DNA of 64,000 nt from Agromyces aurantiacus. Its GTDB lineage: Bacteria > Actinomycetota > Actinomycetes > Actinomycetales > Microbacteriaceae. This document shows, piece after piece, positions 1-64,000 of the stretch (its first letter is position 1; each line of letters opens with the position of its first letter). A model generated the notes under the pieces. It had not been told where the DNA came from, made no database searches, and worked only from the letters and a program-made list of their open reading frames with translations. Location: NCBI RefSeq assembly GCF_016907355.1, contig NZ_JAFBBW010000001.1, positions 3,100,001 to 3,164,000 of the forward strand, given 5' to 3'. Position numbers and translations under genes: made by a program.

Positions 1-257
1 ATGACGTCGGCGCCCGCCTCGAGCAGCCCGAGGGTGAGCGAGCCGAGGCCCGGGCCGATCTCGAGCACGGTCTCGCCGCGTTCGACGCCGGCGGCCTGCA
101 CGATGCGACGCACGGTGTTGCCGTCGTGCACGAAGTTCTGGCCGAGCTTCTTCGTCGGGGTGACCTCGAGCAGCTGGGCGAGGTCGCGGATCTCGGCGGG
201 CCCGAGCAGGCGCGGCGTCGGGTCGTCGCCGTCGGCCTCGTGCCGATGCGCGTTCAC
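1..257 (-). CDS. rsmA: 16S rRNA dimethyladenosine transferase RsmA (KsgA), N-terminal part
   Basis: RsmA dimethylates two adjacent adenosines in the 3'-terminal hairpin of 16S rRNA during small-subunit assembly. Only the first 85 residues are in the window; the rest lies beyond position 1. The reading frame opens with GTG at 257 and gives the family N-terminus, with [10 protein letters not shown] followed by the SAM-binding motif [15 protein letters not shown]. It follows tatD on the same strand after about 67 bases, the usual actinobacterial metG-tatD-rsmA order. The resuscitation-promoting factor gene often found between tatD and rsmA is absent. I chose the GTG because it is the first start that gives a normal N-terminus; no strong SD is visible. 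Confidence 0.9.
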
Positions 258-324
258 GCCGTCCTCCCCCGCACGGTCTCGATCGTGCGCCAGGTCGCGC
301 CCGCTCGGGCCGCGGCGCGCCGTG

Positions 325-1278
325 TCACGCCGATCCCGGTTCGGCGTCGGCGGCGTGGGCGGCGGCCTCGGCGGCGCCCCCGGCGGATGCCGCGAGCCCG
401 TCGCCCCACGACCCGTACGCGCGAACGGTGTTCGCCGCGACTGCCGCGCACACTTCGTCGAGGTCGGCCCCGAGCACCCCGGCCATGAACCGCATGGTGT
501 GCGGCACGAGGTAGGGCGCGTTGGGGCGCCCGCGCAGCGGCACGGGCGTGAGGTAGGGCGCGTCGGTCTCCACGAGGATCCGGTCGCGCGGCACCACGCG
601 CAGCGCCTCGCGCAGGTTCTCGGCGTTCTTGAACGTGATGTTGCCCGCGAACGAGCAGTACCAGCCCTCGGATGCCGCGAGGCGTGCGAGCTCCTCGCCG
701 CCCGAGAAGCAGTGGAAGACGGTCACCTCGGGCGCGCCGACGCGCCGCAGCACGGCGACGACCTCGTCGTGCGCGTCGCGGTCGTGGATCTGCAGCGCGG
801 CGCCGTGGCGCTTGGCGATGTCGATGTGCGCCTCGAACGAGCGGAACTGGGCGTCGCGGCCCCCGTCGCCGGTGCGGTAGAAGTCGAGTCCGGTCTCGCC
901 GACGGCGCGCACGCGCGGCTGGGCGGCGAGCTGGTCGATCACGGCGAGGGCCGCGTCGAGCTCGCCGCGCGCGTCGAGCTCGGGCGCCTCGTTGGGGTGC
1001 AGGGCGACCGCGGCGAGCAGGCGCGGTTCGCGCGCCGCGAGCTCGGCCGACCAGCGGCTGGTCGCGACATCCGTGCCGACCTGCACCGCGCCGGCCACGC
1101 CGACGGTGGCCGCGCGCTCGAGGTGCTCGTGCGCGGTGAGCGGCAGCGCGCCGTCGGCGATCTCGAGGTGCGTGTGGTTGTCGTAGACGGGCACCGCGAG
1201 CGGTTCGGGCGGCGGCGGGTACTCGGCGGCGCGGCCGCCGTCGGAGCGGGTGCGCAGGTGCGCGGCCCCGTCGGTCAC
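325..1278 (-). CDS. TatD family metal-dependent hydrolase (DNase)
   Basis: TatD-family TIM-barrel metallohydrolase of 317 residues, a family with 3'-5' exonuclease activity on DNA/RNA. The metal-site residues are all visible: HTH at residues 35-37, the glutamate in VGETGLDF, the histidine in LQIHDRD, the histidine in VFHCFSGG and the aspartate in [10 protein letters not shown]. The GTG start at 1278 overlaps the metG stop codon by four bases (GTGA), so the two genes are probably translationally coupled. About 35 residues precede the barrel and about 25 alanine-rich residues trail it; both ends look poorly conserved. Function is by family; the physiological substrate is unknown. Confidence 0.93.
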
Positions 1279-2834
1279 TCGGCGACCTCGACGCGCGGGA
1301 ACAGCGGCTCGAGCGCCGACACCCGCGTGCCCGCGGGCCATTCGAACGCACGGTCGATGCGCGCCTCCTGCACGGTGCCCGGGGCGCCGAGCGCGGTCCA
1401 CAGCTTCGCGGTGGCCTTGGGCAGCACGGGCGAGAGCAGCACGGCGAGCGTGCCGAGGCCGTGGTACGCCGTGGCGAGCACGGTCTCGAGGCGCTCCCGC
1501 TCGTGCGGGTCCTTCGCCAGCGCCCAGGGCTCCTCGGCGGTCAGGTAGCCGTTCAGCGCGTCGACGAGCGTCCATGCCGACGCGATGGCCTCGTGGATCT
1601 GCAGGCGCTGGATCGCCGCCCACGCGCCATCCGTCGCCTCGCGCCCGATGCGCACGATCTCGCGGTCGGCCGCGCTCGGCTCGCCGCCCGCGGGCACCTC
1701 GCCGTCGCAGTACCGCCCGATCATCGCGATCACGCGCGACGCGAGGTTGCCGAAGCCGTTCGCGAGCTCGGCCTGGTAGCGCGCGGCGAGGTCCTCCCAC
1801 GAGAACGAGCCGTCCTGGCCGAAGTGGATCGCGGAGAGGAAGTAGTACCGGAACGCGTCGGAGCCGAAGGTGTCGGTGATCTGCGCGGGCGCGATGCCCG
1901 TGAGCTTGGACTTCGACATCTTCTCGCCGCCGACGAGCAGCCAGCCGTGGCCGAAGACCCCGCGGGGCACCTCGAGCCCGGCGGCCATGAGCATGGCCGG
2001 CCAGATGACGGCGTGGAATCGCAGGATGTCCTTGCCCACGATGTGCTGCGCGGGCCAGCGGCGCGCGAACTCGGCGTCGTCCTGCCCGTACCCGGTCGCG
2101 GTGATGTAGTTCAGGAGCGCGTCGAACCACACGTAGACGACGTGCGACTCGTCCCACGGCACCTTGACACCCCAGTCGAACGTGGACCGCGAGATCGAGA
2201 GGTCCTCGAGGCCGCGGCGCACGAAGCTGACCACCTCGTTGCGCGCCGACTCGGGCTGCACGAACTCGGGGCGCGACTCGTACAGCTCGAGGAGCTTGTC
2301 CTGGAAGGCCGACATCCGGAAGAAGTAGTTCTTCTCGTGCAGCAGCTCGACGGGCTTGGAATGGATGGCGCAGACCAGCTGGCCCTCGTACTCGCCCGTG
2401 CCCTCGACGAGCTCGGACTGCTGCTTGTACTCCTCGCAGCCGACGCAGTAGTACCCCTCGTACTCGCCCGTGTAGATCCATCCCTCGTCGAAGAGGTGCT
2501 GGAGGAACTTCTGGACGTTGACCTCGTGCCGCTCGTCGGTGGTGCGGATGAAGTCGTCGTTGGCCACGTCGATGGTGTCGAGCAGCGGCTTCCACGCGTC
2601 GGCGACGAGCTTGTCGGCCCACTCCTTGGGGCTCACGCCGTTGGCGGTCGCGGTGCGGAGGATCTTCTGGCCGTGCTCATCGGTGCCCGTCAGCATCCAC
2701 GTGTCTATGCCCGCCTGCCGGTTCCACCGGGCGAGCACGTCGGCCGCCACCTCGGTGTAGGCGTGGCCGATGTGGGGCACGTCGTTGACGTAGAAGATGG
2801 GCGTGGTGATGTAGAACGAGGAGGCGTCGGCCAT
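1275..2834 (-). CDS. metG: Methionyl-tRNA synthetase
   Basis: Class Ia aminoacyl-tRNA synthetase that charges tRNA-Met in the cytoplasm. The 519-residue protein has the HIGH motif at residues 21-24 (DVPHIGHAY) and KMSKS in the middle of the chain (GGEKMSKSKLTG). A CxxC...CxxH cluster (YYCVGCEEY, LVCAIHSK) suggests a single zinc knuckle in the connective domain. It ends after the anticodon-binding helical domain and lacks the C-terminal tRNA-binding extension of longer forms. The ATG at 2834 lies seven bases after a TAGGAT -10 hexamer, so the transcript is probably leaderless. The stop overlaps the tatD start by four bases, making metG the head of a metG-tatD-rsmA run. Confidence 0.97.
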   Translation of the reverse strand: MADASSFYITTPIFYVNDVPHIGHAYTEVAADVLARWNRQAGIDTWMLTGTDEHGQKILRTATANGVSPKEWADKLVADAWKPLLDTIDVANDDFIRTTDERHEVNVQKFLQHLFDEGWIYTGEYEGYYCVGCEEYKQQSELVEGTGEYEGQLVCAIHSKPVELLHEKNYFFRMSAFQDKLLELYESRPEFVQPESARNEVVSFVRRGLEDLSISRSTFDWGVKVPWDESHVVYVWFDALLNYITATGYGQDDAEFARRWPAQHIVGKDILRFHAVIWPAMLMAAGLEVPRGVFGHGWLLVGGEKMSKSKLTGIAPAQITDTFGSDAFRYYFLSAIHFGQDGSFSWEDLAARYQAELANGFGNLASRVIAMIGRYCDGEVPAGGEPSAADREIVRIGREATDGAWAAIQRLQIHEAIASAWTLVDALNGYLTAEEPWALAKDPHERERLETVLATAYHGLGTLAVLLSPVLPKATAKLWTALGAPGTVQEARIDRAFEWPAGTRVSALEPLFPRVEVAE

Positions 2835-2841
2835 GCGGACA

Positions 2842-2847
2842 ATCCTA
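2842..2847 (-). promoter_or_regulatory. -10 element of metG, leaderless
   Basis: TAGGAT on the minus strand is followed by seven bases and the metG ATG, so transcription should start at or within a base or two of the A of the ATG. No convincing -35 hexamer is seen. Inference from spacing. Confidence 0.6.
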
Positions 2848-2879
2848 CGGGCGCCCGCACGACCGAGACGCGCGGCGGA

Positions 2880-3989
2880 TCAGCCCGCAGGCGGGACCGC
2901 GGCGGCCGCCGCGACGACCTGCGGGATGGGGCCGGTGCGCAGCCGGCGCGCACGGCCGTCGCCGATCACGGGCGGCAGCACGTCCTCGACGGTGACGCGG
3001 TCGTGCGGGGTCGGCACCCCGATCGTGACGTCCTGCTGCTTCAGCCGCGCCGGCTTGACCTTCTGCCCCTTGTACTCGACGAGCTTCATGCCGATCACGA
3101 TCTTGCCGGCGGAGTCCCGGTGATCGAGCTGGCGGTAGGCGTCGCCGATCTCGCCGAGCGAGAAGACGTCGGCGATCGGCAGGCGCACCTGCCGGTCGGC
3201 GACCAGCTGCGCGACCCGGCCGAGCGCGATCGTGTCGCCCGCGTAGAGCTTCACGGCGTCGTGGTCCTCGACCGCGGCCCAGTCGGTGGTGGTGAATACG
3301 CGCGTCGGGGCCACGCCGAGCTCGGCCGCCTCGTCGGCCTGGCCCCCGAGGAAGTCGAGGAACGCGGTGACGGGCGTGTCCGTGATCGCGCGCACGCGCT
3401 CCGCGAGTCCGGGCCCGTAGCCGACCGGGACCACGCCGAACTGTCGCACGAAGTCGAACCGCTCGTCCGCCGTCGAACCGATGACCTCGGCGCCGCGCGC
3501 CTTGGCGAGCTGCGCCGCGAGGCAGCCGATGCCGCCGGCCGCGGCCGTGATGACGACGAGGTCGCCGCGGCCGAGGTTCAGGCTCTCGACCGCGCCGAGC
3601 GCGGTGGTGCCGGCCACGTAGAGCGACCCGGCGACCTCCCACGAGAGCGAGATCGGCTTGGGCAGCAGCTGCCCCTCGGGCACCACGACGTGCGTGGCCT
3701 GCGCGCCACGGGCGACGTAGCCCATCACCTCGGCGCCTCGGCGGAACCGCGTGACGCCCGGGCCGACGCCCGCGACGACCCCCGCGAACTCGCGCCCCTG
3801 GCCGGATGGGAACTCGACGGGCCACCGATCGGCGTTGGTGCCGAGCCGCACGGCGGTCTCGACCGGCGAGATCCCGGCCGCGTAGACCTCGACGAGCACC
3901 TCGCCCGGTCCGGGCTCCGGCGTCGGGACCTCCTGGATCTCGAGCACCTCCGGCCCGCCGAATGCACTGAACCTCACTGCCTGCGCCAT
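2880..3989 (-). CDS. MDR-family NADPH:quinone-type oxidoreductase, copy 1 of a tandem pair
   Basis: Medium-chain dehydrogenase/reductase of the quinone oxidoreductase type, 369 residues. It has the GroES-like N-terminal domain (FGGPEVLEIQEVPTPEPGPG) and a Rossmann domain with VVITAAAGGIGCLAAQLAK for NADP(H). The catalytic zinc ligands of alcohol dehydrogenases are missing, as usual for this subfamily. After the normal family end (about residue 315, KIVIGMKL) there is an extra tail of about 55 residues containing QQDVTIGVPTPH and LPPVIGDGR, also present in the neighbouring copy at 4119-5240. A GGGGGTG element about four bases before the ATG serves as SD. The substrate cannot be told from sequence. 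Confidence 0.88.
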   Translation of the reverse strand: MAQAVRFSAFGGPEVLEIQEVPTPEPGPGEVLVEVYAAGISPVETAVRLGTNADRWPVEFPSGQGREFAGVVAGVGPGVTRFRRGAEVMGYVARGAQATHVVVPEGQLLPKPISLSWEVAGSLYVAGTTALGAVESLNLGRGDLVVITAAAGGIGCLAAQLAKARGAEVIGSTADERFDFVRQFGVVPVGYGPGLAERVRAITDTPVTAFLDFLGGQADEAAELGVAPTRVFTTTDWAAVEDHDAVKLYAGDTIALGRVAQLVADRQVRLPIADVFSLGEIGDAYRQLDHRDSAGKIVIGMKLVEYKGQKVKPARLKQQDVTIGVPTPHDRVTVEDVLPPVIGDGRARRLRTGPIPQVVAAAAAVPPAG

Positions 3990-4118
3990 GCCACACCCCC
4001 GAAGACTTCGCTGTCGGGGTCATCCTGAGCACAACGGGTGGGAGCCGCTTGGGAACCGGCTGTGATTCCGATGCAAACGCATCGAGGCGGCCCGGATGGA
4101 TCCGCCCGGCGCCACCGC

Positions 4119-5240
4119 TCAGTCGCGGCGCTCTTCCGCGGCGTCCGTCGCCTCCCCGCGACGGGCGTCGCGCTCCTCGCGCTCGGCCCGGTGCCGGGCG
4201 CGGACGCGACCGTCGCCGATCACGGGCGGCACGGACTCCTCGACGTCGATGTGCCCGTGCGGCGTCGGCACGCCGAGCGTGACGTCCTGCTCCTTCACAT
4301 CTGGCTCGCGGACCCGCTGCTGCTCGTAGTGCACGACGTGGAACCCGAGCACGATCTTGCCGGGGGCGTCGCGCCGGTCGAGCGCGCGGTAGGCGTCGGC
4401 GACGCGCTCGACGGGGAACACGTCGGCGATCGGCAGCCGCACGCGGTGCGCCGCCACGAGGTCGGTGACCCGTCGCAGCGCGACCAGGTCGCCCGGCTCC
4501 ACCGCGGCGATCCCGTGCTGCTCGACCGCCGCGCGGTCGAGCACGGTCACGATCCGGGAGGGCGACACGCCGAGCGCGATGCCCTCCGGCGCCTCGCCGC
4601 CGAGGAAGTCCAGGAACGCCGTGACCGGCCCGGGCGCGCGTTCCCGGACCCGCGCGGCGAGCCCGGGACCGTAGCCGAGCGGGATGATCCCGTACTGCGC
4701 GAGGAAGTCCAGCCGGGCGTCGGCGCTCGTGCCGACCACGGTCGCACCCCGCAGGAGCGCGAACTGCGCGGCGAGGCATCCCGCGCCGCCGGCCGCGGCC
4801 GTGACGACCACCGTGTCGCCGGGCGTGAGGGCGAGCCCCTCGACGGCCGACCACGCCATGGTGCCGGCGGTGTAGAGCGAGCCCGCCACCTCCCACGGCA
4901 CCGACGCGGGCTTGCGCATGAGCTGGCCCGCGGGCACGACGACGTGCGACGCCTGCGCCCCGGCGTCGACGTAGCCCATGACCGCATCCCCCGCGGCGAA
5001 GCCCGTGACGCCCGGACCGACCGACGCGACCACGCCGGCGAGGTCGCGGCCCTGTCCGCGCGGGAATCCGTCGTCGCCGGGCGTCCCGTCGCCGCGCCGG
5101 GTCACGCTCTCGATGGGATTCAGGCCGGTGGCGAAGACCTCGACGACGACCTCGCCGTCGCCGGCCTCCGGCATCGGGACCTCCTCGACGGCCAGGACGT
5201 CGGGCCCGCCGTAGCGGTGGTACCGGATCGCATGAGCCAT
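4119..5240 (-). CDS. MDR-family NADPH:quinone-type oxidoreductase, copy 2 of a tandem pair
   Basis: Paralogue of the gene at 2880-3989, 373 residues from the ATG at 5240, which follows GGGGGAGG by a few bases; an in-frame ATG 63 bases further upstream lacks that SD and would add residues unlike the family. The N-terminal domain (YGGPDVLAVEEVPMPEAGDG) and the nucleotide-binding stretch VVVTAAAGGAGCLAAQFALL match copy 1. It carries the same unusual C-terminal tail (EQDVTLGVPTPH, VPPVIGDGR) followed by a charged, arginine-rich end. The two copies probably arose by tandem duplication. They sit between metG and rsmI, two genes often closer together in actinobacteria. Zinc ligands are absent. Confidence 0.88.
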   Translation of the reverse strand: MAHAIRYHRYGGPDVLAVEEVPMPEAGDGEVVVEVFATGLNPIESVTRRGDGTPGDDGFPRGQGRDLAGVVASVGPGVTGFAAGDAVMGYVDAGAQASHVVVPAGQLMRKPASVPWEVAGSLYTAGTMAWSAVEGLALTPGDTVVVTAAAGGAGCLAAQFALLRGATVVGTSADARLDFLAQYGIIPLGYGPGLAARVRERAPGPVTAFLDFLGGEAPEGIALGVSPSRIVTVLDRAAVEQHGIAAVEPGDLVALRRVTDLVAAHRVRLPIADVFPVERVADAYRALDRRDAPGKIVLGFHVVHYEQQRVREPDVKEQDVTLGVPTPHGHIDVEESVPPVIGDGRVRARHRAEREERDARRGEATDAAEERRD

Positions 5241-5330
5241 GTCGCACCTCCCCCGTGCGCTGACTCGATTCTCCTCCCACGCGGCGCGAACCGCGAGGGG
5301 CACGAGGACCGCCGGGCCGTGGGGGCGGAG

Positions 5331-6155
5331 TCAGTCGCGACGCGCCGCGAGCGCCGCCTCGTAGAGCTCGCGCTTGCCGATGCCGGTCTCGGCCGAGACC
5401 GTGCTCGCCGCGTCCTTCAGGCGGGCTCCGGATGCCGCGAGCTCCAGCACGCGCGCGAGGGCCGCCGCCGGATCGGCCGGCGCCGCCTCCGCGGCTCCGC
5501 CGACCACGATGCAGATCTCGCCCCGCACGCCCCCGGCCGCCCACTCGACGAGCTCGTCGAGCCGCCCGCGACGCACCTCCTCGTGCAGCTTCGTGAGCTC
5601 GCGGCAGACCGCGGCGGGGCGGTCGGCACCGAACGACTCGGCGAGCGCCTCGAGGCTCGCGTGCAGCCGCGACGGCGCCTCGAAGAAGACGAGCGTGCGG
5701 CGGTCGCCGGCGAGGTCGGCGAGTCGTCGCATCCGCTCGCCTTGCTTGCGGGGCAGGAACCCCTCGAACGCGAACCGGTCGGTGGGCAGGCCCGACACGG
5801 CGAGCGCGGTGATCACCGCGCTCGGCCCGGGGATGGCGGTGACCTCGACGCCCGCCTCGACCGCGGCCTGCACGAGCGGGAACCCCGGGTCCGAGACGGT
5901 CGGCATGCCCGCGTCGCTGAGGACGAGGACGTCGCCATCGCGCGCGAGCTCGATGAGGTCGGCCGCGCGCGCCCGCTCGTTGTGCTCGTGCAGGGCGATG
6001 AGCCGCGGCCGGTTCGCGATGCCGAGCGCGGCGAGCAGCCGCTGGGTCACGCGCGTGTCCTCCGAGGCGACCACCTCGGCCTCCGCGAGGGCCTGCCGCA
6101 GCCGGGTCGAGGCGTCGCCGAGGTTGCCGATGGGCGTGGCCGCGAGGATGATCAC
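5331..6155 (-). CDS. rsmI: 16S rRNA (cytidine(1402)-2'-O)-methyltransferase RsmI
   Basis: RsmI 2'-O-methylates C1402 in the ribosomal decoding centre using SAM. The 274-residue protein is a tetrapyrrole-methylase-fold enzyme with the family signatures ATPIGNLGDAS at the N-terminus, EDTRVTQRLL, LSDAGMPTVSDPG and AIPGPSAVITAL. The C-terminal helical segment (GIGKRELYEAAL) matches the family. The start is a GTG at 6155, seven bases downstream of a CAGACT -10-like hexamer, implying a leaderless transcript. It is transcribed divergently from the O-mannosyltransferase gene at 6209 with only 53 bases between them, a conserved actinobacterial arrangement. Confidence 0.95.
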   Translation of the reverse strand: MIILAATPIGNLGDASTRLRQALAEAEVVASEDTRVTQRLLAALGIANRPRLIALHEHNERARAADLIELARDGDVLVLSDAGMPTVSDPGFPLVQAAVEAGVEVTAIPGPSAVITALAVSGLPTDRFAFEGFLPRKQGERMRRLADLAGDRRTLVFFEAPSRLHASLEALAESFGADRPAAVCRELTKLHEEVRRGRLDELVEWAAGGVRGEICIVVGGAAEAAPADPAAALARVLELAASGARLKDAASTVSAETGIGKRELYEAALAARRD

Positions 6156-6162
6156 GTCTCCC

Positions 6163-6168
6163 AGTCTG
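6163..6168 (-). promoter_or_regulatory. -10-like element of rsmI, leaderless
   Basis: CAGACT on the minus strand followed by seven bases and the GTG of rsmI. The same hexamer at the same spacing appears on both sides of the palindrome at 54642-54684, which supports reading it as a real -10 variant. Confidence 0.5.
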
Positions 6169-6195
6169 TCGCACCGGCCGCTCGGGACGCGCGGC

Positions 6196-6201
6196 TACAG
6201 T
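6196..6201 (+). promoter_or_regulatory. -10 element of the O-mannosyltransferase gene, leaderless
   Basis: TACAGT followed by seven bases and the ATG at 6209. With the rsmI element it forms a back-to-back pair of leaderless promoters in a 53-base intergenic region. Confidence 0.6.
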
Positions 6202-6208
6202 AAGGCGC

Positions 6209-7864
6209 ATGGGTGCGAACGGGGCGGATGCGCTGTCGCCGCTCCCCCCACCCGAGGCACCGGCGGCCGCGGGAGCCCGCACGCCGTCGCCCGTCGACGA
6301 GCCGCGCGGCAGCCGCCTCGACGCCTGGTGGTCCCGCCTCATGTCGACCCCGCGCCGCCGGGCGCTGTGGTACTGGGGCGGCCCGGCGCTCGTGACCCTG
6401 CTCGCCGCCGTGCTGCGGTTCTGGAACCTCGGGCATCCGCACGCGATCGTCTTCGACGAGACCTACTACGTCAAGGACGCGTGGACGCTGCTGCACCACG
6501 GCTACGAGTCGACGTGGCCCGAGGGCGCCGACGAGGACTTCGCGCGCGGCGACACCGACCTCTACTCCGATGCCCCGTCGTACGTGGTGCACCCGCCGCT
6601 CGGCAAGTGGATGATCGGGCTCGGCATGGCCCTGTTCGGCGCCGACAGCGCGGTGTGGTGGCGCGCCTCGACGGCGCTGGCGGGCACCGTCGCGGTCTTC
6701 GCGCTGACCATGGTGGGCCGGCTCCTCTTCCGCTCGACGCTCGTCGCGGTGATCGTCGGCCTGCTGTTCGCGATCGACGGCAACGCGATCGTGATGAGCC
6801 GGGTCGCGCTGCTGGACAACTGGGTCATGTTGTTCTGCCTGCTCGGCTTCTGGTTCGTGCTGCTCGACCGCGCGCGCACCGCCGCGCGCCTGGCCGCGCG
6901 GCTCGGGGACGATCGCGCCGCCGGGCTCGACCCGCACGCGGGGCCCGTGATCTGGGCGCGGCCGTGGGTGATCGCCGCGGGCGCCGCGTTCGGCGCGGCC
7001 ACGGCCGTGAAGTGGTCGGGCCTGTACTTCATCGCGGCCTTCGGCGTGTACCTCGTGCTCGTCGACGCGCTCTCGCGCCGCCGGATGGGGCTGCCGTTCT
7101 GGATGACGGGCGCCGTCCTCAAGCAGGGGCCGGCGACCTTCCTGCTCTTCGTCCCGGTCGCGGCGGCCGTGTACCTGGCCTCGTGGACGGGCTGGCTCGT
7201 GACCGACGGCGGCTACTACCGGCACTGGGCCGACGAACCGGGCAACGCCGCGACGGGCGCGTGGGCCTGGGTGCCGCACTCGCTGCAGAGCCTCTGGCAC
7301 TACCACCAGGCGGCCTACGGCTACCACCTCGGCGTGCACGCGACGCATCCGTGGCAGGCGAACCCGCTCACCTGGCCGCTCATGCTGCGGCCGACGAACA
7401 TGTACTTCTCGTCGGCGACCGACGGCACCGCGGTGTGCGGCGCCGACGAGTGCTGGTCGTCGATCATGGGCATCGCGAATCCCCTGATCTGGTGGGGCGC
7501 GACGCTCGCGACGCTGTACGTGGCCTACCGGTTCGCGCGGTACCGCGACTGGCGGCACGGCGCCATCCTGATCGGCGTCGCCGCCGGTTACCTCCCGTGG
7601 CTGCTCTACCTCGGGCGCACGGTGTTCCAGTTCTACACGATCGCGTACGAGCCCTATGTCGTGCTCGCGCTCGGCGCCGTGATCGCCCTCGTGCTCGGCC
7701 GGCCCGACGACCCCGAGTGGCGGCGCGTGCGCGGGCTCGCCACGGTCGGCGTCTACCTCGCGTTCGCGGTGCTGGTCTCGGCGTTCTTCTGGCCGCTGTG
7801 GACGGCGATGCCGATCACGCCCGACTTCCGGCAGCTCCATTTCTGGCTGCCGGGGTGGGGATGA
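6209..7864 (+). CDS. Dolichyl-phosphate-mannose:protein O-mannosyltransferase (GT39)
   Basis: Membrane GT-C glycosyltransferase that transfers mannose from polyprenyl-phosphate-mannose to serine/threonine of proteins as they are exported; the actinobacterial homologue is Pmt. The 551-residue protein has a proline-rich cytoplasmic N-terminus of about 50 residues, then a multi-spanning membrane region. The catalytic acidic motif is visible in the first extracytoplasmic loop (IVFDETYYVKD), with VHPPLGKWMI after it. Later segments include ATAVKWSGLYF and LYLGRTVFQFYTIAYEPY, typical of the family. The ATG is seven bases after TACAGT. The last codons overlap the start of the next gene by four bases, so the two are coupled. 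Confidence 0.92.
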   Translation: MGANGADALSPLPPPEAPAAAGARTPSPVDEPRGSRLDAWWSRLMSTPRRRALWYWGGPALVTLLAAVLRFWNLGHPHAIVFDETYYVKDAWTLLHHGYESTWPEGADEDFARGDTDLYSDAPSYVVHPPLGKWMIGLGMALFGADSAVWWRASTALAGTVAVFALTMVGRLLFRSTLVAVIVGLLFAIDGNAIVMSRVALLDNWVMLFCLLGFWFVLLDRARTAARLAARLGDDRAAGLDPHAGPVIWARPWVIAAGAAFGAATAVKWSGLYFIAAFGVYLVLVDALSRRRMGLPFWMTGAVLKQGPATFLLFVPVAAAVYLASWTGWLVTDGGYYRHWADEPGNAATGAWAWVPHSLQSLWHYHQAAYGYHLGVHATHPWQANPLTWPLMLRPTNMYFSSATDGTAVCGADECWSSIMGIANPLIWWGATLATLYVAYRFARYRDWRHGAILIGVAAGYLPWLLYLGRTVFQFYTIAYEPYVVLALGAVIALVLGRPDDPEWRRVRGLATVGVYLAFAVLVSAFFWPLWTAMPITPDFRQLHFWLPGWG

Positions 7865-8862
7865 CCGCGCCGCGCGACCGGTGGGGCGAGCGGATGCCGG
7901 GCCTCGGCGTCGCCGCGGCCGTCGCCGCCGGTGCCTGGCTGGTCCACCTGGCCGTGCCGGCCGTCCCGCTCCTCACGATCGCGGTGGCCGCGGGCATCAC
8001 GGTCGCGCAGGTCCCGCGTGCCCGCGAGGCGCTCGACGGCGTGCTCCGGCCCGGGCTGGCGTTCGCCGCGCGCACGCTGCTCCGAGCCGGCATCGTGCTG
8101 CTCGGCCTGAAGCTGAGCCTCGTCGACATCGCCGGGCTCGGCTGGGCGGGCGTCGCCACGACGGTCGGCGTCGTCGTGTTCGCGTTCCTCGGCACGTGGG
8201 CGCTGGGCCGGGCGTTCGGCCTGCCCGGCCGCGAGCCGCTCCTCGTCGCGAGCGGCTTCGCGATCTGCGGGGCGTCCGCGATCGGCGCGATGGCGGCTGC
8301 CACGCGGGCGCGCGACGAGGAGCAGGCCCATCCGGTGGCCCTCGTCACGCTGTGCGGCACGCTCGCGATCGCGGTGCTGCCCGCGCTGTGGCATCCGCTC
8401 GGCCTCGACGCCGAGCAGTTCGGCCACTGGGTGGGCGCCGGGGTGCACGACGTCGGCCAGGTCGTCGCGACCGCGCAGGTGGCCGGCTCGGCCGCGCTCG
8501 CCGTGGCGGTCGTCGTGAAGCTCACGCGCGTGCTGATGCTGGCCCCGATGGTCGCGATCGCGGCCTCGATCGAGCGCCGGCGGGCGACGGATGCCGCCGG
8601 CCCGCGTCCGGCGATCGTGCCGCTCTTCGTCGCGGGGTTCCTCGCCATGGTGCTCGTGCGCACGTTCGTCGCCGTGCCCGACGCGGCGCTCGTCGCCGCG
8701 GATGGCGCGCAGACGACGCTGCTCGCGATGGCGCTCTTCGCGCTCGGCTCCGGGGTGCGCGTGGCCGCGCTGCTGCGCACCGGCTGGCGCGCCGCAGCGG
8801 TCGGCCTCACGTCGTGGGTGCTCGTCGCGGCGCTCGCCTACGGGGCCGTGCTCGTGGCCTGA
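7861..8862 (+). CDS. YeiH/YadS family (UPF0324) putative sulfate exporter-type membrane protein
   Basis: Membrane protein of 333 residues with about ten hydrophobic segments, matching the UPF0324/YeiH family. Signature stretches are FAARTLLRAGIVLLGLKLSL near residues 75-95, LVASGFAICGASAIGA around 130 and HDVGQVVATAQVAGSAAL around 200. The family is annotated as a putative sulfate exporter from weak evidence; no substrate is proven. Start ATG overlaps the stop of the O-mannosyltransferase gene (ATGA). The 3' end overlaps the 3' end of the convergent oxidoreductase gene by 25 bases. Confidence 0.85.
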   Translation: MTAPRDRWGERMPGLGVAAAVAAGAWLVHLAVPAVPLLTIAVAAGITVAQVPRAREALDGVLRPGLAFAARTLLRAGIVLLGLKLSLVDIAGLGWAGVATTVGVVVFAFLGTWALGRAFGLPGREPLLVASGFAICGASAIGAMAAATRARDEEQAHPVALVTLCGTLAIAVLPALWHPLGLDAEQFGHWVGAGVHDVGQVVATAQVAGSAALAVAVVVKLTRVLMLAPMVAIAASIERRRATDAAGPRPAIVPLFVAGFLAMVLVRTFVAVPDAALVAADGAQTTLLAMALFALGSGVRVAALLRTGWRAAAVGLTSWVLVAALAYGAVLVA

Positions 8863-9875
8863 TCGGCGGGCGCGGCCTGCTCGTCCGCCACGGGCGGCGT
8901 GGCCGGACGCTCGAGCACCCGGAGGGCGAGCTTGCCGCGCACGGCGCCCGACTCGAGCAGCGCGAGCGCCTCGGCGGCGCGGTCGAGCGGCAGCACCCGG
9001 TCGACGACCGGCCGCAGCGTGCCCGCCTCGGCGAGGCGGCGGAGCTCCTCGAGGTCGTCGCCGTTGCGCCGGGCCGCGAGCGGCCGGAGCCGCTGACGCG
9101 TGAACAGGTTCTGCGCGGAGGCCGCGATGATGCGGCCGAGCGGGCCGAACACGCGCGAGCCGTTCCCGGCCGCGACGACGAGCGTGCCGCGCGGGGCGAG
9201 GATGCGCCGGAGCGCGCGGAGCGACCGGTCGCCCGCGAGGTCGAGGATCGCGTCGTACCGCGTCGGCTGCTCGGTGACGTCGGTCGTGCGGTAGTCCACG
9301 ACGTGGGTCGCGCCGGCCGCGCGCACGTGGTCGGCCTTCGCGGCGCTCGCGACGCCCGTGACCTCGGCGCCGAGCCCGGCGGCGAGTTGCACCGCGTAGG
9401 TGCCCACGCCGCCCGACGCGCCGATCACGAGCACGCGGTCGCCCGGCTTCACGTCGGCGAGGCGCAGCCCCTGCAAGGCCGTCATCGCCGAGACGGGGAT
9501 GACGGCGGCGTGCTCGTCGTCGAGGTTCGCGGGCGCGGGCCGCACGTACGACGCGCCGACCACGACGACTTCGGCGAACCCGCCCTGGTCGGCCTCGACG
9601 AAGACCCGGTCGCCGACCGCGACCCCCTCGGCCCCGGCCCCGGTCGCGATGACCGTGCCGACGACGTCGCGGCCGATCGGCTTGCGCGGGCCGGTGCGTC
9701 CGAACACGGCCCGGATCATGAGCGGGTCGCCGCGCATGATCCGCACGTCGCCGGCGTGGACCGCCGCGGCGTGCACCCGGATCGCGACATCGTTCGCGCC
9801 GGGGGCCGGCTCCGGCACCTCCGCGACGCGGATCACCTCCGGGCCGCCGTAGCCCTCCTGGACGATCGCCTTCAT
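8838..9875 (-). CDS. NAD(P)-dependent MDR oxidoreductase (quinone/alcohol dehydrogenase type)
   Basis: Third MDR protein of this region, 345 residues from the ATG at 9875, which is preceded by GGAAGGAGC. A start at 9905 is possible but would overlap the upstream regulator gene and lacks an SD. Domains: GroES-like N-terminus (EGYGGPEVIRVAEVPEPAPG) and Rossmann fold with VLVIGASGGVGTYAVQLA. Zinc ligands of the alcohol dehydrogenases are not evident. It lacks the C-terminal tail seen in the tandem copies upstream, so it belongs to a different subgroup. It lies about 26 bases downstream of the XRE regulator gene on the same strand and could be part of that transcript. Confidence 0.85.
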   Translation of the reverse strand: MKAIVQEGYGGPEVIRVAEVPEPAPGANDVAIRVHAAAVHAGDVRIMRGDPLMIRAVFGRTGPRKPIGRDVVGTVIATGAGAEGVAVGDRVFVEADQGGFAEVVVVGASYVRPAPANLDDEHAAVIPVSAMTALQGLRLADVKPGDRVLVIGASGGVGTYAVQLAAGLGAEVTGVASAAKADHVRAAGATHVVDYRTTDVTEQPTRYDAILDLAGDRSLRALRRILAPRGTLVVAAGNGSRVFGPLGRIIAASAQNLFTRQRLRPLAARRNGDDLEELRRLAEAGTLRPVVDRVLPLDRAAEALALLESGAVRGKLALRVLERPATPPVADEQAAPADQATSTAP

Positions 9876-9901
9876 GGTCCGTGCTCCTTCCGCGGCGCCG
9901 C

Positions 9902-10132
9902 TCACGACGCCGCCTCCTCTCCGGGGTACTGGAACACCTCGTCGAGCGGCACCCCGAAGACCCGCGCGATCTGGAAGGCCATCTCGAGCGACGGCGAGTA
10001 CCGCCCCTGCTCGATGGCGATGACGGTCTGGCGGGTGACCCCGAGCCGCTGTGCGAGCTCGGCCTGGGTCATCTCGCCGTGGCGGAAGCGCAGTGCGCGG
10101 ATCTCGTTCGTGACGCTCGTCGGCTTCACCAT
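9902..10132 (-). CDS. Small XRE-family transcriptional regulator
   Basis: Helix-turn-helix protein of 76 residues consisting of little more than a Cro/CI-type DNA-binding domain (EMTQAELAQRLGVTRQTVIAIEQGRYSP) with a short C-terminal segment ending GEEAAS. This short type is usually co-transcribed with a small membrane protein, as here: its ATG at 10132 overlaps the 3' end of the gene at 10126-10557. The promoter of that two-gene unit carries three copies of a 12-base motif at 10578-10629, a plausible autoregulatory operator. The signal sensed is unknown. Confidence 0.85.
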   Translation of the reverse strand: MVKPTSVTNEIRALRFRHGEMTQAELAQRLGVTRQTVIAIEQGRYSPSLEMAFQIARVFGVPLDEVFQYPGEEAAS

Positions 10133-10557
10133 GCGGGCACCCCCCGGTGGTACATCGCGAGCTTCGCGAGGCTCCCCAGGACGGCCGAGAGCACGAAGGC
10201 GAGGTAGAGCGTGTTCGCGATCCAGAACCAGTGCACCTCGAGCAGGGCGAGCACCAGCGCGCCCATCCCGCCGATCACCACCATGGAGTTGCCGACCTGC
10301 TCGCCCGCGCGGTTGATCTGCTTGTCGCGCACGTCGGCCTGCGTGCTCTCGCTCGGGCTCACGATCGCCACGAGGATCCGCGCCACGATGCCGCCGACGA
10401 TCCCGCCGCCGATGGTCCACAGCATGGGGATGGCGTAGTCGACCCGATCGACGGGCGTGCCGCTCAGGAGCTGGGGCAGCACCAGCCAGAGGTAGACCGC
10501 GTACCCCACGATCGCCACCACCAGGAACGACCACGTCCCCTTCTCCTCGTACGACAC
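10126..10557 (-). CDS. Small membrane protein paired with the XRE regulator
   Basis: Predicted membrane protein of 143 residues with four hydrophobic segments (LVVAIVGYAVYLWLVL, MLWTIGGGIVGGIVARIL, MVVIGGMGALVLALLEVHW and IANTLYLAFVLSAVLG). I place the start at the GTG at 10557 because AGGAGG lies five bases before it; ATG codons at 10572 and 10590 have no SD and the second lies inside the operator repeats. The gene heads a two-gene unit with the XRE regulator, overlapping by seven bases. The family is common in Gram-positive bacteria but has no established function; it could modulate the regulator or be its target. Confidence 0.7.
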   Translation of the reverse strand: MSYEEKGTWSFLVVAIVGYAVYLWLVLPQLLSGTPVDRVDYAIPMLWTIGGGIVGGIVARILVAIVSPSESTQADVRDKQINRAGEQVGNSMVVIGGMGALVLALLEVHWFWIANTLYLAFVLSAVLGSLAKLAMYHRGVPAW

Positions 10558-10577
10558 GAGCGCCTCCTGCATGTGAA

Positions 10578-10629
10578 GAATGTTTGACATGGCCAGTGTC
10601 AAGCATTCGCGACACGATGTCAAGCATTC
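10578..10629 (-). promoter_or_regulatory. Promoter/operator with three copies of a TTGACA-containing 12-mer
   Basis: On the minus strand the 12-mer GAATGCTTGACA occurs twice, 21 bases (two helical turns) apart, at 10618-10629 and 10597-10608. A third, inverted near-copy lies at 10578-10589. The middle and inverted copies form a palindrome with a 7-base spacer. Each forward copy contains a perfect TTGACA -35 hexamer, so the repeats overlap the promoter. Best guess is the autoregulatory operator of the XRE regulator; no good -10 is obvious. Confidence 0.6.
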
Positions 10630-10666
10630 TTTACACACCGGATGTCCCGTCCCGCCACCTCGGCCG

Positions 10667-10724
10667 CGAGGGTATGCCGAACATCGGTGTCACGGCGGTG
10701 CGAGCGTCGTTCGGCATACCCTCG
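10667..10724 (-). terminator. Long-stem hairpin downstream of the guanidinium exporter gene
   Basis: A perfect 16-base inverted repeat (10667-10682 with 10709-10724) around a 26-base loop, 30 bases past the exporter stop and upstream of the XRE promoter. It has no T-run. Position suits a terminator separating two same-strand units. Confidence 0.6.
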
Positions 10725-10753
10725 ACGGGATCGAGGGCCGAGGGCGGGCGCGA

Positions 10754-11083
10754 TCAGTGGCCCGCGCCGCCGTCGACGAGCTTCAGGCCGACGACGCAGC
10801 CCACGAGCCCCGCGATCAGCGCCAGCCGAGCCCACGAGACGTCGGTCTCGCCCGTCACCATCGCCCAGACGACGGTGAGCGCCGCGCCGATGCCGACCCA
10901 GACCGCGTACGCGGTGCCGACCGGGATGTCGCGCATGGCCCACGCGAGCCCGCCCATGGACACGACGAGGGCGACGCCGAACACGACCGACGGCCACAGC
11001 CGGGTGAAGCCCTCGGACTTCCCGAGGGCGGTGGCCCACACGGCCTCGAGCACTCCGGAGAGGATGAGGACGATCCACGACAT
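10754..11083 (-). CDS. SMR-family guanidinium exporter (Gdx/SugE type)
   Basis: Four-helix small multidrug resistance protein of 109 residues that, by its subtype, should work as an antiparallel dimer exchanging guanidinium for protons. The membrane-embedded glutamate lies in the first helix (SGVLEAVWATALG). The stretch KSEGFTRLWPS is the sequence that separates guanidinium exporters from the broad-spectrum EmrE-type pumps. Start ATG 11083 has AGGAG eight bases upstream. The leader directly upstream matches the guanidine-III riboswitch, which independently supports the substrate. It is a single-gene unit bounded by hairpins on both sides. Confidence 0.92.
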   Translation of the reverse strand: MSWIVLILSGVLEAVWATALGKSEGFTRLWPSVVFGVALVVSMGGLAWAMRDIPVGTAYAVWVGIGAALTVVWAMVTGETDVSWARLALIAGLVGCVVGLKLVDGGAGH

Positions 11084-11097
11084 GACGGCACTCCTTC

Positions 11098-11141
11098 GGC
11101 CAGTCTTGTCGCGTTCCGGGTACTGGGTTCCCTCGTCCGGG
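11098..11141 (-). promoter_or_regulatory. Guanidine-III (ykkC-III) riboswitch aptamer
   Basis: On the minus strand CCGGACGAGG (11140-11131), TACCCGG, and GACAAGAC followed by TGG occur in the same order and spacing as in the guanidine-III aptamer. CCAG in the middle can pair with CTGG at the 3' end, matching the pseudoknot strand. The aptamer ends about four bases before the SD of the exporter gene, which fits translational control: guanidine binding would free the SD. Recognition is from memory of the consensus, not from a covariance search. Confidence 0.85.
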
Positions 11142-11164
11142 GCCGCCGTCGGCGACCTGCACCG

Positions 11165-11192
11165 AGGCTAGCAACCGGGCCTGATCAGGCCC
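11165..11192 (-). promoter_or_regulatory. Palindrome and -10-like element upstream of the riboswitch
   Basis: A perfect 16-base palindrome, GGGCCTGATCAGGCCC (11177-11192), lies just upstream of a TAGCCT hexamer (11165-11170) that would start the riboswitch transcript about 20 bases before the aptamer. The palindrome may be a terminator for the oxidase gene ending at 11235, or an operator; sequence alone cannot decide. Confidence 0.4.
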
Positions 11193-11234
11193 TGTGCACC
11201 GGATGGCTCGGGGCCCCGCCTGCAGCCGGCGGCA

Positions 11235-12404
11235 TCAGCGGCCGGCGAGCCCCGTGGGCGATCCGCCCGCCGACGTCGGCCGTCCGGCCGCGAACCGCGC
11301 GGGCGCCGTCCCGGTCCCGTCGGCGAGGTCGGCGAGGATCCGTCCGACCACCGGCGTGAACTTGAACCCGTGGCCCGAGAACCCGGCGCCCACCACGATC
11401 GGCCCGATCCGGTCGAGCACGAAGTGCTCGTCCGGCGTGGTCGTGTACGTGCAGCTGATCGGCGTCACGACGTCGGCGTCGACGCCCGGCAGCCAGTCGC
11501 GCGCGTAGCGCTGCAGGTCGGCGAGCTGGTCGGGAACGGGCAGGAAGTCGCGCTCGTCGGGGTCGACGACCGGTCCGACGCCGTGCCATCCGGCCTTCAC
11601 GCCCTCACCCGGCGTCAGCATGCCGTACACGGGTGAGCGCCAGTAGCCGTAGCCGTCGGCCGCGGCGCCGGGGAAGTGGTTGTAGCTCGGCCAGGCGATC
11701 GACTCGTCGCGCACCGCGAAGTGCGCGGGCTGCTCCTGCGTCACGACGAGACGCGGCAGCGCGAGCCCGCCCACGAGCTTCGTGGTCCATGCGCCGAGCG
11801 TCACCACCGCGGTGCGGGCCTCGACCACCTCCTCGACACCGGCGTCGGTGACGGAGGCCACGCGCACGCGGTCCTCGGCGAGCGGCTCGATGCGCGTCGC
11901 GCGCGTGCGATGGCGCACGTCGGCCCCGGCCGCCGCGGCCGTCGCGTGCAGCGCCGCGACCGTGGCATCCGCGTTCACCCGGCCGGCCTCGGCGTTGAAC
12001 AGCACGCGCGTGTCGAAGCGGATGCCGGGCCATCGCCGCCCCGCTTCGTCGACGTGGAGGAACTCGGCGGGGATGCCCGCCGCGCCGAGCGCGGCGTGCA
12101 CGGCGTCGAACTGCGGCGCCGGACCGTGGTTCGCGACGCCGACGAGATCGAGCAGCGAGGTGGCCGACTCGGCCTCGAGCTCGCGCCAGAGCGGGAGCGC
12201 CTCGACGAGCATCCGCACATAGACCGGGTCGGCGTAGGCGACGTTGAAGTTGCGCGACGCGCCGTGCGACGCGCCGTTGCGATGGCCGGGCTCGTACCGC
12301 TCGAGCAGTGCGACCTCGCGCCCGCGGCGGGCGAGCTGCCACGCCGTCGCGGCGCCCATGGCACCCCCGCCCACGACGACGGTCTCGACCTGCACCGGGC
12401 TCAT
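11235..12404 (-). CDS. FAD-dependent amine oxidase of the monomeric sarcosine/N-methyltryptophan oxidase family
   Basis: Flavoenzyme of 389 residues in the MSOX/MTOX family, which oxidatively demethylates secondary amines such as sarcosine, giving formaldehyde and hydrogen peroxide. The N-terminal dinucleotide motif is VVVGGGAMGAATAW. The cysteine that binds FAD covalently in this family is visible in ISCTYTTTPDEHFVLD. The C-terminal FAD contact GFSGHGFKF is present. Its ATG overlaps the stop of the upstream ABM-domain gene (ATGA), so the two are co-translated. Substrate preference among N-methyl amino acids cannot be decided. No SoxBDAG subunits are nearby, consistent with a monomeric enzyme. 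Confidence 0.88.
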   Translation of the reverse strand: MSPVQVETVVVGGGAMGAATAWQLARRGREVALLERYEPGHRNGASHGASRNFNVAYADPVYVRMLVEALPLWRELEAESATSLLDLVGVANHGPAPQFDAVHAALGAAGIPAEFLHVDEAGRRWPGIRFDTRVLFNAEAGRVNADATVAALHATAAAAGADVRHRTRATRIEPLAEDRVRVASVTDAGVEEVVEARTAVVTLGAWTTKLVGGLALPRLVVTQEQPAHFAVRDESIAWPSYNHFPGAAADGYGYWRSPVYGMLTPGEGVKAGWHGVGPVVDPDERDFLPVPDQLADLQRYARDWLPGVDADVVTPISCTYTTTPDEHFVLDRIGPIVVGAGFSGHGFKFTPVVGRILADLADGTGTAPARFAAGRPTSAGGSPTGLAGR

Positions 12405-12712
12405 CGTGCGCCTCCGGCGATCACGACGACCTCGCGGAAGTGCTCGACCACGGGGAACGGCTCGTAGAACCCGTGCAGCAACTCGCGCCAGCGCGCGTAC
12501 CCGGCCGAGCCGCGGAAGCCCGGGTCGTGATCCTCGAGCCGCTCCCAGTGCACGAGCAGCAGGTACTCGTTCGGGGCCTCGATCGAGCGCGAGAGCGTCA
12601 GGTCGACGAAGCCGGGCATCCCGGCGATGATGGGTCGCGCCTCGGCGAAGGCAGCCTCGAACGCGGCCTCGCGGCCGGGGAGGACGGGCAGGACGGCGTG
12701 CTCCAGGATCAC
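12401..12712 (-). CDS. ABM (antibiotic biosynthesis monooxygenase)-domain protein
   Basis: Small dimeric alpha-beta barrel protein of 103 residues of the ABM superfamily, with the typical ending of alternating strands (EYLLLVHWERLEDHDPGFR, HGFYEPFPVVEHFRE). The family covers heme-degrading, quinol-oxidising and structural members, so activity is open. A GTG at 12721 exists but overlaps a TAGCGT -10 hexamer; the GTG at 12712 lies exactly seven bases after that hexamer, the leaderless spacing seen elsewhere in this window, so I prefer it. It overlaps the downstream amine oxidase gene by four bases. Confidence 0.8.
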   Translation of the reverse strand: MILEHAVLPVLPGREAAFEAAFAEARPIIAGMPGFVDLTLSRSIEAPNEYLLLVHWERLEDHDPGFRGSAGYARWRELLHGFYEPFPVVEHFREVVVIAGGAR

Positions 12713-12719
12713 CCGTTCC

Positions 12720-12725
12720 ACGCTA
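12720..12725 (-). promoter_or_regulatory. -10 element of the ABM/amine oxidase unit, leaderless
   Basis: TAGCGT on the minus strand, seven bases before GTG 12712. It moves the preferred start nine bases downstream of the longest frame. Confidence 0.5.
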
Positions 12726-12807
12726 CCGGGGCCGGTTGGCAGCCCGCGGCCGAGGATTGGCAGCCCTCGCCCGGGCCACGCCGTGCCTCGCGCCGCACGA
12801 TGGACGC

Positions 12808-13368
12808 ATGGACTTCGACGACACCGCCGCCCTCATCGTGATCGACGTGCAGCGGGGCTTCGACGACCCGTACTGGGGGCAGCGCGACAACCCCGACGCC
12901 GAAGCCAACATCGGGCGGCTGGTGGGGGCCTGGGCGGATGCGGGACGACCGATCGTGCTCGTCCGCCACGACTCGCGCACGCCCGGCTCCCCGCTCGCGC
13001 CGGACTCCCCCGGCAACGCGCTGAAGCCGGTCGTGGCCGACGCGCCGCACGAGCTCCTCGTGACCAAGCATGTCAACTCGGCGTTCTACGGCGAGCCCGG
13101 CCTGCAGGCGTGGCTCGACGGCCGCGGCATCCGGCAGCTCGTGGTCTGCGGCATCCAGACCAACATGTGCGTCGAGACCACCGCCCGGATGGCCGGCAAC
13201 CTGGGGTACGAGGTGACCGTCCCGATCGACGCGACGCACACCTTCGACCTCGCCGGGCCCGGCGGCATCCGGCTCGCCGCGGCCGAGCTCGCACGGGCCA
13301 CGGCCGTGAACCTCGACGGCGGCGGGTTCGCTCGCGTGGTCTCGACGAGCGACGTGGTCGGCGGGTAG
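12808..13368 (+). CDS. Isochorismatase-fold cysteine hydrolase
   Basis: Cysteine hydrolase of 186 residues. The catalytic triad of the fold is visible: Asp in LIVIDVQRGF (about residue 13), Lys in LLVTKHVNSAFYG, and Cys in VCGIQTNMCVETTARMA. The cis-peptide region before the cysteine fits amidohydrolase members such as nicotinamidase-like or streptothricin-hydrolase-like enzymes rather than true isochorismatases. It is a lone gene, divergent from the ABM/amine oxidase unit with 95 bases between them. No clear SD precedes the ATG. Substrate unknown. Confidence 0.85.
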   Translation: MDFDDTAALIVIDVQRGFDDPYWGQRDNPDAEANIGRLVGAWADAGRPIVLVRHDSRTPGSPLAPDSPGNALKPVVADAPHELLVTKHVNSAFYGEPGLQAWLDGRGIRQLVVCGIQTNMCVETTARMAGNLGYEVTVPIDATHTFDLAGPGGIRLAAAELARATAVNLDGGGFARVVSTSDVVGG

Positions 13369-13468
13369 CCCGGCGCCCATGGACGTCCGGCCGGCACGGG
13401 TCTAGCATCGGCCTCGTCGACCGGCACCGTCCGGTGGCGGCGACGACCCCGGGGGGAGGGCGTCGATC

Positions 13469-14383
13469 ATGGACGCTGACGAGCGCACTGCAGCGGAAGC
13501 CTACGTCGAGGAGTCGGAGGCCGCACGACTCGTCGTCGGGACGGATCCCGTGACGGCGAAGGCGAGAGCCGACGCCGACCGCGAGGATGCCGAGCTCGCC
13601 CGGCGGGAGCTGGCCGGCGGCCTCGATCCCGAGCGCCTCGACGCGCTCGCCGAGGAGCGTTCGAAGGCCAGGCGAGCCCTGGCCGACGCGGCGCATCGCC
13701 GGGCGGTCGACGCCTCGGAGGCGATCGGGCGGCGGCTCGTCGACCTGACCCCGGTGCTGCCGGTGCGGCCGGACGACCCGATGAACGTCATCATCGACCG
13801 CGTGACGTTCATCCGCACCTACGCCGACGCGGGCGTCGTGGTGGACTCGAACGTCGGCTCGCTCGACAGCTGGGCGCGCTACCGGTTCGACAGCACGGCC
13901 GATGCGATCACGGGCAGCGGCACGGGTCGGCTGAGCTTCTACACGCTCTGGCGCAACCCGCGCACCTCGCCGGTCGTCGTGACCGGCGGCGCGCGCCTCG
14001 TCGTCAACGCCCACCTCTCGACCGATGCCGACTGGAACGGCGTCGCGGCGTGGTTCATCGGCGGCTCGGAGGCCCGCGCGACGGTGCGCGCCCGCGTGAC
14101 GTTCCACGCCCTGTGGGACTCGGCGATCAACGCGATCGTCCACGACCGCATCCTGGCGGACGCCGGCGCGACCGGGGGGTTCTTCGGCGGAGACGACAGT
14201 GCGTCGATCGCGTTCAACGAGTTCCTGACGGTCTCGGGGTTCGCCGTGCCGGCGCAGGCCTCGGTCCTCATCGAGGTCGAACTGCTCACCGAGTGGGTCG
14301 CGACGAGCGGGGCGGTCCGCCTCGACGCCGAGAGCGGCGCGTTCCGCGTGTCGGTTCCGCACCTGATCCTGACGCTGACGTGA
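13469..14383 (+). CDS. Hypothetical protein with charged helical N-terminus and beta-rich C-terminal domain
   Basis: I do not recognise this 304-residue protein. Residues 1-90 are rich in Ala, Glu, Asp and Arg and look helical, perhaps a coiled coil (ADADREDAELARRELAGG). From about residue 105 the chain becomes beta-rich with alternating hydrophobics (VIIDRVTFIRTYADAGVVVD, VVTGGARLVVNAHL, VLIEVELLTEW), suggesting a jelly-roll or immunoglobulin-like domain. There is no signal peptide, membrane segment or cysteine. GGGGGAGG about nine bases before the ATG is a strong SD, and a TAGCAT hexamer near 13402 could be the -10. Codon use matches its neighbours, so it is a real gene of unknown job. Confidence 0.75.
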   Translation: MDADERTAAEAYVEESEAARLVVGTDPVTAKARADADREDAELARRELAGGLDPERLDALAEERSKARRALADAAHRRAVDASEAIGRRLVDLTPVLPVRPDDPMNVIIDRVTFIRTYADAGVVVDSNVGSLDSWARYRFDSTADAITGSGTGRLSFYTLWRNPRTSPVVVTGGARLVVNAHLSTDADWNGVAAWFIGGSEARATVRARVTFHALWDSAINAIVHDRILADAGATGGFFGGDDSASIAFNEFLTVSGFAVPAQASVLIEVELLTEWVATSGAVRLDAESGAFRVSVPHLILTLT

Positions 14384-14466
14384 CCACGCGCGGTCGCCAC
14401 GCGCGCGGCTCGCGCCATCCGTTGCCTCGCGTTACGGCATCGAGCGGATGCCGCGGACGCGGCGGG

Positions 14467-14472
14467 TAGCGT
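14467..14472 (+). promoter_or_regulatory. -10 element of metY, leaderless
   Basis: TAGCGT followed by six bases and the ATG at 14479. Confidence 0.55.
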
Positions 14473-14478
14473 GAGCCC

Positions 14479-15804
14479 ATGGCAGACCGCGAATACGGCT
14501 TCAAGACCCGCGCCATCCACGCGGGAAACATCCCCGACGCCGAGACGGGCGCCCGGGCGCTGCCGATCTACCAGTCGAGCGCGTTCGTCTTCGACGACAC
14601 CGCCGACGCGGCGGCGCGCTTCGCGCTGCAGAAGTACGGCAACATCTACTCGCGCCTGGCCAACCCCACGGTCGCGGCATTCGAGGAGCGCGTCGCGAGC
14701 CTCGAGGGCGGCCTCGGCGCGGTCGCGACCGCGAGCGGCCTCGCGGCGCAGTACATCACCTTCGCGAGCCTCGTCGGCACGGGCGACCACATCGTCGCAT
14801 CGGCGAACCTCTACGGCGGCTCGATCACCCAGCTGGATGTCACCCTCCGCCGCTTCGGCGTCGAGACGACGTTCGTGCGCTCGTCCGACCCGGCCGCCTA
14901 CGCGCCCGCGATCACCGATCGCACCAAGGCGATCTTCGTCGAGACGATCGCGAACCCGTCGGGCGAGATCGCCGACCTCGAGGGCCTCGCCGACGTCGCG
15001 CACGCGCACGGCATCCCGCTCATCGTCGACTCGACGATCGCGACCCCGTACCTCAACCGCCCGATCGAGTGGGGCGCCGACATCGTCACGCACTCGGCGA
15101 CGAAGTTCCTCGGCGGCCACGGCACCACCCTGGGCGGTGTCGTCGTCGAGTCGGGCCGGTTCCACTGGCACTCCGAGAAGTTCCCGCTCTTCGGCCAGCC
15201 CGTGCCGAGCTACGGCGGCCTCGAATGGTCGGGCAACTTCGGCGAGTACGCGTTCCTCACGCGCCTGCGCGCCGAGCAGCTGCGCGACATCGGGCCCGCG
15301 CTCGCGCCGCACTCCGCGTTCCTGCTCGCGCAGGGCGTCGAGACGCTGCCGTACCGCATCCAGGCGCACGTCGACAACGCGCGCGTCGTGGCCGAGTGGC
15401 TCGCCGACGACCCGCGCGTCGAGCGCGTGCTGTGGGCGGGCCTGCCCGACCACCCGCACTTCGAGCGCGCCGCGAAGTACCTGCCCAAGGGCCCCGGCTC
15501 GGTGTTCAGCTTCGAGGTGAAGGGCGGCCGCGAGGTCGGCCGGAAGCTCATCGAGTCGGTGAACCTGGCCAGCCACCTCGCCAACATCGGCGACGCCAAG
15601 ACCCTCATCATCCACCCCGCGTCGACCACGCACGCGCAGCTCACCGACCAGCAGCTCGTCGACGCGGGCGTGCTGCCGGGGGTTGTGCGCCTCTCGGTCG
15701 GCATCGAGGACGTGGAGGACATCATCGCCGACCTCGACCAGGCGCTCGCCGGGGCGACGCAGGGTCTCGCACTGGCCGGCGCGACGATCGGAGGAGATCG
15801 ATGA
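14479..15804 (+). CDS. metY: O-acetylhomoserine aminocarboxypropyltransferase (sulfhydrylase)
   Basis: PLP enzyme of the Cys/Met metabolism family, 441 residues. It condenses O-acetylhomoserine with sulfide to homocysteine, the direct-sulfhydrylation route to methionine. Family features: N-terminal [23 protein letters not shown]-binding [22 protein letters not shown], and the Schiff-base lysine in [17 protein letters not shown]. The C-terminal [20 protein letters not shown] is standard. The ATG follows TAGCGT by six bases. It overlaps the CoA-binding protein gene by four bases, a pair often seen in actinobacteria. No S-box or B12 riboswitch is present, as there is essentially no leader. Confidence 0.93.
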
Positions 15805-16433
15805 GCACCGCGATCGACACGACCGCGATCGAACCGACCGGCGAGTCCGGGGCGACGGATGTCGCGGCGGGCGACGTCGAGACCGTCCGCCTCGTCAATG
15901 GCCTCTCGTGCGAGCTGCCGGCCGACTCGCCGCTCGCGAAGCTGCTGAAGTCGCAGCGCACCTGGATCGGGCCCGACGCGAAGCAGCGGCTGCGCATCCT
16001 GAACGCCGCGAAGTCGGTCGCGATCGTGGGCGCGTCGCCGAAGCCGCAGCGTTCGAGCTTCTTCGTCGGCACGTACCTGCAGCAATCGAGCGACTACCGC
16101 GTGTACTTCGTGAACCCCAACGAGACCGAGATCCTCGGCCAGCCGGCGTACGCGAGCCTGGCCGACCTGCCCGAGGTGCCCGACATCGTCGTGGTGTTCC
16201 GCCGCGGCAGCGACATCCCGTCGGTCGTCGACGACGTCGTGGCCGCGGGCGCGACGACCATCTGGGTGCAGCTCGGCATCTGGAACGAGCAGGCTGCCTA
16301 CTACGGCGAGGAGCAGGGCCTGACCGTGGTCATGGACCGCTGCATCAAGGTCGAGCACGCCCGCTTCCACGGCGGGCTGCACCTGCTCGGCTTCGACACC
16401 GGCCAGATCACGAGCCGTCGCGGCGGTCGCTGA
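15801..16433 (+). CDS. CoA-binding domain protein (YccU-like)
   Basis: Protein of 210 residues with a Rossmann-like CoA-binding domain of the YccU type: VAIVGASPKPQRSSFFVGTYL, then VYFVNPNETEILGQPAYASL and VVVFRRGSDIPSVVDDVVAAG. About 70 N-terminal residues precede the domain and are poorly conserved. ATG 15801 follows GGAGG and overlaps the metY stop by four bases, so the two proteins are probably made in a fixed ratio. A role linked to acyl-homoserine or CoA metabolism is only an inference from this coupling. Confidence 0.85.
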   Translation: MSTAIDTTAIEPTGESGATDVAAGDVETVRLVNGLSCELPADSPLAKLLKSQRTWIGPDAKQRLRILNAAKSVAIVGASPKPQRSSFFVGTYLQQSSDYRVYFVNPNETEILGQPAYASLADLPEVPDIVVVFRRGSDIPSVVDDVVAAGATTIWVQLGIWNEQAAYYGEEQGLTVVMDRCIKVEHARFHGGLHLLGFDTGQITSRRGGR

Positions 16434-16452
16434 CCCACCCGCCCGCCTGACG

Positions 16453-16490
16453 CGAACGGCCCCCACGACGCACGTCGCGGGGGCCGTTCG
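16453..16490. terminator. Bidirectional terminator between the CoA-binding protein and ThuA genes
   Basis: Perfect 12-base stem CGAACGGCCCCC (16453-16464) with its complement ending at 16490, loop of 14 bases. It lies between two convergent genes whose stops are at 16433 and 16499. Confidence 0.8.
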
Positions 16491-16498
16491 GTCACGCG

Positions 16499-17602
16499 TC
16501 AGGAGACGAGCGCCTGCTGCCACTCGATGAGGTCGTCGATCTTGGCGACGAGCGCGTCGTCCTGCAGGCCGTGCGCCTTGCCCTTGGCCTGGACGAGCAC
16601 GTCGACGGCCCCGGCGTGGTCGCCCGCGTCTGCCGCGCTCTCGGCCGCGTCGAGGTAGCCCGTGACGTCGTCGCCGAGCCTGGTGACCCGCTGCGAGCCG
16701 TCCTCGAGACCGCTGACGAGGTCGTCGACCTCGCTGAACGTCACGCAGTCGCCGCCGCCCGATACGACGCCCGCGGTCCACTGGATACCGCCGAGGATGT
16801 GCGCGAGGAACGTCGGGTCGGTCCACGAGGAGTCGACGTGGCCGGCGCCCTCGTACCACGATCGGCCGCCCTCGAAGTTGTGGCACCACGCGATCGGGTG
16901 GTCCTCACCCATCCGGCCGTTGCCCGGGTTGTACGTGCTCTCGTCGAGCGTGATGAGCACGTGCACGTCATCGCGGGGGTTGGCGGTGAAGTTGTACCAC
17001 TCGTCGAAGCGCACCCACTCGGTGGGCAGCATCTCGGTCGAGGGGTGGCCGGGGCTCTCGACGCGCATGGTCGCGGTCTGCTGCGCCGGGTGGTTGCGGA
17101 AGCGCGCGCCGCCCCCCGTGAGCTCGCTGTACCACGGGACGGTGTGCATCGAGTCGGTCGCCGCGTGGAGGCCGACGTACCCGCCGCCGCCACGGATGTA
17201 GCCCTGGAAGGCGGCCAGCTCGGTGTCGTTCAGCAGGCGGGGCCGGTTCGGGTCGAGGTTGTTGGTCGCGTCGACCGGTGAGGCGAAGATGATCGTCGCG
17301 TACTTCGACAGGTCGTCCGCGCTCGTGAACGGGGTGCTCGGCAGGGTGAGCGCGGGCTGGCCGGGCGAGTTGCCCTGCGGCGGATCCCACACGTCGACGC
17401 TGAAGCCGTGCTCCTCGCCGAGCGCGATGATCGCGTTCGTGGTGTCGTCGATGTGCGAGTGCCGGAAGCCGAGCGTCTCGCCCACCACGAGCACCTCGTA
17501 CTCGTCGGCGTCGGCATTCGCCGGCGTCGCGACGAGCCCCAGGCCGGCCATGGCACCGAACGCGCAGGCGGCGGTGATCGCGTGTCGGACATGTCGTCTC
17601 AT
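16499..17602 (-). CDS. Secreted ThuA-domain protein
   Basis: ThuA-like, glutamine-amidotransferase-fold domain protein of 367 residues. The start is the ATG at 17602, preceded by GAGGAGAA; the longer frame lacks an SD. Residues 1-32 form a signal peptide (RR in the n-region, hydrophobic core AACAFGAMAGLGLVA, cleavage near ANA), so the protein is exported. The ThuA core shows VLVVGETLGFRHSHIDD, GGYVGLHAATDSMH and DEWYNFTANPRDDVHVLI. The last 70 residues (LVSGLEDGSQRVTRLGDDV to the end) are a helical extension resembling cell-wall repeat domains. Probably a sugar-related enzyme or binding protein at the cell surface; activity is unproven. Confidence 0.85.
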   Translation of the reverse strand: MRRHVRHAITAACAFGAMAGLGLVATPANADADEYEVLVVGETLGFRHSHIDDTTNAIIALGEEHGFSVDVWDPPQGNSPGQPALTLPSTPFTSADDLSKYATIIFASPVDATNNLDPNRPRLLNDTELAAFQGYIRGGGGYVGLHAATDSMHTVPWYSELTGGGARFRNHPAQQTATMRVESPGHPSTEMLPTEWVRFDEWYNFTANPRDDVHVLITLDESTYNPGNGRMGEDHPIAWCHNFEGGRSWYEGAGHVDSSWTDPTFLAHILGGIQWTAGVVSGGGDCVTFSEVDDLVSGLEDGSQRVTRLGDDVTGYLDAAESAADAGDHAGAVDVLVQAKGKAHGLQDDALVAKIDDLIEWQQALVS

Positions 17603-17693
17603 CAGTCGTTCTCCTCTTCGAGCGTGGACCGTATCGCCGATCGGATCTCGGCGCGGATATGTTGCGCGAGCCGACATATCGACGTCGAGTACG

Positions 17694-17731
17694 ACACTAT
17701 TGCGACGGTTCATCGCATGTCAATGCATGCG
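17694..17731 (-). promoter_or_regulatory. Promoter of the ThuA gene with an overlapping inverted repeat
   Basis: On the minus strand TTGACA (17723-17718), an 18-base spacer and TAGTGT (17699-17694) form a good sigma-70-type promoter, giving a leader of about 85 bases. A perfect inverted repeat, CGCATG-N6-CATGCG (17714-17731), covers the -35, the expected place for a repressor site. The remainder of 17603-17818 holds no gene I can support. Confidence 0.65.
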
Positions 17732-17818
17732 CGGTGTTAGCTGCGCGTGGCACTGGCTACTTTTGCGCGGTACACGGCAGAAGTACCTGAGGTCTCCCGG
17801 GGATATCGGCGACGACGC

Positions 17819-18391
17819 CTAGGACCGCGCGCCCGCCGGACGCGCGGTCACCTCGCGCCCGTACGCCAGCATGAGGAAGCTCGTGCCGTCGGGCCGCTCG
17901 AAGACGTGCTCCCGATCGGGCAGGCGCGTGAAGCCGAGCCGGTCGTAGAGGCGCTGGGCCGCGAGCATCTCGGGTCCGGTGTTCAGGACGACGCGACGGA
18001 TGCCACGCTCCGCGGCGAGCGCCATGACATGTCGGACGAGCGCCTCGCCGACGCCGCGCCCGCGCGCGTCGGCGGCCACGCCGAGGAAGCGGAAGTCGAG
18101 TTCGTCGCCCTCGCGCGCGACCGGCGAGAGCCGGGCGCCCGGCCGCGGCGTCGTGACCGTGCCGAGCAACGCACCGGTGGCGGCGTCGACCGCGACCCAG
18201 ACCTCGTGCTCGCGGGCGCGCTCGTCGACCGCCTCGATCTGGGCGAGGTACTCGGCGCTGAGCTCGAAGTCGCCGGCGTACGCGCGCGTCACGAGTCGAC
18301 GCACGGCGGCGACCTCGTGGTCGTGCATGAGGCGGACGACCAGGGATCCCGGATCGATGCTCGTCGTGGCGGCGGAGGGAGTGCAGGGCAT
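17819..18391 (-). CDS. GNAT family N-acetyltransferase
   Basis: Acetyl-CoA-dependent N-acetyltransferase of 190 residues. Motif A is complete (RFLGVAADARGRGVGEALVRH, with the R/Q-x-x-G-x-G/A loop) and motif B follows (RVVLNTGPEMLAAQRLYDRLGF). The ATG at 18391 lies six bases after TAGGCT, a leaderless configuration. The gene stands alone and is divergent from sdaA. The acceptor is unknown. Confidence 0.85.
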   Translation of the reverse strand: MPCTPSAATTSIDPGSLVVRLMHDHEVAAVRRLVTRAYAGDFELSAEYLAQIEAVDERAREHEVWVAVDAATGALLGTVTTPRPGARLSPVAREGDELDFRFLGVAADARGRGVGEALVRHVMALAAERGIRRVVLNTGPEMLAAQRLYDRLGFTRLPDREHVFERPDGTSFLMLAYGREVTARPAGARS

Positions 18392-18397
18392 CGGACC

Positions 18398-18403
18398 AGC
18401 CTA
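18398..18403 (-). promoter_or_regulatory. -10 element of the GNAT gene, leaderless
   Basis: TAGGCT on the minus strand, six bases before the ATG at 18391. Confidence 0.5.
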
Positions 18404-18516
18404 GGACGGCCCGGCTGGGCGGACGCCGGTCGCCGGCCCTGCGGATGTCGCGACTCCCCATCGCGTTCGCGCACGATTCTTCGACACAGCGGCGAATCCG
18501 TGCGCGTGCTGCGACG

Positions 18517-18522
18517 TACCCT
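18517..18522 (+). promoter_or_regulatory. -10 element of sdaA, leaderless
   Basis: TACCCT followed by six bases and the GTG at 18529. It favours the GTG over an ATG further upstream at 18445. Confidence 0.5.
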
Positions 18523-18528
18523 TGGTGC

Positions 18529-19905
18529 GTGACAGCGTTCGTCTCAGCCCTCGATCTGTTCTCGATCGGGATCGGGCCCTCCAGCTCCCATACGGTGGGG
18601 CCGATGCGGGCGGCCCGTGCCTTCGTCGAGGCGCTCGCCGACGACGGACGGCTCGATGCGGTGCGGCGCGTGACGTGCTCGCTCTACGGCTCGCTCGGTG
18701 CGACCGGCCTCGGCCACGGCACGCCCGACGCCGTGATCGCGGGGCTCGCCGGGCTCACGCCGCACGACTGCGACCCCGACGACGTGCGCGGCGCGTGGAC
18801 GCGGCTCGGCACCGGCGGCGCCGAGGTCCGCCTGGCCGGTCGCCACGCCGTCGCGATGACGCAGTCCGACGTGAGCCTCGAGCCGCGCACGCGCCTTCCC
18901 GGCCATCCGAACGCCATGACCCTGCAGGCGTGGGGCGACGACGACGCGCTCCCGATCGCCGAGGAGACGTACTACTCGGTGGGCGGCGGGTTCATCCGCC
19001 GCGAGGGCGACGCGCCCGAGCAGGCCGAGGCGCTGCGCCATCCGCTGCCCTACTCGAACGCCGCCGAGCTGCTCGACCTGTGCGACCGGCACGACGTGAA
19101 CCTCTGCGACATCGCGTGGCGCAACGAGGTCGCGGTGCACGGCGAGGCGGGCATCGTCGCAGGACTCGACGCGATCTGGGCCGCGATGGCCGAGTGCGTC
19201 GAGCACGGCCTCGCGACCGAGGGCACGCTGCCCGGCATCCTCAAGGTCAAGCGTCGCGCGCCCGAGGTGCGGCGCCGGCTCGAGGAGTACGACCGCGACG
19301 AGCACGTGCGGGACACCTCGACCGAATGGCTGCACGCGTTCGCGCTCGCGGTCAACGAGGAGAACGCCTCGGGCGGGCGCGTGGTGACCGCCCCGACGAA
19401 CGGCGCGGCGGGCATCATCCCGGCGGTCGGTCACTACTACCTGCGGTTCGTGCCCGGCGCCGACAAGGAGGGCATCCGCCGCTATCTGCTCACCGCGGCC
19501 GCGATCGCGAGCCTCGTGAAGAAGAACGCGTCGATCTCGGGCGCCGAGGGCGGCTGCCAGGCCGAGGTCGGCTCCGCGTGCGCGATGGCCGCGGGCGCCC
19601 TGTGCGCCGTGCTCGGCGGCACGCCCGCGCAGATCGAGAACGCCGCCGAGATCGCGATGGAGCATCACCTCGGCCTCACCTGCGACCCGGTCGCCGGGCT
19701 CGTGCAGGTGCCGTGCATCGAGCGCAACGCGATCGCGGCGTCGACCGCCGTGTCGGCCGCGCGGCTCGCGCTGCACGGCGACGGCACGCACGTGGTCTCG
19801 CTCGACACGGTCATCGAGACGATGCGCCAGACGGGCCTCGACATGATGACGAAGTACAAGGAGACGAGCGAGGGCGGGCTCGCCGTCAACGTCATCGAGT
19901 GCTGA
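18529..19905 (+). CDS. sdaA: L-serine ammonia-lyase (L-serine dehydratase)
   Basis: Iron-sulfur L-serine dehydratase, 458 residues, single-chain form with the beta domain ([20 protein letters not shown]) fused before the catalytic alpha domain. It deaminates L-serine to pyruvate and ammonia. Cysteines expected to bind the [4Fe-4S] cluster are in [17 protein letters not shown] and [19 protein letters not shown]. The GTG at 18529 is chosen from the length of homologues and from the TACCCT hexamer six bases upstream. A 20-base perfect palindrome just past the stop serves as terminator. Confidence 0.95.
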
Positions 19906-19910
19906 GCGGG

Positions 19911-19930
19911 CCGCGCCGACGTCGGCGCGG
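19911..19930 (+). terminator. Palindromic hairpin downstream of sdaA
   Basis: Perfect 20-base palindrome CCGCGCCGACGTCGGCGCGG starting six bases after the stop. No T-run follows. Confidence 0.55.
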
Positions 19931-19993
19931 GGCCGGCGTGTCCCCCGATCTGGTCGCTACTGCCGGATGGCGCGCCTCTGGCAAGGTAGCCGG

Positions 19994-20185
19994 GTGGACC
20001 CGAATATCGACCCCAACGTCCTGGCCGGCGCCGGCCCGGCGGTGCTCATCATCGGCTCGCTGATCTACCTCGCGGTCATCGCGCTGAGCCTGTGGATCGG
20101 CTACCTGATCATCAAGGCCGCGGTGCGCAACGGCCTGCGCGACCACACGCTGTGGCTCGAGTCGCGACGAAGTCCACTGCGCTGA
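19994..20185 (+). CDS. Small single-pass membrane protein
   Basis: Protein of 63 residues from the GTG at 19994 (VDPNIDPNVLAGAGPAVLII), with one long hydrophobic segment (residues about 13-38) and a basic C-terminus. An in-frame ATG at 19967 would add nine residues; neither start has a clear SD, so the start is uncertain. Short proteins of this layout are common and uncharacterised in actinobacteria. Supported mainly by its hydrophobic profile and codon use. Confidence 0.5.
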   Translation: MDPNIDPNVLAGAGPAVLIIGSLIYLAVIALSLWIGYLIIKAAVRNGLRDHTLWLESRRSPLR

Positions 20186-20249
20186 ACGGATGCCGCGGCG
20201 CGCCCATCGCGACGTGCGACGCGTGCGGCGTGTCCCCCGACCCGCGTCG

Positions 20250-20732
20250 TCAGCAGGCGCACTCGATCGGCGGCGCATCGGTCGCCACGTTGGTCAGCGT
20301 GTCGACCGGGTGCCGCTCGCGGCCGCCGTCGCGCTCGACCTCGAACCCCTCGCGCGCCCAGTACTCGAACCCGCCGAGCATCTCCTTGACCGGATACCCG
20401 AGCGTCGCGAACGCGAGGGCCGCGCGCGTGGCGCCGTTGCACCCGGGGCCCCAGCAGTAGACGACCACCGGAGTGCCCGCGGGGATGCGGTCGCTCGCCT
20501 CGTCCGAGATGCGCCGCCCGGGCAGGTGCACGGCCCCCGGGATGCGCCCGGCCGCCCACGCGGCCTCGCTGCGGGTGTCCACCAGCACGAAGCCGGGCTC
20601 GGGCTCGGCGAGGCCCGCGGCGACGTCGGACACGTCGGTCTCGAACCCGAGCCGCGCGCGGAAGTGCCGCACGGCCTCCTCGGCGGTCGCGGCGTGGTCG
20701 AACAGGGCGGGGCGGGCGCTCGTCGTAGTCAT
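20250..20732 (-). CDS. Rhodanese-like domain protein
   Basis: Single rhodanese domain protein of 160 residues. The substrate-loop cysteine lies in CNGATR, preceded by YCWGPG, and the domain opens with FVLVDTRSEAAWAAGRIPGA. The order matches sulfurtransferases that carry sulfur as a persulfide. The C-terminus ends with two further cysteines (ECAC), which is unusual and could form a disulfide or metal site. The ATG at 20732 has no strong SD. It lies downstream of the M18 aminopeptidase on the same strand, after a gap of 125 bases with no other feature. Confidence 0.85.
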   Translation of the reverse strand: MTTTSARPALFDHAATAEEAVRHFRARLGFETDVSDVAAGLAEPEPGFVLVDTRSEAAWAAGRIPGAVHLPGRRISDEASDRIPAGTPVVVYCWGPGCNGATRAALAFATLGYPVKEMLGGFEYWAREGFEVERDGGRERHPVDTLTNVATDAPPIECAC

Positions 20733-20857
20733 GCCCTGATGCTGCCATTGGCGGCGCGCGCCGGACGGCCGGGAATCCGACGATCGTGCGCGAGATCCTG
20801 CCGTTCCGCGCCCGGAGCGCGACGCGCCGTCGGACGCGTCGGTCCGACCAGCCGCCG

Positions 20858-22141
20858 TCAGGCGCCGGCGAAGAACGCGGTCACGGCCGAGCCGAGCGCG
20901 TGCAGGTCCTCGACGTGGGCGAGCTCGCGCGCCGAGTGCATCGAGAGCAGCGGCGGACCGACGTCGACGGTGCGGATGCCGAGGCGAGTCGCCGTGAGCG
21001 GGCCGATCGTCGAGCCGCACGGGATCGCGTTGTTCGAGACGAACGGCTGCGTCGCCACGCCCGCCGCGCGGCACGCCGCGGCCCAGAGCGCCGACCCCGC
21101 GGCATCCGTCGCGTAGCGCTGGTTCGCGTTGAGCTTCAGCAGGGGTCCGCCGCCGAGCACCGGCCGGTTCACGGGGTCGTGCCGCTCGGGGTAGTTCGGG
21201 TGCACCGCGTGCCCCGCGTCGCTCGAGACGTGCCAGGAGGCTGCGAACGCGCGCCGGCGCTCCTCGACGCCGGCGCCGAGGCCGGCCCCGACGCGCGTCA
21301 GCACGTCGTCGAGGAAGGGCCCGCTGGCGCCCGAGCGCGACTCCGAGCCGAGCTCCTCGTGGTCGAACGCGGCGAGCACGCTGATGTGGCCGGCCGCGGC
21401 CGGCGCGGCGAGCAGCGCCGTGAGCCCGGCGTGGACCGACGTGAGGTTGTCCATGCGTCCCGACGCGAGGAAGACGTCGCCCCGGCCGAACCGCGCGGGC
21501 GGGTTCGCGTCGGCGACGTGCACGTCGTAGCCGGCGACCTCGTCGGCGTCGACGCTCGCGAGGCCGGCGAGGTGGGCCACGACGTCGGCCGGCTCGGGAC
21601 CGCCCTCGACGCCCCAGATCGGCTGCACGTGCCGCTGCTTGTCGAGCGTGAGCCCGTCGGCGTTCACGCCCCGGTCGAGGTGCACCGCGAGCTGCGGGAT
21701 CCGCAGCATCGGCCCGGTCGCGACGAGGTGCGTCGCTCCGTCGCGCGTGACGAGCCGGCCGGCCAGCCGCAGCTCGCGGTCGAGCCACGAGTTCAGCAGC
21801 GGGCCGCCGTACACCTCGACGTTGGCCTGCGAGAGCCCGGCGGCGGCGCTCGACGGGTTGGGCTTGAGCTTGAACGACGGCGAGTCGGTGTGGGCTCCGA
21901 GGATCCGGAAGGGCGTCACCGGCCCGGCGCCCTCGGGCTGCACCCAGGCGATCACGGCGCCGTCGCGGACCACCACGCGGCGCCCCGGTCCGACGGGCCA
22001 CGCGTCGGCCTCGTCGAGCCGGTCGAACCCCGCCTCCTCGAGGCGGCGCGCGACCTCCGCGGCGGCGTGGTACGACGACGGCGATGCCGTCACGAACGCG
22101 GTGAAGTCCTCGATGTACGCGTCGACGTCAGGGATGCCCAT
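20858..22141 (-). CDS. M18 family aspartyl aminopeptidase
   Basis: Zinc aminopeptidase of 427 residues (M18, ApeB-like) that removes N-terminal acidic residues from peptides. Metal-site motifs are ILGAHTDSPSFKLKPNP (first His), SGRMDNLTSVHAG (bridging Asp), FDHEELGSESRSGA (Glu-Glu) and LLSMHSARELAH near the C-terminus (last His). The N-terminal SPSSYHAAAEV is typical. Two starts are possible: ATG 22141 (taken) and GTG 22159; GAAG eight bases before the ATG is only a weak SD. Confidence 0.9.
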   Translation of the reverse strand: MGIPDVDAYIEDFTAFVTASPSSYHAAAEVARRLEEAGFDRLDEADAWPVGPGRRVVVRDGAVIAWVQPEGAGPVTPFRILGAHTDSPSFKLKPNPSSAAAGLSQANVEVYGGPLLNSWLDRELRLAGRLVTRDGATHLVATGPMLRIPQLAVHLDRGVNADGLTLDKQRHVQPIWGVEGGPEPADVVAHLAGLASVDADEVAGYDVHVADANPPARFGRGDVFLASGRMDNLTSVHAGLTALLAAPAAAGHISVLAAFDHEELGSESRSGASGPFLDDVLTRVGAGLGAGVEERRRAFAASWHVSSDAGHAVHPNYPERHDPVNRPVLGGGPLLKLNANQRYATDAAGSALWAAACRAAGVATQPFVSNNAIPCGSTIGPLTATRLGIRTVDVGPPLLSMHSARELAHVEDLHALGSAVTAFFAGA

Positions 22142-22181
22142 CCCCCCATCTTCGCGCACGCGCGCCGGGCGGCCCGCACCG

Positions 22182-23117
22182 TCACGCGAAGCGCACGGTC
22201 GCCTGCAGGCGCGCGCGCACCTCCATGACGTCGGCGCCGCCGAGCTGCGGCGAGCCCGGGATGCCCTCCCGGATCGCGCTCGCCAGCCTCGACCGCCGCA
22301 CGAGCGCGACCATCGCGCCGCGCACCGTCCCGCCGGTCTCGAGCGGCACCGCCGCGTCGTCGTCGGGCACGACGACCACGAGCGCCGTGGGCTTCACGCG
22401 CGCGGCGCGGCCGATCGCCTTCGCGCGCGCGGCGAGCGCGCGGATCGGCCGTTCGCCGTCGAGCGCCTCGCCCACGAGCTCGCCGCGCTTCATCGCGACA
22501 GGGCCGCCCCAGTCCTCCGACTGGATGGCGATGAGTCCGGTCGGGCCGAGCACGAGGTGGTCGAGCTTGGGCGGCAGGCCGGGCCCCGCGGCATCCGTGG
22601 CCAGGTCGTGCCAGACGGTGTAGGCGATACCGAGCGTGGCGAGTGCTCGGGCGGTCGCCTCCTCGGCGAGCGCGTCGGCGAGCACGTGCCGGATGTCGCG
22701 CGGCGCCCCCCGGACGAGCGCCGGGTCGTACGGGTCCTCGAGCGTGACCCCGCGCCCCGCCCACTCGCGGATCATCGCGAGGTAGCGCTCACGGGTCCAT
22801 CCGCCGGGATGGCCGTAGGCGCGCGCCTGCGGACGCGAGTCGCGACGCGGCCCCGGCGCGGCCGGCGCCCACGGCGCGTGCGGCGCATCCGAGGGCGCCA
22901 CCGTGCGCACGCCGCGGTCGAACGCCGCTCTCGCCTCGGGCGTGCCGACGAGCTCCCACGCGGCCTGCACGGCGTGGAACCGGACGGCGTCGCCGCCGGT
23001 GTCGGGGTGGGCGTGGCGCAGCGCGCGTCGGTACGCGAGGCGCAGCGCCGCCGCATCCGCGTCGGGCGCGACGCCGAGCACCTCGTACGGCGACTCGGAG
23101 AGGGGGCTGTCGGGCAT
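22182..23117 (-). CDS. J-domain protein fused to a NERD-like domain
   Basis: Protein of 311 residues. Residues about 8-70 are a J domain (SPYEVLGVAPDADAAALRLA) with the HPD tripeptide intact (RHAHPDTGG), the motif that stimulates DnaK ATPase. After a proline-rich linker, residues 130-310 contain a region like the NERD (nuclease-related) domain (LDHLVLGPTGLIAIQSEDW). The acidic and lysine residues expected in the NERD core (ExK) are replaced by QSE, so nuclease activity is doubtful. No G/F or zinc region of true DnaJ is present. Start ATG 23117 follows TATCCT by about 25 bases; a GTG at 23141 is the alternative. Confidence 0.78.
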   Translation of the reverse strand: MPDSPLSESPYEVLGVAPDADAAALRLAYRRALRHAHPDTGGDAVRFHAVQAAWELVGTPEARAAFDRGVRTVAPSDAPHAPWAPAAPGPRRDSRPQARAYGHPGGWTRERYLAMIREWAGRGVTLEDPYDPALVRGAPRDIRHVLADALAEEATARALATLGIAYTVWHDLATDAAGPGLPPKLDHLVLGPTGLIAIQSEDWGGPVAMKRGELVGEALDGERPIRALAARAKAIGRAARVKPTALVVVVPDDDAAVPLETGGTVRGAMVALVRRSRLASAIREGIPGSPQLGGADVMEVRARLQATVRFA

Positions 23118-23213
23118 GGGCTCGCTTTCGGTGGCGACCACGAGGATACCGCCGCGGACCGCGAGGACGCCCCGAGCGACGCACGCGCGGGGTCGTGGCC
23201 GACCCGCCCCGAC

Positions 23214-24818
23214 TCAGTCGAGCGGGCGCAGCATCCCGCCGGCCACGAGCTCGCGGACCGCCGCGGCGAGCTCGTCCCACAGCTCGGCCGGGTCGGCCTC
23301 GAGCAGCTGCGCGATCGCGTCGGAGAGCACGCCGAGTGGAAGCTCGCCGTCGGCGGCGCCCACGAGCGCCGTGAGGCCGGTGCCCGCGTCGACGACGCGG
23401 CCGAAGCCGCCGCCCTGCCGCAGCAGGATGACGGTGGGCTGCTCGGCGCCGGGCCAGTGGTGCCGCTCCTCGGTGACGTCGTCGGCGACCGCGACGCGCA
23501 CGCGGCGGAGCCCGTCGTCGTCGAGGGCCGCGATGCGGTCGTCGGCCGCGAGGCATTCGGCGAGGTGGCCGCCGAGCCCGCCCGGCGCGTCGCCGAGCGG
23601 CCCGTGCAGCCGCTCCGCTCGTGCGAGGCGGGGCGCGGCGCCGTCGGCCGGCCGGCGCAGCAGCAGGTACCCGAACCCCACCGACTCCACGCCGCGCGCG
23701 GCGAAGTCGTCGAGCCACGCGTCGTGCAGCGCCTCGAACTCCGGCGTGCCGGGCCTCGTGCCGCCGTCGCGGATCCAGGTCTCGGCGTACTCGCTCGGGT
23801 CCTGCCGCTCGCGCTCGACGATCCAGTACTCGAGCCCGGATGCCGCGGCCCACCCCGCCACGCGCTCGAGGCCGTCCTCGAGGGCGTCCTCGGCGGCCTC
23901 GGCCCCGTCGCCGGCCGGCGTGCGGCGATACTCCCAGTTGCCGAGCAGCTGCGCCAGGCCCCCGGGCGCGAGGTGGGCTGCGGCGCCGCGCACGACCGCC
24001 TCGACCACGCCGTCGCCGACCATGCCGCCGTCCCGGTACTCGTACTCGGGCACGCCCTGGCGGCGCGGCGTGATCACGAACGGCGGATTCGACACGACCC
24101 GGTCGACGCGCTCGCCCGCGAGCGGCTCGTACAGGCTGCCGAGCCGGAACTCGATGCCGTCGAGCGCGTTGAGCCGGGCGTTCAGCCGCGCGTACCGCAG
24201 CGCCCGCTCGGAGATGTCGGTCGCGATGACGCGGTCGCTGAACCGCGACGCGTGCATGGCCTGGATCCCGCAGCCGGTGCCGAGGTCGAGGGTCGTGGCC
24301 GCGGGCTGCTGCAGCAGGAGTCCGCTCAGCGTCGTCGACGCACCGCCCACGCCGAGCACGTGGTCCCGCGGGAGCGCCCCGCCGGTCGCGAGCTCGCCGA
24401 GGTCGGAGGCGATCCACCACTCCCCCGTCCCCGCCGCGTCGGCGAACGCGTAGGGCCTGAGGTCGGCGATCGGCCGCACCTGGCCGCCCTCGCGGGCGAC
24501 GAGTCCCAGCTCGACCGCGCCTGCGACGCCCAGCGTCGGCAGCGCGTTCGCCAGGTCGTCGGATGGCACGGGAGCGCCCAGCACGAAGCAGCGCACGAGC
24601 GTCGCGAGCGGCCGATCCGTCGCGTCCACGCGCGCGAGCGCCCGCAGGGCGGGCACGCGGTGACCGCGGCGGAGCGCGGCGCCGGGATGCGCATCATGCG
24701 ACGCGTCGTCGCGTTCCCAGAGTTCCTCGATCGCCGCGACCGTGAATCGCGCCGACGCGAGGTCGGCCGCGAGGGCCTCGACGAGCTCGCGGTCGGCGTC
24801 ATCCGGATGTTCGCTCAC
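23214..24818 (-). CDS. Class I SAM-dependent methyltransferase, two-domain actinobacterial type
   Basis: Protein of 534 residues. Residues 1-140 form a winged-helix-like N-terminal domain; the central part is a Rossmann methyltransferase with motif I LDLGTGCGIQAMHAS, IATDISERALRYARLNA and the NPPF motif (RVVSNPPFVITPRR) of N6-adenine and protein-glutamine methyltransferases. The last 130 residues form another helical domain. The substrate is unknown; RlmG-like RNA and PrmC-like protein targets are both possible. The GTG at 24818 (VSEHPDD) is six bases after TTGAAT; an ATG at 24830 overlaps that hexamer. Confidence 0.8.
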   Translation of the reverse strand: MSEHPDDADRELVEALAADLASARFTVAAIEELWERDDASHDAHPGAALRRGHRVPALRALARVDATDRPLATLVRCFVLGAPVPSDDLANALPTLGVAGAVELGLVAREGGQVRPIADLRPYAFADAAGTGEWWIASDLGELATGGALPRDHVLGVGGASTTLSGLLLQQPAATTLDLGTGCGIQAMHASRFSDRVIATDISERALRYARLNARLNALDGIEFRLGSLYEPLAGERVDRVVSNPPFVITPRRQGVPEYEYRDGGMVGDGVVEAVVRGAAAHLAPGGLAQLLGNWEYRRTPAGDGAEAAEDALEDGLERVAGWAAASGLEYWIVERERQDPSEYAETWIRDGGTRPGTPEFEALHDAWLDDFAARGVESVGFGYLLLRRPADGAAPRLARAERLHGPLGDAPGGLGGHLAECLAADDRIAALDDDGLRRVRVAVADDVTEERHHWPGAEQPTVILLRQGGGFGRVVDAGTGLTALVGAADGELPLGVLSDAIAQLLEADPAELWDELAAAVRELVAGGMLRPLD

Positions 24819-24824
24819 CGGACC

Positions 24825-24830
24825 ATTCAA
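24825..24830 (-). promoter_or_regulatory. -10-like element of the methyltransferase gene, leaderless
   Basis: TTGAAT on the minus strand, six bases before GTG 24818. Confidence 0.35.
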
Positions 24831-24973
24831 CCAGCCGGCTCACGCGCCGCCCCGCCTTGGGATCGTCACCCGCACGACATCCGGCGTCCATCCTCGGACG
24901 CCCGGCGTAACCCGGCCGACACACGCGACGCGTAGCGTCGGTTAGCATCGGACGGAGCGAGGGGAGGTCGCAC

Positions 24974-25306
24974 ATGGCGGAGCCGTCCACCCTGGAACGC
25001 CTGCGGCAGGATGCGCGCGACGAGCTCGCCGCGCTCATCGAACTGCGCTGCCGGCTCGGCGAGGACCCGTGGGCGTTCCTGCCAGAGCTGCCCTCGGTCG
25101 ACGAGCAGGTCGTGGCGACGCTCCGGGAGGAGCGGCTGCACTCCGATCGCTGGAGCCCGGCGCGGGCCCGCGCCTACCACCCGACCGCTCGCCGCGGCGA
25201 TGCCGCGCGCTTCGAGTACGAGGTGCTCCGCGAGATCGCGCTCGACCATCCCGAGCTCAGCACCGCGGTGTGGAGCATGCTGGAGCGCGTGCCGTCGACT
25301 TGGTGA
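24974..25306 (+). CDS. Hypothetical 110-residue protein
   Basis: Small soluble protein, rich in Arg, Glu and Leu and predicted mostly helical (LERLRQDARDELAALIELRC, ARFEYEVLREIALDHPEL). GGGGAGG eight bases before the ATG is a strong SD, and TAGCAT about 30 bases upstream could be its -10. It contains no motif I recognise. It converges on the DUF3054 gene with six bases between stops. Confidence 0.65.
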   Translation: MAEPSTLERLRQDARDELAALIELRCRLGEDPWAFLPELPSVDEQVVATLREERLHSDRWSPARARAYHPTARRGDAARFEYEVLREIALDHPELSTAVWSMLERVPSTW

Positions 25307-25312
25307 CGCGCC

Positions 25313-25723
25313 TCAGTGGGCGACGGCACGTGCGCGACGGCGCGTGCGGAGCGCCGACCCGAGCGCGGCGAGCGCGCGCCATCCGATGAGGAACAGCGCG
25401 AGCGTGAGCGTCGCCACGATGACGAACGCGAGGGCGACGCCCTGACCCGTGAGCGCCCGAAGCGCCATGCCGACGACGAGTGCGCCCGCCCAGACGCCCA
25501 CGCCGGTCGGCCAGGTCGCGAGGGGCCGACGCCACGCCCGCACCGCGAGCCACCCGATGGCCGCGCCGGCGAGGAACGGCCATGCCGTGCCGAGCACGCC
25601 GACGAGGTCGAGCGCCTCGGCGTGGCTGCCGCGCCCCGCGAGGGCGAAGAGCACGATGAGGATCGCGTCGAGCGCGGCCGCGATCACGGCCGTGGCGACG
25701 CCGGGGGTGCGAGGCGCGGTCAT
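25313..25723 (-). CDS. DUF3054 family membrane protein
   Basis: Membrane protein of 136 residues with four hydrophobic helices and the family pattern of an early aspartate and [11 protein letters not shown] between helices 1 and 2. The function of DUF3054 is unknown. The ATG at 25723 overlaps the stop of the upstream thioredoxin-domain gene (ATGA), so they are co-translated, an arrangement that could hint at a membrane role for that partner. The C-terminus is basic. Confidence 0.82.
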
Positions 25724-27654
25724 GCGTCCATCGTAGGAGCGCCGGGCCGGGAGTCGGCGCCGAGCGCGGCGAGCTCGGCGGCGCTGCCGACCGGGAGCGC
25801 GCACACGAATGCGCGGCAGCGGAAGGCCGCGGGCCGCCCCTCGCGCGAGGACCGTCCGGCGAAGAGCTCGAAGCCCGCATCGGCGAAGGCCCGCGCCTGC
25901 GCGTCGGTCACCGCGGTCGAGACGGATGCCGCGTGGCGGCCGGTCGCGCGCACCAGCTCGTCGACGCGGGCGCGGGCCGCCGCATCGGGGGCGTCGCCGT
26001 CGGGAACCACCGTGACGAGCTGCACGAGCGGCGACGCGAGCGCGGCCATGCACGCGAGTGCACCGCCGAACGCGATGGGGCGCTCGAGTGCGATGCCCGC
26101 GACCGCCCGCATCGCGCGCTCGGCGAGATCGCGGTACTGCACGCCGGCTCCGAGGGCGTACAGGCGCCAGGCGGCGTCGGCGCACGCGGTCGCGCCCGAC
26201 GGGGTCGCTCCCTCGGCGGGATCGTCGGGCAGGGCCAGGCCATGCGCCGCGAGCACCGGGTCGGGACCGCCGGGTGCGCGGAACGCGGGTGCGGCGTCGG
26301 AGTCCCCGGATGCCGAACCGGCGGCCGCGGCCGCGTCGACGAGGTCGCGGGCGGCGACGGCGAACCCGACGTCGCCCGTGGCGGCGGCGAGCTGCACGAG
26401 GCCGCCCGCGAGCATGCCCGTGTCCTCGAGCGTCGCGCGGGCTGCGGACGCCACGCCGTCGAGGGACGCGCGCACGAGCGAGCCGTCGTCGCGGACGTGG
26501 TGGTCGAGCAGGAAGCGCGCTGCGCGGCGCGCGGCGTCGACCGCATCGGGCCGGTCGAACGCCTGGCCCGCGCGGGCGAGCGCCCCGATCGCGAGGCCGT
26601 TCCATCCGGTGAGCACCTTCGCGTCGAGCGCCGGCGGCTCGAGGGCGGCCCGACCGGCCGCATCGCGCCGGTAGTAGCCGCCCTCGCTGCGCACGCCGTC
26701 GATCGTGCTCTCCGAATCCTGCGCGCTCGCGAAGCCGCCGGGCGGGAGCTGCATGCGATCGGTGAGGAAGGCGATGAGCCCGTCCGCGACGGGCGTGACA
26801 CTCGCGCGGGTCTCGTCACGACCGGCGAGGCCGGCGGCCACACCGAGCAGGAGCGCGTTGTCGGTCAGCATGCGCTCGTAGTGCGGTTCGCTCCAGTCGC
26901 TCCTGGTGGCGTACCGGAAGAACCCGCCCTCGACGGGGTCTCTGAGCGGCGAGGCCGACATGGCGCCGAAGGCCCGCGCCGCGAGCTCCCGCCCGGGCGC
27001 CCCGGACCGCACGAGGAAGCCGAGCACCGGCCCCACCGGGAACTTGGGGGCGCCGCCGAAGCCGCCGTGCACGCGGTCCTCCTCCGCGGCGAGCCGCACG
27101 ACCGCGCCCTCGAGCGCCGCGGTGTCCGGCAGGTCGCCATGCGTACGGGCGACGGATGCGGCCGCGAGCGCCTCGCCGACGGCGTCGGCCGTGCGGTCCA
27201 GGTCGTCGCGTCGCTCCCGCCACGCCTCGTCGACCGCGGCCAGTACCTGGCCGAAGGCGGGCACGCCCTGGACGGGCCGCGGCGGGAAGTAGGTGCCGGC
27301 ATAGAAGGCGCGCCCGTCGGGGCGGGTGAAGACCGTCAGCGGCCAGCCGAGCTCGCGCGTGAACGCGGAGGCGGCGGCCAGGTAGCTCGCGTCCACCTCG
27401 GGATGCTCCTCCCGATCGACCTTGATCGCGACGAACCCGTCGGCGAGGACCCGAGCGATGTCGGGATCGCTGAAGCTCTCGCGCGCCATGACGTGGCACC
27501 AGTGGCAGGTCGCGTACCCGATCGAGATGAGCACGGGGACGTCACGGCGGCGCGCCTCGGCGAACGCCTCCTCGCCCCACGGGTACCAGTCCACGGGGTT
27601 GTCGGCGTGGGCGCGCAGGTACGGGCTCAGTGCGTCGGCGAGGCGTCGGGCCAT
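25720..27654 (-). CDS. YyaL-type thioredoxin domain-containing protein (DUF255, SSP411-like)
   Basis: Protein of 644 residues: an N-terminal thioredoxin-like domain (DUF255) with the redox-like motif CHWCH near residue 50 ([17 protein letters not shown]), followed by a six-hairpin (alpha/alpha)6 domain like N-acylglucosamine 2-epimerases. The family is widespread (bacterial YyaL, human SPATA20) but its reaction is not established. [20 protein letters not shown] is the family N-terminal signature. It lies just downstream of the rRNA operon terminator on the same strand with only 17 bases between hairpin and ATG, so its promoter must be squeezed there or it depends on read-through. Confidence 0.88.
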
Positions 27655-27671
27655 CGCCTCAGCTTAAATGC

Positions 27672-27703
27672 AGAAGAGCCGCCCAGCTCTGGGCGGCTCT
27701 TCT
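27672..27703 (-). terminator. Terminator of the rRNA operon
   Basis: Perfect 14-base stem (27672-27685 with 27690-27703) with a loop of four bases, about 10 bases past the 5S 3' end. A short T-containing stretch follows on the minus strand. Confidence 0.85.
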
Positions 27704-27713
27704 GGAACGAATG

Positions 27714-27830
27714 TCCGGCGGTGTCCTACTCTCCCACAGGGTCGCCCCTGCAGTACCATCGGCGCTGCGAGTCTTAGCTTCCGGGTTCGGAATGTGTCCG
27801 GGCGTTTCCCTCGCGCTATGGCCGCCGAAA
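27714..27830 (-). rRNA. rrf: 5S ribosomal RNA
   Basis: About 117 bases. The minus strand reads TTTCGGCGGCCATAGCG at the 5' end and ends with GGACACCGCCGGACA, and the two ends pair as helix I. The internal ACCCGATCCCATTCCGAAC-type region is replaced by the actinobacterial form CACATTCCGAACCCGG. Ends are set from helix I pairing and are accurate to a few bases. Confidence 0.92.
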
Positions 27831-28024
27831 CTCTAGGACCAACCTGGTTCCCGTGTGGGGGGGGTTGGTGGTTTCGGGGCACCCCTGGCCCCCTCTGGTG
27901 TGGGGGGTGGGGTGCGGGTATCACTGTGTGATTGTGTTGGGTTTCCGTCTGAAGGGAACCACAGAGTGGACGCGAGTACATCAGGCCACACATCTCGCCT
28001 TTTGCAAACATGATGTGTGTGGTG
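27831..28024 (-). other. 23S-5S spacer
   Basis: Spacer with C-rich and G-rich runs. No tRNA gene or other feature seen; presumably processed away. Confidence 0.6.
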
Positions 28025-33137
<5,113 letters not shown>

Positions 33138-33480
33138 TTGTTCAACCAACCCCCGAAGAGGCCAGTCAAGAGATGATCTCTGACAGAGAAACAACTGACT
33201 CGAAAATCAAATTGTCCATCAATCAAAGGAAACCCATCCCCCACCCCAAAAGGCAGGAAACACGGGGTTCAAAAAATTGGCATTGAACATAGTGCACGCT
33301 GTTGAGTTCTCAAGAAACGGACGCACCCGGGTCAGGGTCTCGCGACCGGCCCCCAGGGCAACCTCTCCACTGTAGCACTTCCATGCGCCTGCATCCGAAC
33401 CGGAGAGGCGACTCCTGCGGGAACCGCGGGAGGAACCGGACCTCTGACGAGGAGCCGTTCACAAGGGAGTGCGAGTAGAT
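33138..33480 (-). other. 16S leader with boxA-like element and a possible inner promoter
   Basis: About 340 bases between the promoter-proximal region and 16S. TTGAGAACT (33313-33305) is the same 9-mer as in the spacer and is the likely antitermination boxA. A TACAGT hexamer at 33375-33370 could be another -10, but its -35 is poor. No gene is seen here. Confidence 0.6.
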
Positions 33481-33509
33481 ATCTTAGACTTGAAGCAACC
33501 GAGTCGCAA
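33481..33509 (-). promoter_or_regulatory. rRNA operon promoter, proximal
   Basis: Minus strand TTGCGA (33509-33504), 17-base spacer, TAAGAT (33486-33481). Leader to 16S would be about 340 bases, normal for rrn operons. Confidence 0.65.
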
Positions 33510-33592
33510 ATGCGCCTTCGAGGCTGTTTGGCTAAGACCTCCGCCCGGCCTGCCAGGGCTTCTCGCTCCCGGCCGCCGTGGCGACAAGAAAG

Positions 33593-33621
33593 AATCTACG
33601 GGGATCCGGGCCGGGCGACAA
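33593..33621 (-). promoter_or_regulatory. rRNA operon promoter, distal (candidate)
   Basis: Minus strand TTGTCG (33621-33616), 17-base spacer, TAGATT (33598-33593), 112 bases upstream of the proximal promoter. Tandem promoters are usual for rRNA operons. Nothing else is seen between here and the AKR stop except the hairpin at 33661. Confidence 0.5.
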
Positions 33622-33660
33622 ATCGGGCGTGCATCCCGGGCGTGTCGCGCCGCCGGCCGG

Positions 33661-33704
33661 GCGCGACCGAGGGCGAGCGGATGCCGCCGAACCCCCGGTC
33701 GCGC
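33661..33704 (-). terminator. Hairpin downstream of the aldo/keto reductase gene
   Basis: Nine-base stem GCGCGACCG/CGGTCGCGC with a 26-base loop, ten bases past the stop at 33714 and before the rRNA promoters. It would keep AKR transcription out of rrn. Confidence 0.45.
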
Positions 33705-33713
33705 GACGAATCG

Positions 33714-39182
<5,469 letters not shown>

Positions 39183-39186
<4 letters not shown>

Positions 39187-39518
39187 GCCTCCTCACGTCG
39201 TGCGCGCGTGCCGCGCGCGACCTCGGTGTGCAGCGCGTCGAGTCGCTGCCCCCAGACTCGCCGATACCGGTCGAGCTCGGCCGAGGCGGCTTCGACGCCG
39301 GCCCGGTCGAGCGCGTAGATGCGGCGGGCGCCGTCAGCACGGACCGTCGCGAACCCCTGTTCGCGGAGGATCCGCAACTGCCGTGAGACCGCGGGCTGGG
39401 TGATCCCGAACTCCCCCGCGACCACGTCGACCACCGCACCCGCCGGCCGCTCGCCGTCGGCGAGCAGGTCGAGGATGCGGCGGCGCACCGGGTCGCCGAG
39501 GACGTCGAACGCGTGCAC
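39183..39518 (-). CDS. ArsR-family transcriptional regulator
   Basis: Winged-helix regulator of 111 residues: FDVLGDPVRRRILDLLADGE, then the recognition helix in FGITQPAVSRQLRILREQGF and the wing RADGARRIYAL. Metal-binding cysteines of classic ArsR sensors are absent, so the signal is probably not arsenite. The GTG at 39518 lies six bases downstream of TAGGAT. An imperfect palindrome overlapping that -10 suggests autoregulation. The gene is coupled to the SRPBCC gene by ATGA overlap. Confidence 0.87.
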
Positions 39519-39524
39519 GGCGAC

Positions 39525-39546
39525 ATCCTATCAGTTTGGGCTTATA
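39525..39546 (-). promoter_or_regulatory. Leaderless promoter and candidate operator of the arsR/SRPBCC unit
   Basis: TAGGAT (39530-39525) is six bases before the GTG. An imperfect inverted repeat, TATCAG-N6-CTTATA (39529-39546, 5 of 6 pairs), overlaps the hexamer, the expected position for an ArsR repressor site. Confidence 0.5.
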
Positions 39547-39574
39547 TATGGGAGCCCTGATGCGCCGACCCATC

Positions 39575-39624
39575 CGTGCAGGAACGGTGCCTCTCGCCGG
39601 CGGCGGAGGCACCGTTCCTGCACG
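39575..39624 (-). terminator. Perfect 19-bp hairpin ending the amino acid ABC operon
   Basis: Stem arms 39575-39593 and 39606-39624 are perfectly complementary, with a 12-base loop. It lies 14 bases past the stop of the ATPase gene and before the arsR promoter. There is no T-run. Confidence 0.75.
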
Positions 39625-39637
39625 AACGCACGCGCCG

Positions 39638-40450
39638 TCAGAGCACCTTCGACAGGAAGGCCTGCGTGCGCTCGTGCGTCGGGTTCGCGAGCACCTCGCG
39701 TGGGTCGCCCGATTCGACGACGACGCCGCCGTCCATGAACACGAGCGTGTCGGCGACCTCCCTCGCGAAGCCCATCTCGTGCGTCACGACGATCATGGTC
39801 ATCCCGCTCTTGGCGAGCCCCTTCATGACGTCGAGCACCTCGCCGACCAGCTCGGGGTCGAGGGCCGAGGTCGGCTCGTCGAAGAGCATGAGCTTCGGGT
39901 CCATCGCGAGCGCCCGCGCGATGGCGACGCGCTGCTGCTGCCCGCCGGAGAGGTGCGCGGGATAGTAGTCGGCGCGATCGGCGAGGCCGACGCGAGCCAG
40001 CAGCTCGAGGGCGCGCGCCTTCGCCTGGGCCCTCGGCACGCCCTTGACGACGACCGGCGCCTCCATGACGTTCTCGAGCGCGGTCATGTGCGGGAACAGG
40101 TTGAATCGCTGGAACACCATGCCGATGTCGCGGCGCTGCTTCGCGGCTTCCTTCGGGTGCAGCTCGTAGAGCTTCCCGCCGGACTCGCGGTAGCCCACGA
40201 GCTGCCCGTCGACCGAGAGCCGGCCGGCCGAGACGTTCTCGAGGTGGTTGATGCACCGCAGGAAGGTCGACTTGCCGGAGCCGCTCGGCCCGACCAGGCA
40301 GAGCACCTCGCCCCGCCTGACCTGGAGGGTGATGTCCTTCAGCACCTCGTGCGAGCCGAAGCTCTTCGACACGCCCTCGGCGAGCACCATGGGCGTCGCG
40401 TCGGCGCCGCCGGCGGCCGCAGGCGCGGCGGTCTCGTTCACATCGCTCAT
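39638..40450 (-). CDS. Polar amino acid ABC transporter ATP-binding protein (GlnQ type)
   Basis: ATPase of 270 residues. Walker [11 protein letters not shown]-loop [10 protein letters not shown], signature [15 protein letters not shown], Walker [16 protein letters not shown] and the H-loop VTHEM are all present. An extra 20-residue N-terminus precedes the domain. It is the last gene of a three-gene operon (binding protein, permease, ATPase) and overlaps the permease gene by four bases. The family imports glutamine, glutamate, histidine or arginine. Confidence 0.93.
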
Positions 40451-41460
40451 CGCGCGTCACCTCCCTGGCGGTCGGCCGCGGGCCGCCCGTCGGTCGTCGT
40501 CTCGTCGCCGGCCGCGACCGCGGGCACGGCGCCCGTCGGGACCGTACCCGCGACGGCGTCGGGGCGCGCCCCGATGCCTCGCGCGAAGCGCTTCTCGAGG
40601 AAGTGCTGGCCGACCATGAGCACCGAGGTGAAGAACAGGTACCAGATCGACGCCACGATCAGCAGTGGGATGGGGTTGAAGGTCTCGGCCGAGATGTCGC
40701 GAGTGCGCGTGTACAGCTCGAGCGTGAAGGGCACCGCGGTCACCAGCGAGGTCGTCTTCAGCATCGAGATCACCTCGTTGCCCGTCGGCGGGATGATCAC
40801 GCGCATCGCCTGCGGCAGGATGACGCGGCGCATCGTCTGCGACCAGCTCATGCCGAGCGCCGTCGCGGCCTCGTCCTGGCCCTTGTCGACCGAGAGCAGG
40901 CCGGCGCGCACGATCTCGGCCATGTAGGCGGCCTCGTTGAGCGCGAGCCCGATGACCGCGAGCCAGAACGGGCCGAGCACGTCCTTCGTCTCGAACGAGA
41001 TCCAGGGCTCGGTGAACGGGATGCCGATGTCGATCGTCTGGTAGATGATCGCGATGAGGCCCCAGAACACGAGCTGCACGTACACGGGCGTGCCGCGGAA
41101 GATCCAGAGGTAGAACCAGGCGATCGACTTCACGACCGGGTTCGGCGAAAGCCGCATGACGGCGAGCGCGACGCCGAGGACGATGGCGATGATCATCGAC
41201 AGCACCGTGAGCTCGAGGGTCACGAGCGCGGCCTGCGAGACGCGCCGATCGAAGAGGTACTGCCCGACGACGGGCCAGTCGTAGGCCGGGCGCTGGGCCG
41301 CGTCGATGACGAAGAGCGCGAAGAGCAGCACGAGCACCACGGCGAAGAGGTTGCGCCACGGGTGCCGGAGCTTGACCGCCTTGATCGACTCGCGCCCGCC
41401 GGCGCCGGCCGGCGCCGGGGTGCCCCCCGCCGCCGGCCGGTCCGAGCCGAGTGCGGACAT
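40447..41460 (-). CDS. Polar amino acid ABC transporter permease
   Basis: Inner-membrane permease of 337 residues of the HisM/GlnP type. The EAA loop is recognisable ([20 protein letters not shown]) and the conserved [11 protein letters not shown] lies in the second membrane helix region. About 25 Pro/Ala-rich residues precede the first helix and about 45 disordered residues follow the last. A single permease gene implies a homodimer in the complex. Start ATG 41460 is only two bases after the stop of the binding protein gene. Confidence 0.92.
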
Positions 41461-41462
41461 GA

Positions 41463-42359
41463 TCAGCCCTGCCCGGCCGCGTTGATGGTGATCTCGTCGA
41501 TGCCGCCGTCGGCGACGCCCCACGCGTCGAGGATCTCCCCGTAGGTGCCGTCGTCGACGAGCGACTGCATGGCCGCTTGGATCGCCTCGGTGAGGCCGCG
41601 GTCCTTGCCCACCGCGATGCCGTACGGCGCCACGTCGAAGGACTCGCCGGCCGCCTGCAGCTTGTCCCCGGTCTGCTGGATCGCGTAGAGGGTCACGGGC
41701 GAGTCGGCGCTGAGCGCGTCGGCCTGGCCGAGCGCCACGGCGTTGGTCGCGGCGTCCTGCGTGTCGAAGGGCACCTTCTCGATCGGGTCCTTGCCGGCCG
41801 CGACGCACGCGTCGGACTTGGCCGGGACCTCGTCGGTGTCCTCGTAGGTCGTGGCCTGCACGGCGACCTTCAGGCCGCACGCATTGTCGGGGTCGACGTC
41901 GTTGCCCTTGGCGGAGGCCCACATGATGCCGGCCTCGTAGTAGTTGACGAAGTCGACCTGCTCCTCGCGCTCGACCGTGTCGGTGAACGACGAGACGCCG
42001 ATGTCGGCCTTGCCGCCCTTCACGCTCGGGATGATGTTGTCGAACTTCGCGACCTGGAACTTGACGTCGAGACCGAGCTTGGCGGCGACGGCCTCGGCGA
42101 GCTCGGCGCCCCAGCCGATGGGGTTGCCGTCGGCGTCCTTGAACTCGTTCGGCGGGTACGTCGGGTCGATGCCGACGACCAGCGTGCCGGACTCCTTGAC
42201 GTCGTCGGGCAGCAGGGCGACGGCCGCATCGTCGACCGCGATCGACGCCTGCGGCGAGGTGGTGGCTCCGGTGCCGGTCGACGAGTTGTCGACGCAGCCG
42301 GTCAGCAGCAGCGCCGCGGCCGCGAGTGCGGCGGGAACGGCGACGAGTCGGGTGCGCAT
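41463..42359 (-). CDS. Amino acid ABC transporter substrate-binding lipoprotein
   Basis: Extracellular lipoprotein of 298 residues. The signal peptide ends in the lipobox LLTGC near residue 21. The mature part is a type II periplasmic-binding fold with GTLVVGIDPTYPPNEFKD and GWGAELAEAVAAKLG, signatures of polar amino acid binding proteins. The ATG at 42359 is preceded by GGAGG with seven bases spacing; the longer frame is rejected. It heads the operon with the permease and ATPase. No attenuator or riboswitch is evident in the short upstream region. Confidence 0.93.
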   Translation of the reverse strand: MRTRLVAVPAALAAAALLLTGCVDNSSTGTGATTSPQASIAVDDAAVALLPDDVKESGTLVVGIDPTYPPNEFKDADGNPIGWGAELAEAVAAKLGLDVKFQVAKFDNIIPSVKGGKADIGVSSFTDTVEREEQVDFVNYYEAGIMWASAKGNDVDPDNACGLKVAVQATTYEDTDEVPAKSDACVAAGKDPIEKVPFDTQDAATNAVALGQADALSADSPVTLYAIQQTGDKLQAAGESFDVAPYGIAVGKDRGLTEAIQAAMQSLVDDGTYGEILDAWGVADGGIDEITINAAGQG

Positions 42360-42520
42360 GGTGATGCCTCCGGGTCGGGTGAGGGTGCGCGACGGCCGGG
42401 CGGTCGTCGTCGACACCGAGAGACACTAATACAGCTGCCCGGGCTCGGCGTTCGCCGCGGTGTCGATCCGGGCCCGCGGTTTCCCCCGGGCGGCACCCGG
42501 CACCGCGGCATCCGCGTCGA

Positions 42521-42526
42521 TAGGAT
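42521..42526 (+). promoter_or_regulatory. -10 element of the MFS gene at 42536
   Basis: TAGGAT, nine bases before the GTG start. The gap is slightly longer than the 6-7 bases seen for other leaderless genes here. Confidence 0.45.
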
Positions 42527-42535
42527 CGAGCCACC

Positions 42536-43744
42536 GTGGGAAGCTACACCGAACTGCTCAGGACCTCGGGCGTCGCTCGCATCATCGCCGCCCAGCTCAT
42601 GGCACGGTTCCCCTCGGGCATGCTCTCGCTCGCGTTCCTGCTGCACGTCGAGCAGCAGACGGGCTCGTACGGCGCAGCGGGCCTGGTGCTCGCGGCCACC
42701 TCGATCGGCCAGGCCGTCGCCGGCCCGCTCACGAGTCGGCTCATGGGCCGGTTCGGCATGCGACCGGTGCTCATCACGACCCTCGTGGTGTGCACGGCAT
42801 CGGTCGTCGCGATCGGCGTGCTGCCGCTCACGGTGCCGCTCTACATGGCGGTCGGCCTGGTCTGCGGCCTCGCGACCCCGCCGGTGCAGCCCGCGGTGCG
42901 CACGATCTACCCGAAGATGGTGAACTCGCGCCAACTCACGCCGCTGTTCTCGCTCGACGCGTCGGCGCAGGAGATCATCTGGGTCGTCGGCCCGGTCGTC
43001 ACGACGTTCGTGTCGACGCAGATCGGGACCGTGTGGGGCATCCTGCTCGCAGCGACGCTCATGGTCGGCGGGGGCAGCTGGTTCATCTCGTCGCCTGAGC
43101 TCGGCCGCGTGCGCATCCCGCGCTCCAAGCGGCGGTTCGGCACGGTGCTCGCGCGCCCGCCGGTGCTGCTCGCGACGGTCGTCGGGTTCCTGCTCATCGG
43201 CGCGTGCGCCGCGATCGAGGCGGGCGTGGTGGCGGCGTTCGGCCACGACGGCGCCGAGGCGGGCATCGTGCTCGCGATCTTCTCGGTCGGCAGCCTCGTG
43301 GGCGGCCTCACGCTCGGACACGTGCCGATCGGCCCGTGGTCGACCGCTCGCCGCATGTTCATCGTCTTCGCCGGCACCGCGCTCGCGGCGTTCGCGATGG
43401 ACTTCTGGTGGCTCGCCCTCACCCTCTTCATCGCCGGCATCGGCATCGCCCCGGCACTCGCGGTGCTGTTCGCGATCGTGTCGGCGAGCGTGAAGTTCTC
43501 CGACACGGCCGAGGCCTACGGATGGGTGGGCACCGGCCAGCTCATCGGCGCGGCGCTCGGCTCCGCGCTCGCGGGCTTCCTCATCGACGGCTACGACGCG
43601 GTCGGCGCGTTCTGGGCCGCCGGCGTGCTCGCGTTCCTCGGCTTCGTCGTGCCCGCGCTCGCCCGACGCTGGCATCCCGACCTCCGCGGCCGCGACGCGA
43701 GCCCCATCCCCGACACCGAGCCCGTGCCCGTCACGCCCAGCTGA
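42536..43744 (+). CDS. MFS transporter
   Basis: Twelve-helix major facilitator of 402 residues. SRLMGRFGMRPVLITTL between helices 2 and 3 resembles the MFS motif A loop. It opens with a short cytoplasmic MGSYTELLRTSG. The overall pattern matches the unclassified actinobacterial MFS group, with an efflux role possible but unproven. The start is a GTG, since no ATG precedes helix 1. The AKR gene follows after 33 bases on the same strand and may be co-transcribed. Confidence 0.87.
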   Translation: MGSYTELLRTSGVARIIAAQLMARFPSGMLSLAFLLHVEQQTGSYGAAGLVLAATSIGQAVAGPLTSRLMGRFGMRPVLITTLVVCTASVVAIGVLPLTVPLYMAVGLVCGLATPPVQPAVRTIYPKMVNSRQLTPLFSLDASAQEIIWVVGPVVTTFVSTQIGTVWGILLAATLMVGGGSWFISSPELGRVRIPRSKRRFGTVLARPPVLLATVVGFLLIGACAAIEAGVVAAFGHDGAEAGIVLAIFSVGSLVGGLTLGHVPIGPWSTARRMFIVFAGTALAAFAMDFWWLALTLFIAGIGIAPALAVLFAIVSASVKFSDTAEAYGWVGTGQLIGAALGSALAGFLIDGYDAVGAFWAAGVLAFLGFVVPALARRWHPDLRGRDASPIPDTEPVPVTPS

Positions 43745-43777
43745 CGGCGTCGAGGGCCCTGAGAGAAAGGCGCACGG

Positions 43778-44608
43778 ATGTCGCATCCGCCCCTCGCCCC
43801 CATGGTCCCGCTCGCCGACGGCCGCGCCATCCCGCAGGTCGGCTACGGCATGTACAAGGTGCCGGCGGCCGACGCGACCCGGCTCGCGCTGACCGCGCTC
43901 TCGCTCGGCTACCGCCACCTCGACACCGCGGCGCTCTACGGCAACGAGGCCGAGGCCGGCGCGGCCGTGCGCGAGTGCGGCCTGCCGCGCGAGGAGGTCT
44001 TCGTCACGAGCAAGGTGTGGAACGACGACCACGGCTACGACGAGACCCTGCGAGCGTTCGACACCGCGATGGACCGGTTCGGCCTGGACCGGCTCGACCT
44101 GTACCTCATCCACTGGCCGGTGCCCTCGCGCGACCGCTACGTCGACACCTGGCGCGCGCTCGTCCGGCTCCGGGACGAGGGCCGGGTCTCGTCGATCGGC
44201 GTCTCGAACTTCCACGTGCACCATCTCGAGCGGATCATCGACGCGACCGGCGTGACCCCCGTCGTCAACCAGGTGGAACTGCATCCGTGGCTGCCGCAGC
44301 GCGAGCTGCGCGCGGCGCACGAGCGGCTCGGCATCCGCACCGAGGCGTGGTCGCCGCTCGCGCGAGGCCGCCTGCTCGGCGACCCGGTGCTCGAGCCGAT
44401 CGCCGCGAAGCACGGCAGGTCGGTCGCGCAGGTCGTGCTGGCCTGGCACGTGCGCCAGGGCACGATCGTGATCCCGAAGGCCTCGAGCCCCGAGCGGATC
44501 GCCGAGAACCTCGACGTGTTCTCGTTCGAGCTCGACGAGGCGGATGTCGCGGCCATCGCCACGCTCGAGACCGGGGAGCGCACGGGCCGCGACCCCGACA
44601 CCGACTGA
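43778..44608 (+). CDS. Aldo/keto reductase (AKR5-like)
   Basis: NADPH-dependent reductase of 276 residues. The tetrad is intact (GYRHLDTAALYGNE, VTSKVWNDD, LIHWPVPSRDRY) with C-terminal IPKASSPERIAENLDVFSFE. It is clearly related to the AKR at 33714-34556 on the other strand, over its whole length. AGAAAGG lies about seven bases upstream of the ATG. Position after an MFS gene suggests a detoxification or sugar-acid pair, but that is only context. Confidence 0.9.
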   Translation: MSHPPLAPMVPLADGRAIPQVGYGMYKVPAADATRLALTALSLGYRHLDTAALYGNEAEAGAAVRECGLPREEVFVTSKVWNDDHGYDETLRAFDTAMDRFGLDRLDLYLIHWPVPSRDRYVDTWRALVRLRDEGRVSSIGVSNFHVHHLERIIDATGVTPVVNQVELHPWLPQRELRAAHERLGIRTEAWSPLARGRLLGDPVLEPIAAKHGRSVAQVVLAWHVRQGTIVIPKASSPERIAENLDVFSFELDEADVAAIATLETGERTGRDPDTD

Positions 44609-44639
44609 CTCGGCGCGGGGCGGGTCCGTCAGGTCGCCA

Positions 44640-44717
44640 CGTTATGCGGATATACGATCCGGCGCGCCGCGCTCGCACCGCGACCGGCGGCGCGCCGGAT
44701 CGTATATCCGCGAAACG
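44640..44717. repeat. Long perfect inverted repeat
   Basis: Arms at 44646-44669 and 44688-44711 are perfectly complementary over 24 bases with an 18-base loop. CGTT/AACG flanks extend the pairing after a two-base mismatch. Each arm contains GCGGATATACGATCC next to GGCGCGCCG. It lies 31 bases past an AKR stop in a 223-base gap. It could be an unusually strong terminator, a protein-binding dyad or a degenerate mobile repeat. No target-site duplication is obvious. Confidence 0.75.
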
Positions 44718-44819
44718 GGACGGAGGGGACGGGCCGCACGGCCGGCGTCCCGGCCGACCGCAACCGGATCGTGACCGGACTCGCGGCGGGCGCCCAGACA
44801 TCCGCTCCCGCCGCCGCAG

Positions 44820-44825
44820 TACCGT
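44820..44825 (+). promoter_or_regulatory. -10 element of the DUF4349 gene, leaderless
   Basis: TACCGT, six bases before the ATG at 44832. Confidence 0.5.
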
Positions 44826-44831
44826 GACCGC

Positions 44832-45761
44832 ATGACCCGCCGACGCGCCCACCTCGCCGCGGCCGCCGCCGCGACCCTCGCCCTGCTCCTCTCCGGCTGC
44901 AGCATGGGCTCCGGCTCGTCCTCCGGGGGCGACAGCGTCGCCCCGCAACCCGACGTCGGCGTCGAGGCGCCCGACCAGGGGGTCGCGGGCGGCGAGGGCC
45001 TGGTGCCCGAGGAATCCGTCGACGAGGGCCGCAGCGTCATCACGACGGGCTGGCTGACGCTGACCGTCGACGACCCGATCGCCTCGGCCTCGGAGGCGGT
45101 CTCGATCGTGGACCGCGCGGGCGGCCGGATCGACAGCCGGAGCGAGACGCCCGGCACCGACACCCAGCAGGCGCGGGCCACGCTCGTGGTGCGCATCCCG
45201 TCCGAGGACTTCGACGCCGTGCTCGGCGACCTGCGCGAGCTGGGCGACGTCGACTCGGTACAGCTCGACGCGTCCGACGTGACGCAGCAGCGCGAGGACC
45301 TCGACGCGCGCATCGGCGCGCTGCAGGCCTCGGTCGACCGACTGCTCGCCCTGCTCCAGCAGGCGAGCACGACCGAGGACCTCATCGCGATCGAGTCGGC
45401 GCTCTCGTCGCGCCAGGCCGAGCTCGACAGCCTGACCGCGCAGCGCGACCTCCTCGTCGACCAGGTCGAGTACTCGACGCTCACGGTGGAGCTCCTCTCC
45501 GAGGGCATCGCGCCCGAGGCCGGTCCCGACGACTTCTGGAGCGGCGTGGCGGCCGGATGGGACGCACTCGTCGCCTTCGCCTCGGGCCTGCTCGTCGTGG
45601 TCGGCGTGCTGCTGCCCTGGCTCGCGGTGCTGCTCGTGATCGCCGCGATCGTCGCGGTCATCGTGATCCTCGCCACGCGCCGTCGGCACCACGTGGGCCC
45701 GGATCGGCCCGAGGACGATCCCGGCCGCCCCACCCACCCCGGCGGCCACGGCCCGGCGTAG
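44832..45761 (+). CDS. DUF4349 domain lipoprotein
   Basis: Membrane-anchored lipoprotein of 309 residues. The signal peptide ends in the lipobox LLSGC. After a Ser/Gly-rich linker, residues 65-235 match DUF4349: VITTGWLTLTVDDP, SRSETPGTDTQQARATLVVRIP, then a coiled-coil region (DLDARIGALQASVDRLLALL). A C-terminal membrane helix (LLVVVGVLLPWLAVLLVIAA) and basic tail follow. The family is widespread in Gram-positives with no established role. The ATG is six bases after TACCGT. Confidence 0.85.
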   Translation: MTRRRAHLAAAAAATLALLLSGCSMGSGSSSGGDSVAPQPDVGVEAPDQGVAGGEGLVPEESVDEGRSVITTGWLTLTVDDPIASASEAVSIVDRAGGRIDSRSETPGTDTQQARATLVVRIPSEDFDAVLGDLRELGDVDSVQLDASDVTQQREDLDARIGALQASVDRLLALLQQASTTEDLIAIESALSSRQAELDSLTAQRDLLVDQVEYSTLTVELLSEGIAPEAGPDDFWSGVAAGWDALVAFASGLLVVVGVLLPWLAVLLVIAAIVAVIVILATRRRHHVGPDRPEDDPGRPTHPGGHGPA

Positions 45762-45764
45762 GCT
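45759..45764 (+). promoter_or_regulatory. -10 element of the acyl-CoA dehydrogenase gene, leaderless
   Basis: TAGGCT overlaps the stop codon of the DUF4349 gene and is seven bases before the GTG at 45772. Confidence 0.55.
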
Positions 45765-45771
45765 GGGCCGC

Positions 45772-46935
45772 GTGAGCACGCCCAGCACGGATACCCTGCT
45801 CGACGACGACCTCCTCGCGCGCGTGCGCGGCCGCGCGGCCGACTACGACGCCCGCAACGCCTTCTTCGCCGAGGACCTCGAGGAACTCGGCGAGCGCGGG
45901 TACCTGCGCGCACTGGTGCCCATCGAACTCGGCGGGCTCGGCTGGGACCTCGTCGACATGGTGCGCGCCCAGATGCGCCTCGCAAGCGCCGCTCCCGCGA
46001 CCGCGCTCGGCGTGAACATGCACCTCGTCTGGACGGGCGTCGCGCGGCTCCTGCACGACCGCGGCGACGACTCCCTCGACTTCCTGCTGCGCGAGGCGGC
46101 CGCTGGCGAGGTCTTCGCGTTCGGGATCAGCGAGGCGGGCAACGACCTCATGCTGTTCGGCTCCGGCACGGTCGCCGACCCGCAGCCCGACGGCAGCGTG
46201 CGCTACACCGGGCGCAAGATCTTCACCTCGCTCTCACCGGCGTGGACGCGGCTCGGCGTGCACGGCCTCGACACGCGCTCCGCCGACGGGCCGAAGCTCG
46301 TGTACGGCTTCATCGACCGCGAGGACCCCGACGTGCGCACGCTCGACGACTGGGACACGATCGGCATGCGGGCTACGCAGAGCCGCACGACCGTCCTGGA
46401 CGGCGCGGCCGCGTCGGCCGACCGCATCGTGCGGCGCCTCGAGCCCGGGCCGAACCCCGACCCGTTCGTGTTCGCGATCTTCGCGTGCTTCGAGCTGTTC
46501 CTGAGTTCGGTGTACGCCGGCCTCGCGCAGCGCGCGATCGAGCTCGCCGTCGATGCGGCGCGCTCGCGCACGTCGAAGAAGACCGGCCGGCCCCGTTCGG
46601 AGGATCCCGACGTGCGGCGGCGCATCGCCGAGGCCGCGCTCGCGCTCGACGGCGTCGCGCCGCAGCTCACCTCGCTCGCGCGCGACGTCGTCGAGGGCGT
46701 CGACCACGGCGCGTTCTGGTTCGCGAAGCTCTCGGGCGTGAAGGTGCGCACCGTCGAGACCGCGCGCGAGGTCGTCGACCGCGCGGTGCGCGTCGCCGGC
46801 GGTGCGAGCTACTTCGCGGGTCATGAACTGGGCCGCCTGCAGCGCGACGTGCTCGCGGGCGTGTTCCATCCGTCGAGCGAGGATGCCGCCCTGTCGACGA
46901 TCGCGAACGCGTGGCTCGGACCGGTCGCCGACTGA
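45772..46935 (+). CDS. Acyl-CoA dehydrogenase family protein
   Basis: FAD-dependent ACAD-fold protein of 387 residues. Family segments are VPIELGGLGWDLVDMV, GISEAGNDLMLFGSGT, the KIFTSLSPAW substrate/FAD strand and a C-terminal helical domain with RVAGGASYFAGHELGRLQRDV. The catalytic glutamate of short-chain dehydrogenases is not obvious; many relatives of this type (DszC/nitroalkane-like) are flavin monooxygenases or sulfur-compound enzymes, so the name is a fold assignment. The GTG start lies seven bases after TAGGCT. Confidence 0.85.
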   Translation: MSTPSTDTLLDDDLLARVRGRAADYDARNAFFAEDLEELGERGYLRALVPIELGGLGWDLVDMVRAQMRLASAAPATALGVNMHLVWTGVARLLHDRGDDSLDFLLREAAAGEVFAFGISEAGNDLMLFGSGTVADPQPDGSVRYTGRKIFTSLSPAWTRLGVHGLDTRSADGPKLVYGFIDREDPDVRTLDDWDTIGMRATQSRTTVLDGAAASADRIVRRLEPGPNPDPFVFAIFACFELFLSSVYAGLAQRAIELAVDAARSRTSKKTGRPRSEDPDVRRRIAEAALALDGVAPQLTSLARDVVEGVDHGAFWFAKLSGVKVRTVETAREVVDRAVRVAGGASYFAGHELGRLQRDVLAGVFHPSSEDAALSTIANAWLGPVAD

Positions 46936-46994
46936 CGCCGGCCGATCGATAGACTGGCGCCGCGGCGCGTGCCGCACGTCCGAAGGAGTTCGCC

Positions 46995-47174
46995 GTGAGC
47001 CTGTTCCCGTTCCTGATCGCCATGGGCCTCTTCCTGTTCGGCCTCTGGCTGATGAGCGTCGCCGACGTGGTGGCCGGATTCGAGGCGCTCGTGTTCTTCG
47101 GCGGCATCCTGTGCGCCGCGCTGGCCCTCGCGATCCCGATCAACGTGCTCGGGCGGCGCGAGTCCGGTATCTGA
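46995..47174 (+). CDS. Small membrane protein, 59 residues
   Basis: Two hydrophobic helices (LFPFLIAMGLFLFGLWLMS and ALVFFGGILCAALALAIPIN) joined by a short acidic loop and ended by RRESGI. GAAGGAG eight bases before the GTG is a good SD and TAGACT at about 46950 a likely -10. Its stop overlaps the ATG of the next gene (TGATG), so it is co-translated with the AlaX-like protein. No family recognised. Confidence 0.75.
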   Translation: MSLFPFLIAMGLFLFGLWLMSVADVVAGFEALVFFGGILCAALALAIPINVLGRRESGI

Positions 47175-48049
47175 TGGCGCTGCCCGCCATCGACACCGTC
47201 GTCACCTTCCCGGTCGGCGAGCTCATCGCGAGCGCGACGGTCGTGCATGTCGCGCCGTTCGGCGAGGGCCTCGCGGTCATCGCCGACCGTACGAGCATCC
47301 ACCCTGTGGACCGCGCGTGGCCCGACCAGCCGGCCGATCCGGGCGTGCTGCGCGTCGACGGCCGCGAGGTCGCGATCCGCGACGCGCTCGTCGCGGCGAC
47401 CGACGGCACCGAGCTGCACATCGGCGACATCCCCGTCCGCCCGGGCACCGACGGGTGGACCTTCGTCGTCGCGCACGTCGTCGACGGCGATGCCGAGGTC
47501 GCCGAGGGCGACGAGATCGAGCTCGAGGCCGACGGCGAGGCGCGCCGCGCCCTCTCGATCGGCCACACGGCCTGCCACGCGGCCGCCCTCGCCCTGAACC
47601 GCGCCCTCGCCGGCCGCTGGTCGAAGGCCGCCCGCGAGGATGCGCTGGGTTCGCCCGACTTCGACGGCATCGCGATCGCGACCTCGCGCATCCACGCCAT
47701 GGGCTCGGTCGACCGCTACCGGCTCAACAAGTCGCTCCGTCGCGCCGGCTTCGACGCGACCGGGCTCGGCGACGAGCTCGACGCGCTCGCGGCCTCCGTC
47801 GACGCGACGCTCGCCGAGTGGGTCGCCGCCGACGCGCGCGTCCGCGTCGAGCGCGTGGGCGAGCACCTGAGCGACCGGCGCACCTGGGTGTGCGAGCTGC
47901 CCGAGGGCTCGGCACGCATCCCGTGCGGCGGCACGCACGCCGGTTCGCTCGGCGAGCTCGGCGCCGTGCACGTGGCGTTCGAGCTCGGCGACGACGCCGG
48001 CACGCCGGTGCTCACGATGACCACCACCGCGCAGCCCGGCGCCGCCTGA
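47174..48049 (+). CDS. AlaX-like tRNA-editing / metal-dependent hydrolase
   Basis: Protein of 291 residues related to the second additional domain of alanyl-tRNA synthetase. The zinc ligands are both present: HTACH (SIGHTACHAAALALN) and C-x3-H in CGGTHAGSLGELGAV. Such stand-alone proteins usually deacylate Ser- or Gly-tRNA-Ala. The N-terminal 120 residues form the beta-barrel substrate domain. The ATG overlaps the stop of the small membrane protein gene. Alternative: a general metal-dependent hydrolase of the same superfamily. Confidence 0.85.
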   Translation: MALPAIDTVVTFPVGELIASATVVHVAPFGEGLAVIADRTSIHPVDRAWPDQPADPGVLRVDGREVAIRDALVAATDGTELHIGDIPVRPGTDGWTFVVAHVVDGDAEVAEGDEIELEADGEARRALSIGHTACHAAALALNRALAGRWSKAAREDALGSPDFDGIAIATSRIHAMGSVDRYRLNKSLRRAGFDATGLGDELDALAASVDATLAEWVAADARVRVERVGEHLSDRRTWVCELPEGSARIPCGGTHAGSLGELGAVHVAFELGDDAGTPVLTMTTTAQPGAA

Positions 48050-48082
48050 GCGTTCCTCGGCGGCGAGGTCGGCGTGCGGGGT

Positions 48083-48088
48083 TAGCAT
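48083..48088 (+). promoter_or_regulatory. -10 element of the KhtT-like gene, leaderless
   Basis: TAGCAT, seven bases before GTG 48096. It contains part of an upstream in-frame ATG at 48087, which therefore cannot be in the transcript. Confidence 0.6.
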
Positions 48089-48095
48089 GTCGGGC

Positions 48096-48590
48096 GTGGG
48101 TATTCGCATCGAGAAGGTCGATCTGCCCGGGATCGGCTTCCGCCACGACCTCGTGACCGAGGGCGGGCGGCGCATCAGCGTGGTGTCGCACCGGGACGGC
48201 GAGCGCGACCTCGGGGTCTTCGACGAGGACGACCCCGACGCGTGCCGCGACTCCATCCCCCTGAACGACGACGAGGCCGCGGCGCTCGCCGACGTGCTCG
48301 GCGCCTCCGTGATGATGTCGCGCCTCACGAGCCTCTCCGATGAGACCGCGGGCCTGTACACCGAGCAGATCGCCCTGCCGACCGATTCGCCCTACCTCAA
48401 CCGCCCGCTCGGCGACACCAAGGCCCGCACCCGCACGCACGCGTCGGTCGTCGCCATCGTCCGCGACGGCCAGGTGATCCCGTCGCCCACGCCCGCCGAC
48501 GTGCTGCGGGCCGGCGACGTGATCGTCGCGGTCGGCACGCGCGAGGGCCTCGACGGCGTCGCCAACCTGCTCGCGCACGGACCCGACTGA
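48096..48590 (+). CDS. Cation:proton antiporter regulatory subunit (KhtT-like, TrkA-C domain)
   Basis: Cytoplasmic protein of 164 residues with a short N-terminal domain (IRIEKVDLPGIGFRHDLVTE) and a C-terminal RCK-C/TrkA-C domain (SVVAIVRDGQVIPSPTPADV, AGDVIVAVGTREGLDGVANL). KhtT proteins bind nucleotides or sense pH and gate the membrane partner KhtU, which is the next gene, 13 bases downstream. I start at GTG 48096 because the TAGCAT hexamer ends seven bases upstream and swallows the earlier ATG. Confidence 0.85.
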   Translation: MGIRIEKVDLPGIGFRHDLVTEGGRRISVVSHRDGERDLGVFDEDDPDACRDSIPLNDDEAAALADVLGASVMMSRLTSLSDETAGLYTEQIALPTDSPYLNRPLGDTKARTRTHASVVAIVRDGQVIPSPTPADVLRAGDVIVAVGTREGLDGVANLLAHGPD

Positions 48591-48603
48591 GTCCGGGCCC
48601 GGG

Positions 48604-49818
48604 ATGCACGAGACGACGCTGCTCCTCATCGAGGTCGGCGCGCTGCTCTTCGCCATGAGCCTGCTCGGGCGCCTCGCGATCCGCTTCGGAATCTCCCCCA
48701 TCCCGTTCTACCTGGTCCTCGGGCTCGCCTTCGGCGACGGCGGCCTGCTGCCCCTCCAGGCGAGCGAGGAGTTCCTCGCGACCGCATCCGAGATCGGGAT
48801 CATCCTGCTGCTCGCGCTGCTCGGGCTCGAGTACACCGCGCCCGAGCTGTTCTCGAGCCTGCTCACCTCGCGACGGGCGGGCATCGTCGACGCCGTGCTC
48901 AACGCCATTCCCGGCGCCGCGCTGGCGCTCCTGCTCGGCTGGGGCCCGGTCGCCGCCGTGGCGCTCGCCGGCGTCACCTGGGTCTCCTCCTCGGGCGTCA
49001 TCGCGAAGCTGCTGCGCGACCTCGGCCGGCTCTCGAACCGCGAGACGCCGTCGGTGCTCGCGGTGCTGGTGATCGAGGACCTCGCCATGGCGTTCTACCT
49101 GCCGGTGCTCTCGGCGATCGTCGTCGGCGTGAGCCTCCTGCAGGGCGCGCTCGCGGTCGCCGTCGCGGTGGGAGTCGTCGCGCTCATCCTGTTCGTCGCG
49201 CTCCGGCACGGGCACGTCATCTCACGGCTGTTCCCCGCCGAGCACGCCGAGCCGCTGCTGCTCGGGGTGCTCGGCCTCGTGATGCTCGTGGCGGGTCTCG
49301 CCCAGGAGGTCAGCGTCTCGGCCGCGGTCGGGGCGTTCCTCGTCGGCATCGCCCTGTCGGGCCGCGTCGCCGCGAACGCCAGCGCCGTGCTCACTCCGCT
49401 GCGCGACCTGTTCGCGGCGACCTTCTTCGTGTTCTTCGGCCTCACGACCGACTCGGCCGCCCTGCTCTCGATGCTGCTGCCGGCGTCGCTGCTCGCACTC
49501 GTCACGATCCTGACCAAGCTCGTCTCCGGCGGGTACGCGGCGCGCATGGCCGGCGTCGGCACCCTCGGGCAGTGGCGCGCCGGCCTCGTGCTGGCCCCGC
49601 GCGGCGAGTTCTCGATCGTCATCGCGGGGCTCGCGGTCGGCGCCGGCGTCGAGCCGGCGCTCGCACCGCTCGCCACGGCCTACGTGCTCATCACGATCCT
49701 CGCGGGCACGTTCCTCTCGCGCCTCCCGGATGCCGCGTGGTTCCGCTCGGCGGTGCGCCGCCGTCGCCCGGCGCCCGGCACGGCCGGGGGCGCCGGCCTC
49801 ACCGGCGCGCGCCCGTGA
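48604..49818 (+). CDS. Potassium(cation)/proton antiporter (CPA2, KhtU/KefB-like)
   Basis: Membrane protein of 404 residues with about twelve helices. It shows CPA2 hallmarks: GIILLLALLGLEYTAPEL near residue 65, VTWVSSSGVIAKLLRDLG, VLVIEDLAMAFYLP (the DD/ED-type ion-binding region) and LAPRGEFSIVIAG near the C-terminal end. It lacks the cytoplasmic TrkA-N domain of KefB/C, consistent with a separate regulatory subunit, encoded just upstream. Expected to expel K+ or other monovalent cations in exchange for protons at high internal cation or alkaline stress. Confidence 0.9.
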   Translation: MHETTLLLIEVGALLFAMSLLGRLAIRFGISPIPFYLVLGLAFGDGGLLPLQASEEFLATASEIGIILLLALLGLEYTAPELFSSLLTSRRAGIVDAVLNAIPGAALALLLGWGPVAAVALAGVTWVSSSGVIAKLLRDLGRLSNRETPSVLAVLVIEDLAMAFYLPVLSAIVVGVSLLQGALAVAVAVGVVALILFVALRHGHVISRLFPAEHAEPLLLGVLGLVMLVAGLAQEVSVSAAVGAFLVGIALSGRVAANASAVLTPLRDLFAATFFVFFGLTTDSAALLSMLLPASLLALVTILTKLVSGGYAARMAGVGTLGQWRAGLVLAPRGEFSIVIAGLAVGAGVEPALAPLATAYVLITILAGTFLSRLPDAAWFRSAVRRRRPAPGTAGGAGLTGARP

Positions 49819-49825
49819 GCCGGGT

Positions 49826-50917
49826 TCAGCCGGCGGATGCCGCGTCGGCGGGCTCGGATGCGGGCTCGGGCTCCGGCTCCGACTCGGCGAGCAGCTCGCG
49901 CACCCGCGGCACCACGCGCGTGGCGTAGAGCTCGATCGAGCGCATCATGGCCTCGTGCGGCAGCGTGCCGTTCGAGTACTTGAGGTCGAACCGGCCGGCG
50001 CCGAGCGCGCGGAGCGCGGCGGCGATCTTCTGCGCCACGGTCTCGGGCGATCCGGCGTAGAGCGCGCCGTGCGGGCTCGCCTCGCCCTCGAAGTGCTCGC
50101 GCGTGACCGCGCCCCAGCCGCGCTCGCGGCCGATGCGGTTCATGATGATCTCGTAGTGCGGCCACAGCGTGTCGAGGGCCTCGTCGTCGGTGTCGGCGAT
50201 GATGCCGGGCGAGTGCACGGCGATGGGCTGCGGCTCGTGCCCGAACTGCGCGAGCGCCTTGCGGTAGAGCTCGGCCAGAGGTGCGAAGCGCGCGGGACTG
50301 CCCCCGATGATCGCCAGCACGAGCGGCAGGCCGTAGTGCGCGGCCCGGACGACCGACTCGGGGCTGCCGCCGACGCCGACCCAGGTCTTCAGCCGGCCGT
50401 GCTCGACGCGCGGGTAGACCAGCTGGTCGGTCAGGGGGGCACGGAGCTTCCCCTCCCACGTCACGGGCTCCTGCGGCAGCAGCGCCGCGAACAGGTTGAG
50501 CTTCTCCTCGAAGAGGTCCTGGTACTGGCTCAACTCGTAGCCGAACAGCGGGAACGACTCGATGAAGGATCCACGCCCGAGGATCACCTCGGCGCGTCCG
50601 CCCGAGAGCCCGTCGAGGGTCGCGAAGCGCTGGTAGACGCGCACGGGGTCGTCCGAGCTCAGCACGGTCACCGCCGACCCGAGGTGGATGCGCTCGGTGC
50701 GGCCCGCGATCGCCGCGAGCACGACCTCGGGAGCCGAGATGGCGAACTCGTGCCGGTGGTGCTCGCCGACGCCGAAGAAGTCCAGGCCGAGGCGGTCGGC
50801 GAGCTCGGCCTCGGCGACGACGTTCCGAAGCACCTGCGCCTGCGCGAGCGGCTCGCCGTCGGCTCCGAGCGTGACGTCGCCGAAGGTGTCGAGTCCGAAT
50901 TCGTAGTGGCGCGCCAT
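49826..50917 (-). CDS. LLM-class flavin-dependent oxidoreductase
   Basis: Luciferase-like monooxygenase of 363 residues. TIM-barrel segments are clear: LDFFGVGEHHRHEFAISAPE, IHLGSAVTVLSSDDPVRVYQ, EVILGRGSFIESFPLFGY and VGVGGSPESVVRAA. The ATG at 50917 follows AAGGGG; the frame start 33 bases upstream has no SD. Flavin use (FMN or F420) cannot be told. It is divergent from the Rossmann-fold gene at 51101, with matching SD contexts, so the pair could form one redox unit. The Pro/Glu/Ser tail is probably disordered. Confidence 0.87.
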   Translation of the reverse strand: MARHYEFGLDTFGDVTLGADGEPLAQAQVLRNVVAEAELADRLGLDFFGVGEHHRHEFAISAPEVVLAAIAGRTERIHLGSAVTVLSSDDPVRVYQRFATLDGLSGGRAEVILGRGSFIESFPLFGYELSQYQDLFEEKLNLFAALLPQEPVTWEGKLRAPLTDQLVYPRVEHGRLKTWVGVGGSPESVVRAAHYGLPLVLAIIGGSPARFAPLAELYRKALAQFGHEPQPIAVHSPGIIADTDDEALDTLWPHYEIIMNRIGRERGWGAVTREHFEGEASPHGALYAGSPETVAQKIAAALRALGAGRFDLKYSNGTLPHEAMMRSIELYATRVVPRVRELLAESEPEPEPASEPADAASAG

Positions 50918-51100
50918 CCGCTGCCCCTTCCATGGTCGATGCACGTGCATGCACCTGACGGAACCCCGTCGACCCCGAGACTATTCCGGGTCGCACCCCG
51001 CCGGGAATGCCGTCGGGCCACGTGACGTTGGCACGGATGACGGCGTCGCAAGGCGACGACGACGGGTCGCGCCATCCGCCGGCCCGGGAAGGGGCACGAC

Positions 51101-51754
51101 GTGACGGATCGACCGGTGATCGGCATCTTCGGGGCCGGCAAGGTGGGCACCGCGCTCGCACGCCTGCTCGTCGACGCCGGCTACGAGGTCGTGCTCACCG
51201 GATCGCCCCGCCAGACGGCACTCGAGCTGCTCGTGGGCGTCGTCGCGCCGGGCGCGCGCGTGGCCTCGCCCGACGAGCTGGTCGCCGCCGCCGACCTCAT
51301 CATCGTCGCCGTGCCGTTCGGCAAGGTCGGCACCGTGCCCTGGGCGTCCTTCGAGGGCAAGGTCGTCGTCGACGCCACCAACTACTGGCCGCCCGTCGAC
51401 GGCCACATCGCCGAGATCGACGCCGACGAGCGCTCGACGAGCGAGATCCACGCCGCCCTCAACACCGGCGCCCGCGTCGTGAAGTCGCTGAACCACCTCG
51501 GCTACCACGACATGGAGGACGACGCGATGCCGGCCGGTTCGCCCCTGCGCCGCGCGCTCGCCGTGGTCGGCGACGACCCCGAGGCGCGCCGTGCCGTGGC
51601 CCGGGTCATCGACGACCTCGGATTCGACGCCGTCGACGGCGGCGCGCTCGCGAACGGCCGGGCCCTCGAGCCGGGTCACCCCGCCTTCGGGCGCGAGCTC
51701 TCCGCCGCCGAGCTCTCGGCGCTGCTCGCCGCCGAGCGCGTGCTCGCGGCCTGA
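51101..51754 (+). CDS. NAD(P)-binding oxidoreductase (F420:NADP oxidoreductase-like)
   Basis: Rossmann-fold protein of 217 residues. The dinucleotide motif GIFGAGKVGTALARLL starts at residue 8, with LIIVAVPFGKVGTV and VVDATNYWPP typical of the F420-dependent NADP reductase-like family. The GTG start is preceded by GAAGGGG. Divergent to an LLM flavoenzyme. Its last 79 bases overlap the convergent MFS gene on the other strand. Whether it uses F420 is open. Confidence 0.85.
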   Translation: MTDRPVIGIFGAGKVGTALARLLVDAGYEVVLTGSPRQTALELLVGVVAPGARVASPDELVAAADLIIVAVPFGKVGTVPWASFEGKVVVDATNYWPPVDGHIAEIDADERSTSEIHAALNTGARVVKSLNHLGYHDMEDDAMPAGSPLRRALAVVGDDPEARRAVARVIDDLGFDAVDGGALANGRALEPGHPAFGRELSAAELSALLAAERVLAA

Positions 51755-53190
51755 ACCCGCTGGCGCAGGTCGACGAGGCCGATGAACAGCGCCACCAGGA
51801 GCAGCGCGCCGACCGCGGCCATGCCGACCGCGTAGGCCGTGTGGAACACGTCGATGCGCGCCTCCTCGCCCTGCACGCGGAAGATCGTGGAGTAGAAGAG
51901 CGAGAGCGCGATCGCCGTGCCGATCGCCGTGCCGATGCGCTGGCCGAGCTGGCCGACCGAGCCGGCGAGCCCGCCCTCGTCGACCGGCACCTCGGCGAGC
52001 GCGAGCACCTGGTTCGGCGCGATCACGAAGCCGCCTCCGGCGCCCGCGATGAGCATGACGCCCGCCATCAGCCACGGGGTGAGCCCGGGCGGGGTCGCGA
52101 TCGCCACGAGCACGAGCAGGCCGAAGCCGAGCAGGAGCAGGATGAGCCCGCCAACGACGAGCACCCGGCCCATCCGCCCCACGAGCCGCCCGCCCAGCCA
52201 CGACGTGACGGCGCTGGCCAGCGCGAACCCGATCGTCACCATGCCGGCGAACACGGGGGCCAGCCCCAGGCCCTGCTGCAGGAACAGGTTCGTGAGCAGG
52301 AACGTCGAGGGCATGGCCGCGAAGTAGGCGGTCGCGAGCATCGTGCCGTTGCGGTACGAGCGGCGGGAGAACAGGTCGAGCGGCACGAGCGGCGCGCGAC
52401 CCGACGCCGCGTAGCGCCGCTCCCACAGCACGAACGCGCCGGCCGCCGCGGCGAACGCGACGAGCGTCCACCACCGAGCGGGATCGTCGTCGGGCGAGCC
52501 GGTCGTGAACAGGAACGGCCACATGAGGCACACCACCGCGATGCCGAAGAGCACGACGCCGACGGGGTCGAGGGAGATCCGGGCGCGCTCACCCGCCGGG
52601 CGTCCCGGGAGGAGCCAGGCCGCGAACACGATCGCGAGGAGGGCGAGCGGCACGTTCATCCAGAAGATGCCGCGCCATCCGTCCTCCGGCCCCCCGATCG
52701 CGATCGCGAGACCCCCGAGCGTCGGGCCGAACGCGGTCGCGATGCCGATCGTCGCGCCGAACAGGCCGAACGCGGCGCCCCGCTCGGCGCCCTGGAACAG
52801 CTGCTGCACGAGCCCCAGCACCTGCGGCATCTGGATGCCCGCGGCCACGCCCTGGAGCAGGCGGCCCACGAGCAGCACGCCGGAGGTCGGCGCGACCGCA
52901 CAGAGCAGGCTCGTCGCCGTGAAGAGGCTGAGGCCCACGATGAACATGACCTTGCGCGAGCCCTGGTCGCCCAGCCGGCCGGCCGGCACGAGCGTGAGGC
53001 CGAACGTCAGCACGAACCCCGAGACGAGCAGCTGCAGCTCCGTTGAGCCGGCGCCGAGCGCCTCCTCGATGGAGGGCAGCGCGACGTTGACCTTCGTCAG
53101 GTCCATGATCGTGATCGCGGCCACGGCCACGCACACCCAGTACGCGCGCCAGCGCGTGTCCTTCACGACGGGGGCCTCGGTACTCGGCAT
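51676..53190 (-). CDS. DHA2-family MFS drug exporter
   Basis: Fourteen-helix MFS transporter of 504 residues, DHA2 type, which typically exports hydrophobic drugs with proton uptake. Motif A is seen as LVPAGRLGDQGSRKVMF, and motif C appears as GPTLGGLAI in helix 5. The C-terminal 27 residues are Ser/Ala-rich (STRSAASSAESSAAESSRP) and are encoded opposite the end of the convergent oxidoreductase gene (79-base overlap). The ATG at 53190 is seven bases after TAGTCT. Confidence 0.9.
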   Translation of the reverse strand: MPSTEAPVVKDTRWRAYWVCVAVAAITIMDLTKVNVALPSIEEALGAGSTELQLLVSGFVLTFGLTLVPAGRLGDQGSRKVMFIVGLSLFTATSLLCAVAPTSGVLLVGRLLQGVAAGIQMPQVLGLVQQLFQGAERGAAFGLFGATIGIATAFGPTLGGLAIAIGGPEDGWRGIFWMNVPLALLAIVFAAWLLPGRPAGERARISLDPVGVVLFGIAVVCLMWPFLFTTGSPDDDPARWWTLVAFAAAAGAFVLWERRYAASGRAPLVPLDLFSRRSYRNGTMLATAYFAAMPSTFLLTNLFLQQGLGLAPVFAGMVTIGFALASAVTSWLGGRLVGRMGRVLVVGGLILLLLGFGLLVLVAIATPPGLTPWLMAGVMLIAGAGGGFVIAPNQVLALAEVPVDEGGLAGSVGQLGQRIGTAIGTAIALSLFYSTIFRVQGEEARIDVFHTAYAVGMAAVGALLLVALFIGLVDLRQRVQAASTRSAASSAESSAAESSRPKAG

Positions 53191-53197
53191 CCGCTCC

Positions 53198-53203
53198 AGA
53201 CTA
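53198..53203 (-). promoter_or_regulatory. -10 element of the DHA2 exporter gene, leaderless
   Basis: TAGTCT on the minus strand, seven bases before the ATG at 53190. Confidence 0.5.
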
Positions 53204-53237
53204 CGCCCGCGCCGCGGACGCCCCGAGGGTGGGCGGA

Positions 53238-53930
53238 TCAGGGCTGCAGTCGTTCGAGCCGCCACCCGCCCGCGTCCGCACCGCGCTCGCGGGAGAACAC
53301 GAGCCGGTCGTGCAGTCGCGACGTGCGGCCCTGCCAGAACTCCACGCGCCACGGCCGGAGGCGGAACCCGCCCCACCGCTCGGGCCGCCGGATCTCGCCG
53401 GCGCCCGCGACCTCCTCCTCGAGTGCCGCGACGCGCTCCTCGAGTTCGGCGCGCGAGGCGATGGGCTGCGACTGCCGGCTCGCGGTCGCCGAGATGCGCG
53501 ACCCCAGCGGCCGGGTCGCCCAGTACGCGTCGGACTCCCCGTCGCCGACGCGACGGACCTCGCCCGTGACGATCACCTGCCGGTGCAGCGTGTACCACGG
53601 GAAGAGCACGGTGGCGACGGGGTTCGACTCGAGCGCCCGGCCCTTGCGCGACTCGCGGTCGGTGTAGAAGGCGAAGCCCCGGTCGTCGACGCCTCGCAGC
53701 AGCACGGTGCGGCTCGACGGCGTGCCGTCGGCGTCGATCGTGCCGAGCACCATCGCGTTGGGCTCGTAGACGCCGCGGGCGTCGGCCTCGGCGAGCCATC
53801 GGTCGAACTGCACGAAGGGGTCGGATGCCACGTGGGCCTCGTCGAGCTCCTCGGCGCCGTAGTCGGTGTGCCGGTGCAGGGCGTGCTCCAGGCGGGGCTC
53901 CGGGCGCTCGGGGTCGATCGCGTCGCTCAT
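53238..53930 (-). CDS. pdxH: Pyridoxamine 5'-phosphate oxidase
   Basis: FMN enzyme of 230 residues that oxidises pyridoxine or pyridoxamine phosphate to PLP, the last step of vitamin B6 salvage and of one synthesis route. Signatures are DPFVQFDRWLAEA, SSRTVLLRGVDDRGFAFYTD (FMN/PLP site) and the C-terminal WRVEFWQGRTSRLHDRLVF. The ATG at 53930 gives the family N-terminus; longer frames upstream read into the ClpN gene. It stands in the same direction as the ClpN/HTH genes, 46 bases downstream of them. Confidence 0.93.
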   Translation of the reverse strand: MSDAIDPERPEPRLEHALHRHTDYGAEELDEAHVASDPFVQFDRWLAEADARGVYEPNAMVLGTIDADGTPSSRTVLLRGVDDRGFAFYTDRESRKGRALESNPVATVLFPWYTLHRQVIVTGEVRRVGDGESDAYWATRPLGSRISATASRQSQPIASRAELEERVAALEEEVAGAGEIRRPERWGGFRLRPWRVEFWQGRTSRLHDRLVFSRERGADAGGWRLERLQP

Positions 53931-53976
53931 GGCTCCATTCTGCGGTCCGGGCGCCGCCGCACCCGGATGGCCGCGC

Positions 53977-54426
53977 TCAGCGGCCGCGATCCGGGGCCCC
54001 GGGCTCGGCGCGCAGGGCCGCGAGGAGCTCCGCGGCCGGGTCGGGCGCCCGTCGCTCGAGCAGGGCGTGGAGCAGGTGCGTCGGCTCGATGCGGCGCGCG
54101 TGGTCGGCCGAAGCGAGGGCGAGCGTGCGCCTGAGGACGGCCTTGGCACCGGGAGTGAACGGGAGCCGCGGCGCGCCGGCGGCCCGCCCGAGGGGCCCGA
54201 ACGCGTCGGCCTCGACGCCGACGGCGGCGAGTGCATCCCGATCCAGCTGGGACGCCGCTCGCCGGGCATCGTCGGCGCCGGCGCCCACCTCGCGCGCGAT
54301 CCCGGGATCGTGGAGGACGCCGATGAGCAGCAGGTCGGTGGAGACCCGGCGGTCGCCGCGGCGACCGGCCTCCTCGACCGCGCTGGTGACGGCGGCGCGC
54401 GCCGCTCGCGCGAAACGCTCAAACAT
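53977..54426 (-). CDS. Stand-alone Clp N-terminal-domain protein
   Basis: Protein of 149 residues that is essentially one ClpA/ClpC N-domain (two repeats): MFERFARAARAAVTSAVEEA, DLLLIGVLHDPG, then FTPGAKAVLRRTLALASADH and IEPTHLLHALLERR. It has no AAA+ module, so it cannot unfold proteins. In mycobacteria, ClpC2/ClpC3, which also carry only the N-domain, bind the cyclic peptide antibiotics that target ClpC1 and act as decoys; a similar role is possible here. It overlaps the HTH gene by eight bases and is co-translated with it. Confidence 0.87.
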   Translation of the reverse strand: MFERFARAARAAVTSAVEEAGRRGDRRVSTDLLLIGVLHDPGIAREVGAGADDARRAASQLDRDALAAVGVEADAFGPLGRAAGAPRLPFTPGAKAVLRRTLALASADHARRIEPTHLLHALLERRAPDPAAELLAALRAEPGAPDRGR

Positions 54427-54637
54427 GTCGGTCCTGCTTCCCGTGCTTCGCGTGGACGGATTGGCGCGTGACTCCGAGCGCCTCGCCGATCTGCTCCCAT
54501 GACCAGCCGGCGCGGCGTGCCGCGGCGACGTGGGTCGCCTCGACGCGCTCGGCCAGCCGGTGCAGGGCGGCGACGGCGCGCAGGCCGGTCGCGGGATCGG
54601 TCTCGCGCACCTCGTCGGTCCGTCCGTCGATGTCCAT
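54419..54637 (-). CDS. Small HTH DNA-binding protein
   Basis: Protein of 72 residues with a C-terminal helix-turn-helix (ARRAGWSWEQIGEALGVTRQ, then SVHAKHGK). The N-terminal part is an acidic helix. ATG 54637 lies seven bases downstream of a CAGACT -10-like hexamer inside a 43-bp palindrome, so its transcript should be leaderless and autoregulated. The gene overlaps the ClpN-domain gene, and the two are divergent from the FAD monooxygenase. Confidence 0.82.
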   Translation of the reverse strand: MDIDGRTDEVRETDPATGLRAVAALHRLAERVEATHVAAARRAGWSWEQIGEALGVTRQSVHAKHGKQDRHV

Positions 54638-54641
54638 GCCT

Positions 54642-54684
54642 GTCAGTCTGTGTTGACAGCGCGCTCGTGTCAAGTCAGACTGAC
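54642..54684. promoter_or_regulatory. 43-bp palindrome with two divergent leaderless promoters
   Basis: Arms 54642-54658 and 54668-54684 pair at 15 of 17 positions around a 9-base centre. Each strand carries TTGACA, a 17-base spacer, CAGACT, then seven bases to the ATG of its gene (54637 minus, 54689 plus). The two promoters therefore overlap and share one dyad, ideal for control by one dimeric regulator. A smaller TGTCA...TGACA repeat (54690-54707) lies inside the first codons of the monooxygenase gene. Confidence 0.75.
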
Positions 54685-54688
54685 GAGC

Positions 54689-55891
54689 ATGTCAATCCAA
54701 ACTGACACCCAGCCGTACGACGTCGTCATCGCGGGGGCCGGTCCCACGGGGCTCCTGCTCGCGGCCGAGCTCGCCGCCGCGGGGGCAGGCACCCTCGTGC
54801 TCGAGCGCGCGGCCCACCCCGACCCGACGCCGAAGGCCAACGGCGTCGTCGGTCGTGCCGCGATCGAGCTCCGACGGCGCGGCCATCTCCAAGGCACCGG
54901 CCTGCGCCCGGTCCGGCCGCCGAGATACGGCTACGGGCCATTCACACTCCGGCTCGGTGTCGTCGGCAACCCGCTGCACGTCCTCCCGGTCCCGCAGCGC
55001 CGGCTCGAGGAGATGCTCGAGCAGGGCGCCGTCCGGCACGGGGCGACCGTCCTCCGCGCCCACCGCCTCGACGGATTCGAGCAGGACGCCGAGGGAGTCA
55101 CCGCCCACGTCACGACGGCCGACGGACGGACCGAGTTCCGCTCCGGCTACCTGGTCGGCTGCGACGGCGCGCACAGCACCGTGCGACGAGCGCTCGGGAT
55201 CGAGTTCGAGGGCACCACGAGCCCGACCATCTCCCGGCTCGCGCGGATCACGATCCCCGACGAGCGCATCGTCCGGCACCGGCACGAGCTCGCCCTGCCC
55301 GACGGGGCCCGCCTTGCCCTGTTCCGACCGAACGTCACCGAGCACGGGACGATCACCATCGCCCCCGCCCGCGCGCTCGACCCGGCCGCGCCACCGGACC
55401 GCTACCTCGTCGCAACACAGGAACCGCGAGGCGAGACCACCCCGACCGAGGATCTCGACGTCTCCGAGCTCCGCGCGAGCCTGCGCCGGGTGCTCGGCAC
55501 GGAGCTGCCGTTCACGGCGGCGCACGCGGCGCGCAGCGTGGTGCCGAACAGCCGTAGGGCCGAACGGTACCGGTCGGGACGCGTGTTCCTCGCCGGCGAT
55601 GCCGCGCACGTGTTCAGCGCGGGCGGATCGGCTCTGAACGTCGGACTCCTGGACGCCATCGCGCTCGGCGAGACGCTCGCCGAGGCGCTCGATCGGGATG
55701 GCGACGAGGCTGTGCTCGACGGCTACGAGTCGCGGCGGCGTCCGGCCGTCGACCTCGCGCTCGCGTGCACACGCGTGCAGCACGCGTTGGAGACCGCCGG
55801 CGAGGAGGGCGATGGGCTCCGCCGCGTGGCCGGCGAGCTGCTGACCGCCCGGCGGTCCGCCCGCGGCATCGCCACCCTGCTCGAGGGGTGA
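54689..55891 (+). CDS. FAD-dependent monooxygenase, class A (UbiH/rifampicin-hydroxylase-like)
   Basis: Aromatic hydroxylase-type flavoprotein of 400 residues. GxGxxG is seen in VVIAGAGPTGLLLAAELAAA (residues about 12-31), the DG motif in LVGCDGAHSTVRRALG (about 155-170) and the GD motif in VFLAGDAAHVFSAGGSALN near the C-terminus. The fold and length match enzymes that hydroxylate phenols or inactivate antibiotics such as rifamycins and tetracyclines. The ATG at 54689 is seven bases downstream of CAGACT. It is divergent from the HTH/ClpN genes and shares their palindrome. Substrate unknown. Confidence 0.88.
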   Translation: MSIQTDTQPYDVVIAGAGPTGLLLAAELAAAGAGTLVLERAAHPDPTPKANGVVGRAAIELRRRGHLQGTGLRPVRPPRYGYGPFTLRLGVVGNPLHVLPVPQRRLEEMLEQGAVRHGATVLRAHRLDGFEQDAEGVTAHVTTADGRTEFRSGYLVGCDGAHSTVRRALGIEFEGTTSPTISRLARITIPDERIVRHRHELALPDGARLALFRPNVTEHGTITIAPARALDPAAPPDRYLVATQEPRGETTPTEDLDVSELRASLRRVLGTELPFTAAHAARSVVPNSRRAERYRSGRVFLAGDAAHVFSAGGSALNVGLLDAIALGETLAEALDRDGDEAVLDGYESRRRPAVDLALACTRVQHALETAGEEGDGLRRVAGELLTARRSARGIATLLEG

Positions 55892-55898
55892 GACGAGA

Positions 55899-55934
55899 AA
55901 CGGCTGAACCCGCGTTTCCGCGGGTTCAGCCGTT
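55899..55934. terminator. Strong hairpin between the monooxygenase gene and tRNA-Ala
   Basis: Perfect 16-base stem with TTTC loop, eight bases past the monooxygenase stop and about 24 bases past the 3' end of tRNA-Ala on the other strand; it can serve both. Confidence 0.85.
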
Positions 55935-55957
55935 CACGATGTCGTGAGACATCACAA

Positions 55958-56033
55958 TGGTGGACCCAGGGGGATTCGAACCCCCGACCTTCTCATTGCG
56001 AACGAGACGCGCTACCAACTGCGCCATGGGCCC
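55958..56033 (-). tRNA. tRNA-Ala (anticodon CGC)
   Basis: 76 bases including an encoded CCA. The acceptor stem GGGCCCA/TGGGTCC contains the G3:U70 pair that identifies alanine tRNAs. The anticodon stem is TCTCG/TGAGA with loop TTCGCAA, giving anticodon CGC for GCG codons. D arm and T arm (GGGGGTTCGAATCCCCC) are standard. Confidence 0.95.
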
Positions 56034-56045
56034 GAGCCGTGAACG

Positions 56046-56051
56046 ACTCTA
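56046..56051 (-). promoter_or_regulatory. -10 element of tRNA-Ala
   Basis: TAGAGT on the minus strand, 12 bases before the tRNA 5' end. The upstream hairpin at 56062 suggests tRNA-Ala has its own promoter. Confidence 0.45.
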
Positions 56052-56061
56052 CCATCCCCGG

Positions 56062-56083
56062 CGGGGTGGTCTTGACCACCCCG
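56062..56083 (-). terminator. Hairpin downstream of the SepX/GlpR-like gene
   Basis: CGGGGTGGTC/GACCACCCCG stem with a two-base centre (effective loop TCTTGA), ten bases past the stop at 56093. Confidence 0.6.
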
Positions 56084-56092
56084 GCGGATGCC

Positions 56093-57157
56093 TCACACCG
56101 CGGTGCGACGACGGCGCAGCACCAGGTCGAGATCGCTCATGCCCGGCTCGGCGGCGTCGACGATGCCCATGCGCGCATACGGGCTCGCGGCCTCGGCGCT
56201 CGCACCGGCCCGCTGCGGTTCCTCGCTCGGCGACGTCGGCGCCGGCGATGCTGCCGGCGCGGACGCCGCGGGCGGCCGCAGCACGGGCACCTGCGGCTCC
56301 ATGCGCTCGGCGCGCTCGGCCAGCTCGGCGCCCGCCGCGGCGCGCTTGAGCTGCTCGGCCTCGGTGATCGACGCCATCACGCTCGCCGCGATCGTGCCGC
56401 GCGAGAGGTGGAGCGGCTTCGGCAGGGGCTGCGGGGTCCAGCCGGCCGACGGCGCGGGCTCGGACTCGACCTCGATCGGCTCGAACGGCTCGGCCGCGGG
56501 AACGGCGACCGGCACGGGCGACGCCGTGGCGACCGGACGCCGGCGCGCGAGCACGACGAGGCCCGACAGCGCCACGACCACACCTGCCACGCCGCCGAGT
56601 GCGACGAACGGCGTCCCGCCGAGGGCGAGGACGACGAGCCCGGTCGCGCCCGTCAGCAGGGACGCCAGCAGAAGCAGCGAGCACAGCGCGCGACGGCGGC
56701 GCAGGCCGCGACGCGTGAGTCCGCGTGCGGTCGCCGGCGACGCGCCATCCGGCCCCGCCGACAGGACGGGCACAGGGGCGGTCGCGGCGGCGCGCGCCGC
56801 CCGCTCGGCCCGCTCGGCCCGCTCGGCCAGCTCGCGCGCGGCGGCCGCGGCGGCCTCCTCCGCGGCGATGCGCTCGGCGATCGCGAGGTTCTCGGCAGCC
56901 TGGGCCTCGAGGCGCGCGGCGAGCTCGTGCTCGTGCAGGATGCGTTCCTGCGCCGCGACCTCGCGGGTCGTCATCTCGACCCGCACCTCCTCGGGCGTCT
57001 CCGCGGTCTCGGCGAGGATGCGCAGCGTCTGCTGCAGCCGGACGGCGTTGCGCTCGGTTGCGAGGTACTGCCGCCGGCGAAGCCAGCTCGGCAGGAGGTA
57101 GGCGATCCAGAGCGTCGCGGCCACCGCCACGAGCACTCCACCACCGATCGCATCCAT
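56093..57157 (-). CDS. SepX/GlpR-like divisome membrane protein
   Basis: Protein of 354 residues with an N-terminal membrane helix followed by the family pattern LPSWLRRRQ (residues about 22-30), a long coiled coil (RLQQTLRILAETAETPEEV; ELAERAERAERAAR), and two central helices (LLLLASLLTGATGLVVLAL, VALGGVAGVVVALSGLVVLA). This matches SepX/GlpR, the Glp receptor that links Glp and FtsZ in actinobacterial cell division. The position, next to tRNA-Ala and a GNAT gene in the galU cluster, supports it. The glp (moeA-like) gene normally between galU and the GNAT is missing. Confidence 0.75.
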   Translation of the reverse strand: MDAIGGGVLVAVAATLWIAYLLPSWLRRRQYLATERNAVRLQQTLRILAETAETPEEVRVEMTTREVAAQERILHEHELAARLEAQAAENLAIAERIAAEEAAAAAARELAERAERAERAARAAATAPVPVLSAGPDGASPATARGLTRRGLRRRRALCSLLLLASLLTGATGLVVLALGGTPFVALGGVAGVVVALSGLVVLARRRPVATASPVPVAVPAAEPFEPIEVESEPAPSAGWTPQPLPKPLHLSRGTIAASVMASITEAEQLKRAAAGAELAERAERMEPQVPVLRPPAASAPAASPAPTSPSEEPQRAGASAEAASPYARMGIVDAAEPGMSDLDLVLRRRRTAV

Positions 57158-57209
57158 GCGACCACGCTAGGTCACGGCGGGTCGGCGCCGCCGATCAGGA
57201 CGGGGCGTG

Positions 57210-57872
57210 TCAGCGATCCCCCACCCGAAGGGGGGTGAGCGCGGCCTCGCGATCGGCCGCCGGGATGGCCGCGGCATCCGCCGGCGCCCGGCCCTCGCGC
57301 CAGCGGCGCAGCACGCCCCCGGGCACCTCCTCGGCCACGAGCGCGAACGCGTAGTGGTCGCGCCAGTCGCCGTCGATGTGGATGAACCGCCGGCGCAGGC
57401 CCTCGTAGCGGAAGCCGAGCTTCTCGACCACGCGCAGCGACGGGCCGTTGTCGGGGCGGATGCAGATCTCCATGCGGTGCAGGCGCAGCGTGAGGAAGCA
57501 GTGGTCGGTCGCGAGCGCGACGGCCGTCGGCGTGATGCCGCGGCCCGCGGCGTGCTTGGCGACCCAGTACCCGATCGTCGCCGACGACAGCGAGCCGTGC
57601 GTGATCGACGACACGTTGAGCTGCCCGACGAGCTCGCCGTCCCACTCCATGATGAACGGCAGCGCGGTGCCGGCGCGCGCGTGCGCGGTGAGGTTGCGGA
57701 TGCTGCCGCGTGTGTCGATGATCGACCCGCCGCCGGGATAGGTCGCCTCCCACCGGCGCAGCCAGCCGCGATTGTCGAGCAGCACCCGCTCCAGCGGCCG
57801 TGCGTCGCGCGCTCGGACGGGCCGGAGGGTCAGCGACCCGTCGACGAGGGTCGGAACGGATGCCGCGGGCAC
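57210..57872 (-). CDS. GNAT acetyltransferase, RimJ/RimL type
   Basis: N-acetyltransferase of 220 residues. RimJ-type elements: LTLRPVRARDARPLERVLLD, IGYWVAKHAAGRGITPTAVA (acetyl-CoA loop), and IRPDNGPSLRVVEKLGFRYE. It probably acetylates protein N-termini, with ribosomal protein S5 as the model substrate. The GTG at 57872 lies one base past the galU stop and after GCGAGG; the longest frame starts inside galU and is rejected. The gene is co-transcribed with galU. Confidence 0.87.
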   Translation of the reverse strand: MPAASVPTLVDGSLTLRPVRARDARPLERVLLDNRGWLRRWEATYPGGGSIIDTRGSIRNLTAHARAGTALPFIMEWDGELVGQLNVSSITHGSLSSATIGYWVAKHAAGRGITPTAVALATDHCFLTLRLHRMEICIRPDNGPSLRVVEKLGFRYEGLRRRFIHIDGDWRDHYAFALVAEEVPGGVLRRWREGRAPADAAAIPAADREAALTPLRVGDR

Positions 57873-57873
57873 C

Positions 57874-58773
57874 TCAGCCTCGCTCGAGTCCGGCCGCGTA
57901 GTCCGCGAGCCAGGGCCGCAGCTCCGGGCCGAGGTCGTCACGCTCGGCGGCGAGCTGGACCACGGCCTTGATGTAGTCGAGCTTGTCGCCGGTGTCGTAG
58001 CGGCGACCGCGGAAGACGACGCCGAACACTCCCCCGGTCGCCTCGACGTCGCCGGCCATCTCCATGAGCGCGTCGGTCAGCTGGATCTCGCCGCCCTTGC
58101 CCGGCGCGGTGCGGTGGAGCACCTCGAACACCTGGGGCTTCAGCACGTACCGGCCGATCACGGCGTAGTTCGAGGGTGCGACCTCCTTGGCCGGCTTCTC
58201 GACGAGCCCCGTGATGCGGACGACGTCCTCGTCGTCGGTGGGCTCGACCTCGGCCGCGCCGTACAGGTGGATGCTGTCGGGGTCGACCTCGAGCAGGGCC
58301 ACGATCGTGGCGTCGCGCTTGACCTGCTCATCGAGCATGCGCGTGAGGAGCACGTCGCGCGCATCGATGATGTCGTCGCCGAGGAGGACGGCGAACGGCT
58401 CGTCGTTGACGTGCATCTCGGCACGCAGCACCGCGTGACCGAGCCCCTTCGGGTCGCCCTGGCGGACGTAGTGGATCTGCCCCAGCTCGGTGGACTCGTT
58501 CACCTTCTCGAGCTTGTCGGTGTCGCCCTTCGCCTCGAGTGTGTACTCGAGCTCGGCGACCCGGTCGAAGTGGTTCTCGAGCGCGTTCTTGTTGCGCCCC
58601 GTGATCATCAGCACATCGGTCAGGCCCGCCTCGACCGCCTCCTCGACGACGTACTGGATGGCGGGCTTGTCGACGACCGGCAGCATCTCCTTGGGCATGG
58701 CCTTCGTCGCCGGGAGGAAGCGGGTCCCCAGTCCGGCAGCAGGGATGACGGCCTTCGTGATCCGATCTGTCAT
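57874..58773 (-). CDS. galU: UTP-glucose-1-phosphate uridylyltransferase
   Basis: Nucleotidyltransferase of 299 residues that makes UDP-glucose for cell-wall and capsule polymers and trehalose. The signature GLGTRFLPATKAMPKEMLPV starts at residue 14, with DKPAIQYVVEEAVEAG after it, and the metal/nucleotide segments VLLGDDIIDARDVLL and GKGGEIQLTDALM follow. Two ATG codons lie six bases apart; I take the second (58773), which is seven bases after a TACGCT hexamer, matching leaderless promoters here. It is divergent from the 5-FCL gene. Confidence 0.95.
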   Translation of the reverse strand: MTDRITKAVIPAAGLGTRFLPATKAMPKEMLPVVDKPAIQYVVEEAVEAGLTDVLMITGRNKNALENHFDRVAELEYTLEAKGDTDKLEKVNESTELGQIHYVRQGDPKGLGHAVLRAEMHVNDEPFAVLLGDDIIDARDVLLTRMLDEQVKRDATIVALLEVDPDSIHLYGAAEVEPTDDEDVVRITGLVEKPAKEVAPSNYAVIGRYVLKPQVFEVLHRTAPGKGGEIQLTDALMEMAGDVEATGGVFGVVFRGRRYDTGDKLDYIKAVVQLAAERDDLGPELRPWLADYAAGLERG

Positions 58774-58780
58774 GGCCATC

Positions 58781-58786
58781 AGCGTA
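58781..58786 (-). promoter_or_regulatory. -10 element of galU, leaderless
   Basis: TACGCT on the minus strand, seven bases before ATG 58773; it decides between two in-frame ATGs. Confidence 0.5.
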
Positions 58787-58822
58787 GCCGTACCCCGTGC
58801 CGGAACCGGCTGCGCCGCGGCC

Positions 58823-58828
58823 TAGGAT
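58823..58828 (+). promoter_or_regulatory. -10 element of the 5-FCL gene, leaderless
   Basis: TAGGAT, seven bases before ATG 58836. Confidence 0.6.
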
Positions 58829-58835
58829 GGCTGCC

Positions 58836-59414
58836 ATGCCCGACGATCCCACGGTGGTCAAGCGCATCCTCCGCGCCGAGCTCCGCGAGCGCCGGCAGGT
58901 CATGCCGGCGCACGAGCGCGAGCTCGCGAGGGAGGGCTTCACGGCGCGCCTCCAGGAGCTCGTCGGCTCGACCGGTGCCCGCTCGCTCTCGTGCTACCTC
59001 TCGATGCCCACCGAGCCCGACACGCGCCCGTTCGTGCGCTGGGCCGAGGCGAACGGCATCCGCGTGCTGTTCCCCGTGACCCGCGAGGACGGCCTGCTCG
59101 ACTGGACCGTCGGCGAGGAGGAGGACGAGGTCACGGGCCTGCACGGTATGCCCGAACCGGTCGGCGAACTGCTCGGCCCCATGGCCATCAACGACGTCGA
59201 CCTCATCCTGGTGCCCGCCGCGGCGGTGGATGCCACGGGCATGCGCCTGGGCTGGGGCCGGGGCTACTTCGACAAGACCCTGGGTTCGATGGGAAAATGT
59301 CCTCCGGTGTATGCCATCGTCTTCGACGGCGAGTTCGTCGAGGAGGTGCCGCGCGAGGTGCACGACCAGCCGGTGAACGGCGTCGTGACGCCCACGCGCA
59401 TCGTGGCGTTCTGA
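58836..59414 (+). CDS. 5-formyltetrahydrofolate cyclo-ligase
   Basis: ATP-dependent enzyme of 192 residues that converts 5-formyl-THF to 5,10-methenyl-THF, recovering stored folate. The N-terminal RAELRERRQVMPAHERE and C-terminal GWGRGYFDKTL plus EEVPREVHDQPVNGVVTPT are the family motifs. The ATG at 58836 is chosen over two in-frame ATGs upstream because TAGGAT ends seven bases before it. Divergent with galU; followed by FmdB and mscL in the usual actinobacterial order. Confidence 0.93.
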   Translation: MPDDPTVVKRILRAELRERRQVMPAHERELAREGFTARLQELVGSTGARSLSCYLSMPTEPDTRPFVRWAEANGIRVLFPVTREDGLLDWTVGEEEDEVTGLHGMPEPVGELLGPMAINDVDLILVPAAAVDATGMRLGWGRGYFDKTLGSMGKCPPVYAIVFDGEFVEEVPREVHDQPVNGVVTPTRIVAF

Positions 59415-59461
59415 GCCCGGCGTACACCTCCAGTTCCACCGACGGATCGCCCGGAGTCCCC

Positions 59462-59809
59462 ATGCCCACCTATTCCTACCGCTGCACCGAGTGCGGCGAC
59501 GCCTTCGACATCCAGCAGGCCTTCACCGACGACAGCCTGACGGTCTGCCCCGCGTGCGGCGGCAGGCTCCGCAAGCTGTTCAGCGCGGTCGGCGTGACCT
59601 TCAACGGGTCGGGCTTCTACCGGACCGACTCGCGGGCGGGCTCGAAGCCGGGCTCGTCGGGCGGGGGTTCGGCGGATGCGTCGGGGTCGTCGTCGTCCGC
59701 GTCCGGCTCGTCGTCCTCCGGCTCCTCGTCCTCCGGCTCCTCGTCCTCCGGCTCGTCGTCCTCCGGCTCGGGCTCGTCGTCGTCCGGCGGCTCGTCGAGC
59801 GCCGCATAG
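59462..59809 (+). CDS. FmdB-family zinc ribbon protein with Ser/Gly tail
   Basis: Protein of 115 residues. The first 60 are the FmdB zinc ribbon, with CxxC pairs (YRCTECGDAF, VCPACGGRL), FSAVGVTFNGSGFYRTD being typical. The remainder is a low-complexity Ser/Gly tail with repeats of GSSSS encoded by near-identical 15-base units (59700-59790). The tail is probably disordered. FmdB proteins are of uncertain role. Lies between 5-FCL and mscL on the same strand. Confidence 0.88.
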   Translation: MPTYSYRCTECGDAFDIQQAFTDDSLTVCPACGGRLRKLFSAVGVTFNGSGFYRTDSRAGSKPGSSGGGSADASGSSSSASGSSSSGSSSSGSSSSGSSSSGSGSSSSGGSSSAA

Positions 59810-59865
59810 CTGCAGCCGTCCCCGCCGCAGACCCCGACCACCCGAACGGAAAGGGAGCCAGCCGA

Positions 59866-60306
59866 GTGCTCAAGGGATTCCGGGAGTTCATCCTCCGAGG
59901 CAACGTCATCGACCTGGCCGTCGCCGTCGTCATCGGCGCCGCGTTCACGGCCGTCGTCAACTCGATCGTCGCCAATGTCTTCAATCCGCTCATCGGGGCG
60001 CTCTTCCGTGCCGACAGCCTCGACACGGCGCTCGTGCTGGAGATCCCCACGACGACCGGCGGCGTCGCCGAGGTCAGGTTCGGGGCGGTCCTCGGCGCGA
60101 TCCTCACCTTCCTCATCGTGGCCGCCGTCGTCTACTTCGTGTTCGTCATGCCGATGAACCTCTTGAAGCAGCACGCCGAGGAGCGCCGGAAGGCGGGCGA
60201 GCCCAAGCCCGAGGATCCGGAGACCGAGCTCACGCTGCTCGCCGAGATCCGCGACCTCCTCGCGGCCGACCGCGCCGCAGGGCCCGGGACGCACCGCGCC
60301 GAGTGA
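59866..60306 (+). CDS. mscL: Large-conductance mechanosensitive channel MscL
   Basis: Protein of 146 residues with the two membrane helices and N-terminal helix typical of MscL: LKGFREFILRGNVIDLAVAV, VVIGAAFTAVVNSIVANVFN, and LGAILTFLIVAAVVYFVFVM, followed by a cytoplasmic bundle. Pentameric pores open under membrane tension to save cells from osmotic downshift. The start is a GTG preceded by AAGGGAG, since no ATG is near the N-terminus. Confidence 0.95.
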   Translation: MLKGFREFILRGNVIDLAVAVVIGAAFTAVVNSIVANVFNPLIGALFRADSLDTALVLEIPTTTGGVAEVRFGAVLGAILTFLIVAAVVYFVFVMPMNLLKQHAEERRKAGEPKPEDPETELTLLAEIRDLLAADRAAGPGTHRAE

Positions 60307-60311
60307 CCCGG

Positions 60312-60339
60312 CGCCCGCCGTTCACCAGTGCGGCGGGCG
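60312..60339. terminator. Convergent terminator after mscL
   Basis: Nine-base stem CGCCCGCCG/CGGCGGGCG with a 10-base loop, six bases past the mscL stop. It overlaps the last codons of the convergent small gene. Confidence 0.6.
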
Positions 60340-60522
60340 TTCGCGCGTGATGCGCTCGTCGTCGGCGCTGGCGGGCGCTCGCGCCACCTGCTCGTCGTCG
60401 TGCGCCCCCGGCACCGCCGACTCCGGCGCCGCATCCGTACCGGGCGCCGGCGTGAGCTTCGCCCGGCGTGCCCCACGGGTGCGCTCGACGCGCTGCCGCG
60501 GTTCCGCGTCGTCCCCGGTCAT
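60322..60522 (-). CDS. Small conserved hypothetical protein downstream of the helicase-like gene
   Basis: Protein of 66 residues, acidic/basic and disordered except for the C-terminal DDERITRERPPHW, a short motif I remember at the end of small proteins next to similar helicase-like genes in other actinobacteria. The ATG overlaps the stop of the helicase-like gene by four bases. No function is known; co-translation suggests a partner role. Confidence 0.65.
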   Translation of the reverse strand: MTGDDAEPRQRVERTRGARRAKLTPAPGTDAAPESAVPGAHDDEQVARAPASADDERITRERPPHW

Positions 60523-63500
60523 CCCGCCGCCGGCTCCTCCGACGGTTCCTCGGCGCCGCCGCCCTTGCCCAGCACCGCCGCGACGCGCTCGGCCACCGAC
60601 TCGGGGTCGCCGAACAGCTCGAAGCTGTGCACGCGCAGGTAGTGCCATCCGAGCCGACGCAGGACATCGGGCCGCAGGCGCAGCGACTCGCGCAGGCTCT
60701 GGCCCGCGAGCGCCGGATCGGTTTCCACCACCACGGCCCGGCCGGCGGAGGCGGCCGCGAGCGACAGCGTGCCCCGGTGGCCCACACTGGTGCGGATGCC
60801 ACGACGCTCGAGGCGGCGGGCGAGGTCGACCAGCATCGGGTCGCCGACGCCCGGCGCACGCGGCGCCGACTGCTGCTCCTCCGTCTGCGCGAGCACGTTC
60901 GCGAGCGCGATCACGCCGTGCCGCTGGCGGTCCGGCTCGATGTCGTCGGGTCGGAACGCCGACACGATGTCCATCGACCGGCGCGCCCGCGTCATCGCGA
61001 CCGCGAGGAGCCGCTCGCCGCCGGGCTCGCCGAGCGAGCCGAAGTTGGAGAGCAGGCGGCCGTGCGGCGTGCGGCCGAAGCCGATCGAGAAGATCACCCG
61101 GTCGCGGCTCTGCGCGACGGCCTGCTCGAGCGTCAGCACCGTGAACGGCTCGGCGCGGTCGCGCAGGATGAAGTCCGACAGGTCGGTGCGCTTGGCGAAC
61201 GCGGCGAGCACGGCCTGGTGCACGCGCGCCGCGTGCCGGGCGCTCGCGGTGATCACCATGAGCGACTCGCGCGGGCGCTTGACGGCGTGCTCCATGACGA
61301 GCTCGACGACCTTCGCGACCTCGGCGTCGAGGCTCTCGACCGTGCCGGTCACCGGGTCGGGCAGTCCGTTCCCGCGAACGTAGTGCAGGCCGAGGCTGCC
61401 GTGCCCGAGGAAGCTCCCCGCCCACGGCATCGAGACGATCCGCCCGCCGTAGAAGCGGCGGTTGACGAGCTCCGCGAGATCCTCGCCGCCCGCGCGATAG
61501 CTGCGCGTGAGCGTCATGGTGGGCAGCAGGTCGGCCAGTCGTGCGAGGGCGGAGTCGGCGTGCAGCGCGTCGACCCCGTGCTCGGGCTCGGGGCGATCCT
61601 CGGCGTCGGGCCGGATCGCCGTCTCGAAGCGCGTCGGCGTCTGCGTCACCGGGTCGCCGAACGCGACCACCTGCTTCGCCCGGCGGATGGCGCCGAGGTT
61701 CTCGGCGATCGTCGTCGCGCCGGCGTCGACCAGGACGACGGTGTCGAACGGGATCGCATCGTCGATGGCGGGCACCTCGTAGGGCGAGGCGAGCCAGACG
61801 GGCGCGAGCGCACGGAACAGGTGCGGCGCCTCCCGGTGCAGCCGGTCGGGCCGGACGCGGTCGCCGCGCAGCATGCGCCGCAGCCGCTCGGCCTCGTCGG
61901 GGTGGTCGACGATCGCGACGCGCCACGCCTCGGCCAACCGCCACGCGAGCAGCGGCCCGGCCGCGGTGGCGTGCGCGTCGTCGACGAGCCGGAAGTCGGC
62001 CTCGAGCCGGTCGAGCACGGTCGTGTTCGCGCCGAGCAGCGCGGGATCGCGTGCGAGCATCGTCTCGAGCACGGACTGCCACCAGGCCAGCTCGAGCTCG
62101 GAGGAGACCTGCTGCTCGGGGACGTGGCGCTTGGCGAGGTCGATGAGCAGCGGGTCGAGGCCGAGGCCGCGCAGCTTCTGCAGCAGCGCCGTGCGCTCCT
62201 GGAGGTTATGCAGCACCTCGGACTCGGCGGCGAGCCCGGCCAGCGTGGCCTCGAGGTCGCGGAGCGGGCGCGCGCCGAGCCGGCGCGGCGTCCCCTCGAG
62301 GCCGAGCGGGAGGTCGAGCGCCTGCAGGTCGGCGGAGACGGTGTGGTAGGCGACGTGCACGTCGTCGAGCCCGACCGGCACGCTCGGCACGGCTCCGGCC
62401 TCGGAGTACCGATGCCAGAGGGTGCGCTGCTGCTGGATGCCGCGGAGCGCGGCATTGAGGTCGCCGACGTGCACGCCCGGGCGCACGTACTCGAGCGCGA
62501 GGCGCTTGAGCCGGCGACGGTTCGCACCCGACATCCCGGTCTCGCGCCGCGGGGCGGTCGCGGCGATGAGCTCGCCGAGCGGGCGATCGTAGACGGAGGG
62601 CTGGAACTTGTCGAGCGAGTCGCGCACGTCGTGCAGCAGCCGGAGGAACACGCCCAGCTCGGCGACCGACTCGAACTGGCGCAGCCGGGTCTGGCCGATG
62701 AGCGCCCGCGCGCGCTCGAGCAGGCGCGGCAGGTCGACGCCGCTCAGGCGCTTGGCGAGGTCGTGCGCCGCCGTCGCCTCCTCGGACGTCGCGAACGCGG
62801 CGCCGTACCACGGCGAGTCGCCGGGGCCGTAGCGGAACTCGCCGAGCGCGGCGGCTCGCACGAGGTCGGCGGCGACCCCGTCGCGTCCGCTCGCGAGCGC
62901 GACGAGCGAGTCGCGGTCCAGCCGGGCCGTCGTGTCCGGGGGCGTGGACATCGCGGCGAGGCCGGCGAGCGCGGTCAACGCGTCGAGCACGGACGCCCGC
63001 AGCTCCGGGTCGCGGCGCGTGAGGGCCTGCCGGTAGTCCAGCAGCACCTTGCGCAGCCGCACGAGCGCGTCGTCGACATCCGCGATGCGCGGTTGCTCGG
63101 CCTTCTCGTTGCGGTTGATCGACTGGATGAGGTCGCGTCGGAGCCGCTCGGTCGTGACCGCGAGTCCCCCGAGGCCCACCTGGCCGAGACGGTGGGCGAT
63201 GCCGTCGAGGCTCGAGCGACGGGCGCCGACGACGAGGACTCGCCGTTCGTTCGCGACGAGCGCGCCGATGGCGTTGACGATGGTCTGGGTGCCCCCCGTG
63301 CCGGGCAGCGTCTTCACGACGAGCGAGTCGCCCTGCTCGATCCGCGCGATCACCTGCTCCTGCTCGGAGTCCGCGTCGAGCAGCAGCCGGTCGGTCGACG
63401 GCGGACGTTCGTCCTGCGGCACGATCCGCGGCGGGTCGGCGGTCGTGGCGACCGCCGCGCGCGCGGTGGGGTTGCCGGCGATCGCGTCGATCACGGGGTG

Positions 63501-64000
63501 CTCGAGCCGCGCGGCATCCGCCCCCATCGCCGGGCCGACTTCGGCGAACGAGGAGACGACGAGCCGCGGCGCGACGTGGAAGGACGGCAGGTGCGAGGTG
63601 AGCCCGCGCAGCCGGTCGATCACCGGCTGGGGCTTGAACACGCCGTTCGTGATCGCGAGCGCGACGAACGCGTCGGCGTCGAGCGTGATCTGGAACTGCT
63701 CGTGCAGCTCGCGCGCGAGCGCGGGGTTGAGGAACGGCTGGCCCTTGAGCTTGAGCTCGAAGTCGCGGCCGTAGCGGCGGATGGCGAGGGGCCGCAGCAG
63801 CACCGGCGCGAGGTAGCCCTCCCCGCCGTGCTGCCACGACGCGAGGCCGATCGCGAGATGGACCGACTCGATGCCGCGCACGGAGCGCAGCTCGATGCCC
63901 TTCTGCGTGATCTCGGCCGCGGCGAGCCGGGCGTTGCGCAGTGCGAGCTCGTCGCGGATGAGGCTGGACAGCAGCGTGGAGTGGCCGGTGATGAACTGGG
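60519..64000 (-). CDS. Large AAA/superfamily I helicase-like protein, 5' end outside the window
   Basis: C-terminal 1160 residues of a large protein; the coding frame is open to the right edge. The N-terminal part present reads ITGHSTLLSSLIRDELALRN. The domain order matches actinobacterial DUF4011-type helicase-like proteins with a MTES_1575/REase-like C-terminus (RAVVVETDPALAGQSLRESL, then LGWHYLRVHSFELFGDPESV). At the Walker A site the sequence is LPGTGGTQTIVNAI, with the invariant lysine replaced by glycine. At Walker B it is DTVVLVDAGATTI, with Glu replaced by Ala. Later motifs (FGDPVTQTPTRFE, SRDRVIFSIGFGRTPHG, RLLAVAMTRARRSMDI) are closer to consensus. Confidence 0.72.
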   Translation of the reverse strand, partial: QFITGHSTLLSSLIRDELALRNARLAAAEITQKGIELRSVRGIESVHLAIGLASWQHGGEGYLAPVLLRPLAIRRYGRDFELKLKGQPFLNPALARELHEQFQITLDADAFVALAITNGVFKPQPVIDRLRGLTSHLPSFHVAPRLVVSSFAEVGPAMGADAARLEHPVIDAIAGNPTARAAVATTADPPRIVPQDERPPSTDRLLLDADSEQEQVIARIEQGDSLVVKTLPGTGGTQTIVNAIGALVANERRVLVVGARRSSLDGIAHRLGQVGLGGLAVTTERLRRDLIQSINRNEKAEQPRIADVDDALVRLRKVLLDYRQALTRRDPELRASVLDALTALAGLAAMSTPPDTTARLDRDSLVALASGRDGVAADLVRAAALGEFRYGPGDSPWYGAAFATSEEATAAHDLAKRLSGVDLPRLLERARALIGQTRLRQFESVAELGVFLRLLHDVRDSLDKFQPSVYDRPLGELIAATAPRRETGMSGANRRRLKRLALEYVRPGVHVGDLNAALRGIQQQRTLWHRYSEAGAVPSVPVGLDDVHVAYHTVSADLQALDLPLGLEGTPRRLGARPLRDLEATLAGLAAESEVLHNLQERTALLQKLRGLGLDPLLIDLAKRHVPEQQVSSELELAWWQSVLETMLARDPALLGANTTVLDRLEADFRLVDDAHATAAGPLLAWRLAEAWRVAIVDHPDEAERLRRMLRGDRVRPDRLHREAPHLFRALAPVWLASPYEVPAIDDAIPFDTVVLVDAGATTIAENLGAIRRAKQVVAFGDPVTQTPTRFETAIRPDAEDRPEPEHGVDALHADSALARLADLLPTMTLTRSYRAGGEDLAELVNRRFYGGRIVSMPWAGSFLGHGSLGLHYVRGNGLPDPVTGTVESLDAEVAKVVELVMEHAVKRPRESLMVITASARHAARVHQAVLAAFAKRTDLSDFILRDRAEPFTVLTLEQAVAQSRDRVIFSIGFGRTPHGRLLSNFGSLGEPGGERLLAVAMTRARRSMDIVSAFRPDDIEPDRQRHGVIALANVLAQTEEQQSAPRAPGVGDPMLVDLARRLERRGIRTSVGHRGTLSLAAASAGRAVVVETDPALAGQSLRESLRLRPDVLRRLGWHYLRVHSFELFGDPESVAERVAAVLGKGGGAEEPSEEPAAG

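Follow-up and report, generated by a model that had tools for sequence, protein, structure and literature searches.

We find that a helix-turn-helix (HTH) protein and a stand-alone ClpN protein, encoded side by side in Agromyces aurantiacus, represent, judged by their sequences, ClpC2, an autorepressor and sponge of actinobacteria, in split form. Their genes lie within the window (the whole stretch of DNA analysed, 64,000 nucleotides long) and diverge from a gene encoding an FAD-dependent monooxygenase. Putative operators are found between the divergent genes, on a predicted promoter that is the same in both directions. We consider it likely that the pair is a split ClpC2-type repressor, in which the HTH protein would read the operators, ClpN would sense or soak up a ligand, and the monooxygenase would be co-induced.

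Organization of the locus

The HTH protein has 72 amino acids, counted from the ATG, and is encoded on the minus strand at 54419-54637 in the ORF list. The ClpN protein, of 149 amino acids, is encoded on the same strand at 53977-54426. Hence, the two ORFs overlap by eight bases (54419-54426), as the first-pass annotation had reported. The ClpN protein is ClpC N-domain-like and scored 24 bits with Pfam Clp_N, for which the cut-off is 20.7. The HTH protein fell below every Pfam gathering score, the best being HTH_23 (22.6 against 24.6 bits). An AF2 model of this protein has predicted helices at residues 15-42, 47-54, and 58-65. Fold searches with the model returned only generic HTH matches. Divergent from both genes, on the plus strand at 54689-55891, is the monooxygenase gene, and the product (FMO) has 400 amino acids. 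Pfam FAD_binding_3 matched the FMO with 201 bits, from position 2 to 344 of the 349 in the profile. Since the match spans the whole core, the FMO is assigned to the predicted class A flavoprotein monooxygenases, in agreement with the earlier description.

The window genome is a single contig of 3.88 Mb. A second HTH protein of the same family was not found in this genome, where the next best match had an E value of 0.15. Other Clp_N matches in the genome were two frames, of 921 and 874 amino acids. Neighbours identified at the locus were ClpN, the FMO, and a PdxH-like protein; the trio is flanked by pdxH and tRNA-Ala. In five other genomes of the genus, no match to the PdxH-like gene (E of 1e-30 or better) was found. 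Hence, these provide no empty site with which insertion of the trio could be compared. At a Brevibacterium locus (L088), covering about 4 kb on each side, the trio is present, with no match to the PdxH or MFS proteins of the window.

The HTH and ClpN proteins resemble ClpC2 in two pieces

An HTH profile, built from 24 rows, matched PDB entry 8ada, which is the N-terminal domain of ClpC2 (Rv2667), with an E value of 3.5e-5 (chain residues 35-72). Note that the match reaches residue 72, the last of the chain, inside the HTH. The crystal fragment comprises residues 4-72, remaining after proteolysis, and forms a dimer in which D46 and R57 make a salt bridge (PMC10030653). Counted along the profile alignment, D46 and R57 align with E30 and R41 in the HTH protein of the window. 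By its match to 8ada, this protein is a homologue of the dimerisation/HTH domain at the N-terminus of ClpC2. Similarly, a ClpN profile matched the ClpC2 C-terminal domain (8ad9) with an E value of 1.9e-16.

Fused proteins link the two families. We picked 20 places, for their long open frames, from a phylum-level HTH search, and all 20 long ORFs examined encode an HTH-ClpN fusion in a single frame. With hhalign, the HTH family matched these fused ClpC2-like proteins (probability 97.7, E of 1.6e-12) and the ClpN family matched their second half (probability 99.4, E of 5.7e-21). In 16 aligned fusions, an invariant QAAQ (75-78) occupies the recognition-helix position of the HTH family. Two 19-bp sites of the CGTCAAC-n5-GTTGACG type, with three mismatches at most, are upstream of 19 of the 20 fusions. 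Given the profile links to the fusions, the window pair appears to be ClpC2 in two pieces.

This bears on the first-pass annotation, where mycobacterial ClpC2 was taken to be an N-domain-only protein. The 8ada match, and the fusions, instead place an HTH in the N-terminal domain of ClpC2. The HTH within ClpC2 is already known, and is no discovery of the present analysis, since similarity between the HTH regions of RelI and ClpC2 was noted in the 2026 RelS-RelI paper (PMC13284704). The terms "helix-turn-helix" and "HTH" do not occur in the main text of PMC10030653, as available.

ClpC2 represses its own promoter via CGTCAAC-n5-GTTGACG, often in tandem (PMC10030653). Cyclomarin A relieves this autorepression, resulting in 263-fold more mRNA in M. 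smegmatis, and is sequestered by ClpC2; the sponge role comes from drug binding by the ClpN-like domain (PMC10030653). The window system is like ClpC2 (Rv2667, or the M. smegmatis protein) in having a counterpart of the HTH-containing N-terminal domain (ClpC2 residues 1-93) and of the ClpN domain (residues 94-252). It is also like ClpC2 in its autoregulation layout, with tandem palindromic operators that have GTCA/TGAC half-sites some 27-29 nt apart. In most loci of both kinds, 1-3 nt separate the proximal operator from the start. Unlike ClpC2, the domains are encoded by two overlapping genes, rather than as one polypeptide, and the pair is therefore classed as a split variant, not ClpC2 itself. 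The operator also differs, being 18 bp (TGTCA-N8-TGACA) instead of 19 bp (CGTCAAC-n5-GTTGACG), though the two are related and similarly placed in tandem. Furthermore, the window ClpN has other residues at positions that are Glu and Arg in the C-terminal domain of ClpC2, and a divergent FMO uses the same promoter region.

Operators lie on a mirror-image predicted promoter

The first-pass annotation described one palindrome shared by the divergent genes. The palindrome is present, and there is more to it. It forms an inverted repeat of 24 nt, with arms (54635-54658 and 54668-54691) that are 83% complementary, composed of two 18-bp TGTCA-N8-TGACA operators, and a third such sequence lies over the FMO start codon. 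The putative operators, to which no strand is assigned, are as follows. Operator 1 (TGTCAGTCTGTGTTGACA, 54641-54658) overlaps the predicted -10 element of the HTH gene and -35 element of the FMO gene. Operator 2 (TGTCAAGTCAGACTGACG, 54668-54685), with one mismatch, overlaps the predicted FMO -10 element and HTH -35 element. Operator 3 (TGTCAATCCAAACTGACA, 54690-54707) overlaps the FMO start codon. The promoters are predicted from consensus only, at 54653-54681 on the plus strand for the FMO gene and 54645-54673 on the minus strand for HTH-ClpN. Each consists of TTGACA, a 17 nt spacer, and CAGACT, with 7 nt to the ATG, a leaderless layout. Hence, TTGACA-N17-CAGACT-N7-ATG reads identically in both directions, and the predicted promoter is mirror symmetric. 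Since operators 1 and 2 each cover the predicted -35 element of one gene, and -10 element of the other, a protein bound there should block transcription in both directions.

The exact TGTCA-N8-TGACA pattern occurs twice in the window, compared with no occurrences in 100 shuffles. These are also the only exact copies genome-wide, and both are at the HTH/FMO promoter. If one mismatch is allowed, there are 17 places in the whole genome (six for a reversed control pattern). These are the two exact copies and 15 places with one mismatch, namely the remaining copy at the HTH/FMO promoter and 14 elsewhere. A tighter consensus, TGTCARNYNNRNYTGACA, again with one mismatch allowed, finds four places in the genome, three of which are at the HTH/FMO promoter; the control finds one. 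As a separate observation, three of the one-mismatch sites cluster at window positions 10572-10635, before another regulator.

Pairing and operators are conserved in relatives

The HTH protein has a match, with an E value of 1e-4 or better, in 127 of 299 genomes of the family, and was found in 124 of 396 genomes in the phylum-level search. Among 72,556 plasmid records, seven have an HTH relative, and five of the seven exceed 1.8 Mb. A same-strand ClpN-type frame adjoins the HTH gene in all 30 family loci examined (the window locus and 29 others). The closest 17 of these have TGTCA-N8-TGACA operators with two mismatches at most. The remaining 13 have another tandem motif, recognized by eye, with GCAAC and GTTG arms. 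In 10 of the 13, the HTH gene is partnered by a long protein, of 311-332 amino acids, and the two such partners tested have a polyketide-cyclase/AHSA1-type domain behind Clp_N.

In a survey of named genomes, 309 stretches matched the HTH alignment. Of these stretches, 205 were relatives, and we analysed the best 80 of the 205. Note that these 80 named loci were chosen by similarity to the window HTH protein, so the figures describe its nearest relatives. ClpN follows the HTH gene in 78 of these best 80 of 205; for the other two (L125 and L128), the sequence ends within about 110 bases, at contig ends. We conclude that pairing of the HTH gene with ClpN extends across Actinobacteria.

At least two operators, with up to two mismatches, are near the HTH start in 79 of the 80 named loci (best 80 of 205). 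The sole exception, L163, has one site. With the limit set at one mismatch, 71 loci still have two or more operators, and with exact operators only, 40 do. By comparison, 1,490 control windows from the same 80 loci include 14 with one operator and none with two. Operator spacing is 27 nt in 54 named loci and 28 nt in 20 (74 together), and in 77 of the 80 the operator and the start codon are separated by 2 or 3 nt. A -35/-10 pair of similar geometry, with a spacer of 16-18 nt and 6-7 nt to the start, can be predicted in 73 of the 80.

In 14 genomes bearing the pair, exact matches to the tighter pattern are all at the HTH-ClpN promoter, but for one (G212:C5). Matches with a single mismatch, elsewhere in these genomes, number 0-2 per genome, the same as for the reversed control (0-2). 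Since operator matches in the 14 genomes are almost confined to the promoter of the pair, the regulon seems to comprise the pair and, where present, the divergent gene.

The monooxygenase is a recurrent addition to the pair

Among solved structures, the FMO is nearest to aromatic-polyketide oxygenases and rifampin monooxygenases (5kow, 5vqb, 4k2x, and 2qa1). Although the FMO is like the rifampin monooxygenases, and class A aromatic-polyketide oxygenases, in having these among its best solved relatives by sequence, it is unlike the former in falling far below NCBIfam cut-offs. The scores are 176 bits for rif_monoox (cut-off 800) and 111.5 bits for Iri (cut-off 950), and identification as a rifampin monooxygenase (Rox/Iri) was rejected. 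We see no tie between the FMO and rifamycins, which the first-pass annotation had named. A rifamycin-associated promoter element is known; a rifamycin response was rejected here, given the same shortfall in FMO scores. Rng_hyd_C is absent from the window FMO at an E value of 0.1 or better, whereas the domain is present in copies from Nocardia (L109) and Dactylosporangium (L153).

Linkage in relatives had been set as a test of the earlier proposal, which is not refuted by it. We scored an FMO as linked if it matched with more than 80 bits and was divergent to the pair. Linkage was found in nine of the 80 named loci (best 80 of 205 relatives): Brevibacterium (64% identity), Microbacterium mangrovi, a Microbacterium MAG, Humibacter, a Subtercola MAG, an Actinomycetota MAG, two Nocardia, and Dactylosporangium. 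The named genera span Micrococcales, Mycobacteriales, and Micromonosporales. The two MAGs from Subtercola and Actinomycetota have a broken FMO frame. In the other 71 of the 80, an FMO was not detected, although eight of the 80 loci have less than 1.3 kb upstream, where an FMO could be missed. Across both surveys there are 12 distinct FMO-linked loci, in three orders: the nine named loci, the window, L025, and L026. Family locus L023 is the Humibacter locus again and was counted once. In nine of the 12, the FMO start codon is 2-3 nt beyond the distal operator, mirroring the HTH side. In both Nocardia loci, and that of Dactylosporangium, a third operator lies before, or across, the FMO start.

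Similar linkage is apparent if the search starts from the enzyme. An FMO match (E of 1e-40) was found in 14 of the 299 family genomes. Five FMOs with at least 50% identity are present in the 299, and four of the five adjoin the pair; for the fifth, no operator or pair was found within its 4.2-kb locus. At the phylum level, two of 396 genomes have an FMO with an E value of 1e-75 or better, and one is the window's own. In the other (G487, 42%), neither an operator nor the pair was found in the 4.2-kb FMO locus, and the best HTH match of that genome is on another contig. On a tree of HTH and ClpN from 81 loci, with short-upstream-flank loci scored as lacking the FMO, presence of the FMO requires seven label changes, compared with a mean of 11.4 after shuffling (the minimum was nine in 500 shuffles). 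Hence, the FMO is partly clustered on the tree, and has been gained or lost several times. We conclude that linkage is strong where the FMO occurs but that most pairs are without it, and the enzyme is an add-on.

Three operators are present at four of the nine named FMO loci and at seven of the 71 without an FMO. Three of these seven are from Cellulomonas; the other four are weak or overlapping. All three Cellulomonas loci (L149, L157, and L160) have the third operator, and in this genus a divergent ABC-type ATPase takes the place of the FMO, with Pfam ABC_tran confirmed for L157. When coding-like frames were compared across loci, a divergent layout with a gene other than the FMO was repeated only in Cellulomonas. 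A 556-amino-acid frame from Glycomyces (L121) also starts just past an operator. Neighbours in Arthrobacter, Leifsonia, and Salinibacterium look like genus-level synteny.

DNA contact and ligand residues

In ClpC2, DNA contact has been assigned to the C-terminal domain, where R185A/R189A weakens binding (PMC10030653). In complementation, expression rose 2.0-fold with the equivalent Arg double mutant and 4.6-fold with the dimer mutant R57A (PMC10030653). In a rough alignment, Arg occupies the R185 position in 10, and the R189 position in 43, of 95 split ClpN rows, compared with 18 and 19, respectively, of 20 fused rows, and both positions are Ala in the window ClpN. Hence, the poor retention of these residues in split ClpN proteins favours the HTH protein as the probable reader of DNA in the split form.

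A cyclic peptide of the type that targets ClpC1 had been suggested as ligand, and we find no support for this. The cyclomarin-contact residue E89 (ClpC1 numbering) is Arg in the window ClpN, where F2 and F80 are kept. Glu is kept at this position in 25 of the 95 split ClpN rows, compared with 18 of 20 fused rows, in the same rough alignment, which has a gap at F2 in 34 of the 95. Given the change to Arg in the window, and the Glu count among split rows, a ligand other than cyclomarin is likely for the window ClpN.

Discussion

The groove of the ClpN domain recruits substrates in ClpC, and binds cyclic peptides in ClpC1 and ClpC2. In the mechanism that we propose, a dimer of the HTH protein, probably with ClpN bound, would repress transcription in both directions. 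A compound, or protein segment, occupying the ClpN groove would release this repression. The derepressed cell would then make more ClpN, to sequester the ligand, together with the FMO, which would most likely oxidise the ligand or a co-occurring aromatic natural product. Since conserved operators lie over predicted promoters in both directions, sensor and enzyme are probably switched on together. Here, we infer the HTH-ClpN contact, the direction of control, the identity of the ligand, and the FMO substrate. The first-pass annotation had proposed much the same division of labour, with ClpN as sensor or sequesterer, the HTH protein as DNA reader, and the FMO under shared control. This fits the operators, the bidirectional promoter, and the ClpC2 mechanism, but the FMO is not an obligatory part.

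The main rival is a role in proteotoxic stress, which we judge unlikely. ClpN would then detect unfolded proteins or ClpC clients, and the FMO would serve the response to oxidative or proteotoxic stress, or belong to unrelated metabolism. Heat shock causes a mild induction of ClpC2 (PMC10030653), which has also been described as engaging unfolded proteins (PMC12913811); the window ClpN lacks the Glu that contacts cyclomarin; and the 71 of 80 loci in which no FMO was detected also agree with such a role. However, the solved relatives of the FMO, as antibiotic and aromatic-polyketide oxygenases, resemble chemical defence and not chaperone outputs. The divergent ABC ATPase of Cellulomonas, beside the same type of operator, likewise resembles chemical defence.

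It is improbable that the HTH protein represses alone, with ClpN a passive sponge, or decoy, in the operon that neither contacts the HTH protein nor senses anything. The two are separate chains in the split form, the modelled HTH protein has its own predicted helices and a complete HTH, and the published sponge role of ClpC2 rests on drug binding by the ClpN-like domain (PMC10030653). Against this, pairing in 78 of 80 loci, the eight-base overlap, and natural fusions argue for physical partnership. Fusion of two domains in nature is a classical argument of this kind. Furthermore, the 72-residue HTH protein shows no further Pfam domain by which an inducer might be sensed. Finally, a toxin-antitoxin-like, or unrelated, small regulator is very improbable: the HTH profile places the antitoxin RelI (Rv2664) of RelS-RelI in the same small HTH family (9sdc, E of 4.7e-8), and some RelI homologues are at least proposed to derive from ClpC2 (PMC13284704), but the partner here is ClpN, rather than a RelE-like toxin of RelE fold, and operators are conserved, while the RelSI paper, in its available sections, reports no evidence of DNA binding (PMC13284704).

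Our preferred reading, a split ClpC2-type repressor, can be taken further, and we do so tentatively. It is possible that the locus is a sense-sponge-destroy cassette, in which a two-protein ClpC2 sensor detects natural products that target the ClpC N-domain, and one mirror promoter drives expression of a ClpN sponge together with an oxidising enzyme or, in Cellulomonas, with an ABC exporter. As part of the same proposal, the N-terminal HTH, the recognition helix of which is missing from the solved fragment, might be the main DNA reader across the ClpC2 family.

The split pair, with a putatively co-regulated FMO, extends the known ClpC2 mechanism and is not a new principle. Among the titles and abstracts listed from openly licensed literature, we found none that describes the split pair, or a monooxygenase co-regulated with ClpC2. 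The resistance mechanism known for ClpC2 of mycobacteria would be extended to a split form in many soil actinobacteria, with a candidate enzyme output at 12 distinct loci. For a family in which the ClpN domain had been assigned the contact with DNA, a defined HTH is also indicated as the reader. For unknown ClpC-targeting compounds, the system may provide a handle: any inducer of the operators would be a candidate for the ligand, and the FMO would be a candidate for an enzyme that inactivates it.

Genes and palindromes in the Agromyces window

Immediately 3' of ClpN, the stand-alone Clp N-domain gene, and on the same reverse strand, is a gene for a PdxH-like oxidase (53238-53930). A reverse-strand gene for a DHA2-type MFS exporter, with its start read at ~53190, also lies downstream (within 51676-53930). 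Possibly, the oxidase and exporter share one operon with ClpN. Note that the oxidase had no match, at E 1e-30, in five other genomes of the genus.

A different palindrome occurs elsewhere in the window. Three TGTCAAGCATTCTTTACA-like copies, spaced 21-25 nt apart, are found at 10572-10635, at the start of a reverse-strand small membrane protein gene that is followed by an XRE-type HTH gene. These are probably operators of the XRE-type regulator.

Related loci and operators in other genomes

A separate HTH-ClpN subfamily is found at ten loci (L031, L032, L034-L036, L038, and L040-L043). Here, the ClpN partner is a long protein, of 311-332 amino acids, and operators have GCAAC...GTTG in place of TGTCA...TGACA. 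Both long partners tested, of the ten, gave polyketide-cyclase/AHSA1-type matches.

In one pair-bearing genome, an exact operator-like palindrome, TGTCAACTATGGTTGACA, lies away from the pair (G212:C5:59219-59236). This may signal another ClpC2-type regulator.

In two loci of metagenome-assembled genomes (L093 and L094), the divergent monooxygenase frame is in pieces, with HTH and ClpN frames open; either decay or assembly error could explain this. In Cellulomonas (L149, L157, and L160), an ABC-type ATPase gene is divergent from the adjoining HTH-ClpN pair, and a third operator is present. The ATPase would be an alternative output to the monooxygenase.
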